Positions 1 through 64,000 of a stretch of 64,000 bases of DNA are shown one piece after another. The position numbers and the translations under genes were made by a program. Origin of the DNA: Spirosoma sordidisoli. GTDB taxonomy: Bacteria; Bacteroidota; Bacteroidia; Cytophagales; Spirosomataceae. The stretch spans positions 1,621,855 through 1,685,854 of the forward strand of contig NZ_SBLB01000001.1 of NCBI RefSeq assembly GCF_004138325.1, written 5' to 3'. Under the pieces are notes generated by a model that saw nothing but the letters and a program-made list of their open reading frames with translations, made no database searches and was not told where the DNA came from. Position 1 is the stretch's first letter. The number at the start of each line of letters is the position of its first letter.

Positions 1-42
1 TAGCCACCTGCGCTGCCGCCATTCTGCAAATGGAATACAGCT

Positions 43-726
43 ATGAAACGACACTATGCATCAACTTTACTGGTACTTATTGTACTTTTCCTATCTCAGG
101 TAACATTGGCGAAACCTCCCCTGCCTGTCTGGCGATCGGGTCAGCTTGCCTTCTGGAATGGGGCTTCAGCGCAGGGCGAGCTAGCCTACAACTGGTCGGC
201 AGAAATGGTGCTGCTGCGGTTGCCCACCGGACAGATTCGTACGTACTCGGCTAGTCAGGTTCGGCAGTTTGGCTGGTTCGACCCTAACCAACACAAACAA
301 CGGATCTTTGTCTCGCTGGCCCGCAACCACGCCGATGAGCAAACGGCGCATGGTTTCTACGAGGTATGTCTCGACGGATCGCTAACGGTAGTTCGACAGC
401 TTAAACGGCAACGGGGCTGGCTCAGCCGCTCGTTTCATCGGCCCGAACAGCTGATCGACACGCCCGAACTGGCCGATCTGCAGGAGCCCTTCAACTACTT
501 CGTTTACGATGAGGGTCAGTTTCTGACGTTCGAACGGTTTTTCCCGGATATCTATCACCCGCATATGATTAGCCAGAGTCGCGAACTGGATGATTTCGTG
601 CTCAGCCATAATCTGAACGCCCGTACCATTCTGGGCCAGTTGATCCTGGTAGACCGGTACAACAACCTGTCCAAAAACGGGCAGCAAACGGCCTCCGCCC
701 GGACGCCCAGCCCAGGGTCGGAATAA
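43..726 (+). CDS. Secreted protein of unknown function
   Basis: The 227-residue product opens with a clear signal peptide (Lys2-Arg3, a hydrophobic core to about residue 22, then Ala-Lys-Pro), so it should be exported. I recognise no catalytic motif in the mature part; it is mixed polar and aromatic and probably globular. Its stop lies one base from the stop of the convergent ribbon-helix-helix gene, and its likely terminator lies inside that gene. The ATG at 43 is the only start that keeps the signal peptide. Function unknown. Confidence 0.75.
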   Translation: MKRHYASTLLVLIVLFLSQVTLAKPPLPVWRSGQLAFWNGASAQGELAYNWSAEMVLLRLPTGQIRTYSASQVRQFGWFDPNQHKQRIFVSLARNHADEQTAHGFYEVCLDGSLTVVRQLKRQRGWLSRSFHRPEQLIDTPELADLQEPFNYFVYDEGQFLTFERFFPDIYHPHMISQSRELDDFVLSHNLNARTILGQLILVDRYNNLSKNGQQTASARTPSPGSE

Positions 727-727
727 G

Positions 728-925
728 TCAGTCGGCACGATTGGCGGGCTCGGGCGGATCGTCAGTGCCGCCCGTTTTTTGTTTCCGGCGTTTTCGCAGC
801 GCGTCGTTCAGCAGGTATTCGATCTGGCCGTTTACGCTCCGAAACTCCTCCTGCGCCCAGCGTTCCAGCTCCTTCAGCGTTTCTGGCTGTATCCGTAGCA
901 CAAACGCTTTTTTTTCTGATGCCAT
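728..925 (-). CDS. Arc-like ribbon-helix-helix DNA-binding protein
   Basis: A 65-residue basic protein whose first 45 residues fit the Arc/MetJ ribbon-helix-helix fold: a beta strand (KKAFVLRIQPE) followed by two helices with the conserved stretch FRSVNGQIEYLL. The tail is Lys/Arg-rich and then acidic/Pro-rich. Such proteins dimerise and bind DNA as small repressors or antitoxins, but no toxin gene is adjacent. It lies downstream of the SPFH gene on the same strand; I recall this pairing in other Bacteroidota but cannot check it here. A terminator separates the two, so it may have its own promoter. Confidence 0.75.
   Translation of the reverse strand: MASEKKAFVLRIQPETLKELERWAQEEFRSVNGQIEYLLNDALRKRRKQKTGGTDDPPEPANRAD
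751..781 (+). terminator. Intrinsic terminator lying inside the antisense gene
   Basis: A perfect 7-bp stem (CGGGCGG at 751-757, CCGCCCG at 768-774) with a 10-base loop is followed by six T on the plus strand. It suits termination of the secreted-protein gene ending at 726. It falls within the C-terminal codons of the convergent minus-strand gene 728-925. Confidence 0.7.
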
Positions 926-934
926 AAGGAAGCA

Positions 935-998
935 AGAAAAAGAAACGAACCGACAGAACGGGCAGGTATGTACTACCCGCTCTGCCGGTTATCGGTTC
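935..998 (-). terminator. Terminator of the SPFH gene
   Basis: On the minus strand a long imperfect stem pairs the arms around 971-997 and 947-967 (a CCGGCAGAGCGGG arm against CCCGTTCTGTCGG), and is followed by a run rich in T. It lies just after the SPFH stop codon and before the ribbon-helix-helix gene. Confidence 0.6.
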
Positions 999-1003
999 TC
1001 TTG

Positions 1004-1858
1004 TTAGTTATATAATGTACCAGCATTGACAACCGGGCTGACCGATTTCTCTCCGCAAAGTACCACCAGCAGGTTACTGACCATGGCCGCTTTCCGCTCC
1101 TCGTCCAGCTGCACCACATCTTTTTCGGCCAGCCGGGCCAGCGCCATCTCAACCATACCAACGGCTCCTTCTACGATCTGCTTCCGAGCCGATACCACCG
1201 CCGTAGCCTGCTGGCGCTGGAGCATGGCTCCCGCAATTTCGGGCGCGTAGGCCAGGTGACTGATGCGGGCTTCCATAACCCGAACGCCCGCCTGGCTGAG
1301 CCGCTCGTCGAGTTCCTGCTCCAGGAATTTGTTGATCTGCCCCGTATTGTCGCGCAGGGTGACCGTCTCGTGTTCGTCTTCCATATTGTCGTAGGCGTGT
1401 GAGCTGGTCAGGAAGCGCACAGCGGCTTCGGACTGAATCTGCACAAAAGTCTGGTAATTATCGACATCGAACAGCGCCTTGGCGGTATCGGAAACCTGCC
1501 AGACCACCACAGCTGCAATTTCGATGGGGTTCCCCATTTTGTCGTTTACCTTGATGGTTTGTCCGTTGAGGTTTCGGGCCCGCAGGCTGATCTTCTTCTT
1601 GCTGTAAAGCGGGTTGACCCAGCGCAGGCCGTTCTGCTTCATGGTTCCCACATAATCGCCGAAGAACGTACAGACAACGGCTTCATTCGGGTTGATGACG
1701 GTAATACCGATGAAAAGCACAATGGCCGTCAAAAACAGGAGCGCGGCTACGAATACGTTCAGATTAGCCCAGGCAACCGCCGTTGAACTGAACAGACAGA
1801 CAATAGCAACCAGCAACAATACATAGCCAGACAGGGAGGTAAGTGGTTTTTCGTTCAT
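1004..1858 (-). CDS. SPFH/band-7 domain membrane protein
   Basis: The 284-residue protein has two closely spaced N-terminal hydrophobic segments (about residues 8-30 and 33-53) and then an SPFH (prohibitin/stomatin-like) domain, with the family features [14 protein letters not shown], a central VVVWQVSDT stretch and an Ala/Glu-rich helical region near residues 190-250. SPFH proteins assemble into oligomeric scaffolds in membrane microdomains. The start is the ATG at 1858, and the next gene upstream is divergent lysS. The exact physiological role cannot be read from sequence. Confidence 0.88.
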
Positions 1859-1996
1859 GAGTCAGGAATTGATAGTAGTTTGATATCACAATAATACTAC
1901 ACAATTCCGCTGAACCCTCTGGATTGGGACAGGCGGTCGGGGCTGGCAATCAGCGGTCAGTTATACACGCATCCTGTAAAGGCCAATCCTTTTCGC

Positions 1997-2004
1997 TATT
2001 TTTG
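1997..2004 (+). promoter_or_regulatory. Bacteroidota -7 element for lysS
   Basis: TATTTTTG matches the Bacteroidota -7 consensus TAnnTTTG and lies 62 bases before the lysS ATG. No convincing -33 TTTG is visible at the expected spacing, so this is a moderate call. Confidence 0.45.
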
Positions 2005-2066
2005 CACCCTGATTTCGTAGACTGATTCCTGGAAATCATCTAAATCTGATAATCATCGTTCAGACA

Positions 2067-3833
2067 ATGTTGAGTGAACAAGAGATAAATCGCCGACAAA
2101 AACGCGAAGAACTGATGCGAATGGGGATTGACCCCTACCCCGCTGAACTCGTTGACGTTACCACCACCGTTGCCGACATCCGGGCAGCCCATCAGCCAGG
2201 CGGGCCTGGTACCCATATCGAACCCGAGATGGATTTCTCCGGCGACGAGCGCTGGGGCAACGTTCAACTGGCTGGCCGACTAATGATCGTCCGCATCAGC
2301 GGGAGCGCATCCTTTGCCGAATTACAGGATTCAACGGGCCGCATCCAGCTGTATTTCCGGCGCGATGACCTCTGCCCGGGCGATGACAAAACGCTGTACA
2401 ACACGGTCTTCAAGAAACTGCTCGACATTGGCGATATCATCTCCGTTCGGGGCCATGTGTTCTCCACGAAAACCGGCGAGCTGTCGGTATACGTAAAAGA
2501 ATTCAGGCTGCTCAACAAAGCCCTGCGGCCGCTGCCGGTCGTTAAGGAGGTTATAAACGAGCAGGGCGAACGCGAAACCTACGACGCTTTTACCGATCCG
2601 GAACAGCGCTATCGGCAGCGGTACGTAGATCTGATCGTGAACCCCCAGGTGCGCGACGTCTTTGTGAAGCGGACCAAGCTGGTCAATTCGATCCGGCAGT
2701 TCCTGAGCCAGAAAGGGTATCTGGAAGTGGAAACCCCTATCCTGCAGCCCATCCACGGCGGAGCGACCGCGCGGCCATTCCGTACGCACCATAACACGCT
2801 CGATATGGCGCTGTATCTGCGGATAGCCAACGAGCTGTACCTCAAACGCCTGATTGTGGGTGGGTACGATGGCGTATTCGAGTTCGCCAAGGACTTCCGC
2901 AACGAGGGGATGGACCGCACCCACAACCCCGAGTTCACCCAGGTCGAGTTCTACGTCGCCTACAAAGACTATATCTGGATGATGGATACCATCGAAGAAA
3001 TGGTCGAGAAAGTGGCGCTCGACGTAGCCGGTACCACTAAAGTGACCGTTGGGCAGAACGTCATCGATTTCAAGCGCCCCTGGAAACGCCTGACGATGTT
3101 TGAAGCCATTCAGGAATATACCGGTGTCGATGTATCGGCCATGGACGAAGCCGAGCTTCGGGAGGTTGCTGAAAGCCGCGGTATCAAGACCGATGCCAGC
3201 ATGGGCAAGTCGAAACTGATCGACGAGCTGTTTGGCGATGCCTGCGAACCGAATCTGATCCAGCCAACTTTCATTACCGACTATCCGGTCGAGATGTCGC
3301 CCCTGACCAAAAAGCACCGGAGCAAACCGGGCCTGGTCGAGCGGTTCGAGGCCATCTGTAACGGTAAAGAAATTGCCAACGCCTACTCGGAGCTGAACGA
3401 TCCGCTCGACCAGCGCGAACGGTTCGAAGAGCAGCTCCGACTGGCCGAACGCGGTGACGAAGAAGCCATGGCGCTCGACGAAGATTTCCTGCGCGCCCTC
3501 GAGTACGGGATGCCCCCCACGGCGGGTGTTGGGCTGGGCATTGACCGGCTCACGATGATCATGACGAATCAGCCGTCTATTCAGGACGTTCTGTTCTTCC
3601 CGCAGATGCGGCCCGAGAAAAAGCAGGAGCAGTCGGACGAGAGCGATTTTGTGGCAGCAGGTGTACCGGCCGAATGGGTACCAGCCGTACAGAAACTGGG
3701 ATATATGACGGTCGATCAGCTGCGGGCCGCCAACCCGAACAAGCTCTTCAACGACCTGGGTGGTGTACGCAAGAAGCTGAAGCTGGATGTACCCATGCCG
3801 GATCTGGCTACCGTTCGGGGCTGGACCGAATAA
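2067..3833 (+). CDS. lysS: Lysyl-tRNA synthetase (class II)
   Basis: Charges tRNA-Lys with lysine in the cytoplasm. The 588-residue protein has the N-terminal OB-fold anticodon-binding domain (about 55-160) and the class II catalytic core: motif 2 region [14 protein letters not shown] and motif 3 [14 protein letters not shown]-terminal extension of about 70 residues beyond the usual end (from about 520) resembles a helix-hairpin-helix-like tail. I recall such longer LysRS proteins in Bacteroidota. The ATG at 2067 begins [16 protein letters not shown], a normal family N-terminus. Confidence 0.97.
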
Positions 3834-3845
3834 ACAGACTACCTT

Positions 3846-3882
3846 AAACAGCCGGGTCGCGGGTCTGATCCGGCTGTTTTAT
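3846..3882 (+). terminator. Terminator of lysS
   Basis: A perfect 10-bp stem AAACAGCCGG (3846-3855) and CCGGCTGTTT (3870-3879) followed by T residues, 12 bases after the lysS stop. Confidence 0.75.
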
Positions 3883-3886
3883 AAAC

Positions 3887-3922
3887 AAAAAACCCCGCTC
3901 GGCAACCGGGCAGGGTTTCTTT
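3887..3922 (-). terminator. Terminator of the cold-shock gene (possibly bidirectional)
   Basis: On the minus strand the arms AAACCCTGCCCGGT and GAGCGGGGTTTTTT form an imperfect GC-rich stem followed by T. It lies directly downstream of the minus-strand cold-shock gene; the plus strand also ends in a T run, so it may work both ways. Confidence 0.65.
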
Positions 3923-3940
3923 TTAGTCGGCCATAGAGGC

Positions 3941-4147
3941 TTAATAGTCCGACTCTAATTTCTTTACCTTAACCGCGTTAAGTCCCTTTTTCCCGTCAAC
4001 CACTTCAAACTGTACCCGGTCTTTCTCGCGGATGGTGATTCCGTTTAAACCAGTAATGTGAACGAAAATGTCCCGGTTGGTATCGTCTTCTACGATGAAG
4101 CCGTACCCTTTACTTTCATTGAAAAATTTTACTACACCTGTTTGCAT
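3941..4147 (-). CDS. Cold-shock domain protein
   Basis: A 68-residue single cold-shock domain that binds single-stranded RNA or DNA and melts secondary structure. It shows RNP1 (KGYGFI) and RNP2 (DIFVHI) on a five-strand OB fold. I place the start at 4147 (MQTGVVKFF), the universal family N-terminus, rather than seven codons upstream. The 339-base gap before divergent pspC leaves room for the long structured 5' leader typical of cold-shock mRNAs. Confidence 0.93.
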   Translation of the reverse strand: MQTGVVKFFNESKGYGFIVEDDTNRDIFVHITGLNGITIREKDRVQFEVVDGKKGLNAVKVKKLESDY

Positions 4148-4486
4148 AAAACTTAAACAATTAAACAATTAAACATACAAAGGGTCAGTTAGTAACAAAG
4201 ACGCGAAACAGGTTCCAGAGGGTGCCTACTGGCCGGGGTACTGGGTTGAGGATCAGCGGGCTTTGTTTACGCACGAGTACCAACACTACACGTAAGTGTC
4301 GGCCCCGTTACAACACAAAGAAAATAAAAATGTTCCGACTTCAAATAGCCAGTACCTATTTTTTTGGCCTTCTTACGGGCTTCTGACGCTATTTCTGTGT
4401 TATCGGTAAACAATCTATAGCACCTTTGCGTTATTTTTGCTACGTTCGGTAAACGTATACAGGTATTACGGACTTATTTAGTCGGC
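4148..4486. other. Gene-free gap: cold-shock leader and pspC promoter
   Basis: No convincing gene is seen. On the minus strand it probably holds the cold-shock mRNA leader, with a small hairpin (ACACT/AGTGT) around 4287-4301 and a TATTTTC-like -7 candidate near 4324. On the plus strand it holds the pspC promoter. Confidence 0.45.
4432..4439 (+). promoter_or_regulatory. Bacteroidota -7 element for pspC
   Basis: TATTTTTG matches TAnnTTTG 47 bases before the pspC ATG. The expected -33 position has no clear TTTG. Confidence 0.45.
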
Positions 4487-4708
4487 ATGGAAAAGATAAG
4501 ATATTTCGTTGAAAAACAGGCCTTCGGTGTCTGTTCGCGCCTTGGCGAGAAGATGAATATCTCGGCCAGCAGCATCCGGCTTTATTTCATTTATACGTCA
4601 TTCCTGACGCTCGGGTCGCCGGTTGTGCTGTATCTGATTCTGGCGTTCTGGCTGGAGATGAACAAGCACCTGCGCCGACACGCTCACCCCACTATCTGGG
4701 AGCTGTAG
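4487..4708 (+). CDS. PspC-domain small membrane protein
   Basis: A 73-residue protein matching the PspC domain: a short amphipathic N-terminus with GVCSRLGEKMNI, then one or two hydrophobic segments (about 30-57) containing PVVLYLILAFWLEM. In proteobacteria PspC takes part in the phage-shock envelope stress response. Here no pspA or pspB is adjacent, so the role is inferred from the domain only. Confidence 0.85.
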   Translation: MEKIRYFVEKQAFGVCSRLGEKMNISASSIRLYFIYTSFLTLGSPVVLYLILAFWLEMNKHLRRHAHPTIWEL

Positions 4709-4739
4709 TATAGCGCCGGCCGTTCAGGCTATCACGCCC

Positions 4740-5777
4740 TTATTTCCTGTTATCTACAATGTCGCGGTAGGTCTTTTTGCCCTGCCCAAAATAGCTCCAT
4801 ACGATGCTGCGTGGAAACAGGCTGACAGCATGGGTTTGTTGCTGCCTGAGTGCCCGGCGCTGTTGGTTCAACTGCGGCAGGTGAGCATAGAACGCAAAAT
4901 GGGCGCGAATGATCGCCCATACGTCACGCCATTGCCCTACTTTCACGAACAGCAGCGACGACAGACCATCCAGGACCAGCCGCAGGAATATACGTAGCCA
5001 CAGCCGGCCGTCGGCAGGCCAGTTCTTGTACAGCATAAACAGGCTGTTGCGGTAATTCAGGTAGGTCTTGTGCGGGTTTGACTTAGGCAGCGTGCCGCCC
5101 CCCACGTGGTACACCACCGACTGCCCGCAGGTCCAGACTTCGTAGCCCAGCCGCTGTACGCGCCAGCACCAGTCAATCTCTTCCATGTGGGCAAAGAAGC
5201 TGGCATCGAACCCGCCAGTCTGGTGAAAAACCTTGGCCCGCACGAACAGACAGGCGCCCGTTGCCCAGAATACGGGCCGGTTATCGTCATACTGCCCCTG
5301 GTCGGCTTCGAAGGTAGCAAACACGCGCCCCCGGCAAAAAACGTAGCCCAGCCAGTCGACGAACCCACCAGCGGCTCCTGCATGCTCGAACAGGTCGCGC
5401 TGCTGGTACGATCTGATTTTAGGCTGACAGGCCGCCACCGTTGGGCTGGATGCCATTACAGACAGGATTGGGCTGAGCCAGCCGGGCGTTACGTCAATAT
5501 CGGAGTTAATCAGAGCGTAATAATCGAACGGGGCCTCGTGCGTACGGATGTAGTCGAGAGCCCGGTTATACCCCCCAGCATACCCTTCGTTACGCGCCAG
5601 TTCGATAACCCGCACGGTCGGAAAGTGAGCACGAAGAAAGGCAACGGAACCGTCGGTCGAGGCACTATCGGCTACGTAAACCGGATGGCCATCGGCATGG
5701 GCAAGTACGGCAGGCAGAAACTTGGCTAAGAATGACTGACCGTTATAATTAAGAATGACGAGTGCGAGGGAATCCAA
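4740..5777 (-). CDS. Family 2 glycosyltransferase
   Basis: A GT-A fold glycosyltransferase that transfers a sugar from a nucleotide sugar, probably onto a cell-surface glycan (rhamnosyltransferase-like; substrate unknown). The N-terminal motif LALVILNYNG, the acidic metal site region YALINSDIDV and the WCWRVQRLGY segment are all family-typical. I prefer the TTG at 5777 (product starting MDSLALVILNYNG, 345 residues). The frame stays open to a TTG at 5840, but that would translate through a perfect 19-bp inverted repeat at 5789-5834, which looks regulatory. Confidence 0.88.
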   Translation of the reverse strand: MDSLALVILNYNGQSFLAKFLPAVLAHADGHPVYVADSASTDGSVAFLRAHFPTVRVIELARNEGYAGGYNRALDYIRTHEAPFDYYALINSDIDVTPGWLSPILSVMASSPTVAACQPKIRSYQQRDLFEHAGAAGGFVDWLGYVFCRGRVFATFEADQGQYDDNRPVFWATGACLFVRAKVFHQTGGFDASFFAHMEEIDWCWRVQRLGYEVWTCGQSVVYHVGGGTLPKSNPHKTYLNYRNSLFMLYKNWPADGRLWLRIFLRLVLDGLSSLLFVKVGQWRDVWAIIRAHFAFYAHLPQLNQQRRALRQQQTHAVSLFPRSIVWSYFGQGKKTYRDIVDNRK

Positions 5778-5788
5778 AATGGGTGGGC

Positions 5789-5834
5789 AGTTTGCAGCGC
5801 AATGGGCAGCAAACCGCCCATTGCGCTGCAAACT
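5789..5834 (-). repeat. Perfect 19-bp inverted repeat before the glycosyltransferase
   Basis: The arms, whose core is TTTGCAGCGCAATGGGC and its exact reverse complement, flank an 8-base loop. It occupies almost the whole gap between the YbaB stop and the glycosyltransferase start. It could act as a terminator or attenuator; the T tract after it is weak. Confidence 0.75.
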
Positions 5835-5843
5835 TATCAACTT

Positions 5844-6179
5844 TTAAGACATGAGTCCGTCTAAATTCAGACCGGGTATGTTGGGTAAAAGCCCATCTGT
5901 GGCCTGTCGCAGGTGATCGCGGGCTTTGGTCTCAACGTTCTGCATGGCTTTGTTGGTAGCCGCTACGATCAGATCCTGCAACATCTCGCGGTCGTCAGCC
6001 GACTTTAGCAGGTCGGGATCGATCTCGATGCTCAGCACGTTTTTCAGCCCGTTTACGGTTACTTTCACCAGACCAGCCCCCGACTCGCCGGTTTCGGTTA
6101 CGTTCCGCAGGCCTTCCTGAGCTTCTTTCATTCGGGACTGAACTTCCTTCATCTTCCCGAACATATCCATCATATTCAT
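5844..6179 (-). CDS. YbaB/EbfC-family nucleoid-associated protein
   Basis: An 111-residue protein typical of YbaB/EbfC: an N-terminal helical part (MFGKMKEVQSRMKEAQ), a beta core with VKVTVNGLKNVLSIEIDP, and a C-terminal helix with Ala/Asn-rich AATNKAMQNVE. These dimers bind DNA and influence nucleoid structure. In many bacteria the gene sits between dnaX and recR; here dnaX is far away at 33.6 kb, so that linkage is broken. Confidence 0.93.
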   Translation of the reverse strand: MNMMDMFGKMKEVQSRMKEAQEGLRNVTETGESGAGLVKVTVNGLKNVLSIEIDPDLLKSADDREMLQDLIVAATNKAMQNVETKARDHLRQATDGLLPNIPGLNLDGLMS

Positions 6180-6257
6180 AGTAGTTTCGATTCTTATGGT
6201 CAGTACTGCCTCCGCGTGAGCCCTACCACCTGGCCGGTTACCGGCCGGATGCGCCCG

Positions 6258-8273
6258 CTAGCGTATTAACAACAACGCACCGGGCCGAACAGTTTTCTGC
6301 CCGGTCAGGTCCTGAACCTCGATCTGGTACATATACTGCCCGGCTGCCGCCTGCTGACCGTTGACAGTACCGTCCCAGCCCTGGTTTTTATCGGTTGTAC
6401 TGTAGATGACGCTACCCCAGCGGTCGTAGATCGTCATCCGGAACTGATCGACAAAAAGGCCTTTGACCACAAACGTATCGTTGGTACCATCGCCATTGGG
6501 TGTAAACGCGTCGGGCACCAGAATCCGGGCCTCGCGCCGAAGGGTGAAAAAGTTCGAATAGCTCACCAGCCCCCCGCTCGACACGGCAATAATCCGATAC
6601 CGCTGCGATTGCAGGTTCGGATCATTCTGGTCCGGCTCGTAACGCGTATTCCCACTGACCGGAATTTCGCGCTTGGTACCGTTGAGCGAATCGATGACCT
6701 CTACGGTATAGTTGGCTACCGGTCCCGTCAGGAAGGGCGAATTGGCGGTCCAGTCGATGCTGGCGCTGCTGTTCGAAGCCAGGTGTACTGTACAAACCGG
6801 CTTCGACGGGGGTGAAGTGAGGCCGCAGTTGTTTCGGTAGGTAACCTCGTAGCAGTACGAACCCGCCGATGCATTGGCCGACTCGTCGACGAACGTGTTT
6901 CGATTGACCACCGACCCTACGGTCTGCATACCGCCCGATTGCCCGTCGGTCCGGTTCACCACCAGCGTATAGCTGGCCGACGTGCCGCTGACGGGCAGCG
7001 AGACCACCAGACGGGGCTGGTTGTTCTCGACCGAAACGGTTACGTTCCGAAACTCACCGGGAACGTCTCCGTTAATCCCCGTCACGCAGACCGGTGCCGA
7101 TGTGATCGTTGTTGGGCCAGCGCTGGCTTCGATCGTGTAACAGTAAGCGACTCCGCATTCGATGCGATTATTGTCGACGTAGGATGACGCGGACCGGCTG
7201 GTCAGCAGGCCTCCGATCGGCGCTCCATTGCGGGTCAGACGATACGAACGGAAGGGTCTGATGGTAGTAACCGTACCTGCATAAGGCTGCCAGCTCAGGT
7301 TATTCTGCTTACTGGCAGCCTGCGCGTTAAGCACCAGACTACATACCTCGTCGGACCGGACACCGGCGCTGTTACAGGCATCCTGCGCCACCAGCTGAAA
7401 ACATTGTACCTCTTTGGCATTGGTCTGCACCGTGAAGGGAGTTGACCCGTTTCCGTTCTGCCCCGTGGGCGCATACACGCCCGATGCATCTTTCTGGTAC
7501 AGCTCTACCGTTGTACCCGAACTCACCTGATACTGAATAGAGATCGAGTTGTCGCTAACCGTAGTTAGTCGAGTGATCAGCGGCTGGGCTGTCGTAGCAA
7601 AGTTGATCGGAGCCGAGCGAGCGGGCACAGGCGTACAATCGGTCAAGGCGGCATACCGCCCGGTAATGATCACCGTATACGTTCCCGGATTCAGGTAGGT
7701 ATGCGTCTGCTGCGTGGTTATGGAGCTCCGGGGCCGTTCCTGCCGGTTTCCATCGCCCCAATCTATGATATAACTATCATATTTATTCGAGTTTTCATCC
7801 AGCGTGACATCGACAACCGCCCGCCGGTCCGAACAGGTTCTGACAGAGAAGCTGACGGGGCCTGTGGGTAGTACGGTAACGGTTTTACAGGCAATGGTTC
7901 CGGTAGCCTGGCCCCCGCCACTACCCACCTGAAGAATTGTATAAGAGCCTGGTTTGGTATAAGTATACGTGGTAGCCGCGGTCCGGTTGGCGGGAATACC
8001 GTTGCCATCGTACTCGTAGGTGTAGGCCACGTTGGCAACCGTAGCCGGCACGCTGACGATCTGGATGGGCGTACCTACGCAGACACTAGCTTTATCGAGT
8101 GAAAAGCCGCCCTGAGCCGCACCGCCGGGGTTAACGCACACATTAGGTTCTTGACCGACCTGAGCCAGACTGGAACCAGACAGGCACATGAAGCCAGATA
8201 AAACCGCTAAAAACCAGTAAATTGTGTGAACAGTTGCCTCTACTCCGGTCAGCCACAATCGAATCATTCGCAC
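6258..8273 (-). CDS. Type IX-secreted PKD protein with type B sorting domain
   Basis: A 671-residue surface or secreted protein. After a hydrophobic leader (about residues 15-38) come PKD-like beta domains (one with IDWGDG and HTYLNPGTYTVII near 165-210) and fibronectin-III-like modules. The last 85 residues are a classic gliding-motility-associated type B C-terminal domain (PDAFTPNGDGTNDTF, then IYDRWGSVIY and GWDGTVNGQ). That domain is the signal for export by the type IX secretion system. Ligand or function is not evident. It is transcribed alone. Confidence 0.92.
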   Translation of the reverse strand: MRMIRLWLTGVEATVHTIYWFLAVLSGFMCLSGSSLAQVGQEPNVCVNPGGAAQGGFSLDKASVCVGTPIQIVSVPATVANVAYTYEYDGNGIPANRTAATTYTYTKPGSYTILQVGSGGGQATGTIACKTVTVLPTGPVSFSVRTCSDRRAVVDVTLDENSNKYDSYIIDWGDGNRQERPRSSITTQQTHTYLNPGTYTVIITGRYAALTDCTPVPARSAPINFATTAQPLITRLTTVSDNSISIQYQVSSGTTVELYQKDASGVYAPTGQNGNGSTPFTVQTNAKEVQCFQLVAQDACNSAGVRSDEVCSLVLNAQAASKQNNLSWQPYAGTVTTIRPFRSYRLTRNGAPIGGLLTSRSASSYVDNNRIECGVAYCYTIEASAGPTTITSAPVCVTGINGDVPGEFRNVTVSVENNQPRLVVSLPVSGTSASYTLVVNRTDGQSGGMQTVGSVVNRNTFVDESANASAGSYCYEVTYRNNCGLTSPPSKPVCTVHLASNSSASIDWTANSPFLTGPVANYTVEVIDSLNGTKREIPVSGNTRYEPDQNDPNLQSQRYRIIAVSSGGLVSYSNFFTLRREARILVPDAFTPNGDGTNDTFVVKGLFVDQFRMTIYDRWGSVIYSTTDKNQGWDGTVNGQQAAAGQYMYQIEVQDLTGQKTVRPGALLLIR

Positions 8274-8468
8274 AGAAAGTAAATTTTTATCGTTCCTATA
8301 GATGGCGCAGTGTCTAGCGTTAAAAACGTTCCGGCTTACATTTTCGCGTTGGTCGAAACGTATCTTTCCCGAAATCAGTTTTCAGAGTGACAACTGCCGA
8401 TTCTGCCGTTGAGTAGATACAAAAGCAACTACCAAAGATACTTCCACTGACACGCATCAACCAAACAG

Positions 8469-9743
8469 ATGAGCAATAATAGTACCAAGTCTGCCGAGTT
8501 CCAGAACGAACCAGCCCCTATCCGGCTCGACCGCATCGAAGAGGCTATTGCGGATATCAAAGCAGGCAAAATTGTGCTGGTGGTAGACGATGAAGACCGC
8601 GAAAACGAAGGCGATATGATCTGCGCAGCAGAAATGATTACGCCCGAGATGGTCAATTTCATGGTTCGAGAGGCTCGCGGCCTCATGTGTGCGCCCCTGA
8701 CCCAGGAACGCTGCGACGAACTGGGGCTCGACATGATGGTCAGCAGCAACACGTCCGTTCATACAACCCCCTTTACCGTATCGGTCGATCTGCTGGGCCA
8801 CGGCTGCACGACCGGTATTTCGGCTTCTGACCGGTCTAAAACCATTCAGGCGCTGGTCGATCCGGCCACGACTCCTGACGATCTGGGTCGGCCCGGTCAT
8901 ATATTCCCGCTACGGGCTGTGGAGGGGGGCGTTATTCGGCGGGCTGGCCATACCGAAGCCGCCGTCGATCTGGCCCGGCTGGCGGGGCTCTCGCCGGTGG
9001 GTGTGCTGATCGAGGTGCTCAACGAAGACGGCACTATGGCCCGCCTGCCCGAACTCCGGGTGCTGGCCGACCGGTTTGGCATGAAACTGATCAGTATTCA
9101 GGACCTGATTGAGTACCGGCTCCGGACCGAAAGCCTGATTCAGCGACAGATCGGTGTGAATATGCCCACCGAATTTGGTCATTTTGACCTGATCGCGTTC
9201 AAGCAAAGCAATACCGACGATACTCACCTGGCGCTGGTGAAGGGAACCTGGGAACCGAACGAGCCCGTGCTGGTGCGCGTTCACTCGTCCTGCGTTACCG
9301 GCGACATTTTCGGCTCATGCCGTTGCGACTGCGGACCCCAACTGCACGCATCGCTGAAGATGGTGGAGGCCGAAGGGAAAGGCGTGGTGGTCTATATGTT
9401 CCAGGAAGGGCGCGGCATCGGGCTGCTCAACAAACTGAAAGCCTACAAACTCCAGGAAATGGGCCGCGATACGGTAGAAGCCAACCTGGAACTCGGTCTG
9501 CCGATGGATGCGCGCGATTACGGCGTCGGCGCCCAGATTCTGCGCGACCTGGGCGTTCGTAAACTGCGGCTCATCTCGAACAACCCCAAAAAACGGGCGG
9601 GCCTGATGGGCTACGGACTCGAAATCGTGGAGACGGTTCCGATCGAGATTCCTGCCAACCCGCATAACGAATACTACCTCCGGACCAAACGCGACAAGAT
9701 GGGTCATACCATCATGAACGAGCCGGTAAACGAAGAACAATAA
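8469..9743 (+). CDS. ribBA: Bifunctional riboflavin enzyme: DHBP synthase / GTP cyclohydrolase II
   Basis: Carries out the two entry reactions of riboflavin synthesis: ribulose-5-phosphate to dihydroxybutanone phosphate, and GTP to a diaminopyrimidine. The N-terminal RibB domain (about 20-225) has the acidic [10 protein letters not shown] loop. The C-terminal RibA domain (about 230-415) has the zinc cysteines in [15 protein letters not shown] and the GTP-binding [10 protein letters not shown]. Length of 424 fits the fused form. A 15-bp inverted repeat and then a thioredoxin gene follow. Confidence 0.97.
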
Positions 9744-9748
9744 GTCGA

Positions 9749-9800
9749 TCTGCCGGTTTCGGTATAAGCCTCGTTGCAGGCAATGACCGAAACCGGCAGA
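9749..9800 (+). repeat. Perfect 15-bp inverted repeat between ribBA and thioredoxin
   Basis: TCTGCCGGTTTCGGT (9749-9763) and its exact reverse complement (9786-9800) enclose a 22-base loop that itself has a GCCT/AGGC pair. No T run follows, so it may be an mRNA processing or stability hairpin rather than a terminator. Confidence 0.7.
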
Positions 9801-9820
9801 CATCCAGACCGCAACACCAC

Positions 9821-10126
9821 ATGAAAAAGCCATCGTTTCATGACCTTATCCACGGCGAAACGCCGGTGCTGGTCGATTTCTACGCCGACTGGTGCGGCCC
9901 CTGCAAGCAGCAGGCCCCTATTCTGAAACAGCTTACCGAGCGCGTAGGCGACAAGGTTCGCGTGGTGAAAGTTAACGTTGATCATAGCCAGGCAGCCGCC
10001 AATCAGTATCAGATCCGGAGCATTCCGACCATGATTCTGTTCAAAAACGGCAAAATTGTCTGGCGGCAGTCGGGCGTTCAGCCGCTGCATACCCTCGAGG
10101 GGCTGGTCAAGCAACACAGCGTGTAG
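9821..10126 (+). CDS. Thioredoxin-family protein
   Basis: A 101-residue cytoplasmic single-domain thioredoxin with the redox motif WCGPC (Cys25, Cys28), the FYADWCGPCK context, and the cis-proline segment SIPTMILF. It reduces protein disulfides, normally with thioredoxin reductase. It follows ribBA with a hairpin in the gap. No signal peptide. Confidence 0.93.
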   Translation: MKKPSFHDLIHGETPVLVDFYADWCGPCKQQAPILKQLTERVGDKVRVVKVNVDHSQAAANQYQIRSIPTMILFKNGKIVWRQSGVQPLHTLEGLVKQHSV

Positions 10127-10232
10127 CGGAGGTCACTGCTGCCTGTGCGCTGTTAACGCGTTTACATACGTACGCACCGGCTACGTATATCGTATAGCCA
10201 GTGCCGTGTATGATTCGCTACCTGAGTAACAG

Positions 10233-10421
10233 TTATCGGTTTTCCCGCTTTCGCTTGATCGACGTCCGGGCGGCTACTTCGGCCTGAAACTTAACTTTCA
10301 GTTGCCGATCGAGCTCTTTGTCACGAGGGATATAGATACTGGTCTTGCCGTCGGAGTACTTAAGCTGCCAGTAAATAGTATCGGTGGTAGGCGGAATGGA
10401 CGTATACACGGGTTTACTCAT
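10233..10421 (-). CDS. Small hypothetical protein
   Basis: A 62-residue ORF with an ATG start and a basic C-terminus (TSIKRKRENR). I do not recognise a family. The Ile/Tyr/Trp pattern in the middle (IYWQLKYSDGKTSIYI) would suit a small beta sheet. It may be real because it fills the gap between the thioredoxin and the convergent cold-shock gene, but evidence is limited to the open frame. Confidence 0.4.
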   Translation of the reverse strand: MSKPVYTSIPPTTDTIYWQLKYSDGKTSIYIPRDKELDRQLKVKFQAEVAARTSIKRKRENR

Positions 10422-10544
10422 GACTTAGCTGATAAGAATGAAAATGGGTGCCTTTCGGCACCGTGTCTGAATGGCCAACCCGTTATACGTCTGTTTCTGG
10501 TCAGTGAAACAGCGATACTGGTAGAGCGGTCCGGCCGGATTACG

Positions 10545-10988
10545 CTACGCAGTTTTTCTGACCTCAACCGCGTTGGGCCCTTTCGGTGTACGCGTCACTT
10601 CGAAGCTCACTTTATCCTGTTCATTAACCGCATCGAGCAACCCGTTCATGTGTACGAATATGCTCTCCTGGCTCTGCAGATCACGAATAAATCCGTAGCC
10701 TTTCGATGCGTTGAAGAACGTTACTATACCTTGTCTGACAGCCTCCTGAGGGGCTGCATCTTCCTGTTTGGACACACCGATCTGGATGTTCTCCACATCA
10801 ATGACTCTCTTCTTACGGGGGTCGGGGGGCGTTGAGGTGATGTTGCCGTTTTCGTCAACATAAGCCATCATCTCGTCGAGACCCTGCCCTTTCTGCGCAT
10901 TGGCCCGACGTTCGTCTCTTTTTTCTTCTTTGTCCTTGCGTTTCTTCTGTCTTGCTTTTTCTTTTTCTTTTTTACTAAATGTCTCCAT
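10545..10988 (-). CDS. Cold-shock domain protein with charged N-terminal tail
   Basis: A 147-residue protein. The first 35 residues are almost entirely Lys/Glu/Arg (a predicted charged helix), followed by a linker and a C-terminal cold-shock domain (about 85-145) with RNP1 KGYGFI and RNP2 SIFVHM. The tail could bind RNA or ribosomes. This layout is distinct from the 68-residue cold-shock protein at 3941. Confidence 0.9.
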   Translation of the reverse strand: METFSKKEKEKARQKKRKDKEEKRDERRANAQKGQGLDEMMAYVDENGNITSTPPDPRKKRVIDVENIQIGVSKQEDAAPQEAVRQGIVTFFNASKGYGFIRDLQSQESIFVHMNGLLDAVNEQDKVSFEVTRTPKGPNAVEVRKTA

Positions 10989-11365
10989 TCTGGATGGTAT
11001 TAGATGAGATTATCCGACGTGCTTCGCCGGGACTTGTTTCGGAGAGGTGAAGGTATCTGTGCGCCGATGGCCGCCAATCCGGGTGGGTTTATACCCCCCA
11101 CTACTAATCAACCGTATTGTTTCGAAATAAGTTGTACATTTTAAATATTATTCACGAACACCGCAAAACCGGTTGCACTAATTGGTACCGTGATCCGCCC
11201 TGGTTACCCGTATCAGCCTAATCCGCTGTCAGAGTGTACAGATAGAGATAATACATTTATCTGAACGGATGTACATATACGTTCAACCCTAGCCTGTTCC
11301 GGGCCTAAACAAAACGCCCGACCGTAGTGGGGTCAGGCGTCTTATTTTTAATAAACGAAGCTGGC
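10989..11365. other. Gene-free gap between cold-shock gene and nrdA
   Basis: Holds the nrdA terminator at 11308-11342 and, on the minus strand, the upstream region of the cold-shock gene. I see no ORF worth calling and no structured RNA I recognise. The stretch 11101-11280 is AT-rich. Confidence 0.4.
11308..11342 (-). terminator. Terminator of nrdA
   Basis: On the minus strand, ACGCCTGACC (11331-11340) pairs with GGTCGGGCGT (11314-11323), and T residues follow. It lies 24 bases after the nrdA stop. Confidence 0.75.
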
Positions 11366-13846
11366 TTACGAGCCGCACATTTCGCAACCTTCGGGGTCGT
11401 CGAGTGAGCAGGTCATGGCGGCATACTGCTGTTCGAGATCGGTGACCATCGGTACCGGCATGGGCTGGGCGTTGGTCGCATGATCTTTGGCGTACTGCAC
11501 GTAGTCGAGTGGCTTCTCAACGGGTGCGCTTTCGGCCATAACCGGTTCCAGCTGCGGTTCGGCCTGGGGTTGAACAACGGTGAACTTGACAGCATCGGCA
11601 GCGGCCTTCGTACGGAGGTAGTACATACCCGTTTTCAGACCCGCTTTCCAGGCGTAGAAGTGCATCGACGTCAGCTTGCCGAAGTTCGAATCCTGAATGT
11701 GAATATTCAGCGACTGCGACTGGCAGATGTACGCGCCCCGGTCGGCGGCCATGTCGATGATATGCTTCTGTTTGATCTCCCAAACTGTTTTGTAAAGATC
11801 CTTGATGTGCTGCGGAATGTTCGGAATCTGTTGTACCGATCCGTTGGCCAGAATCAGGTTATTCTTCATGGCATCGTTCCACAGGCCCAGCTTCACCAGG
11901 TCTTTGAGCAGGTGCTTGTTCACCACCACAAACTCGCCCGACAGTACGCGACGGGTGTAGATGTTGCTCGTATACGGCTCGAAGCACTCGTTGTTGCCCA
12001 GGATCTGCGAGGTCGACGCCGTTGGCATGGGAGCTAGCAGCAGCGAGTTCCGCACGCCATGTTCAACCACTTCTTTGCGCAGCCCTTCCCAATCCCAGCG
12101 GCCCGACTTGGGTTTTACGCCCCACATGTCGAACTGGAAGATCCCTTTCGAAATAGGCGAGCCTTTCCAGGTCTCGTACGGACCCGATTCTTTGGCCTGC
12201 TCCATAGACGAGGTCATGGCGCCAAAGTAGATCGTCTCGAATATATCTTCGTTCAGCCGGCGGGCTTCGTCTGACTCGAACGGCATCCGCAGCATGATGA
12301 ACGCATCGGCCAGCCCCTGTACGCCAAGGCCAATGGGGCGGTGACGCATGTTGCTCCGGCGAGCCTCTTCTACCGGGTAGTAGTTGATGTCGATAATTTT
12401 GTTGAGGTTGCGCGTAGCCGTTTTGGTTACCTCATACAGCTTCTGGTGATCGAAACGCATCACGCCATCGGGATCGCGCTTGATGAATTTCGGCAGCGCA
12501 ATCGAGGCCAGGTTACAGACGGCAATCTCGTCGGGAGCGGTGTACTCGATAATCTCGGTACAGAGGTTACTCGACTTGATGGTACCCAGGTTCTGCTGGT
12601 TCGACTTTTTGTTGGCCGAATCCTTGAACAGCATGTAGGGCGTACCGGTTTCGGTCTGCGACTCCAGAATTTTGTACCACAGTTCCTGGGCTTTCACCGT
12701 CCGGCGGGCACGGCCTTCGCGCTCGTAGCGCTCGTAAAGGGCTTCGAATTCTTCGCCATGGCAATCGGCCAGACCGGGGCACTCGTGCGGGCAGAACAGC
12801 GACCAGACGTCATTGTCTTCGACCCGTTTCATGAACAGATCGGGCGTCCAGAGCGCATAGAAAAGATCGCGGGCGCGGGCTTCTTCTTTCCCGGAGTTCT
12901 TCTTCATGTCCAGGAATTCGAAGATATCGGCATGCCAGGGCTCCAGGTAAATAGCGAACGAACCTTTCCGCTTACCGCCCCCCTGATCAACGTAGCGAGC
13001 CGTATCGTTGAAAACGCGGAGCATCGGTACAATACCATTCGAGGTACCGTTGGTGCCTTTGATATAGGTACCCGTAGCCCGAACGTTATGAATGCTCAGA
13101 CCGATACCGCCCGCCGACTGCGAGATCTTGGCGGTTTGCTTCAGGGTGTCGTAGATGCCATCGATGCTGTCATCTTTCATCGTCAGCAGGAAGCAGCTCG
13201 ACATCTGCGGTTTGGGCGTACCAGCGTTGAAGAGGGTAGGCGTAGCGTGGGTGAACCACTTCTCCGACAGCAGGTTGTAGGTTTCGATGGCGGCCTCAAC
13301 GTCTTCCATATGAATACCGACGGCTACGCGCATCAGCATGTGCTGCGGGCGCTCGGCAATGCGGCCGTTGATTTTCAGCAGATACGATTTTTCGAGCGTT
13401 TTGTAGCCGAAATAGTCATAGCCGTAATCGCGGTCGTAGATGATGGTTGAGTCGAGCAGGGCTGCGTTGTTACGTACTACGTCATATACCTCACGCGAGA
13501 TCAGCGACGCGTTCTCACCTGTTTTCGGGTCCTCGTAGTGATAGAGCTGCTTGATCGTTCCCGAAAATGACTTGTTGGTCTCCTTATGCAGGTTCGAGAT
13601 GGCAATCCGGGCCGCCAGAATAGCGTAGTCCGGATGTTTGGTCGTCATCGACGCGGCTGTTTCAGCGGCCAGGTTATCGAGTTCGGTAGTTTTAACGCCG
13701 TCGTAGAGGCCGTTCACGACTTTCATCGCAACTTCAACCGGCTGCACATAGGCTGGGTCGAGGCCATAGCACAGCTTTTCAATGCGGGCGGTAATCTTGT
13801 CGAACTTGACCGACTCCCGGCGGCCATCGCGTTTGATTACGTACAT
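11366..13846 (-). CDS. nrdA: Ribonucleoside-diphosphate reductase, large subunit (class I)
   Basis: Reduces ribonucleoside diphosphates to deoxy forms for DNA synthesis. The 826-residue protein has an N-terminal ATP cone (about 1-95, [17 protein letters not shown]) for dATP regulation, the active-site region SSCFL, the NLCTEI motif holding the second catalytic cysteine and the Glu, and a mobile C-terminal tail with the Cys pair CEMC (Cys821, Cys824). The radical-bearing small subunit nrdB is not in this window. Transcribed alone toward a strong terminator. Confidence 0.96.
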
Positions 13847-14323
13847 ACGTTCTAGGATTAGTGGTTATCTATAAAGAAATGATAAATGCGCGCAGTAAGC
13901 TGGTTCAGTTATGTTCAAATAGACAGAAAATCACACCTGAAGGTTCGGGTGTTTTCTGGTTTCACAGAAAGATTCAAATCTACCGCCAGGGTTAAGAAAT
14001 TGTTAAGCCGTCGTTTCTAGATACTTATCAACCCGTTACGGCAGCTGCTTCTTTCCAAAACAAAATTAAGCGATTTTTTCAGGCTGGACCAGCGCCGGGG
14101 CCTGGTCTCGAGAGGAGGTATTCGGTACCGAAAGGTAGAAGAAAAGCCCGACTCAGGCAACGGTTTGTTACGCCATTATTAGGCAACGGATCAACTTTAT
14201 TCGATTGATTTCTAACCCGTAAAAGAAGCCGCAAAAACGTTTGTGGGTCTACCAAAAAGACCGTACCTTTGCAATCCTTTTCGGACGGAAACCGAGAAGA
14301 TGACAAGAAACTGAGAATAAATC
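13847..14323. other. Gene-free gap between divergent nrdA and rpmE2
   Basis: Holds the nrdA leader and, at 14240-14271, the rpmE2 promoter. A possible hairpin (AGAAAA..CACACC against GGGTGTTTTCT) spans about 13924-13957 in the nrdA leader. No ORF of merit. Confidence 0.45.
14240..14271 (+). promoter_or_regulatory. Promoter of rpmE2
   Basis: TTTG (14240-14243) followed after 20 bases by TACCTTTG (14264-14271) is a near-ideal Bacteroidota -33/-7 promoter. It gives a leader of about 45 bases before the ATG at 14324. Confidence 0.75.
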
Positions 14324-14569
14324 ATGAAAAAGGGCATTCACCCGGACTACCGCGATGTGGTATTCCACGACCTGTCGAGCGATTATAAATTCGTGACGCG
14401 CTCAACGGTTCAGACCAGAGACACGATCGAGTTCGAGGGCCAGACCTATCCGCTCGTTAAGATCGAAGTTAGCTCGCAGTCGCACCCGTTCTATACGGGC
14501 AAGAACGTACTGCTCGATACGGCCGGCCGTGTGGACAAGTTCCGCAAGCGTTACGGTACCAAAGCATAA
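14324..14569 (+). CDS. rpmE2: Ribosomal protein L31, type B
   Basis: An 81-residue 50S subunit protein starting [16 protein letters not shown]. It lacks the zinc-binding cysteines of type A L31, which defines the zinc-free type B form. The family hallmarks [11 protein letters not shown] and [11 protein letters not shown] are intact. Monocistronic, with its own promoter and terminator. Confidence 0.97.
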
Positions 14570-14630
14570 CGTTTATCAGCCGTTCGGCCCGAGTCATCTG
14601 CTGACCAGCCAATGTTGCTGATATACCCAG

Positions 14631-14664
14631 ACCCCCAATCCGCCAGTCGGGTTGGGGGTTTTTC
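14631..14664 (+). terminator. Terminator of rpmE2
   Basis: ACCCCCAA (14631-14638) and TTGGGGGT (14652-14659) form a perfect 8-bp stem followed by T residues. Confidence 0.8.
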
Positions 14665-14708
14665 TGTGTCCGGCTCCCTACGCAACAGCTTCCCCTCCCG
14701 GGGCTACA

Positions 14709-14755
14709 TAAAAACGGGTGCTGGCCCAGCCTTCCGGCCAGACCAGCACCCGTTC
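14709..14755 (-). terminator. Terminator of the POT transporter
   Basis: On the minus strand, ACGGGTGCTGG (14743-14753) pairs exactly with CCAGCACCCGT (14714-14724), followed by a T run. Confidence 0.8.
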
Positions 14756-14768
14756 AGCACTGGTTCTA

Positions 14769-16274
14769 TTACTCGATACCGCCCATCCACTTTTTCAGTA
14801 CCCGCGAGAAGAGAAACATAACGACCCCTCCCCCCAGCGTAAACAGAGCTACACTCTGAAACAGCTCCGGCATCTGGCTCACGTTTTCTTCGTCGAATCC
14901 GCCCGCAAAGAGTCCGGCAATCAGATTACCCAGCGATGACCCAACGAACCAGATTCCCATCAGCTGGCTGGTATACCGCTTCGGCGACAGCTTGGAGAAG
15001 GCGCTCAGCCCTACCGGACTCAGGAACAGCTCGCCCAGCGTAAAGAACAGATACGTCGACGTCAGGTACAGGGGCGACGTGCGCACACCGGTCAGGGCCA
15101 GCTTTGCCGCCACAATCATGACCACGTAAGCCAGCCCCAGCAGAATCAGGCTCGTGGCAAACTTGGCCGGTACCGAGAAGTCGATCTTCCGGTTAGCCAG
15201 AAACACCCACAGCCCGGCCAGCACCGGCGAAAAAATGAGGATAAATGCCGGATTCAGATTCTGGAACCAGCTTGAGGGCATCTGCCAGCCAAACAGGTTC
15301 AGGTCCGTATAACGGCTGGCAAAAATCTGTAGCGACGAGCCCTGCTGCTCGTTACCGGCCCAGTACATGGCCGCGGCCAGAAAGAACGCAAACAGCACGA
15401 CTACCCGCTTTTTCTCGGTGGCATCGAGCCCACCCGCTACCAGAATGTACGTGAAATACCCCAGTGCAATCAGCGAGATAATGGTTCCCATGGCCTTGGC
15501 CAGCCCCTGAGCCGTTGTCAGGTCCAGTACGCCCGTCAGCTGCAGGCCGGCCAGCAGGGCTACCAGCACCGCCACGAAGATCAGCATCGACCGGTTGCCA
15601 CTCGACGACTGCCCTGCTTCGGTGGGTTCCTTGGCTACGTACTGGCCCCGATCGCCCAGGTAGCGCTGCCCGAATGTACGGTAGGTGATGACGCCGAGAA
15701 ACATGGCTATTGCAGCCGCACCGAAGCCATAATGCCAGCCCACTTTCTCGCCCAGATACCCCACAATTGAGATGCCGAGCAGCGAGCCGGTGTTGATGCC
15801 CATGTAAAAAATAGAAAAGGCGGCATCTTTACGGGCGCCACCTTCGGGGTATAACTCCCCCACAATACTGCTGATATTCGGCTTCAGCAGACCGGTGCCG
15901 ATGGCCACCGTACACAGACCGGCATAAAACAGCCCCGGGCCCGCCGGCACAGCCAGTATGATATGACCCAGCATGATAATGATACCACCGTACCAGATCG
16001 ATTTCCGCTGACCCAGCAGGTTGTCGGCAATCCAGCCGCCGGGCAGCGACAGTAGATACACCGATGCGGTATAGATGCCGTAGATAGCAGCCCCTTCCGG
16101 CTCGCTCAGGCCCATGCCGCCCCGTACGTTATCGATCAGGAAGAGCAGCAGGATGGCCCGCATCCCGTAGTAGCTGAACCGCTCCCACATCTCGGTGAAA
16201 AACAAAACGAAAAGCCCCATCGGATGCCCGAAAAGGGTGGCCTGACCGGCCGTTTTATTACTTACTGCTTCCAT
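14769..16274 (-). CDS. POT-family proton-coupled peptide transporter
   Basis: A 501-residue MFS-fold inner-membrane permease of the POT/PTR family that imports di- and tripeptides with protons. The first helix carries the diagnostic ExxERFxYYG motif (EMWERFSYYGMRA), and about 14 hydrophobic segments follow. I choose the ATG at 16274 (MEAVSNKTAGQATLFGHP), the usual family N-terminus. The frame runs 49 codons further upstream, but that stretch would add an unlikely hydrophobic leader. Confidence 0.93.
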   Translation of the reverse strand: MEAVSNKTAGQATLFGHPMGLFVLFFTEMWERFSYYGMRAILLLFLIDNVRGGMGLSEPEGAAIYGIYTASVYLLSLPGGWIADNLLGQRKSIWYGGIIIMLGHIILAVPAGPGLFYAGLCTVAIGTGLLKPNISSIVGELYPEGGARKDAAFSIFYMGINTGSLLGISIVGYLGEKVGWHYGFGAAAIAMFLGVITYRTFGQRYLGDRGQYVAKEPTEAGQSSSGNRSMLIFVAVLVALLAGLQLTGVLDLTTAQGLAKAMGTIISLIALGYFTYILVAGGLDATEKKRVVVLFAFFLAAAMYWAGNEQQGSSLQIFASRYTDLNLFGWQMPSSWFQNLNPAFILIFSPVLAGLWVFLANRKIDFSVPAKFATSLILLGLAYVVMIVAAKLALTGVRTSPLYLTSTYLFFTLGELFLSPVGLSAFSKLSPKRYTSQLMGIWFVGSSLGNLIAGLFAGGFDEENVSQMPELFQSVALFTLGGGVVMFLFSRVLKKWMGGIE

Positions 16275-16439
16275 GCAAGTGGGTCTAAAGTCGGTTGATA
16301 AACCAAATAATATAGGTATGTAAACGAAAAAAATAACTGTAAAGATACTCCCAATGCCCGAAAAGCCGTCACGATTCCACCCGCTTGCCCCATCTTTGCG
16401 CCCGGTGCGCTTTTTGGACACTTTCGCCGATACAGACCT

Positions 16440-17120
16440 ATGCTCCTCCCCTTCGACTTCCAGACCGAGCCTTACCTGATTCTCGATCTGTCGGCCACGA
16501 ACCCCGATCTGGTGCCTGACCAGCGGGCGGGCCGGCTCCCCCTCGACCTGACCGATACCGCCCGTTTCAGCGATTATGTGTTTGGCCAGCTACAGGCTGC
16601 GGGCGCGCGGGTGGGCGTGGGCGGCTACAACGAACATCGGGTCATCTACCGCCGTAGTCCTCACTTTCAACAACAAGCCGAACCCCGCGAGATTCACCTC
16701 GGTATCGATTTCTGGGCGGAGGCCGGTACGCCCGTTTTTGCCCCGCTCGACGGTATTGTGCATAGCTTCCGGGATAACGATAACTTCGGCGACTACGGCC
16801 CTACTATCATTCTCGAACATCGGGAGGTCGTTCTGCCAGCTTTCGGCAGGAAACCGCTTTACAGCCTGTACGGACACCTGACGCGGGCTTCGCTCAACGG
16901 CCTGTATGACGGGAAACCGATTCGGACCGGCGAAAAAATTGCCGAAATAGGCCCCTATCCCGAGAACGGCGACTGGCCTCCGCATCTGCATTTTCAGCTT
17001 ATGACCGATATGCTCGGGCTGCGGGGCGACTTCCCCGGCGTATGTACAGAAGCCGACCGGGCAAAATTTCTGGCCCTGTGCCCAAACCCAAACCTGCTTC
17101 TGGGTATTAATGGATTGTAA
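16440..17120 (+). CDS. M23-like peptidase domain protein
   Basis: A 226-residue protein with the lysostaphin-type M23 metallopeptidase signature: HLGID (His86, Asp90) as metal ligands and HLHFQ (His181, His183) in the second motif, plus His145. M23 enzymes cut peptidoglycan cross-bridges. No signal peptide is visible at the ATG used (MLLPFDFQTEPYLI), which is odd for a wall hydrolase; a cytoplasmic role or non-classical substrate is possible. The next gene follows after 20 bases, so they are probably cotranscribed. Confidence 0.85.
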   Translation: MLLPFDFQTEPYLILDLSATNPDLVPDQRAGRLPLDLTDTARFSDYVFGQLQAAGARVGVGGYNEHRVIYRRSPHFQQQAEPREIHLGIDFWAEAGTPVFAPLDGIVHSFRDNDNFGDYGPTIILEHREVVLPAFGRKPLYSLYGHLTRASLNGLYDGKPIRTGEKIAEIGPYPENGDWPPHLHFQLMTDMLGLRGDFPGVCTEADRAKFLALCPNPNLLLGINGL

Positions 17121-17140
17121 GGTATCATTCGCCAACTACC

Positions 17141-18073
17141 ATGATCGCATTTGTTTATACCAATCTCAACGAAGCCTACCGCAGCCAGCTCCGCCAACAG
17201 TTGCCCGAGGCTGTTGAGCCGATTTTCCGGAACGAGCTATCGGCCGAACAATACCAGCCGGCTTTCCGGTCGGCCGACATCGTGCTGGGCAACCCGCCGG
17301 CCGACTGGTGGACCAACCCGCCGGTCAAGTTGCAATACTGGCAGCTCGACTCTGCCGGTTTTGATGGGTATCAGGGGGTGCAGGTGAAAGCGCAGGTGGC
17401 TAATATGGGCGATTACTTTGCCTGGCCCTGCGCCGAAACGATTGTGGCGGGCATTCTGGCGCACTATCGGCATATCGATGAGCTGGCCGTTCTGCAGAGT
17501 CAGCGTCAGTGGTCGGGCTCAGCCGTACGCGCCAAACTCGGTCTGCTGCGCCGGAAGCAGGTTATTATTCTGGGGTCGGGGGCCATCGGTCAGGCCGTTC
17601 GGCAAATGCTGCTCGGCTTCGACTGTAGCGTCCGGCTGCTGGCCCGCACCGATCCGGCCGCCGAACTCCACTCGGTCGACGAGCTGAAGGCGGCTCTGCC
17701 TGCAACCGATCTGGTTGTCAGCACACTGCCGGGTTCGGCTAAAGGCTTATTCTCGGCAGAGCTGATCGGCGCCATGAAACCCGGCAGCGTTTTCGCCAAT
17801 GTGGGTCGGGGCAGTACCGTCGACGAACCCGCCCTGATCGCGGCTTTACAAACCGGCCAGCTGGGGGGTGCCGTTCTGGACGTAACCGCCACCGAACCCC
17901 TCCCCACCGACAGCCCGTTCTGGACCCTACCCAACGTGGTGCTGACCCAGCACACCGCCGGTGGCCAGCCCAACGAGGATGCCGGTAAGGTCGATTTGTT
18001 TCTGCGCAACCTGTCCCGCTTTCTGGATGGTCTGCCGCTGGAGAATGCCGTGGAGCTGGGCAAGGGCTACTGA
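17141..18073 (+). CDS. D-isomer-specific 2-hydroxyacid dehydrogenase
   Basis: A 310-residue NAD(P)-dependent oxidoreductase of the D-2-hydroxyacid dehydrogenase family. The Rossmann fold GSGAIGQAVRQML lies near residue 145-160, followed by the nucleotide-domain pieces ANVGRGSTVDEPAL and the catalytic-region TQHTAGG (His near 275). Substrate cannot be fixed from sequence (glyoxylate/hydroxypyruvate reductase-like is a guess). Confidence 0.9.
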   Translation: MIAFVYTNLNEAYRSQLRQQLPEAVEPIFRNELSAEQYQPAFRSADIVLGNPPADWWTNPPVKLQYWQLDSAGFDGYQGVQVKAQVANMGDYFAWPCAETIVAGILAHYRHIDELAVLQSQRQWSGSAVRAKLGLLRRKQVIILGSGAIGQAVRQMLLGFDCSVRLLARTDPAAELHSVDELKAALPATDLVVSTLPGSAKGLFSAELIGAMKPGSVFANVGRGSTVDEPALIAALQTGQLGGAVLDVTATEPLPTDSPFWTLPNVVLTQHTAGGQPNEDAGKVDLFLRNLSRFLDGLPLENAVELGKGY

Positions 18074-18089
18074 ATTTGGTGAAAAACAC

Positions 18090-18124
18090 CCGTGGCCACG
18101 ATCGGTAAAGGGTCGTGGCCACGG
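18090..18124 (-). terminator. Hairpin terminator between convergent genes
   Basis: CCGTGGCCACGA (18090-18101) and TCGTGGCCACGG (18113-18124) form a perfect 12-bp stem with an 11-base loop. On the minus strand it is followed by GTGTTTTT, so it suits the lysine-rich gene at 18132. On the plus strand the T tract is missing. Confidence 0.65.
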
Positions 18125-18131
18125 AAAACAC

Positions 18132-18608
18132 TTATTTCAAGCTACTCAGGTAAGTCTTGTTGCCGTTTTTATTGATGTAGTACTTACCGCCACGGGGACC
18201 GGTATAAACGGTTTCGCCGTTGGGGCCTTTGCTACTCCGATCAACCGGAGCTTTGTAATCGGCGGGCGAGGCTTTCTCTTCTCTCGGCTTAGCCCTGGAC
18301 GTTTTGGGTTCGTTTTTGGCCAGTTTGCTGTCGGCTTTGGCTTCTTTCGTGACGACGTTGTCGGCTTTGGCCGCTTTATCGGCTTTCTTGTCGGCCTTGT
18401 CTTTTTTCTTGTCAGATTTGTTTTCGCTGGCGCCCAGGTCGTCGCCCTTGGTTTTCTTCCGGTCGGCTTTCGCGTCCTGTTTCTCGTCTTTTTTACTGGT
18501 TTTCTCTTTTTTAGCTTTCTCTTTCTTGGGTTTGGAGTCCTGAGCTGAACCAGGGTAAGCAACCAGGAGGCAGAGCAGCAGGCTCCAGCAGGCAAGCATC
18601 TTTTTCAT
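18132..18608 (-). CDS. Lysine-rich secreted protein with PBCV basic adaptor-like C-terminus
   Basis: A 158-residue protein with a signal peptide (about 1-22), then about 80 residues dominated by Lys/Asp/Ala repeats (KKEKAKKEK, KADKKADKAAKA), predicted disordered. The last 25 residues (YTGPRGGKYYINKNGNKTYL) match the small basic adaptor domain first described in PBCV chlorella virus proteins (from memory). Function unknown; a polyanion or cell-wall interaction is plausible. Low sequence complexity makes homology calls unreliable. Confidence 0.75.
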   Translation of the reverse strand: MKKMLACWSLLLCLLVAYPGSAQDSKPKKEKAKKEKTSKKDEKQDAKADRKKTKGDDLGASENKSDKKKDKADKKADKAAKADNVVTKEAKADSKLAKNEPKTSRAKPREEKASPADYKAPVDRSSKGPNGETVYTGPRGGKYYINKNGNKTYLSSLK

Positions 18609-18752
18609 ACGAATGTAGTGTTACGATGGTATTGATAAGTTACGGTGGTACTCAATGCCACCGGCGCGAAAACTACCTATTATTTTCAATAAAGTATATA
18701 AACCGTGATCGACTCTCCTGATTCGCTTGTACGACTTCCGCCCTTTTTTGTG

Positions 18753-18760
18753 TATTTTTG
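18753..18760 (+). promoter_or_regulatory. Bacteroidota -7 element for recQ
   Basis: TATTTTTG 23 bases before the ATG at 18784, with a TTG at 18727-18729 upstream. Its position supports the downstream recQ start rather than the one at 18727. Confidence 0.55.
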
Positions 18761-18783
18761 ATAGCTCTACGCGCCTGTTTCCT

Positions 18784-20916
18784 ATGACACTGACCGACCA
18801 ATCGCCCGTCGATTTTCTCAAACGTTATTATGGGTACGACCGCTTCCGGCCCATGCAGGAAGACATTATCCGGTCTATTCTGAGCGGGCGGGATACGGTC
18901 GTTCTTATGCCGACCGGGGGCGGCAAGTCGGTCTGCTTCCAGATTCCGGCCCTGATGCTGCCCGGCGTTACAGTGGTGGTATCGCCCCTGATTGCTCTCA
19001 TGAAGGATCAGGTTGGCGCCCTGCACCTGAACGGCATCCCGGCGGCCTACATCAACAGCACCCAAACCAGCCGGGAGCAGCGCGACATTGAAGAAAACTG
19101 CCTCAGCGGTAAGCTGAAACTGCTGTACGTATCGCCCGAGAAACTCCTGACCGACGCCTTTTTCATCTTTCTGAAACGCATCCGGGTGTCGCTGTTTGCC
19201 ATCGACGAAGCCCATTGTATCTCGTCGTGGGGGCATGACTTCCGACCCGAGTACACCCAGCTGAATGTACTGAAAGAACACTTCCCCGACGTACCGACCA
19301 TTGCCCTTACCGCTACCGCCGACAAGCTGACCCGGCAGGATATTGCGCAACGGCTCGGCATGAACGACCCGGCCGTTTTTCTGGCTTCGTTTAACCGAAC
19401 CAACCTGAGCCTGCAGGTGCTGCCCGGCCAGAACCGCCTTCAGCAGATTATACGGCTGCTCCGGCAAAAACCCGACACGTCCGGCATTATTTACTGCCTG
19501 AGCCGTAAATCGTGCGAGACCCTGGCCGGCAAGTTGCAGGAGAAAGGCTTCGGAGCGGCTTTCTACCATGCCGGCATGTCGTCCGACGAACGCGCCAAAA
19601 CGCAGGATGCCTTTCTGCGCGACGACGTACGCATCATCTGCGCCACCATTGCCTTCGGTATGGGCATCGACAAATCGAACGTGCGGTGGGTGATTCATTA
19701 TAACATGCCCAAGAACATCGAGGGCTTTTACCAGGAAATAGGCCGGGCCGGACGAGACGGCGCTCCGGCGCAGACCGTACTGTTTTACAGCTTTGCCGAC
19801 GTTGCTACCTACAAGGACATGCTATCGGAAAACAGCCCGGCTAACCTCCACCTTCAGCTGGCCAAACTGGAGCGGATGCAGCAATATGCCGACGCCCACA
19901 CCTGCCGCCGGCAGATCCTGCTCTCCTACTTTTCGGAGGAACTCCCCGAACCCTGTGGCAACTGCGACGTGTGCCGCGACCCGCGCGTAACCATCGATGG
20001 CACGGTACTGGCCCAGAAAGCACTGTCGGCGATCGTCAGAACGGGCGAACGCGTACCGATGAACCTGCTGATCGATATTCTGCGGGGGTCGCGCAGTCAG
20101 GCTATTCTGCAGGGTGGCTATGATCAGATCAAAACCTACGGCGCGGGCCGCGACCTGCGCTTCGACGAGTGGCGGAGCTACCTGCATCAGCTCATCAACA
20201 TCGGTGTGATCGAGATCGCCTACGATAATCACTACGCGCTGCGCCGGGGCATTCTGGCCGACCAGGTGCTGTACGCGGGTCGCAAGATCAACCTCGTCCG
20301 GCCCGACGATGTGCCAAAGGCGGTGGTCGAAAAACCAAAGACCAAAACCGAAACCCAGCGCGACGATCTCTTCGAACAACTGCGCGCCATCCGGAAGCAA
20401 CTCGCCGACCAGCAGAATGTACCGGCCTACGTCATCTTTACCGACACGACCCTCGAAGATATGGCCCGACAGCGCCCCACAACGCCCGACGCCCTGCGCA
20501 ACGTGAGTGGAGTGGGTGAACGGAAGCTTCAGCTGTTTGGTCGTCAGTTTCTGGATGTCATCGTCAGCTACGTACGGGGCCGGACCGAGTCGGGCGAAAA
20601 ACCCAAAGGATCGACCCAGCTATTAACGCTCGATTTGTACAACCGGGGCCTCAGTATTGATGAAATAGCCGCCGAACGCCAGCTGTCGCCGGGGTCGATT
20701 GCGAGCCATTTGATTCAGCTGTCCAGGGGGGGCTACGACATCGATCTGGACGGCCTGCTGGCCGATGCGGTAACCCCGCCGGAACAGCAGGAAATTGAGC
20801 AGGCAATTACGGCAGTTGGTATGCCCGAGGGTCGTTTAAAAGCCGTTTTCGACGCGCTTGGCGGTCGTTATACGTACACCCAACTGGCCCTGGTAGCCGG
20901 GGTTCTGAACAGATAA
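18784..20916 (+). CDS. recQ: ATP-dependent DNA helicase RecQ
   Basis: A 710-residue 3'-5' helicase of recombination and repair. In order: Walker A MPTGGGKSVCF, DEAH box IDEAHCISSWGHDFRPEY, motif VI (QEIGRAGRDG), the RecQ zinc-binding cysteines (CRRQ..., CGNCDVC), the winged helix, an HRDC domain (about 515-590) and an extra C-terminal helix-turn-helix-like segment. I use the ATG at 18784 (MTLTDQSPVDFLKRYYGYDRFRP) because a promoter element lies just upstream. Confidence 0.96.
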   Translation: MTLTDQSPVDFLKRYYGYDRFRPMQEDIIRSILSGRDTVVLMPTGGGKSVCFQIPALMLPGVTVVVSPLIALMKDQVGALHLNGIPAAYINSTQTSREQRDIEENCLSGKLKLLYVSPEKLLTDAFFIFLKRIRVSLFAIDEAHCISSWGHDFRPEYTQLNVLKEHFPDVPTIALTATADKLTRQDIAQRLGMNDPAVFLASFNRTNLSLQVLPGQNRLQQIIRLLRQKPDTSGIIYCLSRKSCETLAGKLQEKGFGAAFYHAGMSSDERAKTQDAFLRDDVRIICATIAFGMGIDKSNVRWVIHYNMPKNIEGFYQEIGRAGRDGAPAQTVLFYSFADVATYKDMLSENSPANLHLQLAKLERMQQYADAHTCRRQILLSYFSEELPEPCGNCDVCRDPRVTIDGTVLAQKALSAIVRTGERVPMNLLIDILRGSRSQAILQGGYDQIKTYGAGRDLRFDEWRSYLHQLINIGVIEIAYDNHYALRRGILADQVLYAGRKINLVRPDDVPKAVVEKPKTKTETQRDDLFEQLRAIRKQLADQQNVPAYVIFTDTTLEDMARQRPTTPDALRNVSGVGERKLQLFGRQFLDVIVSYVRGRTESGEKPKGSTQLLTLDLYNRGLSIDEIAAERQLSPGSIASHLIQLSRGGYDIDLDGLLADAVTPPEQQEIEQAITAVGMPEGRLKAVFDALGGRYTYTQLALVAGVLNR

Positions 20917-21008
20917 AATACAAATTCAGGCCGGACCGTTGGATAATTCTTAGATGACCCGTTTGGTAAGTAGCGTCCGACTAGGTATCTTCGTACATAT
21001 TGAGCCGA

Positions 21009-21036
21009 AAAACCCGTTCTAATCACACGGGTTTTG
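21009..21036 (+). terminator. Terminator of recQ
   Basis: AAAACCCGT (21009-21017) and ACGGGTTTT (21027-21035) form a perfect 9-bp stem. It overlaps the first codons of the longest possible reading frame of the next gene, which argues for a later start there. Confidence 0.6.
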
Positions 21037-21069
21037 TCGTCTCTATGTGTCACAACAAATACCGTTATT

Positions 21070-22155
21070 TTGATAAAAGAAGTTGGCTTTTCACTGCTCA
21101 TGGCCGCCCTTAAACCGGGCGTTGGTTTGCCCCCTTTCGGGTCAGATACGAGCCGAATACTTCCGTCGTCGAACGGCCTGGACAACCCCTCGCTGCTGGT
21201 TGTCGACTCCACCAAACGCGTTTTCCCCATCTATTTCTGCGGTGAAGAAGTACCGGTCGATGAACCTCGCGTATCGCGCCGGTGGCTACAAACTCTCCGG
21301 ACATACGGCGCTCAACAGGAGTGCCTGTTCGACCTTCGCAAACGGGCATCGACTTTCTTCCCCATCATCGATCCCATTCTCCGGAAGTACAAAATCCCCC
21401 GCGATTTCCGGTTCATGCCGCTGGCCGAAAGCGCCCTTGTCAATGACTGCGTATCTCCCAAAGGAGCCTCGGGCTATTGGCAGCTCATGCCCGGCACCGC
21501 CCGCGAACTCGGTCTGAAAGTTGGCAATGGCGTTGATGAACGGAACGATCTGCAAAAAGCAACCGTAGCGGTATGTCGGTACCTGCACCAGCTCTACGGC
21601 GAACTGGATTCCTGGACCCTGGTAGCCGCGGCCTATAACGGTGGTATTACCCACGTGCAGAACCGCATGGAGCAGCAGGGGCACTCCAATTTTTACCGGC
21701 TCCGGCTGCATCGCGAAACGAGCCACTACCTGTTCCGGATTCTGGCTTACAAAGAGCTGCTTAGTAACCCGCGTCAGTATACGCTCCTGCTTCGGAACTC
21801 AACCATCGCCGAGCTGACCCGTCCGCTGCCAAGCTGGAATAAACCACTCGCCACCCCGCGCAAGATCAAAGACGCCCCAACGGTGGAGCTGGTCGACGAA
21901 GACTATACGGATCCGACCTGGGGGCCACGACCCAATCGGGCGCTGACCCAGACTCCTTCTGACACCCAGCAACTCATTGCGATGGCGGCCGCGGCCAAAA
22001 CCAATCCTGATGCGGGCCTCGAAGACACGAGCAACAAGTTGCCTATTAAGAAACTGATGATGGGGCTGACCGTTCTTCGCTTCCGCCGTCCCCGCTTTTT
22101 ACAGTTGAAAAAAGGGGAAGGAATTCGTCCATTACACTTCTGGGACTGGCTCTAG
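21070..22155 (+). CDS. Lytic transglycosylase-like protein (first of three tandem copies)
   Basis: A 361-residue member of the MltD/SLT-like lytic transglycosylases that cleave peptidoglycan glycan strands. The SLT core holds the catalytic Glu in LAESA (Glu120), then SPKGASGYWQLMPGTARELG and WTLVAAAYNGG. Start is uncertain: TTG at 21070 gives a weak signal peptide, ATG at 21100 gives none, and TTG at 21034 would overlap the recQ terminator. Unlike the two following paralogues, it lacks the C-terminal barrel-like domain and ends in a basic segment. Secretion is therefore less certain for this copy. Confidence 0.85.
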   Translation: MIKEVGFSLLMAALKPGVGLPPFGSDTSRILPSSNGLDNPSLLVVDSTKRVFPIYFCGEEVPVDEPRVSRRWLQTLRTYGAQQECLFDLRKRASTFFPIIDPILRKYKIPRDFRFMPLAESALVNDCVSPKGASGYWQLMPGTARELGLKVGNGVDERNDLQKATVAVCRYLHQLYGELDSWTLVAAAYNGGITHVQNRMEQQGHSNFYRLRLHRETSHYLFRILAYKELLSNPRQYTLLLRNSTIAELTRPLPSWNKPLATPRKIKDAPTVELVDEDYTDPTWGPRPNRALTQTPSDTQQLIAMAAAAKTNPDAGLEDTSNKLPIKKLMMGLTVLRFRRPRFLQLKKGEGIRPLHFWDWL

Positions 22156-22181
22156 ATCCTGCTCTGATTTTATCCTGTTTG

Positions 22182-22216
22182 ATGGTGCTGTTCCTGTATG
22201 GATGGCACCATTTTTG
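22182..22216 (+). terminator. Terminator after the first transglycosylase
   Basis: ATGGTGC (22182-22188) and GCACCAT (22205-22211) form a 7-bp stem followed by T residues. Confidence 0.65.
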
Positions 22217-22315
22217 TTTTAATCAGTAACAAAAAAAAGTGTAACAGTATAGTGTAACCCTAGACTAAAATCTAAGTCACAACCTTAGAGCGTTACCACT
22301 TTTACCTGCCGTACG

Positions 22316-23551
22316 ATGAACTTGTCTGCCTCTTTAGTACTGGCGACCGGACTGGTCGTGGCTAGTATATCGTCTCATCCTGGGTACGGGCCGCAGCTTT
22401 CTGGTCTGAATACGGGTGCAGACGCAAGAAATGAACTTGTACTACCTACGTTTGATCCGGGCCTGCGGTCAATGCTCCCGCCGGTGTATTTCTGCGGGGA
22501 GTCAGTGCCTTTACATGAAGAAGCCGTAGCGCGCCGACTTGTTTCGGCGCTGGTACGCAACACCGCCCAAAACCGGGCTATCTATCAGATGCGGCAGCGG
22601 GCTACCCGCTTTTTCCCAATCATCGAACCTATTCTGGCCAAGCATCGGGTACCGCTCGACTTCAAGTATCTGCCACTGGTCGAGAGTGCGCTTACGGGAC
22701 TGGCCGTTTCGCCCAAAGGCGCCGTGGGGTACTGGCAGTTTATGCCGGCTACCGCCCGCGAACTGGGCCTGAAAATAGACGGCCGTGCTGACGAGCGACA
22801 GGACCTCGTCAAGTCAACCGACGCGGCCTGCCGGTACCTGCGCTTTCTGTATAACCGACTGGGTTCCTGGACGCTGGCGGCTGCGGCCTACAATAATGGC
22901 ATCGGCGCCCTGCTGGGCAACATCCGCCGACAGCAGCAACGCGATTATTATTACCTCCGGCTGAACGCCGAAACGGGGAAGTACCTGTACCGGATTCTGG
23001 CGTTTAAAGAATTATTTTCCAATTACAAGGCTTACCAGGCCATCATTCCGGACCATATGATGGCCTACCTGAGCGAGGCCACTCCACCCGACACCGGCGA
23101 AGAAGAGGTGCTGATTCCGGAGGTTGTCGTTGACGAAGCCACGCGCACAGCCCTGAATACGCCCGTTCAGCCATCGACAGCCAGCTCCCGCGATATGGAC
23201 ATCCCGCTGCCCAACGCGGCCGACGTGTTCCGGGGTGGTATAAAGGCGCGTCTGGTCGAATCGACAGGTCTTATCAGGGGGCAAATCTGGGTGTTTCACC
23301 TGACCCGCGACGGTATGGCCGATGGCAAAGAAGTAGAAGAAGGAGACGTTTTGTACGCGGTTGTTGAGGATATAGACCCCAAAACGAACCGGCTGTACCT
23401 GCGGGCCGATAAACTGTATTCGGCCAGCGAGAAACACACCTACAACCTGGCCCTGAGCGCCGTTGATGCCTCCACCGGACGTATCGGCATTAAATTACCC
23501 GATGTCGACCAGATTAAGTCAGGCTGGATTCTGACCTGGAAAGCTTTATAG
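22316..23551 (+). CDS. Secreted lytic transglycosylase with C-terminal barrel-like domain
   Basis: A 411-residue protein with a signal peptide (about 1-24), the SLT core with catalytic Glu123 (LVESA) and SPKGAVGYWQFMPATARELG, and a C-terminal domain of about 100 residues from residue 310. That domain (with EEGDVLYAVVEDID, NRLYLRAD and GRIGIKLPD) resembles the conjugative TraM C-terminal region of Bacteroidota by eye. No LysM repeats are seen. Probably acts in the periplasm on peptidoglycan. Confidence 0.88.
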   Translation: MNLSASLVLATGLVVASISSHPGYGPQLSGLNTGADARNELVLPTFDPGLRSMLPPVYFCGESVPLHEEAVARRLVSALVRNTAQNRAIYQMRQRATRFFPIIEPILAKHRVPLDFKYLPLVESALTGLAVSPKGAVGYWQFMPATARELGLKIDGRADERQDLVKSTDAACRYLRFLYNRLGSWTLAAAAYNNGIGALLGNIRRQQQRDYYYLRLNAETGKYLYRILAFKELFSNYKAYQAIIPDHMMAYLSEATPPDTGEEEVLIPEVVVDEATRTALNTPVQPSTASSRDMDIPLPNAADVFRGGIKARLVESTGLIRGQIWVFHLTRDGMADGKEVEEGDVLYAVVEDIDPKTNRLYLRADKLYSASEKHTYNLALSAVDASTGRIGIKLPDVDQIKSGWILTWKAL

Positions 23552-23614
23552 ACCGGTCGAACTAAACCCCGGCTCCGCTTCGTTGTCAATGGGTTACACT
23601 ATCACTCAACTGTT

Positions 23615-24850
23615 TTGACGCCAGCAACACAACGTATCTTTCCGGTCTTTTTCCTTATTGTGCTGTCGTTTTCGGCGGCCGTTGCCCAGAAGAAGGCGGT
23701 TACCAAAAAGGGAAGTACGACCCGAACGGCTCTTATGCAGCCTCGCCCGGCTCTGGGTCTGGTTCGGCCACACTTCTGCGGGGAAATAGTGCCTACCCAG
23801 CAGGCCGATGTGTCTGCCAAACTAGCCATTGCCCTGGCCGGTAGCTCGGGGTATGCCCGGCATCTAAGCGCCCTCAAAGCCCGCTCGGCCCCCTTCTTTG
23901 CGGTTATTGAGCCGATTTTGAAAAAGCATAGCATCCCGAACGATTTCAAGTATCTGCCGTTGATCGAGAGTGCCTGGCAGGCCAATGCAGTATCATCGGC
24001 CGGAGCGGTTGGGTACTGGCAGTTTATGGACCAGACGGCGCTGGATATGGGGCTGCGCATCGATCCGGGTAACGATGACCGTACCGACCTGCGCAAGTCG
24101 ACCGAAGCGGCCTGTAAATACCTGAAATTCCTGTACCGGAAACTGGGTTCCTGGACGCTGGTCGCTGCCGCTTACAACGGGGGCGTCGGTATGGTTGAGC
24201 GCAAGATTACCCGCGTGGGGCATCGCGATTACTACTCGATGACCATGAATGCCGAAACGGGCTACTATCTGTACCGCATTCTGGCCATGAAAGAACTGTT
24301 TACCAACCCGGCCTACGGACTCGGTAACCAGGGGTTGCTGCTGGCTTCGGCCGGCAATCCCTACGACGCCGAACGCGAGCAGGCCCGGCGCATGGGCTGG
24401 CTTCGGGATAGTGACCCCGAACCGGTAGGCACTCCCATCGAAACATCGGACATAGCCCCGCCCAGTCGGAGTGAAGCCCTGGTGATGGATAGTGTGCTGG
24501 CCCAGTTACTGAAAGACAAACCCGCTACCACACCCGTATTTCTCGGCGACGTGTCGGCGAAGCTGGTTCGGGCCGGGCAGCGGAAAATAGGCCAGAGCTG
24601 GGCTTTTTCTCTACTGGATGATATCACGGTCGACGGAGACGAACTGAAAGCGGGCGACCTGCTCTACGCGGTCGTTGATGATATTGATGCCAGGGGCAAT
24701 TTATTCCTGCGCGCCACCAAAGCCATTTCACCCGCCACCAGGCAACCTATTCCGCTGGTGCTGACGGCTATCAACCCCAGCACCGGGCTCGCCGGCATTC
24801 CCTGCCCCAAGGTCGTTAAACCCGGCTGGGTTGTTCAATGGAAACTGTAA
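23615..24850 (+). CDS. Secreted lytic transglycosylase with C-terminal barrel-like domain
   Basis: Third tandem paralogue, 411 residues from a TTG start that gives a clean signal peptide (MTPATQRIFPVFFLIVLSFSA). The SLT core carries catalytic Glu118 (LIESA) and SSAGAVGYWQFMDQTALDMG. The C-terminal domain (from about 310; AGDLLYAVVDDID, NLFLRATKAI) matches that of the copy at 22316. The gap to the previous gene is 63 bases, so they may be cotranscribed. Confidence 0.88.
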   Translation: MTPATQRIFPVFFLIVLSFSAAVAQKKAVTKKGSTTRTALMQPRPALGLVRPHFCGEIVPTQQADVSAKLAIALAGSSGYARHLSALKARSAPFFAVIEPILKKHSIPNDFKYLPLIESAWQANAVSSAGAVGYWQFMDQTALDMGLRIDPGNDDRTDLRKSTEAACKYLKFLYRKLGSWTLVAAAYNGGVGMVERKITRVGHRDYYSMTMNAETGYYLYRILAMKELFTNPAYGLGNQGLLLASAGNPYDAEREQARRMGWLRDSDPEPVGTPIETSDIAPPSRSEALVMDSVLAQLLKDKPATTPVFLGDVSAKLVRAGQRKIGQSWAFSLLDDITVDGDELKAGDLLYAVVDDIDARGNLFLRATKAISPATRQPIPLVLTAINPSTGLAGIPCPKVVKPGWVVQWKL

Positions 24851-24875
24851 CCCCACGGCCCGATTCGGGTCTGGT

Positions 24876-26183
24876 TCAGGGGCGTGCCAACTCCCGTTTG
24901 TACGTATCGATGGCGCGCTGCCGCGCAAACGCATGATCGATCATGGGAGCCGGGTAGCCAAAGCTGTTGAATTCCGGCACCCATTTACGAATGTATTCGC
25001 CTTTGGGATCGAACTTCTGCGCCTGTAACGTGGGGTTGAACACCCGGAAATAAGGAGCCGCATCAACGCCCGACCCCGCAGCCCACTGCCACCCGCCGTT
25101 GTTGGCCGCCAGATCGAAATCGCGGAGTTTCCGGGCAAAGTACGCTTCGCCCCATCGCCAGTCGATCAGCAGATGCTTGATGCAAAAGCTGGCTACAATC
25201 ATCCGGACGCGGTTGTGCATCCAGCCCGTCTCGTTAAGCTGCCGCATGCCCGCGTCGACAATGGGGTAACCCGTTTCGCCCGCACACCACCGCTCAAACT
25301 CCGCTTCGTTGTTACGGAACTGAATACGGTCGTACTCGCGCCGGAAAGCGTGTTTCTCTACGTGTGGAAAATGATCGAGTACCTGGAAATAAAAATCACG
25401 CCAGGCCAGCTCCTTCAGAAACGTCAGCGATGTTGCTTTAGCCTGCCGGGCCAGGTCACGGATGCTGATGGTGCCGAACCGCAAATGAATACCCAGCTCG
25501 CTGGTACCGGCCTGGGCCGGATAATCGCGCATTTTCTGGTAAGCCTGCAGCAACTCGGCCGAAACCGTTGGTTTAGGATACGACTCGCCCAGGGGCTTGA
25601 AATTCATCGCTTCCAGCGTCGGAATCTCGGGGGGGGCAATCCGATAAACGTGTTGGAAGTAGGACTCGGTTGGGTAAGACTGAAGCTGAAAATCGTCCAG
25701 TTTGTTCAGCCAGTTGTTGCTGTAGGGCGTAAAGACGGTATACGGCGACCCACTGCCGGTCAGCACTTCGTCATGGTCCAGCAGCGCGTGGTCTTTACTG
25801 GTATAGAACTCGATACCCCGTTCGGCCAGCCGGTCACGAACCTGGGCGTCGCGCTCTTTGGCGTATACTTCGTAGTCGTAGTTGGCGTACACCTCCGCTA
25901 CGGTATATTCCTGGGTCAGCTGCTGCAACACGTCGAGCGGTTCGCCGTAGCGGGCTACCAATCCCGACCCCATCGCCATGAGCTCTTTGTTGATCCGGTG
26001 AATTTCGGTGTGAATGAACTCGACCCGCCGGTCGCGCCGGTCTTCGAGCCGATCCAAAATCAGCCGGTCAAATACGAACACGACAAGAACAGGGTAGCCA
26101 CTTTTCAGCGCGTAATAGAGCGCGGCATTATCGTGCAGACGCAGGTCGCGCCGGAGCCAGCAGAGGGCAATGGGTTGGGGCAT
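24876..26183 (-). CDS. DNA photolyase / cryptochrome family protein
   Basis: A 435-residue flavoprotein that, in the photolyase family, uses light to split cyclobutane pyrimidine dimers. The N-terminal alpha/beta domain starts LCWLRRDLRLHDNAAL. The C-terminal FAD domain shows ELAWRDFYFQ, GYPIVDAGMRQL, WMHNRVRM and the motif PYFRVFNP. I use the ATG at 26183 (MPQPIALCWLRR). Substrate (CPD repair versus cryptochrome sensing) is not proven by sequence. Confidence 0.93.
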   Translation of the reverse strand: MPQPIALCWLRRDLRLHDNAALYYALKSGYPVLVVFVFDRLILDRLEDRRDRRVEFIHTEIHRINKELMAMGSGLVARYGEPLDVLQQLTQEYTVAEVYANYDYEVYAKERDAQVRDRLAERGIEFYTSKDHALLDHDEVLTGSGSPYTVFTPYSNNWLNKLDDFQLQSYPTESYFQHVYRIAPPEIPTLEAMNFKPLGESYPKPTVSAELLQAYQKMRDYPAQAGTSELGIHLRFGTISIRDLARQAKATSLTFLKELAWRDFYFQVLDHFPHVEKHAFRREYDRIQFRNNEAEFERWCAGETGYPIVDAGMRQLNETGWMHNRVRMIVASFCIKHLLIDWRWGEAYFARKLRDFDLAANNGGWQWAAGSGVDAAPYFRVFNPTLQAQKFDPKGEYIRKWVPEFNSFGYPAPMIDHAFARQRAIDTYKRELARP

Positions 26184-26235
26184 TGTACAAGACGGATTAT
26201 GGCATGCCAACCGCTCGTTTTACTGAAATGTTTGA

Positions 26236-26305
26236 CAAAAAACGGGTAGAACCCCGAGCCGTAACGCGGCCAGTATGGCCTGCGATGGGACTGGTTCTAC
26301 CCGTT
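26236..26305 (-). terminator. Hairpin terminator of the TonB-C-like gene
   Basis: On the minus strand AACGGGTAGAACC (26293-26305) pairs exactly with GGTTCTACCCGTT (26241-26253), and TTTTTTGTC follows. It lies just downstream of the gene ending at 26326. Confidence 0.7.
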
Positions 26306-26325
26306 TCTACCAGCGCGTAACGCTG

Positions 26326-26673
26326 TTATTCTGGCTGGAAGCGCAGACGGACGGTATGCAGCTCGGCGGCATCGCTACCGTACCCTGCCAGCTTCTTACC
26401 GGTCAGCTGCTTCACAAGACTATTATTTATCTGCTCATTCTGGCTGAATACCTCAAGCTGACACAGCTCGTTATCGGCATTGACCCGGAATTGAATCACA
26501 ACAACACCCGGCCGCTGACTTGGTCTCAGCGCGTCGGGATAAGAAATGTACTTCGCTAACTGCTGCTCCATCGTGACTTTGGGAGCTTTGGTTTTGCGGG
26601 TTTTTGTCGGCGTAGCGTAGGCTTGCGTCGCCAGGAAGCCTACCAGCGTAAGAAGAAAAAGGGACTTTTTCAT
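26326..26673 (-). CDS. Small secreted protein with TonB-C-like domain
   Basis: A 115-residue protein with a signal peptide (about 1-20, MKKSLFLLTLVGFLATQAYA) and a mature part whose fold resembles the TonB C-terminal domain: PDALRPSQRPGVVVIQFRVNADNELCQLEVF. In Bacteroidota such stand-alone domains are common periplasmic proteins of unknown role. No membrane anchor besides the leader, so it is not a full TonB. Confidence 0.65.
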   Translation of the reverse strand: MKKSLFLLTLVGFLATQAYATPTKTRKTKAPKVTMEQQLAKYISYPDALRPSQRPGVVVIQFRVNADNELCQLEVFSQNEQINNSLVKQLTGKKLAGYGSDAAELHTVRLRFQPE

Positions 26674-27089
26674 GACTTCGTTATTTTATAGATGAACAAT
26701 GCCCACTCGCCCAAATCCCTCTGCCGAGTCGTAAGGACTAATGTTATGTCAATATTACTCAAATATTAACCCAATGTTATCAAAATGTGAATAAAAATTT
26801 TCAGCGGTCAGTAAGCTCCTTCCTGCATCAACAGCTAAGCTACGTTTGTTCCCGTGATTTTGGGCACATACATACCCTTTAGAGGTGTTTTACGCCCATC
26901 ACCCGGCTTTTACTTCCTTGTCGATCAGCTCTCCAATGTTACCCAAATGTTAACAAATTGGTCGAGTGGACTTAACATTGGGATAAAATAGACCTACGCC
27001 CGCCTGCATCAGGCAGTCACCTGAGCCGTAGTGTAGCCGGTATGGGGTAACAGCTATTCTTTATCTTTAGCGGTACCAACCCCTCCTGC
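26674..27089. other. Gene-free AT-rich gap with repeated CCAATGTTA motifs
   Basis: Between divergent genes. The 10-mer CCCAATGTTA occurs at 26770-26779, a 9-base version (CCAATGTTA) at 26933-26941, and its exact reverse complement TAACATTGGG at 26973-26982. CCCAAATGTTA at 26942-26952 is a near copy. These may be operator sites. TATCTTTA at 27062-27069 is a weak -7 candidate for the penicillin acylase. Confidence 0.5.
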
Positions 27090-29147
27090 ATGAAAACGCC
27101 TGCCCTTTTCCTGATTTGTTACATTACCTCCATTGCTCTGTTTGCCCAGATCGATCCCGCCCGCGTAACCATTGCCCGCGACGCGTATGGGGTACCGCAC
27201 ATTTTTGCCCAAACCGATCCTGAAGTAGCCTATGGGCTGGCCTGGGCCCATGCGGAAGATGATTTCAAGACCATCCAGCTGCTGGTACTCCCCGCCAAAG
27301 GCATGCTGGGACGGCATCTGGGGAAACAGGGGGCCACGGCCGATTACGTAGTCGAGTTGCTCCACGCTCCCGAACTGGTAAAGGAACGGGGCGAAACTGC
27401 ACTGGATCCCGACTTCACAGCCGTACTTACCGGCTACCTGCAGGGCCTGAACGATTACGCCCGGGCGCATCCGGCCGAGGTGCTGGTTCGCGGATCGTTT
27501 CCGGTCACGCTGAGCGATTACCTGAAGGTATCGGTGTTATCGCTGTCGGTTATATCGGGCGTAGACCAGGCGCTGCAGCGCATCTACGGCAATCAGGTAC
27601 CGTTGGTCGACTTCATGAAGAACACCGGCTCCAACGCCATTGCTGTTCACCGGAACAAAACCACCGAAGGCCAGACCATGCTGGCTATCAACTCCCACCA
27701 GCCGCTCGAAGGGCCCGTGGCCTGGTACGAAGCCCACTTGTGCAGCGAACAGGGCTGGAACGTATTGGGAGGCCTGTTTCCGGGCGGAGCAACGATTTTC
27801 CACGGGGTCAACGAGCACCTTGGCTGGGCCCATACCGTAAACTACCAGGACAAAATCGATATCTATCAGCTCCAGACCGACAAGGCCCATCCTAACCAGT
27901 ATTTCTTCGACGGGCAATGGCTGCCGCTGGAGGAGAAGCGGGTTCGCCTGCGGGTCAAAGGCATTCCCGTAGCCATCGGCCGGAAAGCTTACTGGAGCCA
28001 GTACGGCGCTACCATCAAAACCAAACGGGGCTGGTTTGCCATCCGGACCGGTGCCAATCAGGAATTGCGGGGTCTGCAGCAGTGGTACCGGATGAACAAA
28101 GCCCGTTCGTTTTCCGAGTTCCGGCAGGCGCTTACCATGACGGCTATTCCGGGCTTCAACATCGTTTATGCCGATGCCGATACGATCTATTACGTCAGCA
28201 ACGGCAAGATTCCCTATCGGAACCCGGACTACGACTGGAGTGGCACCTTGCCCGGCAATACCTCACGCACCCTCTGGACCCGCTTCCGGCCGCTGGCTGA
28301 CTTTCCGCAGTACCTGAACCCACCCGGCGGCTATCTCTTCAACATGAACAACACCCCTTTCAACGCTACCGCGCCGGCCGATAACCTCGACCCCGATGCG
28401 TTTGACCAGACCATGGGCTACGAGCGCTGGAATACGAACCGCAGCGTCCGGTTCGGCGAGCTAATCAGCCAGTACGACAAGCTCAGCTACGCCGACTTCA
28501 AACGCATAAAGTACGATCTGCAACTTCCCAAACGGCTCTCGTACGCCCAGGGCCCCGACGCCAATGCCCTCTTCGAGCTGGACCCCGATGCGTATCCGGA
28601 TATTCGCGACCTGATCTACAACATACGCACCTGGAACCGGCAGGCTACCGTCAACAGCCAGGGCGCGGCAGCCTTCCTGGTTTTCTATCGCTACTGGCAG
28701 GATAAGCTCAGCAAACAGACAACAGAAAAAACGGTACTCACGGCCGACGACTGCGCGGCCGGACTGCGCCATGTGCAGGCCTATCTCCGGAAACACTTCG
28801 GCCGGACCGACATCGCGCTGGGCGATTACCAGAAACATGTTCGGGGCAAAACCGAGTTGCCGATCTGGGGGATACCCGATGTACTGGCCTCCATATACGC
28901 CAGCCCCTACCGGCAGGGTCAGGTTCGGAGCAGCCAGGGCGAATCGTACATTTCGCTGGTGCGGTTTCCCCGGACGGGCCTGCCGCTGATCGAAACCATC
29001 AACTGTTTCGGCGCGTCGGGCCGTCCCGATAGCCCGCACTACACGGATCAGATGGCCTTGTTTGCGGCTCAAAAAACAAAGCCAATGACGCTGGACAAGC
29101 AGGAGGTACTGCGCACGGCCAAACGCATCTATCACCCCGGCCAGTAG
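27090..29147 (+). CDS. Penicillin acylase family Ntn-hydrolase
   Basis: A 685-residue protein, secreted by a signal peptide (about 1-19, ending LFAQ). It belongs to the penicillin/aculeacin/acyl-homoserine lactone acylase family: a proenzyme self-cleaves before a catalytic serine, here Gly180-Ser181 in TGSNAIAV, giving alpha and beta chains. N-terminal VTIARDAYGVPHIFA and WAHAEDDF are typical. The substrate could be N-acylated peptides or acyl-homoserine lactones; sequence does not decide. Next to a divergent gap with repeated motifs. Confidence 0.9.
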   Translation: MKTPALFLICYITSIALFAQIDPARVTIARDAYGVPHIFAQTDPEVAYGLAWAHAEDDFKTIQLLVLPAKGMLGRHLGKQGATADYVVELLHAPELVKERGETALDPDFTAVLTGYLQGLNDYARAHPAEVLVRGSFPVTLSDYLKVSVLSLSVISGVDQALQRIYGNQVPLVDFMKNTGSNAIAVHRNKTTEGQTMLAINSHQPLEGPVAWYEAHLCSEQGWNVLGGLFPGGATIFHGVNEHLGWAHTVNYQDKIDIYQLQTDKAHPNQYFFDGQWLPLEEKRVRLRVKGIPVAIGRKAYWSQYGATIKTKRGWFAIRTGANQELRGLQQWYRMNKARSFSEFRQALTMTAIPGFNIVYADADTIYYVSNGKIPYRNPDYDWSGTLPGNTSRTLWTRFRPLADFPQYLNPPGGYLFNMNNTPFNATAPADNLDPDAFDQTMGYERWNTNRSVRFGELISQYDKLSYADFKRIKYDLQLPKRLSYAQGPDANALFELDPDAYPDIRDLIYNIRTWNRQATVNSQGAAAFLVFYRYWQDKLSKQTTEKTVLTADDCAAGLRHVQAYLRKHFGRTDIALGDYQKHVRGKTELPIWGIPDVLASIYASPYRQGQVRSSQGESYISLVRFPRTGLPLIETINCFGASGRPDSPHYTDQMALFAAQKTKPMTLDKQEVLRTAKRIYHPGQ

Positions 29148-29154
29148 CGAACCA

Positions 29155-30138
29155 TCAGACGGTAGCTACGTTTCTGCGGCTGTATTTTTTCCGGTATTCA
29201 AGTGGCGTAAGTCCGGTAATTTGCTTGAATACTTTCCGGAATGTTTTTACATCATTGTAGCCCGCGTTGTACATCAGTGAGGTTACATCATCTGCGTTTT
29301 TTTCGAGCGCTTTTTTGGCTGATTCTATTTTGACGCGCTGCAAATATTCAAGCGGTGTATTCTGCGTCGCATTTTTAAACCGGCGAATAAAATTCCGCTT
29401 GCTCATATTGGTTTGTTCGGCAATCTGATCGACGGAAATAGGCCGGTGGTAATTTTTTTCGATGAAGGTCTGCGCCTTCAGGATGGCCTCGTCTTCGTGT
29501 TGCCGCTGGCCCTGAAAAACAACAAAATAAGCCTGACTGGACCGGTCGAGATCGATGTTGAACATACGGCTCACCCCGATACTCACTTCGTGCCCGCAGA
29601 ACTTCTCGATCAGGTACAGAATCAGGTTCCACGATAGTAAAGCCCCGCCACTGGTATAGATGCCATCCCGATCCGTCACGACCGCATCGGCCAGAACCTG
29701 TACATCGGTATAGCGTCGCTGCATGTCATCGATGGCCATCCAGTGCGACGTACAGGCTTTTCCGGACAGAATACCGGCTTCGGCCAGCAGATAACTACCC
29801 AGACACAGACTGGCAATCTCGATACCGGCTGCGTGTTTGGTCCGGAGCCAGTCCAGCATACCGGCTTTCCCGGCCAGGGCCAGATCGGGGCTTCCGTAGA
29901 AGGCAGGCACCAGGATAAGATCCGTATCCGTTACCTCATCCAGCGTTTTGTAGCAGATCAGTTGAGCGGGTACGTTTAATTGAATATGCTTCGATTTTTC
30001 GCTGACCAGTTCTAGACTGAATGCCGGCGATTTGCCTAATTGCTGCAAATACCCATTGGTAGCCAGCAGCAAGTCGATAGCGCCGGAAACCGACGACAAA
30101 ACCGCATCTTCGTAAACAAGTAACGAAATTCGTTTCAT
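29155..30138 (-). CDS. GlxA-type transcriptional regulator (DJ-1/PfpI plus AraC HTH)
   Basis: A 327-residue cytoplasmic regulator. Residues 1-190 form a DJ-1/PfpI-like sensory domain (RISLLVYEDAVLSSVSGAIDLLL, with the Cys in IASLCLGSYLLAEAGIL), and 220-325 form an AraC/XylS double helix-turn-helix with the conserved GYNDVKTFRKVFKQITGLTPLEYRKKY. The effector is unknown. It lies convergent to the penicillin acylase (stop codons about 8 bases apart) and is not obviously in an operon. Confidence 0.9.
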   Translation of the reverse strand: MKRISLLVYEDAVLSSVSGAIDLLLATNGYLQQLGKSPAFSLELVSEKSKHIQLNVPAQLICYKTLDEVTDTDLILVPAFYGSPDLALAGKAGMLDWLRTKHAAGIEIASLCLGSYLLAEAGILSGKACTSHWMAIDDMQRRYTDVQVLADAVVTDRDGIYTSGGALLSWNLILYLIEKFCGHEVSIGVSRMFNIDLDRSSQAYFVVFQGQRQHEDEAILKAQTFIEKNYHRPISVDQIAEQTNMSKRNFIRRFKNATQNTPLEYLQRVKIESAKKALEKNADDVTSLMYNAGYNDVKTFRKVFKQITGLTPLEYRKKYSRRNVATV

Positions 30139-30283
30139 AATTTTTTCAGGAATAGAGAAAGAAAAGGCGCTTTTCAGCTGCGCTGTACAGACACTCTAAA
30201 ATACGAATTTATGCGCTACTTTCCATCCATTTTTCGGACCAGAATAACCGAAAAACGGGCCGTTGAATAGATCTTTTCCGAAC

Positions 30284-30322
30284 GCAAAAAAGTCGTCTTC
30301 AGGCGGGCTGAAGACGACTTTT
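30284..30322 (-). terminator. Terminator of the GNAT gene
   Basis: On the minus strand, AAAAGTCGTCTTCA (30309-30322) pairs exactly with its complement arm (30288-30301) over 14 bp with a 7-base loop, followed by T residues. Confidence 0.85.
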
Positions 30323-30357
30323 CGGAATGCATTTCTGGTATGATGAAGTCCTGATGA

Positions 30358-31068
30358 TCAGGCGGTTTCCAACTCACGCTCGGTTTTGCGGGAACGGGAG
30401 CGGTCGTGCTGTAACCGGAGCAGGATACGCTCTTTGATCCGCATCCAGCGCTCGTACAGTTTCGACTCTTTCAGGAAGTTCCAGTTCTCGGTTTTCTGTT
30501 CCGGTTTCTTATGCTCTTCCGGATCGTAGAGCATACCGGTGCAGAGGCAGTGCTTGCGGTTGGTACGGGTCAGAATATCGAAATTGGCGCAGGTCTGGCA
30601 GCCTTTCCAGAAGGCCTCATCACCTGGCAATTCGCTGAGCGTAACCGGCTGATAACCAAGATCGGAGTTGATCTTCATTACGGCCAGGCTAGTGGTAATA
30701 CCAATGATCTTGGCGTTGGGAAAGCGACTCCGCGACAGCTCGAACGCCTTGGCTTTGATGCGCGTAGCTATGCCGCTCTTCCGATGCTCGGGACGAACAA
30801 TAAGGCCGGAGTTGGCTACGAACTTACCGTGTTCCCAGGTTTCGATATAGCAAAACCCAACCCATTCGCCCGCCAGCGTAGTGGCCACAATGGCCTTACC
30901 TTCGAGCATTTTTTCCATAACGTAAATGGGCGAACGCTTGGCAATACCGGTTCCCCGGGCCTTGGCGCTTTCTTCCATTTCGCGGCAGATTGTTTCGGCC
31001 AGTTGCAGGTGGTTTTCGCTGGCAACCTGCACCATGTATTGATCGTTGACTATTTCGGGCGTTATCAT
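30358..31068 (-). CDS. GNAT acetyltransferase with C-terminal cysteine cluster
   Basis: A 236-residue GNAT-fold N-acetyltransferase: acetyl-CoA loop VRPEHRKSGIATRIK near 91-105. An unusual cluster of four cysteines (Cys157, Cys160, Cys174, Cys176) follows the fold and looks like a metal-binding knuckle, then a charged C-terminal tail ends in Lys/Arg. The acetylated substrate is unknown. Confidence 0.82.
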   Translation of the reverse strand: MITPEIVNDQYMVQVASENHLQLAETICREMEESAKARGTGIAKRSPIYVMEKMLEGKAIVATTLAGEWVGFCYIETWEHGKFVANSGLIVRPEHRKSGIATRIKAKAFELSRSRFPNAKIIGITTSLAVMKINSDLGYQPVTLSELPGDEAFWKGCQTCANFDILTRTNRKHCLCTGMLYDPEEHKKPEQKTENWNFLKESKLYERWMRIKERILLRLQHDRSRSRKTERELETA

Positions 31069-31427
31069 CGTCGTTTATCAGGCGGGTATGAGCCGCAACG
31101 CGGAGACGGTGTGATCCGTAGGGGTTACAAAAAAAGTTAGAAAAAAAGACGAGGGGAGTCCACCACGTAGGCAGACAGAGCTATATGGTCCTTTCGGACC
31201 TAAACCGAAATGGCGTAGTATGGAAGAAGGTCGGTATGAAAACGAGCTTGGCCATCGGTTGTGCGCAAATAACGCGGACAATGTTCGGGATATTATCCGG
31301 GTCGTGCAATAGATTAAACGGTTTTTTTACAGGATAGTTCGCAACTGGCAAAAACATAAGTCCACGACAGCGAGTACAGCTAGTTCGCGGCATCACGAAT
31401 CATGCCGATCCGCTGTCAACGTTACGA
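31069..31427. other. Gene-free gap between divergent GNAT and MFS genes
   Basis: No ORF merits a call. On the minus strand there is a 5-bp stem with a GNRA-type GAAA loop (GGTCC GAAA GGACC, 31187-31200), and two long T runs nearer the GNAT gene (about 31125-31150). No recognised RNA family. Confidence 0.4.
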
Positions 31428-32747
31428 ATGGCTCCGTCTTTTACCCCGCCTGCTTATGCCCTGACACTCAGCCAGAGCCGACCGCTTCGCTACGGTGTTT
31501 TTTTCTATCTGTACGTCATGCAGGGCATTCCGTCGGGCTTCTACCTGACGGCGCTGGCCAACTATTTTACGGCCGAAGGGGTCAGCCCCGACCGGGTTGG
31601 TTCATTCATTGCCATCATCGGATTGCCATGGGCGTTTCAGTTTATCTGGGGTCCGCTCATCGACCGTTTTCAGCACTCGCCCCTGGGCCGTCGCAAGCCC
31701 TGGGTGGTGGGGTCGCAGCTGATGACCGTGCTGGCTTCCTGTAGCTTACTGGCCGTACGTAATCCGGTGGCCGACATTGGCCTGCTGGGCTGGTTGTTCT
31801 GCGCCCGGAGTGTATTTGCCGCCATTCAGGACGCCAGCGTCGATGCCATGGCCATTACCGTTATTCCTGATGACGAACGGGGCCGCGTCAATGCCTTCAT
31901 GCGAGCCGGGTTTCTCATCGGTACCGGCATTGGGGCGGCCGTTTTTGCCGTACTCCTGCGCCGATACGGGTTTCATGGGGCGGCCCTGGCGCAGGTGGGC
32001 TGTTTGCTGACAGGCGTCCTGCTGATGCTGTTCATCCGCGAACGACCCGGCGATCAGCTGTTTCCATCCTGGACCCGGCGCAGCAGCCAACGCCCGCCGA
32101 AACCGGTTGTCCGCCAGGCTGAGCAGCCTGACTATACGTTCCGCTGGCTGATAACCGAGTTGTTCAGAGGACTTCTCTCCCGACAGAGTATCCTGCTGTT
32201 CGGCGCTATCCTGATGGCTTATACCAGCGTATCGCTCTTTGCCCGGGCTTATAATCACCACCTGATCGACAACCTGGGTTGGAAAGACGAAGACCTGTCG
32301 GTACTGACGGGGACGTACGGCATGGTGGTCGCTACCATGATTGCCCTGACCGGCGGGTATCTGGCCGACCGGGTCGGAGCGCGCCGACTGCTGGTGCTGA
32401 TGGTATTCATGGTTGCCCTCTATCTGCTGGGGTTCAACCTGCTGTCGGCGCAGTGGATACAGCGGCCGCTGGCCCAGACGGGGCTGGTCGCCCTTTATTT
32501 CATGGACCCGGCCATCAGTGCGGCCGCCATGCCCGTTCTGATGGCCATTTGCCGGAAAGGCGTCGAAGGCTCCCAGTTTACTACCTACATGGCTTTTGTG
32601 AACCTCTGCGACATTGCGGGTACGTTTCTGGCGGGCAATGCCCTGCTGCATCTGGCGGCTCCGACCATTGGGTTGGGGGCCGGTTTACTGGCGGCAGGGG
32701 CGGCTACTATCCTGCTGCTCACAATAAGACGGGCTGGCTCCAGGTGA
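31428..32747 (+). CDS. AmpG-like MFS transporter
   Basis: A 439-residue MFS permease with about 12 hydrophobic segments. The start region FFYLYVMQGIPSGFYLTALA and LPWAFQFIWGPLIDRFQHS, with GRRKPWVVG, resembles AmpG/muropeptide permeases and PUCC-like carriers. AmpG imports anhydro-muropeptides from peptidoglycan turnover. The substrate here is inferred only from family resemblance. Confidence 0.85.
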   Translation: MAPSFTPPAYALTLSQSRPLRYGVFFYLYVMQGIPSGFYLTALANYFTAEGVSPDRVGSFIAIIGLPWAFQFIWGPLIDRFQHSPLGRRKPWVVGSQLMTVLASCSLLAVRNPVADIGLLGWLFCARSVFAAIQDASVDAMAITVIPDDERGRVNAFMRAGFLIGTGIGAAVFAVLLRRYGFHGAALAQVGCLLTGVLLMLFIRERPGDQLFPSWTRRSSQRPPKPVVRQAEQPDYTFRWLITELFRGLLSRQSILLFGAILMAYTSVSLFARAYNHHLIDNLGWKDEDLSVLTGTYGMVVATMIALTGGYLADRVGARRLLVLMVFMVALYLLGFNLLSAQWIQRPLAQTGLVALYFMDPAISAAAMPVLMAICRKGVEGSQFTTYMAFVNLCDIAGTFLAGNALLHLAAPTIGLGAGLLAAGAATILLLTIRRAGSR

Positions 32748-32801
32748 GTCTGGCACGTTATGAATTTGGTGCGTAGCTTGCGATAGACCAACCGTACGGC
32801 C

Positions 32802-33599
32802 ATGCTTACCCTCCGCAAAAATCTTTACCGGATTCTGGAAACCTCGACGGGCAAACGCCGGGGTATCAGCCTGATTTTTAACAGCGTACTACTGTCGATC
32901 ATTACGCTGAACGCTCTTGCCATCGTGTTGCATACGGTGCCCGATTATAACCGGCGCTACGAACGGCTTTTCTACGACTTTGAGCTGTTTTCGGTCGGGT
33001 TCTTTACAATCGAATACCTGGTTCGGCTGTGGGTATGCGTCGAGAACGAGCGGTACCATCACTGGTTCTGGGGACGGCTTCGGTACATTGTCTCGACCCG
33101 GGCTATTATCGACCTGCTGGCTATTTTCCCGTTCTACTTTACGCTGTTTGCTACCGACCTGGCCGTTGTGCGGATTCTGCGCCTGTTCCGCATTTTCCGG
33201 CTGTTTCGTATCTCGAAATACTCGCACGCCTTCCGGGTCATTGCGGCCGTCATCAACGATAAGAAAGAAGAGCTGATTCTGGTGCTCACCTTCGTGGTGT
33301 TCATGCTCATCATCGTATCGAGCGTCATGTATTATGTAGAGCACCCCATTCAGCCCGATAAATTCAGCAGCATTCCGGCTACGATGTGGTGGGGGGCCAG
33401 CGCCATGACCACCGTCGGTTACGGCGACGTTTACCCGGTGTCGCCCCTGGGCCAACTCATTGGTGGTCTGTCCGCTATGATGGGTATTATGCTGTTTGCA
33501 CTACCAACCAGTATCCTGGTATCGGGTTTCTCGGAACACATGCGAACCCGCAAAGGCAGCCCCCGGCAACGCTGTCCACATTGTGGGGCGGAGATTTGA
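32802..33599 (+). CDS. Voltage-gated-type potassium channel
   Basis: A 265-residue inner-membrane ion channel with six-helix Kv architecture: an Arg-rich S4 (ILRLFRIFRLFRISKY), the pore helix and the selectivity filter TTVGYGDV near residue 205, and a short tail ending in CPHCGAEI. The CxxC at the extreme C-terminus may bind metal. Lies 29 bases before dnaX but the coupling is probably accidental. Confidence 0.92.
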   Translation: MLTLRKNLYRILETSTGKRRGISLIFNSVLLSIITLNALAIVLHTVPDYNRRYERLFYDFELFSVGFFTIEYLVRLWVCVENERYHHWFWGRLRYIVSTRAIIDLLAIFPFYFTLFATDLAVVRILRLFRIFRLFRISKYSHAFRVIAAVINDKKEELILVLTFVVFMLIIVSSVMYYVEHPIQPDKFSSIPATMWWGASAMTTVGYGDVYPVSPLGQLIGGLSAMMGIMLFALPTSILVSGFSEHMRTRKGSPRQRCPHCGAEI

Positions 33600-33628
33600 A
33601 ATCCGACCCCGACCTGCTAACTTGCAGT

Positions 33629-35557
33629 ATGGAAAATTTCGTGGTCTCGGCCCGCAAGTACCGCCCCGCTACCTTCGATACCGTCGTGGGTCAGGAGCAT
33701 ATTACGACTACCCTCAAGAATGCCATCAGGACCAATCATTTAGCCTCGGCGTTTCTTTTCTGCGGGCCGCGCGGGGTTGGCAAGACCACCTGCGCCCGGA
33801 TTCTGGCCAAGACCATCAATTGCCAAAACCTGACGCCCGAGGGCGAGGCCTGCGACCAGTGCGAGTCGTGCGTCAGCTTTTCCCAAAATGCTTCCTTCAA
33901 TATTCACGAACTCGACGCGGCCTCGAACAACTCGGTCGAGGATATCCGGAACCTGATCGATCAGGTACGCTATCCACCCCAGTCGGGCAAATACAAAATT
34001 TATATCATTGACGAGGTGCACATGCTCTCGTCGGCGGCTTTCAACGCCTTCCTGAAAACACTGGAAGAGCCGCCGGCCTACGCCATTTTCATTCTGGCCA
34101 CCACCGAGAAACACAAGATTCTGCCCACGATTCTGTCGCGCTGCCAGATCTTCGATTTCAACCGGATACAGCCGGAACACATTGCCGGGCATCTGGCCAA
34201 AATAGCCAGCCAGGAAGGCATCACCGCCGAATCCGAAGCGCTGGACCTGATTGCCCAGAAAGCCGACGGCGGCCTGCGGGATGCGCTGTCGATGTTCGAC
34301 CTCAACGTAACCTTCGCAGCCGACCGAATCATTCGGTACAAGGACGTGCTGGACAACCTGCACATTCTCGACTACGACTACTACTTCAAACTGACCGATC
34401 TGCTGCTGGCGGGTAACCTGCCGCAAAGCCTGCTGACGGTCGATGAGATTTTGCGCAAAGGATTTGACGGTCACCAGTTTATCGTTGGCATGTGCCGCCA
34501 CTTCCGCGACCTGCTCGTCTGTAAGGATGCGGCCACGGTTCAGCTGCTTCAGGTAACGGAAAACGTTCGGCGGCAGTACCTCGACCAGGCAGCCCGCGCC
34601 CCTATGTCGTTTCTGCTGTCGGCACTCAGCCTGGGCGGTCAGTGCGACATGAACTACAAAGCGGCCAAAGACCAGCGGCTGCATACCGAACTGTGGCTGA
34701 TGAAGCTGGCCAACCTGCGCAACGTACTGGACTGGGAAGCGATACCGACTCTGTCGACAAACGGATCGCACCCAACCAGCCACCCTGCCAGCGGAGACCC
34801 CGCCGGCGAAAAAAAAAACGACGGACCGACCCGCAGCCAGCTACAGCCCACGCCTGATAGCCCTGCACCCGACCCACCCGTCCTGATCGAGTCACACCCG
34901 TTTACGAGCGAACCCGTCAATGGGTACCACCCCACAACGCCCGCTAACGGCCAGCCGACCAGCCCAACCTCGTATGCGCCCCCCGTCCCTGACCGGCGAC
35001 CAGTCGAGCCGGTGCCCATAGCCCCCGTTCCGGTTGCCGCTACCGCCGACCGCCCGACCAAGCCCGCCCTGGTTCCGCCCGCGCGACCCGCTACCAGCAA
35101 GCTCCGGTCGACGGTGCCGCTGACCACCACCATGGCCCGGCCAGCGACCGAAGCCGAGACCGACACTCCGGCAGCCCCCACCCGGCCTGACAAACCGTTT
35201 GATTTCGATCAGCTACGGTCAGCCTGGGTGTCGTTTGCCCGGCTTCGCCAGCAACAGAATGACTCGGCCAGCGAACAGCTGATCCTGAACCGCGACATTG
35301 AACTCGACGGCTTGACCGTTCGGCTAACGCTCGACAACACCCTGCAGGTAGGCATCCTGAACGACTTCAAAGTAGAGCTGGTCACTTACCTGCGCAACCA
35401 GCTCCAGAATAGCCAGGTACAGGTTGAACACGAAGTCAGACTTCAGGAAGTGAAGAAAATGATTTACAGCCCGCAGGATAAGTACAACTACCTGGCCGAG
35501 AAAAACCCGGCCCTGCACGACCTGCGTCAGGCCCTCAACCTGGAGGTCGACTACTAA
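33629..35557 (+). CDS. dnaX: DNA polymerase III subunit gamma/tau
   Basis: The clamp-loader ATPase and organiser of the replisome. 642 residues: AAA+ core with Walker A GPRGVGKTT (about 46-54), zinc-binding Cys65, Cys75, Cys78, Cys81, and DEVHMLS. A long Pro/Thr-rich linker (about 385-525) leads to a C-terminal tau-like domain. I use ATG at 33629 (MENFVVSARKYRPATF); the frame is open further upstream only because it overlaps the potassium-channel gene. Confidence 0.96.
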   Translation: MENFVVSARKYRPATFDTVVGQEHITTTLKNAIRTNHLASAFLFCGPRGVGKTTCARILAKTINCQNLTPEGEACDQCESCVSFSQNASFNIHELDAASNNSVEDIRNLIDQVRYPPQSGKYKIYIIDEVHMLSSAAFNAFLKTLEEPPAYAIFILATTEKHKILPTILSRCQIFDFNRIQPEHIAGHLAKIASQEGITAESEALDLIAQKADGGLRDALSMFDLNVTFAADRIIRYKDVLDNLHILDYDYYFKLTDLLLAGNLPQSLLTVDEILRKGFDGHQFIVGMCRHFRDLLVCKDAATVQLLQVTENVRRQYLDQAARAPMSFLLSALSLGGQCDMNYKAAKDQRLHTELWLMKLANLRNVLDWEAIPTLSTNGSHPTSHPASGDPAGEKKNDGPTRSQLQPTPDSPAPDPPVLIESHPFTSEPVNGYHPTTPANGQPTSPTSYAPPVPDRRPVEPVPIAPVPVAATADRPTKPALVPPARPATSKLRSTVPLTTTMARPATEAETDTPAAPTRPDKPFDFDQLRSAWVSFARLRQQQNDSASEQLILNRDIELDGLTVRLTLDNTLQVGILNDFKVELVTYLRNQLQNSQVQVEHEVRLQEVKKMIYSPQDKYNYLAEKNPALHDLRQALNLEVDY

Positions 35558-35611
35558 CCGGAAGCTACCGAAATCAACGCAGCAACGGGGGACCTCCGTA
35601 CGAAAAGGCAT

Positions 35612-36736
35612 TTACTTGCCCCGGGCCTCCCGGATCAGCGATTTGTACTGCGCTACGGCCAGCGCCTTTTTGTAATACAGCTTTGCCGTTTGCTGGTTGT
35701 TGCTGCGGGCCGCAATGCGGGCCAGACCGGCATATGCCATGGCCTGATACTCCTTCGTATAGGCCGCATTGACCGGTTGCCGGAGGGCGGCCTGGTACGC
35801 GCTGGCCGCTTCTTTATCGTCTCGGTCGGCCTGCTCGGCCAGTATCCCATCGAACGTATACACGGCCAGGGGCAGCAACTGCCGGTTGCTCATCTGCTTC
35901 AGGCGCTGTACATAGGGCCGCGCTTCGGCATAGCGACCAGCCAGCAACAGGGCTTCGGCGTTGATCATCCCGAACAGCGGGTTATTTGGGTATTTATCGG
36001 CCAGATATTTGGTAAACACAACCGCCCGGCCCGGCTGGGTTTCGTGTTTCAGGAGCACATGCGCCAGGTAATAGTTGGCACCGGCCCGCATGAACAGCGC
36101 CCGTTTGGCAGCAATCTCCATCTGCTTCAGGCCCAGGGCCATATCGCCGTCATCGAAAAATACCATAAACGGCCGCACAACCGGATGATCGATGGGGTAG
36201 CGCTCTACGTAATAGTTGTACAAACCCGTCGTAAAATAAAAGTCGGGGTTTTTGTCCATGAGCCGGAAACCATCTTTCAGATACCCGTACGATTTGCGCG
36301 ACTCCCCAACGGCCTTAATCGTTTCATTCTGGTTGTTATACAGCGCGGCCAGGTAGCTGTGCGCCGTCAGCGCAAAGAAAATACCTTCCGGATCCTTATC
36401 GTTTCGGTCGAGCAGGCGCTTCGACAGGTCGAGACCCTGACCAACCGCTTGTATGAACTGAGCTTTAGCCGCCGGGTTCTCGTGAATGGGCACGAATTGC
36501 AGTTCCAGCTTGGTAGCCAGCAGAATAGGCCCGATCGGATGCTGCGGATAGCGGGCGCGAATCTGCCGGATCTGTTCATCAGCCTGGGTAAACTCCATGC
36601 TATAGATATTGTCCAGCACGCGCTGAACGGTTTGCTGAGCAGCCGGGTCGGTCAGCACCTGGGCCGGAGCCAGTCCGGGCAAAACCAGCAGCAGGAGCCC
36701 AATGAAGAAGCGAAAATGTACAGTGAACGGTGTCAA
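35612..36736 (-). CDS. Secreted TPR-like repeat protein
   Basis: A 374-residue protein with a signal peptide (about 1-25) and helical repeats of tetratricopeptide type, including FYFTTGLYNYYVERYP and DPEGIFFALTAHSYLAALYN. Probably a periplasmic or outer-membrane-associated adaptor. The start is a TTG at 36736, giving a good leader. Divergent from the M16 peptidase. Confidence 0.75.
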   Translation of the reverse strand: MTPFTVHFRFFIGLLLLVLPGLAPAQVLTDPAAQQTVQRVLDNIYSMEFTQADEQIRQIRARYPQHPIGPILLATKLELQFVPIHENPAAKAQFIQAVGQGLDLSKRLLDRNDKDPEGIFFALTAHSYLAALYNNQNETIKAVGESRKSYGYLKDGFRLMDKNPDFYFTTGLYNYYVERYPIDHPVVRPFMVFFDDGDMALGLKQMEIAAKRALFMRAGANYYLAHVLLKHETQPGRAVVFTKYLADKYPNNPLFGMINAEALLLAGRYAEARPYVQRLKQMSNRQLLPLAVYTFDGILAEQADRDDKEAASAYQAALRQPVNAAYTKEYQAMAYAGLARIAARSNNQQTAKLYYKKALAVAQYKSLIREARGK

Positions 36737-36746
36737 CGTATAGCGG

Positions 36747-36777
36747 TTGATTCTGTACGGCCGGAACCGTACTTTTG
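36747..36777 (+). promoter_or_regulatory. Promoter of the M16 peptidase
   Basis: TTG (36747-36749) then, after 20 bases, TACTTTTG (36770-36777), a close match to the Bacteroidota -33/-7 consensus, 48 bases before the ATG at 36825. Confidence 0.65.
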
Positions 36778-36824
36778 TTGAGTGCGTATTATCTAACGAG
36801 GGCTATACGCAAAAGTTTTCATTC

Positions 36825-38060
36825 ATGATTCAGTACGAACAGTTTACGCTGGACAACGGCCTCCGGGTGTTTGTCCATGAAGACGCCACCACTCCCCTGG
36901 CCGCGGTCAATATACTTTACAACGTCGGCTCGCGCGACGAAGATCCCGGCCGGACCGGATTTGCGCACCTGTTCGAGCACCTGATGTTCGGCGGTTCGCA
37001 ACACATCCCGAGCTACGACGAGCCGCTGCAACGCGTAGGGGGCGAAAACAATGCTTTTACCAGCCCCGATATCACGAACTATTATATCACGCTGCCGGCC
37101 GCCAACCTCGAAACCGCCTTCTGGCTCGAGTCGGACCGGATGCTGAGCCTATCGTTCGACCCACAGGTGCTGGAGGTGCAACGGAAAGTAGTCATTGAAG
37201 AGTTCAAGCAACGGTATCTGAATCAACCATATGGCGATGTCTGGCTGAAGTTGCGCCCACTGGCTTATCAGCAACATCCATACCAATGGGCAACCATTGG
37301 CAAAGACATCAGCCACATCGAAAACGCGACCCTCGACGACGTACGGTCTTTTTTCTTCCGCTACTACCTGCCCAACAACGCGGTACTGGTCGTTGCCGGT
37401 AACGTAACCGTCGAAGAGGTAAAACAGCTATGCGCCCGCTGGTTTGCGCCCATCCCGGCCGGGGCTCCTTACGTCAGGCAGCTCCCGCAGGAAGCGGTGC
37501 AGCACGAAGCCCGCAAACTGGAAACCAGCGCCAAAGTTCCGCTCAACGCACTCTACAAAGCCTGGCACATGCCGGGTCGCTTCGAGCCGAACTTCCAGAC
37601 GACCGACCTCCTCAGCGACATGCTGGGCCGCAGTAAATCATCGCGCCTGTATCAGCAGCTCCTGCGCGACAATCCGCTTTTCAGCAACATAGGCGCGTAC
37701 ATCACCTCGTCGCTCGATCCCGGCCTGCTGGTCGTACAGGGTACGCTGAACGAAGGCATCTCGCTCGAAGAAGCCGACGCAGCGGTTGAGTCGGTTATTC
37801 AGGAGTTTATCGATCAGGCTGTTCCAGACGAAGAGCTGACCAAGGTGAAAAACCAGGCCGAAGCTACGCTGGCCTTCTCGGAGGTCGAGTTGCTGAACCG
37901 CGCCATGAACCTGGCCTACGCGGCCAACGCGGGCGATCCCGAACTGGTCAACCAGGAAGCCGCCCATATTCAGGCCGTCACACCCGACGATGTGCAGCAG
38001 ATGGCCCGGCAGGTACTGCGCCCCGAGAATTGTTCGACTTTATATTACCGCGTTGCATGA
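36825..38060 (+). CDS. M16-family zinc metallopeptidase
   Basis: A 411-residue peptidase of the pitrilysin/processing-peptidase family. The inverted zinc motif HxxEH is intact (HLFEH, residues 48-52), and the later Glu-bearing helix is also present (VVIEEFKQRYLNQPYG). No signal peptide at MIQYEQFTLD, so it may be cytoplasmic. A partner M16 subunit is not adjacent. It overlaps ispF by four bases (ATGA), so the two are translationally coupled. Confidence 0.9.
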   Translation: MIQYEQFTLDNGLRVFVHEDATTPLAAVNILYNVGSRDEDPGRTGFAHLFEHLMFGGSQHIPSYDEPLQRVGGENNAFTSPDITNYYITLPAANLETAFWLESDRMLSLSFDPQVLEVQRKVVIEEFKQRYLNQPYGDVWLKLRPLAYQQHPYQWATIGKDISHIENATLDDVRSFFFRYYLPNNAVLVVAGNVTVEEVKQLCARWFAPIPAGAPYVRQLPQEAVQHEARKLETSAKVPLNALYKAWHMPGRFEPNFQTTDLLSDMLGRSKSSRLYQQLLRDNPLFSNIGAYITSSLDPGLLVVQGTLNEGISLEEADAAVESVIQEFIDQAVPDEELTKVKNQAEATLAFSEVELLNRAMNLAYAANAGDPELVNQEAAHIQAVTPDDVQQMARQVLRPENCSTLYYRVA

Positions 38061-38533
38061 AAATCCGGGTCGGACAGGGCTACGACGTCCATAAACTCGT
38101 AGCAGGCCATCCGTTCTGGCTCGGCGGTATTCAGATTCCGCATACCCACGGCGCCTTTGGCCATTCAGATGCCGATGTTGTCTGCCACGTTTTGTGCGAC
38201 GCCCTGCTGGGGGCCGCCAACATGCGCAACATTGGTTATCATTTTTCCGATAAAGACCCGCGCTGGAAAGGCGTCGACAGTAAAGTGCTGCTGGCCGAAG
38301 TGCTGCGGATGGTGCGGGAAGCGGGGTACGAAGTCTCGAACGTCGACGTAACGGTTGTGCTGCAGGAGCCGAAGCTAAACCCGCACATCCCGGCTATGAA
38401 GACCTGCCTGGCCGGGGTCATGCAAATTCCGGAAGACGATATATCCATCAAAGCAACCACCTCCGAGCACCTCGGCTTCGTAGGTCGGCAGGAAGGCATA
38501 GCCGCCCACTGCGTAGCGCTTATTTATAAATAG
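38057..38533 (+). CDS. ispF: 2-C-methyl-D-erythritol 2,4-cyclodiphosphate synthase
   Basis: A 158-residue enzyme of the MEP isoprenoid pathway that cyclises CDP-ME 2-phosphate. Metal ligands are in GQGYDVHKL (Asp, His) and the conserved GHSDADVVCHVLCDALLGAA, and the C-terminus holds KATTSEHLGFVGRQEG. The start at 38057 (MKIRVGQGYDVH) matches the family and sits in an ATGA overlap with the M16 gene. Confidence 0.97.
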   Translation: MKIRVGQGYDVHKLVAGHPFWLGGIQIPHTHGAFGHSDADVVCHVLCDALLGAANMRNIGYHFSDKDPRWKGVDSKVLLAEVLRMVREAGYEVSNVDVTVVLQEPKLNPHIPAMKTCLAGVMQIPEDDISIKATTSEHLGFVGRQEGIAAHCVALIYK

Positions 38534-38549
38534 CCAGAACCCCGATAGT

Positions 38550-39692
38550 ATGACCCATCTAACTCTACCACCGCGTTACCTGATGGCTGCCCTCGCCCTC
38601 CTTGTGCTGAACGCCCCGATTGTGCGGGCTCAGAAACCGGCCGATATGCCGCTGGGGTTCGAGGAGTACGATCCGGTATCGACGCTGAAGGTACCCGAGC
38701 ATAAGCTGACCCGCGCCAAGTTTCCGTTTATCGATGTGCACAACCATCAGTTCCAGATGGACAAGGCCGACCTGCGGCCGCTGGTGGCCCAGATGGACAG
38801 CCTCAACATGCAGGTGATGGTAAACCTGAGCGGGCGCGGCTGGGGCAACGTAGCCGAAAATACCCGGTTCTTTACCGCAGCGGCCACCAATATCCAGAAA
38901 ACGAATCCGAAACGGCTTATCCTGTTCTCCAACATCAACTTCGATGACATTGGCAAGGCGGGCTGGACCGATGAGGCCGTAAAAACGCTCGAGGCCGACG
39001 TGAAAGCCGGAGCCAAAGGGCTGAAGATTTACAAATCGCTGGGTTTTAGCGTGAAAGATGAAAAAGGCCAGCGCATTCGGGTCGATGATCCGCGACTGGA
39101 CCCGATCTGGGCCAAATGCGGACAGCTGGGCATTCCGGTGCTGATCCATACAGCCGACCCGAAATCGTTCTGGGACCCGATGGATCGCTATAATGAGCGC
39201 TGGCTCGAACTCAAACTCCATGCCGGCCGCAAACGCTCGCCCAATGACCCCGTTCCCTGGGAGAAGCTCATTGCCGAACAGCACAACGTTTTTCGGAAGC
39301 ACCCCAAAACGACCTTCATCAACGCACACATGGGCTGGTACCCCAATGACCTGGCCAAACTGGACAGTTTGATGCAGGTATTCCCGAACATGAACGTCGA
39401 GATTGGAGCTGTCATTGCCGAGCTGGGCCGTCAGCCACGGGCCTCACGCCAGTTCTTCGAGAAGTATCAGGACCGGATTCTGTTCGGTAAAGACAGCTGG
39501 GTGCCGAGCGAATACGCTACCTATTTCCGGGTGCTTGAAACCAACGACGAGTACTTTCCTTACCACAAAAAATACCACGCGTTCTGGCGTATGTACGGCA
39601 TGGGACTGCCCGACGAGATTCTCAAGAAAATCTATTACAAGAATGCATTGCGGATTATTCCGGGGCTGGACAAAAGCCAGTTTCCGCAATAA
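38550..39692 (+). CDS. Secreted amidohydrolase-family protein
   Basis: A 380-residue metal-dependent hydrolase (amidohydrolase-2-like) with a signal peptide (about 1-27, ending VRAQ). The metal motif DVHNH appears early (FPFIDVHNHQF), and LIHTADP and FINAHMGW supply further His ligands. A later Asp in FGKDSWVPSEY fits the conserved position. Substrate unknown. The genes downstream are closely packed and on the same strand. Confidence 0.85.
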   Translation: MTHLTLPPRYLMAALALLVLNAPIVRAQKPADMPLGFEEYDPVSTLKVPEHKLTRAKFPFIDVHNHQFQMDKADLRPLVAQMDSLNMQVMVNLSGRGWGNVAENTRFFTAAATNIQKTNPKRLILFSNINFDDIGKAGWTDEAVKTLEADVKAGAKGLKIYKSLGFSVKDEKGQRIRVDDPRLDPIWAKCGQLGIPVLIHTADPKSFWDPMDRYNERWLELKLHAGRKRSPNDPVPWEKLIAEQHNVFRKHPKTTFINAHMGWYPNDLAKLDSLMQVFPNMNVEIGAVIAELGRQPRASRQFFEKYQDRILFGKDSWVPSEYATYFRVLETNDEYFPYHKKYHAFWRMYGMGLPDEILKKIYYKNALRIIPGLDKSQFPQ

Positions 39693-39752
39693 GTACCATT
39701 GATGTGTTACTATAGGTCAAGTCATACCGTCGTATTCACCAAAGGAAACCCG

Positions 39753-40460
39753 ATGACCCTGCTTCGCCACTGTTTTTTCTATCTGTTCGTCCTGATCGGC
39801 CCGTTATCCGCCCGGGCGCAGAACCTGTCGACCGACGACTTTGAGCACCAGCTGAAGAAAACGCCCGGCGCCCAGCTCCTCGACGTCAGAACCCCCGGTG
39901 AATTCGGCGGTGGCCACCTGCCGGGCGCTACGAACCTCGATTTCCGGAACCCCGCTTTCGGACAGAATCTGACAGCCCTTGACAAGACCAAACCCGTCTA
40001 TGTCTACTGCCTCTCGGGCGGGCGCTCGGCCGAAGCAGCCAAACTGATGCGCGAACAGGGGTTTTCATCGGTCTATGAGTTGCAGGGCGGCTATCTGAAG
40101 TGGACCACCAAACTGAAACCGATCGAAGGGGCCAAAGCCAGCCCGACTGCCAAAGCCGTTACCCCTGCCGAGCTGAAAGCGTTATCGGCCAGCAATCGGC
40201 TCGTCCTGGTCGACTTCTACGCGCCCTGGTGTGCGCCCTGCCAGAAAATGATGCCGATCATGGAGCAGCTGCAAACCCAGTACGCGGGTAAAGTGCTGGT
40301 GGTTAAAGCCGATGCCGACGCCAGCAAAGCCCTGATGCAGGCCTATCAGGTCGACGAAATTCCGACCCTCCTCCTGCTCAAACAGGGCAAGCTGACCGAG
40401 CGGCTGATCGGCCTTCAATCGGCTGCTTACCTGACCGACCTGCTCGATAAAAACCTGTGA
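39753..40460 (+). CDS. Secreted rhodanese-thioredoxin fusion
   Basis: A 235-residue periplasmic protein: signal peptide (about 1-22), rhodanese domain with active-site Cys86 (VYVYCLSGGRS), a short linker, then a thioredoxin domain with WCAPC (Cys160, Cys163). The two redox/sulfur activities are in one chain. Start is the ATG at 39753 (MTLLRHCFFYLF); the frame extends further upstream but without a leader. Confidence 0.88.
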   Translation: MTLLRHCFFYLFVLIGPLSARAQNLSTDDFEHQLKKTPGAQLLDVRTPGEFGGGHLPGATNLDFRNPAFGQNLTALDKTKPVYVYCLSGGRSAEAAKLMREQGFSSVYELQGGYLKWTTKLKPIEGAKASPTAKAVTPAELKALSASNRLVLVDFYAPWCAPCQKMMPIMEQLQTQYAGKVLVVKADADASKALMQAYQVDEIPTLLLLKQGKLTERLIGLQSAAYLTDLLDKNL

Positions 40461-40470
40461 CCCGCCGTCA

Positions 40471-41586
40471 ATGATCATTACCCGAATCAACCTCTACGCC
40501 TACAACATCCCGCTTAAAGCCCCTATTGCTATTTCGCTGGGCACCATCGACAGCGCCCGGAATATACTGGTCGAAATTCAGACCAGCGACGGGCTGACAG
40601 GCTGGGGCGAAGGGTCGCCGTTCTGGATGATCGTTGGCGAAACGCAGGCATCGGGTATGGCGGCTGCACAGGATATGGCCCGGCTGCTGCTGAACCGCAA
40701 TCCGCTCGATATTGAAGGATGCGTAACCACACTGACGCGCTATCTGCCCGGCCACGTCACCACCCGATCGGCCTTCGACATGGCCCTGTATGACCTGGCT
40801 GCTAAAGCCGCCAACATGCCGCTGTACCAATTTCTGGGTGGCTCCCGGCGCTCGCTGGTCACGGACGAAACGATCTATATCAACACCCCCGAACGCATGG
40901 TCGACGACGCGTTGCGGATTCAGGCCAATGGGGGCGAAGCAATCAAGGTCAAACTCGGTACCAGCCGGGTCGACGACATCCGTCGGGTAGAAGCCATCCG
41001 GACCGCCATTGGCGACACTACCCCCATCCGGACCGACGCCAACCAGGGCTGGGACGTGGTTACCGCCCAGGCCGTCCTGCGAGCCATCGGCGGCTGGAAC
41101 GTACAATATTGCGAACAGCCCATCCGGCGACACGACATTGCAGGTCTGCGACAGATTCGGCGCTGTTCGCCGGTACCGCTCATGGCCGACGAAAGCCTGT
41201 TCGATGCTACCGACGCCATCCGGCTCGTTCGGGATGAAGCGGTCGATTATTTCAACATCAAACTGGCCAAAAGCGGAGGAATCTTTGACGCGCTGGCCAT
41301 TAATGCCATTGCCGAAGCCAGCGGCATTGCCTGCATGATTGGCTGTATGTCGGAGTCACGGCTGGCGCTTACGGCCAACGCGCACTTCGCAGCAGCCCGG
41401 CAAAACGTTCGTTTCTGTGACCTCGACGCCTGTTTTGAGCATGCTATCGACCCCGTACAGGGCGGTATCGTATACCGGGGCTACCAGATCGAGCTGTCTG
41501 ACGCGCCCGGTATCGGTGCAGAGGTTGACCCCGCGTTTCTGAGCAGGCTGGAAACAATCGCCATCAGCAGCAGTACGGCCTTATGA
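40471..41586 (+). CDS. Enolase-superfamily dipeptide epimerase-like protein
   Basis: A 371-residue member of the muconate-lactonizing/enolase superfamily. It shows KVK (Lys159, Lys161), DANQGW (Asp189), the metal ligands Glu215 (CEQP) and Asp240 (ADES), and NIKLAKSGG with Lys264/Lys267, plus IGCMSES. This pattern resembles L-Ala-D/L-Glu epimerase, which recycles peptidoglycan peptides. Substrate specificity needs assay. It overlaps the next gene by four bases. Confidence 0.82.
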   Translation: MIITRINLYAYNIPLKAPIAISLGTIDSARNILVEIQTSDGLTGWGEGSPFWMIVGETQASGMAAAQDMARLLLNRNPLDIEGCVTTLTRYLPGHVTTRSAFDMALYDLAAKAANMPLYQFLGGSRRSLVTDETIYINTPERMVDDALRIQANGGEAIKVKLGTSRVDDIRRVEAIRTAIGDTTPIRTDANQGWDVVTAQAVLRAIGGWNVQYCEQPIRRHDIAGLRQIRRCSPVPLMADESLFDATDAIRLVRDEAVDYFNIKLAKSGGIFDALAINAIAEASGIACMIGCMSESRLALTANAHFAAARQNVRFCDLDACFEHAIDPVQGGIVYRGYQIELSDAPGIGAEVDPAFLSRLETIAISSSTAL

Positions 41587-42263
41587 ATACCATCCCGCCT
41601 GACCGCCGGTTTGCGCTGCTTTTCGCCCTCGTCACCGGGCTGGAGCTGGTGGGCGATCTGGCGCCGATCCGGTGGCTGCACTACATCAGCAAGCCGCTCA
41701 TTGTTGGGCTGCTACTGGCCTGGTCATGGCGGCACCGGCGGGTTGGCGGACTACCGATGACAATCTTGCGTATTAGTCTCGTTTTTGCGTTACTGGGCGA
41801 TGTGTTCCTGATGATCCGGGAAGTCGATCTGTTTGGCCTCGGGCTGGCTTCGTTTCTGATCATGCAACTCGGCTACTGCGTTGTGTTCCGAATGCGGGGA
41901 GCAGGGCAGTCCGTTTCGCTACCGACGGCTGGTCTGCTGGCGCTGCCGTTCGTCGTCTACGCAGGCATTTTTCTGCTGATTCTGCAGCCGACGTTCCGAA
42001 CCACCCCCGCCCTGAACGGCCTCTGGACCCCGGTTGTTGTTTATATTGTTTGTATCAGCACCATGGGCCTGCTGGCTGCGCTACGCCGGGGACAGCCGGG
42101 CTACGGCCCCGTATTGATCGGGGCGCTGCTGTTCATGGCGTCAGACTCGGCCATTGCGGTCAATGCCTTCCTAACGCCTTTTGCCGGAGCCACTGTATTC
42201 ATTATGAGTACGTACGCAGCGGCCCAATACCTGATCGTTACCCATATTCACCCCACCCAATGA
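41583..42263 (+). CDS. YhhN/TMEM86-family lysoplasmalogenase-like membrane protein
   Basis: A 226-residue polytopic membrane protein, about eight hydrophobic segments, of the YhhN family. Members such as human TMEM86B hydrolyse lysoplasmalogens. Typical features: HYISKPLIVGLLL, LLGDVFLM and LMASDSAIAVNAF. The bacterial physiological substrate is uncertain. Starts in an ATGA overlap with the epimerase stop. Confidence 0.8.
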   Translation: MNTIPPDRRFALLFALVTGLELVGDLAPIRWLHYISKPLIVGLLLAWSWRHRRVGGLPMTILRISLVFALLGDVFLMIREVDLFGLGLASFLIMQLGYCVVFRMRGAGQSVSLPTAGLLALPFVVYAGIFLLILQPTFRTTPALNGLWTPVVVYIVCISTMGLLAALRRGQPGYGPVLIGALLFMASDSAIAVNAFLTPFAGATVFIMSTYAAAQYLIVTHIHPTQ

Positions 42264-42826
42264 TTACTATTACACTAGCTCAGACAGATGACGACCTGCG
42301 CGGCATACTGGCCCTGCAACAAAAAAACCTTGTCCGCCACCTACCGGCCGATGTGCAGGCCAACCAGGGCTTCGTCACCCTTCAGTATAGCCTCGACCAG
42401 ATGCAGCAGATGCACGCCGTGGCCCCGAGCGTTGTAGCCAAAGATGGCGACCAGATTGTGGGTTACGCCATTACCTCGGCGCCCGAGACACGTGCGTTCA
42501 TACCGGAGCTGGGCTCTCTCTTCGACCAGATCTACTCGCTGACCTACGAGGGGCAGCTGCTGAGTCAGTACCCCTATTACGTGATGGGGCAGGTTTGCGT
42601 GGCTGACACTCACCGCGGCCAGGGTATTTTCGACCGGCTTTACGAGCACCACCGGGCTATGTACAGCCACCGCTACCGGATGCTCATTACCGACATCTCG
42701 ATTCGGAATACCCGCTCCTTCCGCGCGCATGAACGTGTGGGGTTCCACCCTGTTCACCAGTTCTACGAACCCGGCGCGGGCGAAACCTGGATCGTTGTCG
42801 TGTGGGACTGGCAGTTGCCGGGCTGA
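42260..42826 (+). CDS. GNAT-family acetyltransferase
   Basis: A 188-residue GNAT protein: the acetyl-CoA motif is seen in VCVADTHRGQGIFDRLYEHH and the C-terminal strand in RNTRSFRAHERVGF. It starts at 42260 in an ATGA overlap with the preceding gene. Substrate unknown. Confidence 0.82.
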   Translation: MITITLAQTDDDLRGILALQQKNLVRHLPADVQANQGFVTLQYSLDQMQQMHAVAPSVVAKDGDQIVGYAITSAPETRAFIPELGSLFDQIYSLTYEGQLLSQYPYYVMGQVCVADTHRGQGIFDRLYEHHRAMYSHRYRMLITDISIRNTRSFRAHERVGFHPVHQFYEPGAGETWIVVVWDWQLPG

Positions 42827-42897
42827 GTGGGTAGAAACAAACCCGGCCCGCGTTCTTTCCTGGTAAGACCCCTTTCACCGATTTATTGGCCTGTTCC

Positions 42898-44181
42898 ATG
42901 CGTTTCGTTCTTCCGTTCCTGCTCGTAACGACTACCCTGCTCGCTCAGACCCGACCACAGGTTTTTACCCCCGCCCGCACACCCACCGAGGCTGGTTTCT
43001 CGGCTGAGCGGCTCAAGCGGCTCGACACCTTCCTGCAAGGGTTAGTTGACCAGGGTATTGCCCCCAATGCGGTTACGTTCGTGGCCCGTCGGGGTAAAGT
43101 GGTTCATTACAAAGCGTTCGGGTACAGCAACCTGGAGAAGAAGACGCCCCTCAAACGCGACGACATCTACCGCATTGCTTCGCAGTCAAAAGCCATTACG
43201 ACGGTAGCGCTGATGACACTGTTTGAAGAGGAACGGTTTCTGCTCGATGATCCCATCAGCAAGTACATACCGGCGTTTAAGAATCCTAAGGTACTGGTTC
43301 GGTACGACCGCAAAAACCCCACCGGTGGCAGCTACGAGACCCGGCCGGCCCGGAGTGAGATTACCATTCGCCAGCTGCTGAGCCACAACGCCGGTATTCC
43401 TTACGAACATCCCCTCGATCAGCGACCGGAGTTCAGGGTGCCGTTCTTCAACTCGACTGCGCCCGACAAACTCGAAGACGCCATAAACCGGCTCGCGGCC
43501 CGCCCCCTGCTCAACGACCCCGGCACCGACTCGACCGGCAAAGGCTTCGTTTACGGCCTCAACACCGACATCATTGGGCGGCTGGTTGAGGTGCTGGCCA
43601 ACAAACCCCTCGATGTCGTCCTGCGCGAACGGGTACTCGACCCGCTGGGTATGACCGACACCTATTTCTACCTCCCGCCCGGCAAGAGCAGTCGCCTGGT
43701 TGAACTGTACGACAAAGGCAGTGCCGATAAACCGCTGGTGCTGCACCCAAATGAAACCTACCGGCAGTATGCCGTTTCGGGAGCTAGGACCTATTTCTCG
43801 GGTGGTGCGGGCCTGGTCAGCACCGTAGAAGACTACGCCCGGTTCTGCCAGATGCTGCTCAACGGCGGCACGTTCAACAACCGGCGCATCCTGGGTCGGA
43901 AAACCGTTGAGATGATGGTTCGTAATCAGATCGGCGCGGCCGAGGTCTGGGATCGGCGCGATAAGTTCGGGCTGGGGTTCCAGCTCATTACCGAAGGCAC
44001 CCACTATGGCGATCAGTCTACGCCGGGTTCGTACACCTGGGGAGGTATGTATTGTTCGGAGTTTACCATCGACCCCAAAGAAGAACTGATTCTGCTCGTT
44101 TTCACCAACGTTCAACCCTACGCCCACTACAGCGACTTCGTCCGCAAGTTCCGCACCGCCGTTTATCAGGCCCTGGAATAG
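42898..44181 (+). CDS. Secreted serine hydrolase (beta-lactamase / PBP-like)
   Basis: A 427-residue class C beta-lactamase-fold hydrolase with a signal peptide (about 1-16, ending LLAQ). The catalytic SxxK is Ser95-Gln-Ser-Lys98 (RIASQSKAIT). A Tyr-containing second motif (VYGLNTDIIGRLVE) follows. Family members act on D-amino acid peptides, esters or beta-lactams. The start at 42898 gives the signal peptide; the TTG at 42886 is less likely. Confidence 0.87.
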   Translation: MRFVLPFLLVTTTLLAQTRPQVFTPARTPTEAGFSAERLKRLDTFLQGLVDQGIAPNAVTFVARRGKVVHYKAFGYSNLEKKTPLKRDDIYRIASQSKAITTVALMTLFEEERFLLDDPISKYIPAFKNPKVLVRYDRKNPTGGSYETRPARSEITIRQLLSHNAGIPYEHPLDQRPEFRVPFFNSTAPDKLEDAINRLAARPLLNDPGTDSTGKGFVYGLNTDIIGRLVEVLANKPLDVVLRERVLDPLGMTDTYFYLPPGKSSRLVELYDKGSADKPLVLHPNETYRQYAVSGARTYFSGGAGLVSTVEDYARFCQMLLNGGTFNNRRILGRKTVEMMVRNQIGAAEVWDRRDKFGLGFQLITEGTHYGDQSTPGSYTWGGMYCSEFTIDPKEELILLVFTNVQPYAHYSDFVRKFRTAVYQALE

Positions 44182-44217
44182 ATCTGGAATAGATTTCGTA
44201 TGGCCAGTTGACGGGAC

Positions 44218-44250
44218 TTGACAGAAAAGCATTGGAGACAGGTATTTTTG
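44218..44250 (+). promoter_or_regulatory. Promoter of the aminopeptidase gene
   Basis: TTG (44218-44220), 22-base spacing, then TATTTTTG (44243-44250), 20 bases before the ATG at 44271. This supports the start chosen there. Confidence 0.6.
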
Positions 44251-44270
44251 CCCTTATCTTTTTCCAACCG

Positions 44271-45317
44271 ATGCGTAAAAAAATTGCTCTTATCGTAGTG
44301 GGGGTACTGGCCGTTCTGCTGGTCTGGCAGTGGGAGTATGTCAGCTATGGCTACAGGCAGGCCAGAGGTCAGCTCCGAATCATGCTCAACACCCAACCGG
44401 TAGCGGAGGTGCTGGCCAACCCGGCCTACCCCGACTCGTTGAAACAGAAAATAGAACTTATCCGCGAAATCAAGCGTTTTGCCATTGATTCGTTGCGGCT
44501 CGATCCATCGGGCAGTTACGAATCGTTTTACGATCTGAAAGGCCAGCCGCTGATGTGGATGCTGATTGGATCTGAAAAATACAGGCTTGTACCGGTCGAA
44601 TATCACATTCCGATATTGGGCACGTTTTCGTATAAAGGCTTTTTCGACCGCGACCGGCTCACAGAAGCGGATACGGCCTTACGAAAGCAAGGGTACGATA
44701 CCCGAATCAGTGAAGTAGCGGCCTACTCGACATTAGGATTTTTTAAAGAACCTATCCTGTCGAATATGCTCTCCCGAACGGAAGGTAGCCTCGCTGAACT
44801 GATCATTCACGAGCTTACTCACGGCACGCTCTTTGTGAAAGATAACCTGGAGTACAACGAAAACCTGGCCGATTTTGTGGGCGAGTACGGTGCCCAGCGA
44901 TTTCTGGCCCGGAAGTACGGCGTTAACTCTACTATTTATAAAGACTATCTGGCATCAAAAGTGTACTACGAGCGCTACGACGATCACGTACTGAGAGGTA
45001 CCCAGGCGCTCGACAGCCTGTACGGGACGTTTAAACCCCAGACGGCCGAGACAGTCAAAGATTCATTGAAGTGGAAAATGATCCGGCAAATCGTCAGTTC
45101 GGCGGATACATTGACTGATGAGCGAAGTCTTTCAGGCGTTCGTTCAGTAAAAAAGAGACAATTGAGCAAACTAAACCTACCGAATAATGCGTATTTTATT
45201 GGCTACCTCACCTACCGGAAACAGCAGAATCGGTTCCGGCAGGAGTTTGAAAGCCAGTTCAACAGCGATTTCGGGCGGTATCTGACATACCTGAAACAAA
45301 CCTATCCATCTTTGTAA
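44271..45317 (+). CDS. Predicted aminopeptidase (HExxH metalloprotease)
   Basis: A 348-residue membrane-anchored metalloprotease of the COG4324-type predicted aminopeptidases. One N-terminal hydrophobic segment (about 4-20) is followed by a periplasmic domain; the zinc motif HELTH is at residues 180-184, with ENLADFVGEYGAQRF beyond it supplying a likely third ligand. ATG at 44271 is preferred because a promoter lies upstream. Peptide substrate unknown. Confidence 0.85.
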   Translation: MRKKIALIVVGVLAVLLVWQWEYVSYGYRQARGQLRIMLNTQPVAEVLANPAYPDSLKQKIELIREIKRFAIDSLRLDPSGSYESFYDLKGQPLMWMLIGSEKYRLVPVEYHIPILGTFSYKGFFDRDRLTEADTALRKQGYDTRISEVAAYSTLGFFKEPILSNMLSRTEGSLAELIIHELTHGTLFVKDNLEYNENLADFVGEYGAQRFLARKYGVNSTIYKDYLASKVYYERYDDHVLRGTQALDSLYGTFKPQTAETVKDSLKWKMIRQIVSSADTLTDERSLSGVRSVKKRQLSKLNLPNNAYFIGYLTYRKQQNRFRQEFESQFNSDFGRYLTYLKQTYPSL

Positions 45318-45347
45318 GTGAGGTCCGGCCAACGGGCTGTTGTTGCT

Positions 45348-46136
45348 ATGAAGAAGTATTTGATTGGTCTTGGTGTTATTTCGGTGCTGGCAACGGGCTT
45401 TACAGCACTGAATAGCTACCGGCGTGTGGTCAACACGAGCTTTGGGCCGGGCGAACATCTGGAGTACCGGGTTCACTACGGGTTTCTGAACGCTGCCGAA
45501 GCCATCGTAGACGTTAGTCCAACCCTGTACAAAGTAAACGACCGCGCCTGCTACCGCGTCAACGTTGACGGGCGGACCGTAGGGGCGTTTGACCTCGTTA
45601 CACGGATCCGCGATACCTGGCGGTCGTATATCGATACGTCGGCCATCCTGCCCCAGAAATTCTATACCAGCCTTCAGGAAAACAGCTACCGCAAGGAAGA
45701 AAACATTACGTTCAACCACGCAGCCAATACGGTAAAAGCGGAAGAGCGGACCGAGCGCGATACCTTTAAGGTACCCGATAATGTACACGACTTCATCAGC
45801 GGCTACTATTTCCTGCGGACGATCGACTTCAACCACATGGCGAACGGGCAGGTGCTCGAAGTACCCGCTTTCTACGACGATACGGTCTATAACATGAAGG
45901 TGCGGTATCGGGGCAAAACGGTCGTTAAAACCAAACAGGGCAAAATCAACGTGATCCGGCTCAACCCGGTATTGCCCCAGAACAAGCTCTTTAAAGACGA
46001 AGAGTCGATCCGGATTTTTGTGTCCGACGATACCAACAAAGTACCTGTCAAAGTTGAGGTAGATCTGTGGGTGGGGTCTATGGTGATGGATCTGCGCCAG
46101 AACAGCGGTCTCAAACAGCCCTTACGCTTCTTCTAG
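45348..46136 (+). CDS. DUF3108-family secreted protein
   Basis: A 262-residue protein with an N-terminal hydrophobic leader and a DUF3108 domain (FGPGEHLEYRVHYGFLNAAEAIVDV and further beta strands). The family is of unknown function, possibly lipoprotein-like or outer-membrane-associated. It follows the aminopeptidase after 30 bases and overlaps the stop of the convergent kinase gene by four bases. Confidence 0.85.
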   Translation: MKKYLIGLGVISVLATGFTALNSYRRVVNTSFGPGEHLEYRVHYGFLNAAEAIVDVSPTLYKVNDRACYRVNVDGRTVGAFDLVTRIRDTWRSYIDTSAILPQKFYTSLQENSYRKEENITFNHAANTVKAEERTERDTFKVPDNVHDFISGYYFLRTIDFNHMANGQVLEVPAFYDDTVYNMKVRYRGKTVVKTKQGKINVIRLNPVLPQNKLFKDEESIRIFVSDDTNKVPVKVEVDLWVGSMVMDLRQNSGLKQPLRFF

Positions 46137-47434
46137 GCCACTGGCAAAAGCCTGTTCCAGCTAATCTGAAAGACCGTCCAACCGTCGGAGTCGGTACGGA
46201 GCGAAAACGGAAATCCGTGGTTGAGCAGAATCTCCCGCGTGAGCGTCAGGCCAATACCCTGCCCGTCGGCTTTGGTGCTGAAAAACGGGTTGAACAGATC
46301 AGCCGCTACCGAAGCCGAAATGGGTTGCCCGTTGTTTCGAATCTGTACCTGCTGATCGGTTAGTCGCAGTTTAACGACCTGCCCCGGCTGGCAGGCTTCC
46401 AGCGCATTTTTAATCACGTTGACCAGCACCTGCTCCAGCTGTCCGACATCGATCGGCGCGTAGACCGGCCTGTCGGGTGCAACCGCCGACAGGCTAACCC
46501 CCCGTTTTTGGGCCTGTGGCTGCATCAGCCGCACCACATTCTGAACCAGTTCAGCCACGTCGGACCGCACCGGGCTGGGAACCGGCAGCCGTACTACGTC
46601 GGCAAACCGGCGCATGAACAGGTTCAGCCGGTCGTTTCGCTCGATGGCGACGCGCACCGCCTGCCGGATGTCGGCATCCGAAATTTCGGGTTCGGCAATG
46701 GTTAGAATAGAATTAACGGCGCCGATGGAGTTATTGACCTCGTGCGCCATCATGCGGATCACCTTCCCGTAGGCCTTTTTCTCGGTCTCGACGATCTCGG
46801 CCGTTAGTTCTTCAATGAACAGAAACTGCCGCTCGAACCCCCGGTCGATGAACTTCCCGCGCATGGCCCGGTAGGTTTCTACTCCGGCCAGTTTGATCGT
46901 ATGCGGCTGATCGGGAGGCAGGGCGCCCAGTTGGGTCAGCAACGGATGGCCCGTGGCCGACAGCGGTTTAGCCAGCAGGTCGTAATCCGATACCTTCAGC
47001 AGCTGACGGGCCTTCGGGTTGAGGGCCGATACGCGTTCATCGAAGTCGAAAATAAGTAGGGCAATCGGCGACGCGTCGATCAGTTTGTTCAGGAAGAACT
47101 GCTGCTCGGCCTGCCGCGTCCGTTCGTGACGCAGTTGATCGATCATCAGGTTATACACCTGGATGAGCTCATCGACCTCTTCATTGCCCGTCGGAACGAA
47201 CTTGATGGTAAAGTCTTTTTCACGAATGGCCTCGATACCCGACGCGATAAAAGCCGATGGTTGCTGGAAGGTGCGATACAGGCGAATGGCCACGTAGAGC
47301 GACAGGATAATGAATACTTCGGACGCAATGAACAGGATTTTATGCTCTTTCAGCAACTGAAATACCAGCCCGACCAGCACCGCATGAACGGCCAGCATAT
47401 AAAGCAGGTAACGCGTTTGAAAATTGAGGTGCAT
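46133..47434 (-). CDS. Sensor histidine kinase
   Basis: A 433-residue membrane kinase: two N-terminal hydrophobic segments (about 8-50), a HAMP-like linker, a PAS-like region, and a dimerisation/phosphoacceptor helix with the H-box at His231 (MAHEVNNSIGAVNSIL), then the HATPase domain with NALEACQ and GQGIGLTLTREILLNHG. Start taken at the ATG 47434 (MHLNFQTRYLLYM). It lies downstream of the NtrC-type regulator, which is its likely partner. Confidence 0.92.
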   Translation of the reverse strand: MHLNFQTRYLLYMLAVHAVLVGLVFQLLKEHKILFIASEVFIILSLYVAIRLYRTFQQPSAFIASGIEAIREKDFTIKFVPTGNEEVDELIQVYNLMIDQLRHERTRQAEQQFFLNKLIDASPIALLIFDFDERVSALNPKARQLLKVSDYDLLAKPLSATGHPLLTQLGALPPDQPHTIKLAGVETYRAMRGKFIDRGFERQFLFIEELTAEIVETEKKAYGKVIRMMAHEVNNSIGAVNSILTIAEPEISDADIRQAVRVAIERNDRLNLFMRRFADVVRLPVPSPVRSDVAELVQNVVRLMQPQAQKRGVSLSAVAPDRPVYAPIDVGQLEQVLVNVIKNALEACQPGQVVKLRLTDQQVQIRNNGQPISASVAADLFNPFFSTKADGQGIGLTLTREILLNHGFPFSLRTDSDGWTVFQISWNRLLPVA

Positions 47435-47516
47435 ATCGTCTAAACGAGCCAGGGCGGGCAATATACCCGGTACCAGCCCGGATCGGTACGGGCCCGACTG
47501 CCGCTGGTTATGGCCT

Positions 47517-48914
47517 TTAATCGTCGGTATTGTAGGCAATGCCGTACTTTTCGAGTCGGCGGTAGAGAGCAAACCGGGTGATACCCAGCGCCCGGGCCAC
47601 GTTGGCGACCCGGTTATTATGAAAAGCCATAGCCCGCTGAATCATCTGAAACTCCATCTCCTCGAGTGTCATCGTTCCTACGGCCGGCATGCCAGCATTC
47701 GCTGCCAGACCCGCCGGGCGCGAACCCAGCGGGGTAACGTGCTTCTCGAAATCAGCTACGGTCAGGGTGTCGGCGGGGGCCAGGAGCACTGCCCGTTCCA
47801 CAATGTTTTTCAACTGGCGGATGTTGCCGGGCAACGACAAGCCTTTCAGCCACTGCAGCGTGTCCTTGCCGACCTGTAAGGCGGGTCGGTTATAGAGCGT
47901 TTTCAGGTTGTTGATAAAGAACGCCACCAGTTTTGGAATATCGGCCGGGCGCTCACGCAGGGCCGGAAGCCGTACGGTAATCAGGTTGATCCGGTAGTAC
48001 AGATCCTCACGAAACAGGCCCTGGCTGACCATTTCTTCGAGGTTACGGTTGGTGGCGCAGATGACGCGCACGTCAACGGTTCGGGTCTTGCTGCTGCCAA
48101 GCGGTTCAAATGTCCGGTCCTGCAATACCCGCAACAGCTTGACCTGGGCGGCCGGGTCGAGGTCGCCGATCTCATCCAGAAAAATGCTGCCTTTGTGGGC
48201 CAGCTCGAACCGACCCACCCGGTCGGACCGTGCATCGGTGAAGGCACCCCGCACATGACCGAATAGTTCGCTCTCGAACAGGGTGCTCGATATACCGCCC
48301 AGGTTGACTTTAATGAACGGCTGTCGCTTTCGCCGGCTGTTCTGATGGATAGCTTCGGCGATCAGTTCCTTGCCCGTACCGCTCTCGCCCGTGATCAGGA
48401 CCGGCGCATCCGTTGGGGCTACCCGCCCAATGGTCTCCAGCACCTCGAGCAGCCGGGGGTCTTCACCCACAATCGTATCGAACTGAAACCGCTCGTCCAG
48501 CTGACGCCGGCCCGCCGAGACCGGCTCGCCCCCAGAACGACCGGTACCGGCCAGCTGCAGCGACGTCTGAACAGACTGAAGCAGGTGGTCATTTTGCCAC
48601 GGCTTGGTAATAAAATCGCTGGCCCCGGCTTTCATACCGGCTACGGCCAGGTCGATACTGCCCCAGCCCGTAATCAGGATGACCGGCACGCCCGGTACGC
48701 GCTCCCGGATGTACCGCAGGAGCCGCAGCCCATCATCGCCCGACGTATCGACCGAAAAATTCATGTCGAGCAGAATCGCTTCGGGAACCTCCTGCTCCAG
48801 CACCTCCCGCGTTTCGAACGGGCCATCGGCCACGCGCACAGCGAAGCCTGCCTTGCGAAACAACAAAGACAAAGACGTTTGAACAGCGCTATCGTCGTCG
48901 ATAATGAGGAGCAT
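47517..48914 (-). CDS. NtrC-family sigma-54-dependent response regulator
   Basis: A 465-residue response regulator: receiver domain (1-120, phosphoacceptor Asp50 in ILLDM, conserved Lys in FITKPW), AAA+ sigma-54 interaction domain (150-390; Walker A GESGTGKE at 176-183, Walker B IFLDEIG at 244-250) and a Fis-type helix-turn-helix at the C-terminus (about 420-462). The sigma-54 contact loop reads GAFTDA (223-228) where GAFTGA is canonical. It probably drives the upstream efflux operon. Confidence 0.95.
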   Translation of the reverse strand: MLLIIDDDSAVQTSLSLLFRKAGFAVRVADGPFETREVLEQEVPEAILLDMNFSVDTSGDDGLRLLRYIRERVPGVPVILITGWGSIDLAVAGMKAGASDFITKPWQNDHLLQSVQTSLQLAGTGRSGGEPVSAGRRQLDERFQFDTIVGEDPRLLEVLETIGRVAPTDAPVLITGESGTGKELIAEAIHQNSRRKRQPFIKVNLGGISSTLFESELFGHVRGAFTDARSDRVGRFELAHKGSIFLDEIGDLDPAAQVKLLRVLQDRTFEPLGSSKTRTVDVRVICATNRNLEEMVSQGLFREDLYYRINLITVRLPALRERPADIPKLVAFFINNLKTLYNRPALQVGKDTLQWLKGLSLPGNIRQLKNIVERAVLLAPADTLTVADFEKHVTPLGSRPAGLAANAGMPAVGTMTLEEMEFQMIQRAMAFHNNRVANVARALGITRFALYRRLEKYGIAYNTDD

Positions 48915-49077
48915 ATAAATCGTTGAGAACGAATTGATTTCAGCAAAATCGGAATGCTTTTATTCCAATGATTGCAGTGTCATAGTGGGGTGTTTAACGG
49001 TAAATGGCGCTCTTTGCGGGCTGGAGAGTACCCATAATTCACGTTGACCATTCTTCACTAATCAATCAATAGCTCTG

Positions 49078-50271
49078 CTACTCGGCATGCAGGGCTACGG
49101 CGGGTTGTACGGTAGCGGCCTGCCGGCTGGGAAATAAGGCGCAGAGCGTAACCAGCAGGTAGATAACCGCTACCGACACCCCGATAGCCGTCAGGTATAC
49201 CGACGACTTGAGGTTGAACACGTTCAGCAGCGGAAACTGCCCGGCCAGTAGCAGCCCCAACACCAGCGCAAAAGTAGCCAGTACCCACATCTCCCCCACA
49301 AATTGCCGTGAAATACGACGCTCCGTAGCCCCCAGCGCCCGACGCAGCCCGATTTCGCCCCGGCGTTTGGCAATGCTCACGTTCAGCACGCCGAACAGAC
49401 CCAGCGCTACGTTGATGAGCAGAAAACCACTTACGATCAGGAAGATAATAACGGGTACCAGCGCGATATTGTGCTGATTGGTCCGCTGGTTTTCGAGGTA
49501 GGAGACTTCTATGGGCCAGCCTTTGGTGAGCAGACCCAGATCGCGGGTCAGTTTTGCCTCGAAGCCGGCATCGGTGCCGGGCTTTACTTTCAGCAACATA
49601 GACCGGGTATAGTTCCGATCCGGGCCTTTGTTCATCTGAAAAAGACCCGGCAGGTTTTCCTGGTACTCACCCCGGGGTTTGAAGTTGCCGACAATGCCCA
49701 CAATCGTGAAGTAGTCAGCAGATTTGCGCTTATCATCAACCCCGCCGAAGGCAATCTTCTTCCCCAGAGCGGGCTCGTCGCCGAAGAGTGCTTTCTTCAG
49801 GGGCGTGTTGATAACCAGCGTGCGGGCGTCGGGCAGCTCGTCTGACTTATCGAACCAACGGCCTTCCAGCACCGACACGCCGAGGGTTCGGGGCATGTCC
49901 AGATCGGTCCGGAACTGCTGAGCCAGCGTAGTTGCCTTGTTGTTGGTCACATCGCCATTCGATGAGTTCATGGTAAAAGGGATATTGTTGCTGAACATCG
50001 TAGCAGCTTCTACCTGCGGATACGACAACACCCGGCTCTTGATCTGCTGCATGATGTCACCAACGGTTGAGTCGGCCTCTCCGCGGGAATCGAACCCCAG
50101 CGACCATCGGTTTTTGTACTCGAAACCAATCGGTTCCCGGTAGTTCTGAAGATTATACACAATCAGGCTGGTAACGCCGAACAGAACCAGAAACGAAGCC
50201 AGAATCTCTACGATAATCAGCAGATGGCTTCCTTTCTTATTCCACATAAGTCGGATGATATGACGTAACAT
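49078..50271 (-). CDS. ABC transporter permease (MacB/FtsX-like)
   Basis: A 397-residue membrane protein: an N-terminal hydrophobic segment, a periplasmic MacB-like core domain, then three C-terminal transmembrane segments carrying the FtsX fold (VPVIIFLIVSGFLLINVALGLFGV and RRGEIGLRRALGA). Second of two permease genes in the operon; ATG at 50271. Confidence 0.9.
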   Translation of the reverse strand: MLRHIIRLMWNKKGSHLLIIVEILASFLVLFGVTSLIVYNLQNYREPIGFEYKNRWSLGFDSRGEADSTVGDIMQQIKSRVLSYPQVEAATMFSNNIPFTMNSSNGDVTNNKATTLAQQFRTDLDMPRTLGVSVLEGRWFDKSDELPDARTLVINTPLKKALFGDEPALGKKIAFGGVDDKRKSADYFTIVGIVGNFKPRGEYQENLPGLFQMNKGPDRNYTRSMLLKVKPGTDAGFEAKLTRDLGLLTKGWPIEVSYLENQRTNQHNIALVPVIIFLIVSGFLLINVALGLFGVLNVSIAKRRGEIGLRRALGATERRISRQFVGEMWVLATFALVLGLLLAGQFPLLNVFNLKSSVYLTAIGVSVAVIYLLVTLCALFPSRQAATVQPAVALHAE

Positions 50272-50274
50272 AGG

Positions 50275-50395
50275 AATGAGCGATTGAGTGAATGAGTGAC
50301 TGAGCGATTGAGTGAATGAGTGGTTGGTGATTGAGCGAATGGGCGATTGAGTGGTAGATTCACTAACTCAACCACGCATTCACTCAATCACTCAT
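50275..50395. repeat. Degenerate 8-base periodic repeat between the permease genes
   Basis: Tandem units like GATTGAGT and GAATGAGT repeat across 50275-50355, then the reverse-complement form follows to 50394. GAGCGATTGAGTGAATGAGTGG (50302-50323) pairs with 50372-50393 over 22 bases with two mismatches. It fills the intergenic gap and may be a slipped repeat or a hairpin element. Confidence 0.65.
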
Positions 50396-51636
50396 TATAC
50401 TTTTAACGCGTCGGCGATGGGGAGTCGGGACATGCGGAAGGCGGGGGCTACCCCCGACAGTAAACCGAAGATCAGACAGATCAGGATGCTTACGGCAAAA
50501 ACGGTGAGGTTGAGCGTCAGATCGGCCCTGGCAATCCACCCACTCTGGTTGATGTAGGCAATAATCAGCGTCGACAGCATCAGTGCAATGGCTCCGCCGA
50601 TGAACGTAATGAACAGGTTCTCGACAATGAACTGCCCGACCAGCGTTCTGACGGGCGCGCCGAACGCTTTTCGGATACCGATCTCAGAGGCCCGCTCCAT
50701 GATCCGGCTCACGTTCAGGTTGACCAGGTTAATGGCCGGCAAGGCCATGAACAGGAGCATGAACAACCCCACTACGGCGTAGAAAATACCGCTGACCGAC
50801 CGGTCGAAGAAGTTACGGAGCCAGGTACCCAGATACGTTTCGGCGCCGGTTTCGATGATGCTGAACCGGAAACCGTTCGATTCGTTCGGCAGCGGAATCT
50901 GGCGGATCGCCTGATCGTATTCGGCCTGAATGGTCGACATATCGGCCGGGTCGCGGGCCAGGATCAGGGCCGAATAACCTCCTGAAAAGCCTTTGCTTAG
51001 ATCGGGCCGGTGGGTGGCCGTAGCGGGCAGGTACAAGTCGGCCGACGTAACGGGCCGGGTGACGGGTACCCCCCGCACCACCCCGATAATTCTGAAATCG
51101 CGGCTGTCCAGGGTGAGGTATTTGCCTACCACGGGCTGGTCGGTTTCGCCGAAATACTGTTTCTTCAGGTTGTCGGTAATGACCATGACGTTGTCACCCC
51201 GTTTCAGGCTCTGTTCGTCATAGGGTTTACCTTCTACGAAATCGAAGTCAGTAACGGTCCAGAACTGGGCGTCGGTATGCTTGATGCGGAGTTCGATACG
51301 TTTGTTGTTCACATACGTATTGGCGAACTCGAACAGGGTAGTAAGCCCCACAGCCTCTGGCGTTTTCAGCGTTTTGACGTATCGCTGCATAAACTCGTAG
51401 CTACCCGGACTTTTGTTGTGCGACTGCTGGAGTGAATCGCTGAGCGAGATCATCTGGATATACAACAGCCGGTTGCGCCGGTTTTCGGGGTAGTGGCTCC
51501 CGATGAGATGATCCAGAAACGAGGTGATCACCATCAGCACGGTCAGCGTCAGGCTGATACCAAAGAGCGTGATGAAGGTATAGAACGGGTGGCGCAGCAG
51601 GACCTTCCAGGCTATTTTTATGTAGTTCGTGAACAT
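50395..51636 (-). CDS. ABC transporter permease (MacB/FtsX-like)
   Basis: A 413-residue paralogue of the permease at 49078, same architecture: N-terminal membrane segment (WKVLLRHPFYTFITLFGISL), periplasmic MacB core, and three C-terminal segments with ASEIGIRKAFGAP. Together the two would form the heteromeric membrane part of the exporter. Confidence 0.9.
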   Translation of the reverse strand: MFTNYIKIAWKVLLRHPFYTFITLFGISLTLTVLMVITSFLDHLIGSHYPENRRNRLLYIQMISLSDSLQQSHNKSPGSYEFMQRYVKTLKTPEAVGLTTLFEFANTYVNNKRIELRIKHTDAQFWTVTDFDFVEGKPYDEQSLKRGDNVMVITDNLKKQYFGETDQPVVGKYLTLDSRDFRIIGVVRGVPVTRPVTSADLYLPATATHRPDLSKGFSGGYSALILARDPADMSTIQAEYDQAIRQIPLPNESNGFRFSIIETGAETYLGTWLRNFFDRSVSGIFYAVVGLFMLLFMALPAINLVNLNVSRIMERASEIGIRKAFGAPVRTLVGQFIVENLFITFIGGAIALMLSTLIIAYINQSGWIARADLTLNLTVFAVSILICLIFGLLSGVAPAFRMSRLPIADALKV

Positions 51637-51688
51637 GGCTTTTTTTGAGAACTGGTACGTGATAACCGATGAGCAGTGCGGTGCGTGT

Positions 51689-52387
51689 TTATCGGCCCTC
51701 GTTCACCATCAGCAGACTATCGCCGACCATGGCCCCGTCGAAAAGCCGGACGAGCCGGTGGGTTCGTTTGGCCATGCTTTCATCGTGGGTAACCATGACG
51801 ATGGTGCTGCCATCGGCGTTCAGTTGCTGCAGAATGGACATGATCTCATTGCCCATGGCGCTGTCGAGATTACCGGTCGGTTCGTCGGCCAGAATGATGG
51901 CCGGCTGACCAACAATAGCCCGCGCAATAGCGACCCGCTGTTTCTGTCCGCCCGACAGCTGGCTCGGAAAATGCTTCATCCGGTTGCTGAGCCCTACTTT
52001 TTCCAGGGCTTGCCGGGCCAGCTCCCGACGCGACGGGCCGGTTTCGTCGCCTTTCCGGTACAGCAGCGGAATCTCTACATTGTCGAGCACCGACAGATCG
52101 TTGATCAGGTGGAAGCTTTGAAAAATGAACCCGATCTTCTGATTCCGAAGGCGAGCCAGGTCCACATCGCGGTACTGGGTTACGGGCTGTCCGCCAATTT
52201 CGACCTGCCCCGTGCTGGGTGCATCGAGCAATCCCATCAGGTTCAGCAGCGTCGATTTTCCGCAGCCGCTGGGCCCCATGATCGACAAAAACTCACCCGC
52301 CCGAACGGTCAGGTTGATGTTGGTGAGGGCCAGCGTCTCGATCGTGCTGGTGCGGTACACTTTTTCGATGTTCTTGAGGGCAATCAT
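51689..52387 (-). CDS. ABC transporter ATPase (MacB/LolD type)
   Basis: A 232-residue ABC ATPase with Walker A GPSGCGKS (about 39-46), Q-loop FQSFHLI, signature LSGGQKQRVAIARA and Walker B IILADEPTGNLD. It energises the two permeases. It lies 12 bases from the TolC gene, fitting one operon. Confidence 0.96.
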   Translation of the reverse strand: MIALKNIEKVYRTSTIETLALTNINLTVRAGEFLSIMGPSGCGKSTLLNLMGLLDAPSTGQVEIGGQPVTQYRDVDLARLRNQKIGFIFQSFHLINDLSVLDNVEIPLLYRKGDETGPSRRELARQALEKVGLSNRMKHFPSQLSGGQKQRVAIARAIVGQPAIILADEPTGNLDSAMGNEIMSILQQLNADGSTIVMVTHDESMAKRTHRLVRLFDGAMVGDSLLMVNEGR

Positions 52388-52399
52388 GGGCTTTGGTGT

Positions 52400-53884
52400 T
52401 TATTGAATTTTGTGTCCAGCTTCAAAGTCGTACAGCGTAAGCAGCCGCAGCGTGTAATAGGCCTGCCAGTAGTCGCGCAGGGCCAGGATGGCATCGCGCC
52501 GGGCCCGGTCTTTATCCTGAATGGCAATGCCCAAGTCCGTAACCGTGAGGTCGCTCAGCTTGAACCGTTCCTGCGCAATCTGGTAGCGGCTTTGCGCAAT
52601 CTGATCGGCTTCGGCGGTTAGTTTGACCTGTTGGCGGAGCATGTCCAGCAGGGTTACCTGGGTGTAAATCTGTTGTTCGAAGGTACGTTTGGCCTGCTCA
52701 ACCGTTTGTAGGGTCAGCTCCTGATTGGCACGGGCGGTTTCAGTACGGGCGCGGGCCCGCCCCCACGTCATGACAGGCACCGTAAACTGAATCTCGACGA
52801 ACTGGCGGTCCTGAGGCCGCACGTAGACATCGCCGGGCCGGTTACCCCGATTGGTCAGACCGAAATCGGCGTTCAGCGTGGCGTTCAGGCCGTTTTCTTT
52901 CCGGGCCTTCTCCATATCGCGCTCGGCTTCCAGCAGCTTACGCCTGAAAGCAATGGCATCGGAGCGGTTGCTGAACGCCTGCTTCAGCGCCAGTTGCAGG
53001 TCTACCGTAAAATCACGCACCTCAGTGGGTATCACCAGCTCGAACGGACGGGGCCGACCCGCCATAGCCGGGCCGTTTTCTTCTTCCCGGCTGTTCATCA
53101 GCGTCCGCAGTTTCAGCGACGCAACTTCGGCCGTTTGTCGGGCCGAAGCCAGATCTTTCCGGGCGTTCAGCACGCTCAGCTGCAGCTGCAGCAGGTCATT
53201 GCGCGATATTTTGCCAAGCTCAAGCTTGTGGCGGGCAATGGTGTAGAGGGTATCGTTGTTGGCCCGGTTGGTTTCGGCAATCTGCAGGTTTACCTGCGCT
53301 ACCAGCAAATCGAAATACAGGCTGGTTGCATCGAGGGCTACCTGCTCCAGGGCTTCAATATATTGCTGGTTGCTTTCGGCATAGCGCAGCGGCTCGGTCC
53401 GGCGGTCCCACTTCATGAGGTTGAAACGAAAGAGCGGCTGGCTCAGACCGATGGCGAACGGTATGCCGTTGTAGAGGGTCCTTCGGTTCAGAAAATCATC
53501 GAACCGCTGAAACTGCTGTTGCACATAAATCGATCCGCCTGTAAACGGAATGTTCTGACTCAGCGACAGGTTAAGCAGCGAGTTATTGTTCGATACAGGC
53601 TGGAAAGCAATGGTACCATCGGGCTGTACGACCTGAACAAACGAACGGGTAAAACTCGGCAGCGACCCATCCAGGCTCAGCTGAGGCCGAAAATCGGCCA
53701 GAAACGACCGGTATTTCCAGTAGTTGGTTTTTTGCTGCGTGATGGCCTGTTTGCTGGCTATCGACTGATCCCGGGCTATCGTCACCACCTCACCCAACGT
53801 TAATTTCAGCGGCTGTGCAGCGCCCCCCGTGACTGCTATCACCAGCATAAGCAGGGTAAGCTGCACAAGCCGGCATACCCGCAA
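52400..53884 (-). CDS. TolC-family outer-membrane efflux protein
   Basis: A TolC-like outer-membrane channel: a coiled-coil alpha-barrel built from two repeats of helical hairpins (for example DLQLALKQAFSNRSDAIAFR). I place the start at a TTG at 53884, which gives a signal peptide (MRVCRLVQLTLLMLVIAVTG) and 494 residues. The frame stays open to an ATG at 54073, two bases from the HlyD stop, but would then include a stretch of repeats and lack a leader. The upstream part may be an insertion in the original 5' end. Confidence 0.85.
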   Translation of the reverse strand: MRVCRLVQLTLLMLVIAVTGGAAQPLKLTLGEVVTIARDQSIASKQAITQQKTNYWKYRSFLADFRPQLSLDGSLPSFTRSFVQVVQPDGTIAFQPVSNNNSLLNLSLSQNIPFTGGSIYVQQQFQRFDDFLNRRTLYNGIPFAIGLSQPLFRFNLMKWDRRTEPLRYAESNQQYIEALEQVALDATSLYFDLLVAQVNLQIAETNRANNDTLYTIARHKLELGKISRNDLLQLQLSVLNARKDLASARQTAEVASLKLRTLMNSREEENGPAMAGRPRPFELVIPTEVRDFTVDLQLALKQAFSNRSDAIAFRRKLLEAERDMEKARKENGLNATLNADFGLTNRGNRPGDVYVRPQDRQFVEIQFTVPVMTWGRARARTETARANQELTLQTVEQAKRTFEQQIYTQVTLLDMLRQQVKLTAEADQIAQSRYQIAQERFKLSDLTVTDLGIAIQDKDRARRDAILALRDYWQAYYTLRLLTLYDFEAGHKIQ

Positions 53885-53937
53885 AGCCTCTGCGTACAGG
53901 CCATACACACCGTGGTCTGTACCTATTCCTTCACCAT

Positions 53938-54004
53938 GGTCCGTGTCCTCACGGACCACTCGTGCGACAGCAACAAATTCATCCGGGCGAGTGGTCCGTG
54001 AGGA
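53938..54004. repeat. Inverted repeats in the 5' region of the TolC gene
   Basis: TCCTCACGGACCACTCG (53946-53962) and its exact reverse complement (53988-54004) form a 17-bp inverted repeat; GGTCCGTG (53938-53945) is a third copy of the same core forming a second hairpin with CACGGACC. A weaker related copy is at 53909-53925. It may be an interspersed repeat element. Confidence 0.65.
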
Positions 54005-54075
54005 ACGCAATGACAATCGGGGTGCCAACCGTACAGACCTGCCTCCTCCCGCTGAAACAAAGGTAGTTTTCATGA

Positions 54076-55335
54076 TCAGTTGGTAGCGGGGTTGATGGTT
54101 AGCTGCTCCACGTGTTCGTACTCGCTCAGGTCGGTGATGATAACCCGTTCGCCGGGGCGCAGGCCGCTCTTGATCTCGACCCAGTCGAAGTTGGTTAGCC
54201 CGATTTCGACGTCACGTCGGCGCGCCAGCTGGTTTTCGTCCAGCACGTAGACGTACTGCCGGCGTTTGCCTTTGAAAGCCGGTCCATTGGCCACACGCAC
54301 AGCCCGGGCGCTTCGGTTGGTGACGATAAATATGTCTACCTTCTGATTGGGGCGAAGGGATGCGTGGCGGTTGTCATCGAGCGCGACCGCAAACCGAACC
54401 GCATCGTTCTGAACCGACGGCTTGATCTGAGTGATCACGCCCCGCAGACTCAGTTCGTTGATACGCACGATAACCGGCAACCCTACCTGAAGCTGATCGG
54501 CATAAGCGTCGGAGCAGGAACCCTCGACCCGAAAGCTACCCAGATCGGCCAGCTTGGCCAGCATATCCCCTTCGTTGACCGACGACCCTATCGTTTCATT
54601 GACCCAGGTCAGCACCCCGGCCCGGTCGGCCACGATGTCGGCCTGCCGCAACTTCTGCGACAGAACTTTCAGGTTGGTAGCCTCGATGCTGGCCTGTAGC
54701 TGCGACTCCCGCAGGCTGGCGCTCATCGACCGGCGGTTATAGGCCAGGTCGTTTTCCAGCTGTTTCTTTTCCAGCTGAGCAATGCGCAGTGCGTTTTCGG
54801 CGCGGGTAACGTCTTCCGGCGTGCGGCCACCTACTTTCAGTAACCGCCGGGCATCGTCTACCTCCGCACTGAGCCGGTTAATGTTGAGTGATTTGATCTG
54901 GTCGTTGATATCCGCATCGTACAGGTTTTTGTCCAGCTTCATCCGTAGCTGATCGATGCCATTCTGCTTCAGCGACAGCTGATCCTGCAGCTTTTCGTAT
55001 TCGATCTGCGTCAGTGACTTGTCGAGTTCAATGATAGGCTGGCCGGGCCGCACCCGCGCGCCGGGCGTCAGCAGCACCCGCCGAATGCCGGCCCGGATGG
55101 GGCTGGTAATGATTTGTTCATAAGCCGGAATAATCTCGCCGGTAGCGTTCAGCGTATTTTCGACCGGGCCTGTCTGCACAACCGCCGTCCGAATCCGGGC
55201 CGCATCGACCGATGTTTTAAGCAGCGCGCGCATGCCGATTACCCCCCCCGTCAGACCAGCAGCAACCGCGAGGCCAAGCAACCAGTTTTTTCGGCGGGAA
55301 CGGGCAACGACGTCAGAGGCTAAAGCGCGGTCCAT
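54076..55335 (-). CDS. HlyD-type periplasmic adaptor of an efflux system
   Basis: A 419-residue membrane-fusion protein: N-terminal anchor (WLLGLAVAAGLTGGVIGM), lipoyl/biotinyl-like halves (IRRVLLTPGARVRPGQPIIELD; RAGVLTWVNETIGSSVNEGDMLAKLADL), a coiled-coil hairpin (about 110-200) and beta-barrel domains. It links the ABC pump to TolC. Start at 55335 (MDRALASDVV) lies 33 bases downstream of a sigma-54-like promoter; the ATG at 55350 is less likely. Confidence 0.92.
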   Translation of the reverse strand: MDRALASDVVARSRRKNWLLGLAVAAGLTGGVIGMRALLKTSVDAARIRTAVVQTGPVENTLNATGEIIPAYEQIITSPIRAGIRRVLLTPGARVRPGQPIIELDKSLTQIEYEKLQDQLSLKQNGIDQLRMKLDKNLYDADINDQIKSLNINRLSAEVDDARRLLKVGGRTPEDVTRAENALRIAQLEKKQLENDLAYNRRSMSASLRESQLQASIEATNLKVLSQKLRQADIVADRAGVLTWVNETIGSSVNEGDMLAKLADLGSFRVEGSCSDAYADQLQVGLPVIVRINELSLRGVITQIKPSVQNDAVRFAVALDDNRHASLRPNQKVDIFIVTNRSARAVRVANGPAFKGKRRQYVYVLDENQLARRRDVEIGLTNFDWVEIKSGLRPGERVIITDLSEYEHVEQLTINPATN

Positions 55336-55367
55336 AGAATAAGCGTACAAGAGTTCGCTCTTTGTAC

Positions 55368-55383
55368 TACCAACGCCGTGCCA
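55368..55383 (-). promoter_or_regulatory. Sigma-54-type -24/-12 promoter of the efflux operon
   Basis: Read on the minus strand the site is TGGCACGGCGTTGGTA. It matches the -24/-12 consensus TGGCAC-N5-TTGCA, with GG and G/T at the right 10-base spacing; the -12 part is TTGGT rather than TTGC. It lies 33 bases before the HlyD start. A downstream gene encodes an NtrC-family activator. Confidence 0.6.
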
Positions 55384-55437
55384 TCAACTAATTTCCTAAC
55401 AAACAGCTATTTATCTAAAATTCAACCAAACCAATCC

Positions 55438-55451
55438 GTGCGATTTCGCAC
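55438..55451. promoter_or_regulatory. Palindrome: possible enhancer site for the NtrC-type regulator
   Basis: GTGCGATTTCGCAC is a perfect 6-bp palindrome with a 2-base centre, 55 bases upstream of the -24 element. A further GTGCGG half-site follows at 55457. Position suits an upstream activator site for the sigma-54-dependent regulator; the assignment is inference. Confidence 0.45.
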
Positions 55452-55466
55452 AGGTTGTGCGGTCTG

Positions 55467-56471
55467 TCAAAGCCTGCTGGCTAGTGGCGCTGGTTTGCCG
55501 TCCAGTAGCCGTTGCTTCAGCCGCCACGCCAGTCGTTCGGGCCAGGTAAAGCGCTGCCAGCGAACAGCCTGAAAAGGTGTATCTACCGCACCAAAACTCC
55601 GGTAAAAATCCACTATAGCTGGTTTTTCGGGACTTTCGAAGTCGAACCAGCCCGGCGAAGCCTCTCCGGCATAGTACCGGATGACCCGATCGATCAGCAG
55701 GGTCCGGGCGTTGCCGCGCCGACCTACCGGGCTAGCTGCGTTGAACAGGTAGATAACCCTGTTACCCTCCCGAACAAAGAGCGCTCCCGCTTCTACATGT
55801 CCATCGAGCTGCGCGTAGTACAGCTGGGCGAGCTGACGAGCCCGGAGTGAGTCGTAGAGTGCACCCAGAAGAGCATACGCCCAATCGCCGACCCCACCCG
55901 CTATAGTATCGGCATGGTAGGTTCGGAACAGCCGCAGCAACGGCTCCAGGTCTGTTGAGCGGGCGATTGTCCAGTTCATCTCTTCGGCCCGACGCAGATT
56001 CCGCCGACGGTCTCGGTTGTAGCGGCTGTAGATCGTTTCGTAACCGGCCGACAAATCGAGCAAATGTGTGGTCAGCAGGCGGATCGGCTCGGTAGGCCCG
56101 GGCCAGGTAGCCCCTACCCAAACATGCAGCCCTGAATTATACCGAAACTGCTCGTAAACCGCCCGGTAGAAGGGTGTCGGATCAACCGTCGGGTCGGCGC
56201 TGAACAGGCCCAGCAGCTGGCAGAATAGCGGCTGGTGCAGTACCCAGCGGCCGTATTTCCGACGCTGCGGCACCGGCAGCACCGCCCGGTAACGGCCTTC
56301 TTCGCCCGGCAGTACCCATCCGTCCCACCGCCAGTCGGGGCCGGGCAGTACCGCATCCAGATACCACGAGTACCCGTACACAATCCGCTGGGCCGACGCC
56401 ATGACGCAGGCATCCCACGCCCGGGTATCGAGCTGATGGCGACGATAAAATTGAGGATACGGCGTAGTCAA
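55467..56471 (-). CDS. FemAB/GNAT-like protein
   Basis: A 334-residue protein with GNAT/FemAB-type features: a central acyl-CoA-like region (YSRYNRDRRRNLRRAEE) and a C-terminal FDFESPEKPAIVDFYRSFGAVDTPF. Such proteins add amino acids or acyl groups to peptidoglycan precursors or cell-surface polymers. The start is a TTG at 56471. Substrate unknown. Confidence 0.7.
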   Translation of the reverse strand: MTTPYPQFYRRHQLDTRAWDACVMASAQRIVYGYSWYLDAVLPGPDWRWDGWVLPGEEGRYRAVLPVPQRRKYGRWVLHQPLFCQLLGLFSADPTVDPTPFYRAVYEQFRYNSGLHVWVGATWPGPTEPIRLLTTHLLDLSAGYETIYSRYNRDRRRNLRRAEEMNWTIARSTDLEPLLRLFRTYHADTIAGGVGDWAYALLGALYDSLRARQLAQLYYAQLDGHVEAGALFVREGNRVIYLFNAASPVGRRGNARTLLIDRVIRYYAGEASPGWFDFESPEKPAIVDFYRSFGAVDTPFQAVRWQRFTWPERLAWRLKQRLLDGKPAPLASRL

Positions 56472-56538
56472 GGCGGCACAGGCTAGCGACCGGGTCGCAG
56501 AAGCGACCGACCTATATCAACCCCCAACTTACGAATGA

Positions 56539-57948
56539 TTACTTAAACTGCGCCTTCAGCTTCTCAACCACGTCGCGGTGTTCGGCATGTTTGGCTACCA
56601 GATCGCTGATGGTCTGAACGGCGTGGATGACGGTGCTGTGGTCGCGACCGCCAAAGTGGTACCCGATGGACTTGAGCGAAAGATCCGTTTTCTCCTTGGC
56701 CAGGTACATGGCCACCTGCCGCGGATGCACCAGTTCGCGCTTGCGGCTTTTGGCTTTCAGATCGGCAATGGTGACGTTGAAATAATCGGCTACGGCCTCC
56801 TGAACGGTATCGATGGTAACCTCGCGCTCCGAGTCGACCACGATGTTGCGGAGAGTTTTCTTGGCCAGTTCAAGATCGATTTCCCGGCGGTTCAGCGACG
56901 CCTGCGCCATCAGGGATACGATGACCCCCTCCAGTTCCCGAACGTTGGTATTGACGCTATGGGCCAGGTACTCGATAACGGCATCGTCGATATAGATCCC
57001 TTCGGCCTGGAGTTTCTTCTGGATAATGGCGATGCGGGTTTCCAGGTCGGGCGTTTGCAGATCGGCGGAGAGGCCCCACTTGAACCGCGACAGCAGCCGG
57101 TCTTCCAGCCCATCGAGCGCACGCGGAGCCCGGTCTGAGGTCATGATGATCTGCTTGCCCGACTGATGGAGGTGGTTGAAGATATGGAAAAAGATTTCCT
57201 GAGTTTTCTCCTTCTTCTGCAGAAACTGCACGTCGTCAATGACCAGTACATCGACCTGCATGTAAAACGCCGTGAAGTCGCGAATACCGTCTGACCGGAC
57301 AGCGTTCAGAAACTGGTTCGTAAACTTCTCCGACGTAACGTACAGTACAAACTTGCTCTGGTTGTTATTCTTGATGTAGTTACCGATAGCCTGCACCAGA
57401 TGAGTCTTCCCTAGTCCTACGCCCCCGTGAATCATCAGCGGGTTGAACGACGTGATGCCCGGCCGTTCGGCTACGGCATACCCCGCCTGCCGGGCCAGCC
57501 GGTTACAGTCGCCCTCTACGTAATTGTCGAAGGTATAGGTCGGGTTGAGGTACGAATCCAGCGTGAGCGAATCGAGGTCTTTAAGCTGGAACGGACTTTT
57601 GAGAATATCGGGGTTAACGTTGTCGGGCTTGGCCGTCTGGGGCGACTTGGTCGTCGGCACGTTCACCGTCAGCGGCCGGTTCTTTTCGTCGCCTTTGTCA
57701 ACGATGATCGAGTACTCGAGCTGCCCGTCGCGACCGATGGCCGTGTCGAGGGCTTTCCGGAGGGCATGTACGAAGTTCTCTTCGATAAACTCGTAGAAGA
57801 ACTCGCTGGGTACCTGAATGGTCAGCACGTTGCCGTTAAGCCGGAACGGAACAATCGGTTCAAACCAGGTATTGAAACTGTGTTCGGGCACGATCTCCCG
57901 AATGACGCTTAGACAGCGGTTCCAAACCGTTGTTAATTCGCGTTGCAT
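56539..57948 (-). CDS. dnaA: Chromosomal replication initiator DnaA
   Basis: A 469-residue AAA+ protein that binds oriC and melts DNA. Domain I (about 1-80, [25 protein letters not shown]), a linker, AAA+ with Walker [10 protein letters not shown] and Walker [11 protein letters not shown], and domain IV with the DnaA-box motif [12 protein letters not shown] use ATG at 57948 ([13 protein letters not shown]). The frame extends to a TTG at 58005. I see no cluster of DnaA boxes here, so oriC may be elsewhere. Confidence 0.95.
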
Positions 57949-58113
57949 ATTAGGCTGGGTCGTTCCGTTCACGGGGTACTGACTGATTACGGTGGTGTCG
58001 CTCAAAAAAGGGAGACAAATGTAGGGATTTATCCGGCCGGATACCCCGCCCCCCGCTACGTTTTTTTCGTCGGCACACTCTGCCCCGCCAGCTCCCGCTC
58101 CTGTTCGTTAAGC

Positions 58114-58143
58114 TAAAGTTACGCTTTACCGCCAGAACGTCAA
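58114..58143 (-). promoter_or_regulatory. Possible dnaA promoter
   Basis: On the minus strand, TTGAC (58139-58143) and, 17 bases later, TAACTTTA (58114-58121) resemble a -33/-7 pair, about 165 bases before the dnaA ATG. Moderate match only. Confidence 0.35.
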
Positions 58144-58206
58144 CGGCATACGCTAATCCCTTTGAATAATGCAAACCCACGAGGCCGCTGGCCCCTATCA
58201 AAGCGG

Positions 58207-58239
58207 TTTTGCCCCCGAAAAGAGAAAGTGCTACTTTTA
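58207..58239 (+). promoter_or_regulatory. Promoter of the mutA operon
   Basis: TTTTG (58207-58211), 20 bases, then TACTTTTA (58232-58239), close to the Bacteroidota consensus, 23 bases before the mutA ATG. Confidence 0.6.
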
Positions 58240-58262
58240 CATCGTATCGTTATCGATTTTGT

Positions 58263-59627
58263 ATGGAGCCGCTCCCTAGCCATGTATTCCCAGCCACCAG
58301 CAAAGCCGACTGGCTGGCCCAGGTTCGGAAAGAACTGAAAGACGAGTTCGCCGATGAGAGCCTGCGCTGGACCATCGACCCGGTGGCCCCAGACAACGGC
58401 CTCACAGTCGACGCGTATTATACCGCCGACGACCTGACCGGATTGCCGCTGGCTACCATTCAGGAGGCCCAGCACCAAACCAACCGCGTCGGCTGGCTCA
58501 ACGCCCCCGAGTATCACATTACCGACCCAGCGAGCCAGTCGGTCACGCTCCGCGATGCGTTGACGCGCGGAGCCGATGCGCTGCTCCTGTCGCTGCCCGA
58601 AGACGTCAGCCAGACCGACGGGAACCTGGCCCGGTTGCTGCATGGCATCAAACTCAGCGATACGCCGGTTTATTTCCGGCTGTCGGGCAGTCCGGTTCCT
58701 TTCCTCAACAGCCTGCGTCCTATGGCGCCTTACCAGCTCAAAGGCGGACTACTAGCTACAGCCTCCGTTGAGGAAATTGTTGAAGCCACCCGACTGACGG
58801 CCGACTCGCCCCAGTTCAGAACCATCAGCATTGGCAGCCACGATTTTCATAATGCTGGGGCTTCCGCCGTTCAGGAGCTGGCTTTCACCCTGGCGCGGCT
58901 GGCCGATCAGTATAAGGCACTCCTGGCAGCGGGGTTATCCCTTGACCAGCTGGCGGCCCGGACGCTGCTCTCAGTATCGGTGGGCACCAGCTACTTTGTC
59001 GAAATAGCCAAGCTGCGGGCTTTGCGGGTACTTTGGCTCCGGCAAATGGCCACCTACGCCGACACCGGGTTTCCGGGTCCTCTGCTCCTGGCCCAGACAT
59101 CTACCTTTTACGATGCGGCCGTTACGCCCTATACCAACCTGCTCAGGGCCACTACCGAAGCGATGGCGGCCGTCATTGGCGGCTGCAACGTGCTAACTGT
59201 TCATCCGTACGACACGGTTTTGAAGGCCCCGGGCGAGTTCAGCGAGCGAATTGCCCGCAACGTGTCGATTCTGCTGAAAGAAGAAAGTTACCTCGACCGG
59301 GTGGCCGATCCCGCTGCGGGTAGCTACTACATCGAGACCCTGACCCACCAGCTTGCCGGGCAGGCCTGGTCTTTATTCGGCCAGGTACAGGCCATGGGGG
59401 GCTTTCAGACAGCGATGGAAACCGGTTTCGTTCAGGCCGAAATTGATCGGGCGTATCAGGCTAAGGTCGAAGCCGTTCGTGGCGGTAAGGTGCTGGTGGG
59501 TGTAACGAAGTTTCGGTTCGACGACGATACGACCGCCGAAGCCGCTGCTCCCCCGGCTGGCCTTCCCCGTTCGACCGGACTGCCCGACCGCCGACTGGCC
59601 GCCGAGTTCGAGCAGCCATATCAGTAA
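58263..59627 (+). CDS. mutA: Methylmalonyl-CoA mutase, small (beta) subunit
   Basis: The non-catalytic partner of the coenzyme B12-dependent mutase. It has 454 residues, covering the TIM-barrel homologue (e.g. YDTVLKAPGEFSERIARN, DPAAGSYYIETL) but not a C-terminal B12-binding domain, as in many short-form beta subunits. Start at 58263 (MEPLPSHVFPATSK). In the usual arrangement mutB follows directly, but here two small genes lie between. Confidence 0.93.
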   Translation: MEPLPSHVFPATSKADWLAQVRKELKDEFADESLRWTIDPVAPDNGLTVDAYYTADDLTGLPLATIQEAQHQTNRVGWLNAPEYHITDPASQSVTLRDALTRGADALLLSLPEDVSQTDGNLARLLHGIKLSDTPVYFRLSGSPVPFLNSLRPMAPYQLKGGLLATASVEEIVEATRLTADSPQFRTISIGSHDFHNAGASAVQELAFTLARLADQYKALLAAGLSLDQLAARTLLSVSVGTSYFVEIAKLRALRVLWLRQMATYADTGFPGPLLLAQTSTFYDAAVTPYTNLLRATTEAMAAVIGGCNVLTVHPYDTVLKAPGEFSERIARNVSILLKEESYLDRVADPAAGSYYIETLTHQLAGQAWSLFGQVQAMGGFQTAMETGFVQAEIDRAYQAKVEAVRGGKVLVGVTKFRFDDDTTAEAAAPPAGLPRSTGLPDRRLAAEFEQPYQ

Positions 59628-59639
59628 CCTTAACTAACC

Positions 59640-60032
59640 ATGGCAAAACGCTGGACAGAACGCCTGGACTCTTTTACCCGCGCGGTTGGACAACTCCGCT
59701 CCGCAGCAGCAAAAAACGACTATACTGAACTTGAGCGCGCCGGTCTGATTCAGGTGTTTGAATACACCTTTGCGCTAGGCTGGAAGCTGATGCAGGATTA
59801 CTGTCGGGAGCAGGGTTTCGAGGTTAACTCCCCGCGCGAAGCCATACAGACGGCACTGGTCGCCAGGCTGATTACAGAACCTGATGGCTACGAGTGGTTA
59901 GACGCCCTGAAGCAACGTAACTTACTGGCTCATACATATGATGAGCAGCGCAGTCTGGAAGCGGAAGCGCTCATCAAACAGCGGTATCTTGTCATCATCG
60001 AGCGTTTATACGAGACATGTCAGCAGCTATAA
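59640..60032 (+). CDS. HepT-type HEPN toxin
   Basis: A 130-residue all-helical HEPN protein (nucleotidyltransferase substrate-binding family, HI0074-like). It carries the RX4HXY motif exactly: Arg93-Asn-Leu-Leu-Ala-His98-Thr-Tyr100 (RNLLAHTY). In characterised HepT/MntA modules this is the RNase active site, and Tyr (here Tyr100) is AMPylated by the partner. It starts 12 bases after mutA and overlaps the antitoxin gene by 16 bases. Confidence 0.88.
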   Translation: MAKRWTERLDSFTRAVGQLRSAAAKNDYTELERAGLIQVFEYTFALGWKLMQDYCREQGFEVNSPREAIQTALVARLITEPDGYEWLDALKQRNLLAHTYDEQRSLEAEALIKQRYLVIIERLYETCQQL

Positions 60033-60340
60033 CATTTGGGTTACGCGACTCGGATCTGGCCTATATGCGTGCGTTGTTTCAGCAACATACCGACATTGAG
60101 CAGGTATGGATCTATGGCTCCCGCGCCAAAGGGACCAACCGCCCAGGCTCCGATATCGATCTGGCCCTGACCGGACCGGCCTTACGACCCGAAACCGTCC
60201 GTCAGGTGCATTTTGAGCTGGAAGAAGACAGCCCCATGCCTTTCTTCTTCGATGTCGTACACTGGAATACAGTTGGCAACGAGAACCTAAAGAACGAAAT
60301 TCAGCGAACGGCACAGCTTCTGTACCAACGTCCTTCCTAA
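60017..60340 (+). CDS. MntA-type nucleotidyltransferase antitoxin
   Basis: A 107-residue minimal nucleotidyltransferase of the HI0073/MNT family. The motif GSX10DXD is exact (Gly34-Ser35, then ten residues, Asp46-Ile-Asp48; [15 protein letters not shown]). In characterised systems it AMPylates the HepT toxin to silence it. It ends four bases before the mutB start, so it sits inside the mutAB operon. Confidence 0.88.
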
Positions 60341-60344
60341 GAAT

Positions 60345-62489
60345 ATGGAACCTACTCTCATCAACATACCGTCTTCAGCGTCACCGGCCAGCCCGCCAGC
60401 CTTCACTACGGCCGAAGGCATCCGGCTCAAGCCCCGCTTTACCGTTGCCGATATCGCCGGCCCCGATGGGCAACTGGCCGACCATTTGTCCTACGCAGCG
60501 GGTATACCGCCGTTTCTGCGGGGGCCCTATGCCAGCATGTACGTACGCCAGCCCTGGACCGTACGGCAATACGCCGGTTTCTCAACGGCCGAAGCCTCGA
60601 ACGCCTTCTACCGCCGAAATCTGGCAGCTGGTCAGAAAGGGCTATCGGTCGCCTTCGACCTCGCCACCCACCGAGGCTACGACTCCGATCATCCACGCGT
60701 AGTCGGCGACGTCGGGAAGGCGGGTGTAGCCATCGATACGGTCGAGGACATGAAAATCCTGTTCGACCAGATACCGCTCGATCAGATGTCGGTCAGTATG
60801 ACCATGAACGGCGCCGTGCTGCCGGTTATGGCGTTTTACATCGTAGCCGCCGAAGAGCAGGGGGTTCCGCCCGAAAAACTGTCGGGGACTATTCAGAACG
60901 ACATCCTGAAGGAATTCATGGTGCGCAACACCTACATCTACCCGCCCGAGCCTTCGATGCGGATTGTGGGGGACATTTTTGCGTATACCAGCCGCCATAT
61001 GCCCCGGTTCAACTCCATCAGCATCAGCGGCTACCACATGCACGAAGCGGGTGCCCCGGCGCATCTGGAGCTGGCCTATACCCTGGCCGACGGGCTGGAG
61101 TACATCCGCACGGGCCTGCGGGCCGGTATGGGAATCGACGAGTTTGCGCCCCGGCTCTCGTTCTTCTGGGGCATCGGCATGAACCACTTTATGGAGATTG
61201 CCAAACTACGGGCCGGGCGGCTTCTGTGGTCAAAAATCGTGAAACAGTTTGCGCCGAAGAACCCGAAGTCGCTGGCGTTGCGGACCCACTGCCAGACGTC
61301 GGGCTACAGCCTGACCGAGCAGGACCCGTTCAACAACGTAGCCCGCACGACGATTGAAGCCCTGGCGGCTGCACTGGGGGGTACCCAGAGTCTGCATACC
61401 AACTCGCTCGACGAAGCCATTGCGCTGCCAACCGATTTCTCGGCCCGGATTGCCCGGAACACCCAGCTCTACCTGCAGCACGAAACCGACATTACCCGCG
61501 CCGTTGACCCCTGGGGCGGGTCTTACTATGTAGAATACCTGACCAAAGAACTGGCCGAGCGAGCCTGGGCCCTCATCGAAGAGGTAGAGCAGCTGGGCGG
61601 CATGACCAAAGCGATCGAAACCGGTTTACCCAAGCTTCGCATCGAAGAGGCAGCCGCCCGCAAACAGGCCCGCATCGACGCCGGGAAAGACGTCATCGTG
61701 GGCGTAAACCGCTATCGGCCGGCTTCCGAAACCGAAATCGAACTGCTCGAAGTCGACAACAAGGCCGTTCGCGATGCGCAGATCAACCGGCTGAACCAGG
61801 TCAGGAGCAGCCGCAATAACGAGCAGGTCAGTGCCGCGCTGCAGGCCATTACCCGGGCCTGTCAGCCAGACGCCAGCCAGCCTGCCCAGACCGACACTAA
61901 CCTGCTGGCCCTGGCCGTTGAAGCCGCCCGGCACCGGGCCACCCTGGGCGAAATATCAGACGCTATGGAAGACGCATTTGGCCGACACAAAGCCACGATC
62001 CGGGCTATATCGGGGGTTTACTCCGCCGAAGTTTCGGACGACGAGAATTTCCGGATGGCCCGCCAGATGGCCGATCAGTTTGCCGAACTCGACGGTCGGC
62101 GCCCCCGCATTCTGGTGGCGAAAATGGGGCAGGACGGCCACGACCGGGGCGCCAAGATCATTGCTACCAGCTTTGCCGATCTCGGCTTCGATGTCGACAT
62201 GGGTCCGTTGTTTCAGACACCCGCCGAAGTAGCCCGGCAAGCGGCCGAAAACGATGTGCACCTGGTAGGGGTGTCGAGCCTGGCCGCTGGTCATAAAACC
62301 CTGGTCCCCCAGCTCATCGATGAACTCAGACAAATTGGCCGCGATGACATTATGGTCATTGCAGGCGGGGTCATTCCGGCGGCTGACTATCAGTACCTCT
62401 ACGACGCGGGGGTCAAGGGTGTTTTCGGGCCGGGCACGGTTATCTCGGTAGCGGCCCAGAAAATTCTGACGGAGCTGATGGCTACGTAG
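60345..62489 (+). CDS. mutB: Methylmalonyl-CoA mutase, large (alpha) subunit
   Basis: The catalytic B12-dependent subunit, interconverting methylmalonyl-CoA and succinyl-CoA. 714 residues: substrate-binding barrel ([26 protein letters not shown]) and a C-terminal B12 domain (about 580-714) with the base-off motif DGHDRG ([13 protein letters not shown]). Its ATG follows the MntA stop by four bases. It overlaps the convergent kinase gene by eight bases. Confidence 0.96.
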
Positions 62490-63717
62490 CCGCTTCGTCG
62501 GCCGGCCAGTAAAGCGTGAAGGTAGCCCCGACGCCGGGCTGTCCGTCGGCGGTGATGATCCCACCGTGATGGTCCATGATACGCTGGCAAAGTGCGAGCC
62601 CCGTTCCGGTGCCGGCGGGGGTGTCGCCAGTACTGTTCAGCCGCTGAAACAGACCGAAAATCTTCTGGTTATAGACTGGATCGAAACCCATACCGTTATC
62701 GGCCACCGTAAGCCTGTGGCAGGTAGCCGACTTGATAGCGGCCTCTGTAGGCACCTCGCTGGACGAAACTTTGCCGTAGGTGATCTGAATCACCGGTTTT
62801 ACGTCGGGTCGGGTATACGTAAGCGCGTTTCGGAGCAGGTTTTGCAGCAACTGCCCGAACATGAACTCCACGACCGATACAACAGGCAGCGGATCGGTTA
62901 TAAGGGTTGCTTGCTGCTGCCCGATAGGCTCCTCCAGCTGGTTTTGAAGCTGAGTCAGTAACTGGTTCAAATCCACCAGCTGACGCGGGCGGACCACCAG
63001 ATTGGTACGGGCGTAAGCAGCCAGGTTTTTGATCAGCGCCTGCATCCGTTCGGCGGACTGCATCGACCGGTTAAAATAGGTCTGCCCTTCTGTCGAGAGC
63101 CGATTTGCCTCGCGTTCCAGAATCAGGCTGTTGAACATCCGGATTTTACGCAGCGGCTCCTGCAGGTCGTGGCTGGCCGCAAAGGAAAAAGCACTCAGTT
63201 CGGCGTTGCGCTTCTCAAGCTCGCGGTTTTTTTCGGCCAGTTGGCGGTTCAGGTGCTCCAGATGCAGTTCCTGCTGCTTGCGGGCGGTGATGTTCATATC
63301 GATCCCGAACACGCCCAGCGGCTCACCCTTCTCATTATGAATAATACGCCCGATGGTGTGGATAAAGATTTCCCGGCCCAGTTTGTCGTAGCGCCGGTAC
63401 TCCATCTCCAGATCCTCCCCGTTCAGCGCCCGCCCGATGGCACTCTGAAGAATAGGCAGGTCATCGACGTGGGTGGTCTGGGCCACACTGTCCAGGTCTA
63501 CCTCTATCTCGCCAGGTTCGTAGCCCCAGAACAGATACATCTCGGGACTCCACCGAATCCGGGTATCGCCAAAGTACCACTCCCAGCTGGCCATACCAGC
63601 CATGCGCTGCGCCTGACTCAGCTGGGCCTCACGCAACAGCAGTTTCTCACGAATAGCGCGCTGCGATTCATCCGAATCAGTATCGGCGGGAACAGAATTA
63701 ATGGGCATACTCTTCAT
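62482..63717 (-). CDS. PAS-domain sensor histidine kinase
   Basis: A 411-residue cytoplasmic-looking kinase (no membrane segment): a PAS domain (about 35-145; [25 protein letters not shown]), a coiled coil, H-box with His183 ([16 protein letters not shown]) and HATPase ([32 protein letters not shown]). Start at ATG 63717 (MKSMPINSV); the frame extends upstream. No adjacent response regulator in the window. Convergent with mutB. Confidence 0.9.
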
Positions 63718-63937
63718 ACACAGCAACCGGCCATACACAGGCTCATCAAAAGTACTCCCTTTTCCGGCCGTGACTCCCAGTAATATCAAATAAAACTGGC
63801 TTAGCTAATTATCTACACAAAACTCACCAGTTGGTATGAAAAACAAGCCAGCCCGTAAACTGTTTACGCGTAGCCAGGCCGGGCGCAGGCAGCCATACGC
63901 TTACCGACGGCCCGTTTGCCTGGAGCCACAAAAAAAA

Positions 63938-63973
63938 CTGGGTACCTGACCAGCGAACCGGTCTGATACCCAG
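63938..63973 (-). terminator. Terminator of a gene beyond the right edge
   Basis: On the minus strand, CTGGGTATCAGACC pairs with GGTCAGGTACCCAG (two mismatches) and an eight-base T run follows (63930-63937). It points to a minus-strand gene that would lie beyond base 64000. Confidence 0.65.
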
Positions 63974-64000
63974 CATATGTACAGCGACGAAACTTAGTAC

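Follow-up and report, generated by a model that had tools for sequence, protein, structure and literature searches.

The closest solved relative of the gene pair analyzed here comes from Legionella pneumophila (8xeh, 8xdj, 8yuf), for which PMC11586414 reports that members of the HI0074/HI0073 branch act as toxin and antitoxin. According to the same paper, the RNase site of the toxin consists of Q44 and E47 with magnesium, the substitutions R98A and H103A are of negligible effect (the H103A protein is still active), and the tyrosine of the RX4HXY motif, Y105, receives AMP. The motifs RX4HXY and GSX10DXD, as in our pair, are ascribed in that paper to HepT/MntA of Shewanella oneidensis (SO_3166/SO_3165; 5yep, 6m6w, 7bxo). 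The HI0073/HI0074 proteins of Haemophilus influenzae (1no5, 1jog) fall in subfamily TIGR01987, as does our HEPN protein, and the record of HI0074 speaks of a substrate-binding domain, with no toxin. In our literature searches, methylmalonyl-CoA mutase, toxin-antitoxin and HEPN were never found joined in one paper; Spirosoma and toxin-antitoxin occur together in four, but in the title or abstract of none of these.

The window is the whole stretch of 64,000 nucleotides analyzed from Spirosoma sordidisoli. Within it, two overlapping genes lie between mutA and mutB (Table 1). The HEPN gene starts after a gap of 12 bases from the mutA stop, overlaps the MNT gene by 16 bases, and is followed by the mutB ATG 4 bases beyond the MNT gene. 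These two genes, with their positions, motifs, overlap and gaps, had been given in the preliminary description and were all borne out; the naming of the flanking genes as mutA and mutB agrees with matches to methylmalonyl-CoA mutase subunits by PF01642 and NF006944. The start of mutA as listed is TTG, and an internal start further in is possible. A pattern scan of the plus strand between mutA and HEPN found no sigma-70-like pattern, and no match there to a Bacteroidota-like promoter pattern.

Table 1. Features of the mutA-mutB junction in the window, and the repeat-like element of related loci (positions of that element are given with its locus).
Feature	Position	Strand	Evidence
mutA, methylmalonyl-CoA mutase small subunit	58209..59627	+	PF01642 E 8.4e-82; TIGR00642 E 2.3e-72, under the TIGR00642 cut-off
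HEPN gene (HI0074 family), predicted RNase toxin, 130 aa	59640..60032	+	PF08780 and TIGR01987 matches
RX4HXY motif RNLLAHTY, HEPN codons 93-100 (R93, H98, Y100)	59916..59939	+	sequence
MNT gene (HI0073-like), predicted AMP transferase antitoxin, 107 aa, GSX10DXD	60017..60340	+	PF18765 match and motif
mutB, methylmalonyl-CoA mutase large subunit	60345..62489	+	NF006944, 1317.7 bits (cut-off 876)
Repeat-like element, locus L090	2110-2263
Repeat-like element, locus L087	135 bases before HEPN	reverse
Repeat-like element, locus L092	3264-3417

In the profile search, the window HEPN matched PF08780 (E 9.8e-30, 103.6 bits, cut-off 31.8) and TIGR01987 (E 2.6e-23, 82.4 bits, cut-off 55.8), and the window MNT matched PF18765 (E 1.5e-15). 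The strength of these matches indicates that the HEPN and MNT genes are not due to chance. The pair had been described as HepT/MntA-type, of which the HEPN toxin/MNT antitoxin family stands and the subfamily has to be changed: by its profile matches, the pair is a member of the HI0074/HI0073 branch (PF08780/TIGR01987), other than the PF01934 HepT family. PF01934, to which Shewanella HepT belongs, matches two other places of the window genome and none at the mutAB HEPN, and the window MNT scored 45.8 bits with the MntA equivalog NF047752, under its cut-off of 60. From the PADLOC defence library no family matched the window HEPN, and nine matched the window MNT, the best being PDC-S09 at 1.3e-8. 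Elsewhere in the same genome, the PF01934 (HepT-like) genes are located at C22:24214-24504 (L001) and C26:314453-314725 (L002). A second PF08780 HEPN, followed by an MNT match holding one TAA, was found on contig 22 (455871-456607, L167) and makes up a further HI0074-type pair.

The AlphaFold model of the window HEPN (pLDDT 93) has its best structural match in the Legionella HEPN, with a TM-score of about 0.9 and 32-33% identity (8xeh/8xdj). By sequence, the leading matches of the window HEPN are 1wty, from Thermus (1.2e-15), and the HEPN protein of Legionella (2.2e-15). The Legionella MNT, of 108 aa against 107 in the window, is the top sequence match for the window MNT and spans residues 7-106. 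The HEPN fold is common to Shewanella HepT as well, at TM-scores of about 0.65-0.78 and 13-16% identity, and the Haemophilus proteins give a weak match for HI0074 (6.6e-4) and 2.1e-7 for the window MNT with 1no5. In the alignment, Legionella Q44/E47 correspond to window Q38/E41, and R98/H103/Y105 to R93/H98/Y100; the metal-site residues and the AMP-acceptor-type tyrosine are thus all present in the window copy. That the MNT protein adds AMP to the toxin tyrosine, as the preliminary description had it, is what PMC11586414 reports for the Legionella pair. The window pair differs from it in lying inside mutAB and in having Ala at HEPN position 45, which is occupied by Glu in the Legionella HEPN and in 62 of the 63 relatives compared from outside mutAB. 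In these relatives His98 is found in 61/63 and Tyr100 in 63/63. Residues 38, 41 and 45 are on one helix (30-57) of the AlphaFold model and, by their spacing, on one face. Given its Ala45, the window HEPN may or may not still act as a toxin. The 63 relatives comprise L031, which was absent from the earlier HEPN trees and core-residue counts; HEPNs broken or shorter than 100 aa (L011, L019, L030, L078) and the duplicates L099-L103 were excluded.

HEPN precedes MNT for 24/24 HEPN ORFs of the order-sweep loci and for 55 of the 59 in a second set that includes mutAB copies and duplicates; of the remaining four, two are without an MNT found and two belong to a three-HEPN cluster. Nearly all sampled HI0074-type pairs have this HEPN-first order, often with a 4-base overlap, unlike the MNT-first order given as the rule in PMC3710099.

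The comparison of mutAB regions proposed in the preliminary description was carried out on 36 Spirosoma genomes, and in most of them no complete pair was found. Five have both genes open at the junction: the window genome (G000), S. lacussanchae CPCC 100624 (G079), G191, S. luteum DSM 19990 (G140) and S. oryzae DSM 28354 (G055). Two genomes have broken copies (G197 and G201), which may be due to assembly error since these assemblies are 82% and 71% complete. HEPN stands alone in G158 and MNT alone in G155, short scars are left in G179 and G068, and G114 has an unrelated, TPR-like gene in the gap, below cut-off (L085). No trace of the pair was detected in the gap of 23 genomes, and G106 is without mutA or mutB. 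In fourteen of the 23, the gap measures 3-22 bases and leaves no room for a scar, and six have scar-free gaps of 45-89 bases; the gaps of G089 and G185 came out negative and are poorly measured, the scar test scoring instead the 60 bases that precede the mutA stop, and G200 was judged by match positions only. Of the 35 genomes with mutAB, 30 therefore have no complete pair at the junction, whether through breakage, loss of one gene or loss of both. It is not a fixed component of the mutAB operon, and the possibility that all related species carry it as such is contradicted by its presence in 5/36.

Several side features were seen at these loci. The stretch from mutA to HEPN carries, in G055 and G158, a repeat-like element whose ends are of the AACACAGAG and CTCTGTG types; a worn form of it is present in G197 (Table 1), and it has no match in the window. 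The MutB frame of G155 (L088) is open over 851 aa and gave two overlapping match pieces, which indicates an extra stretch near residue 500.

Outside Spirosoma, the mutA-mutB gap is filled with other genes. In G044 (L096) it holds a subtilase gene read from the other strand, and in G002 (L086) an 838-codon other-strand frame together with a beta-lactamase-type gene, with the same frame layout in G038 (L097). In another relative, G048 (L095), mutA and mutB are about 12.8 kb apart. Among the 291 genomes of an order sweep, 36 gave MNT matches with E of 1e-15 or lower. Neither MutA nor MutB was found within the fetched flank at the 27 inspected order-sweep loci outside mutAB, nor beside the pair at 28 loci outside Spirosoma (33 loci in the genome-contig scan); these sets cover the fetched loci, namely 30 of 56 places with three added later, and 30 of 41 order-sweep places. 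The S. luteum-type pair has its closest outside relative in a Bacteroidota metagenome bin (L110, 2583-3306), where it starts 7 bases after a housekeeping-like frame, presumably cysteinyl-tRNA synthetase.

The scars bear on the age of the pair at this junction. The 72-base gap of G179 encodes KDEIPRTTQLLHQR, which matches the MNT C-terminus with a score of 49 (reached by 0/8000 shuffles, the highest of which scored 46; the top score over 168 flank windows was 37). The 187-base gap of G068 encodes a HEPN N-terminus containing a stop, with a score of 57 (0/8000 shuffles, with a maximum of 51; maximum over 154 flank windows, 37). These two were the only hits at 0/1000 shuffles among 24 tests on 12 stretches, and a putative HEPN C-terminal remnant in G155 is weak (5/1000 shuffles). 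The six unbroken mutAB MNTs form one clade with support 97/94. Carriers are scattered over the outgroup-rooted MutA+MutB tree (support values not printed), where the scar-only G179 is the sister of carrier G140. The spread of intact, broken, halved, scarred and absent states makes one early insertion in Spirosoma, with many losses since, the likely and simplest account. The MNT branching departs from the MutA/MutB tree in some points (G140), and transfer between species is therefore possible. The preliminary description had also offered a mobile cargo in a tolerated gap. The cargo part is favoured, with two open genes in 5/36 and other genes in the gap, and a fresh mobile insert is not: the scars and the single MNT clade across the genus speak for an old presence.

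The HEPNs of the junction are of two types. Identity between those of G000, G079 and G191 and those of G140, G055 and G158 is 40-43%, with the MNTs at 60-77% across the same divide; for G191 against G140 the values are 42% for HEPN and 77% for MNT. Within the types, HEPN/MNT identities are 66/67 and 70/63. None of 200 bootstrap trees joined the mutAB HEPNs in any of three HEPN trees, the later of which were built with further long or near-identical rows excluded and six repeat loci left out of the enlarged sets. The AU test on joined mutAB HEPNs gave P 0.023, but 0.285 without long branches and 0.188 with more relatives. A MAKRWxER start is common to the six mutAB HEPNs of both types; among the other HEPNs compared, RWxER occurs in L123 and MAKRW in none. 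The mismatch between HEPN and MNT identities suggests a replacement of the toxin, on which the tree tests disagree; either an exchange of the toxin half with the antitoxin kept, or fast divergence, would explain the two types.

Signs of both decay and constraint were observed. The HEPN-only copy of G158 has Q38L, E41K, H98Y and Y100H, as expected if the toxin is disarmed before the antitoxin can go, and the G055 HEPN has Q38L. The S. lacussanchae HEPN, a 95%-identical sister of the window copy, differs from it at seven residues, among them H98N in the sister and E45A in the window. H98N need not kill the toxin, as H103A left the Legionella toxin active (PMC11586414). Of the differences between the two sister HEPN genes, 7 are nonsynonymous and 14 synonymous, which gives an omega of 0.147 (binomial P 5e-5); omega is 0.214 for MNT (binomial P 0.011), 0.138 for mutA and 0.066 for mutB. 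Selection between these sisters has thus been purifying for both HEPN and MNT, which speaks against plain neutral decay and makes a kept benefit possible. MNT catalytic residues are retained in 6/6 unbroken mutAB copies, including that of G155 without HEPN, and the HEPN and MNT motifs are intact in G191 and G140. Changes at core HEPN columns were counted in 3/6 mutAB copies against 2/44 outside (leave-one-out, without L031; P 0.009) and 5/63 (P 0.018), but against 5/19 when the sequences used for column choice were excluded (P 0.34). Relaxed constraint at these columns in mutAB copies is accordingly not demonstrated when sequences unused for the choice serve as the comparison. Decay is also not special to mutAB, since L031 (G058), outside it, is a full-length orphan HEPN with H98L and no MNT found adjoining, of the same kind as G158.

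We consider it probable that the pair is a formerly, and perhaps still, working type VII passenger that rides on readthrough from mutAB at a junction tolerant of insertions and is by now decaying in Spirosoma. An HEPN-MNT pair of the HI0074/HI0073 branch would have inserted between mutA and mutB early in the evolution of the genus. Free HEPN would act as an RNase slowing growth, and MNT would silence it by adding AMP to Tyr100; both modes of action are taken by analogy from the Legionella relative. Both proteins would be supplied by mutAB readthrough through presumed cotranscription, and the overlapping frames would couple the antitoxin supply to the toxin. The junction tolerates extra genes, judging from the subtilase, beta-lactamase-type and TPR-like genes in the gaps of G044, G002 and G114, so the pair could persist as a passenger. 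Being dispensable, it would have had its toxin damaged or deleted in some lineages, probably in advance of the antitoxin, which was then free to go, and would have been lost from most Spirosoma species.

A working toxin-antitoxin could instead gain from its site, cotranscription with mutAB tying the toxin level to propionate and B12 metabolism. The 12-, -16- and 4-base spacing, the promoter pattern absent between mutA and HEPN, the selection between the sisters and the intact motifs of G191 and G140 agree with such coupling. However, 30 of the 35 mutAB-bearing Spirosoma genomes, including G179, the sister of carrier G140, have the pair absent, broken or halved, and MutA/MutB were not beside it at the 27 order-sweep loci or the 28 loci outside Spirosoma. 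The link to propionate metabolism put forward in the preliminary description found no support other than position; given the distribution of the pair, coupling is not favoured as the main reading and seems unlikely.

A domesticated pair, in which MNT guided by a silent HEPN AMPylates MutA or MutB and so regulates the mutase, we regard as very improbable. Domestication of HEPN-MNT modules is proposed in PMC3710099. The retention of MNT catalytic residues in the six unbroken copies, even where HEPN is gone (G155), would suit it, as would the two sister HEPNs, one altered at Glu45 and the other at His98, with both genes still constrained. Against it, mutAB is without the pair in most Spirosoma genomes, G158 keeps a damaged HEPN alone, and the nearest outside relative is located after what we take to be cysS (L110). 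Equally improbable is the old reading of HI0073/HI0074 as a nucleotidyltransferase with its substrate-binding subunit, a small-molecule enzyme and no toxin, which has the family names of PF08780 and TIGR01987 on its side and, against it, the toxin and antitoxin that PMC11586414 reports for Legionella members of the same branch. That the embedded MNT and a non-killing HEPN became an AMP-transferring mutase regulator, the toxin half being exchanged in one lineage as the antitoxin half stayed, is likewise very unlikely.

Under the passenger reading preferred here, the mutAB junction of Spirosoma offers a natural series of one pair at one site: intact, with a point-mutated toxin, toxin alone, antitoxin alone, scarred, and gone. 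Such a series makes it testable, in few cultured species, which half goes first and what value a chromosomal type VII pair has to its host. The Spirosoma mutAB case is also a caution against inferring metabolic coupling from gene position alone.
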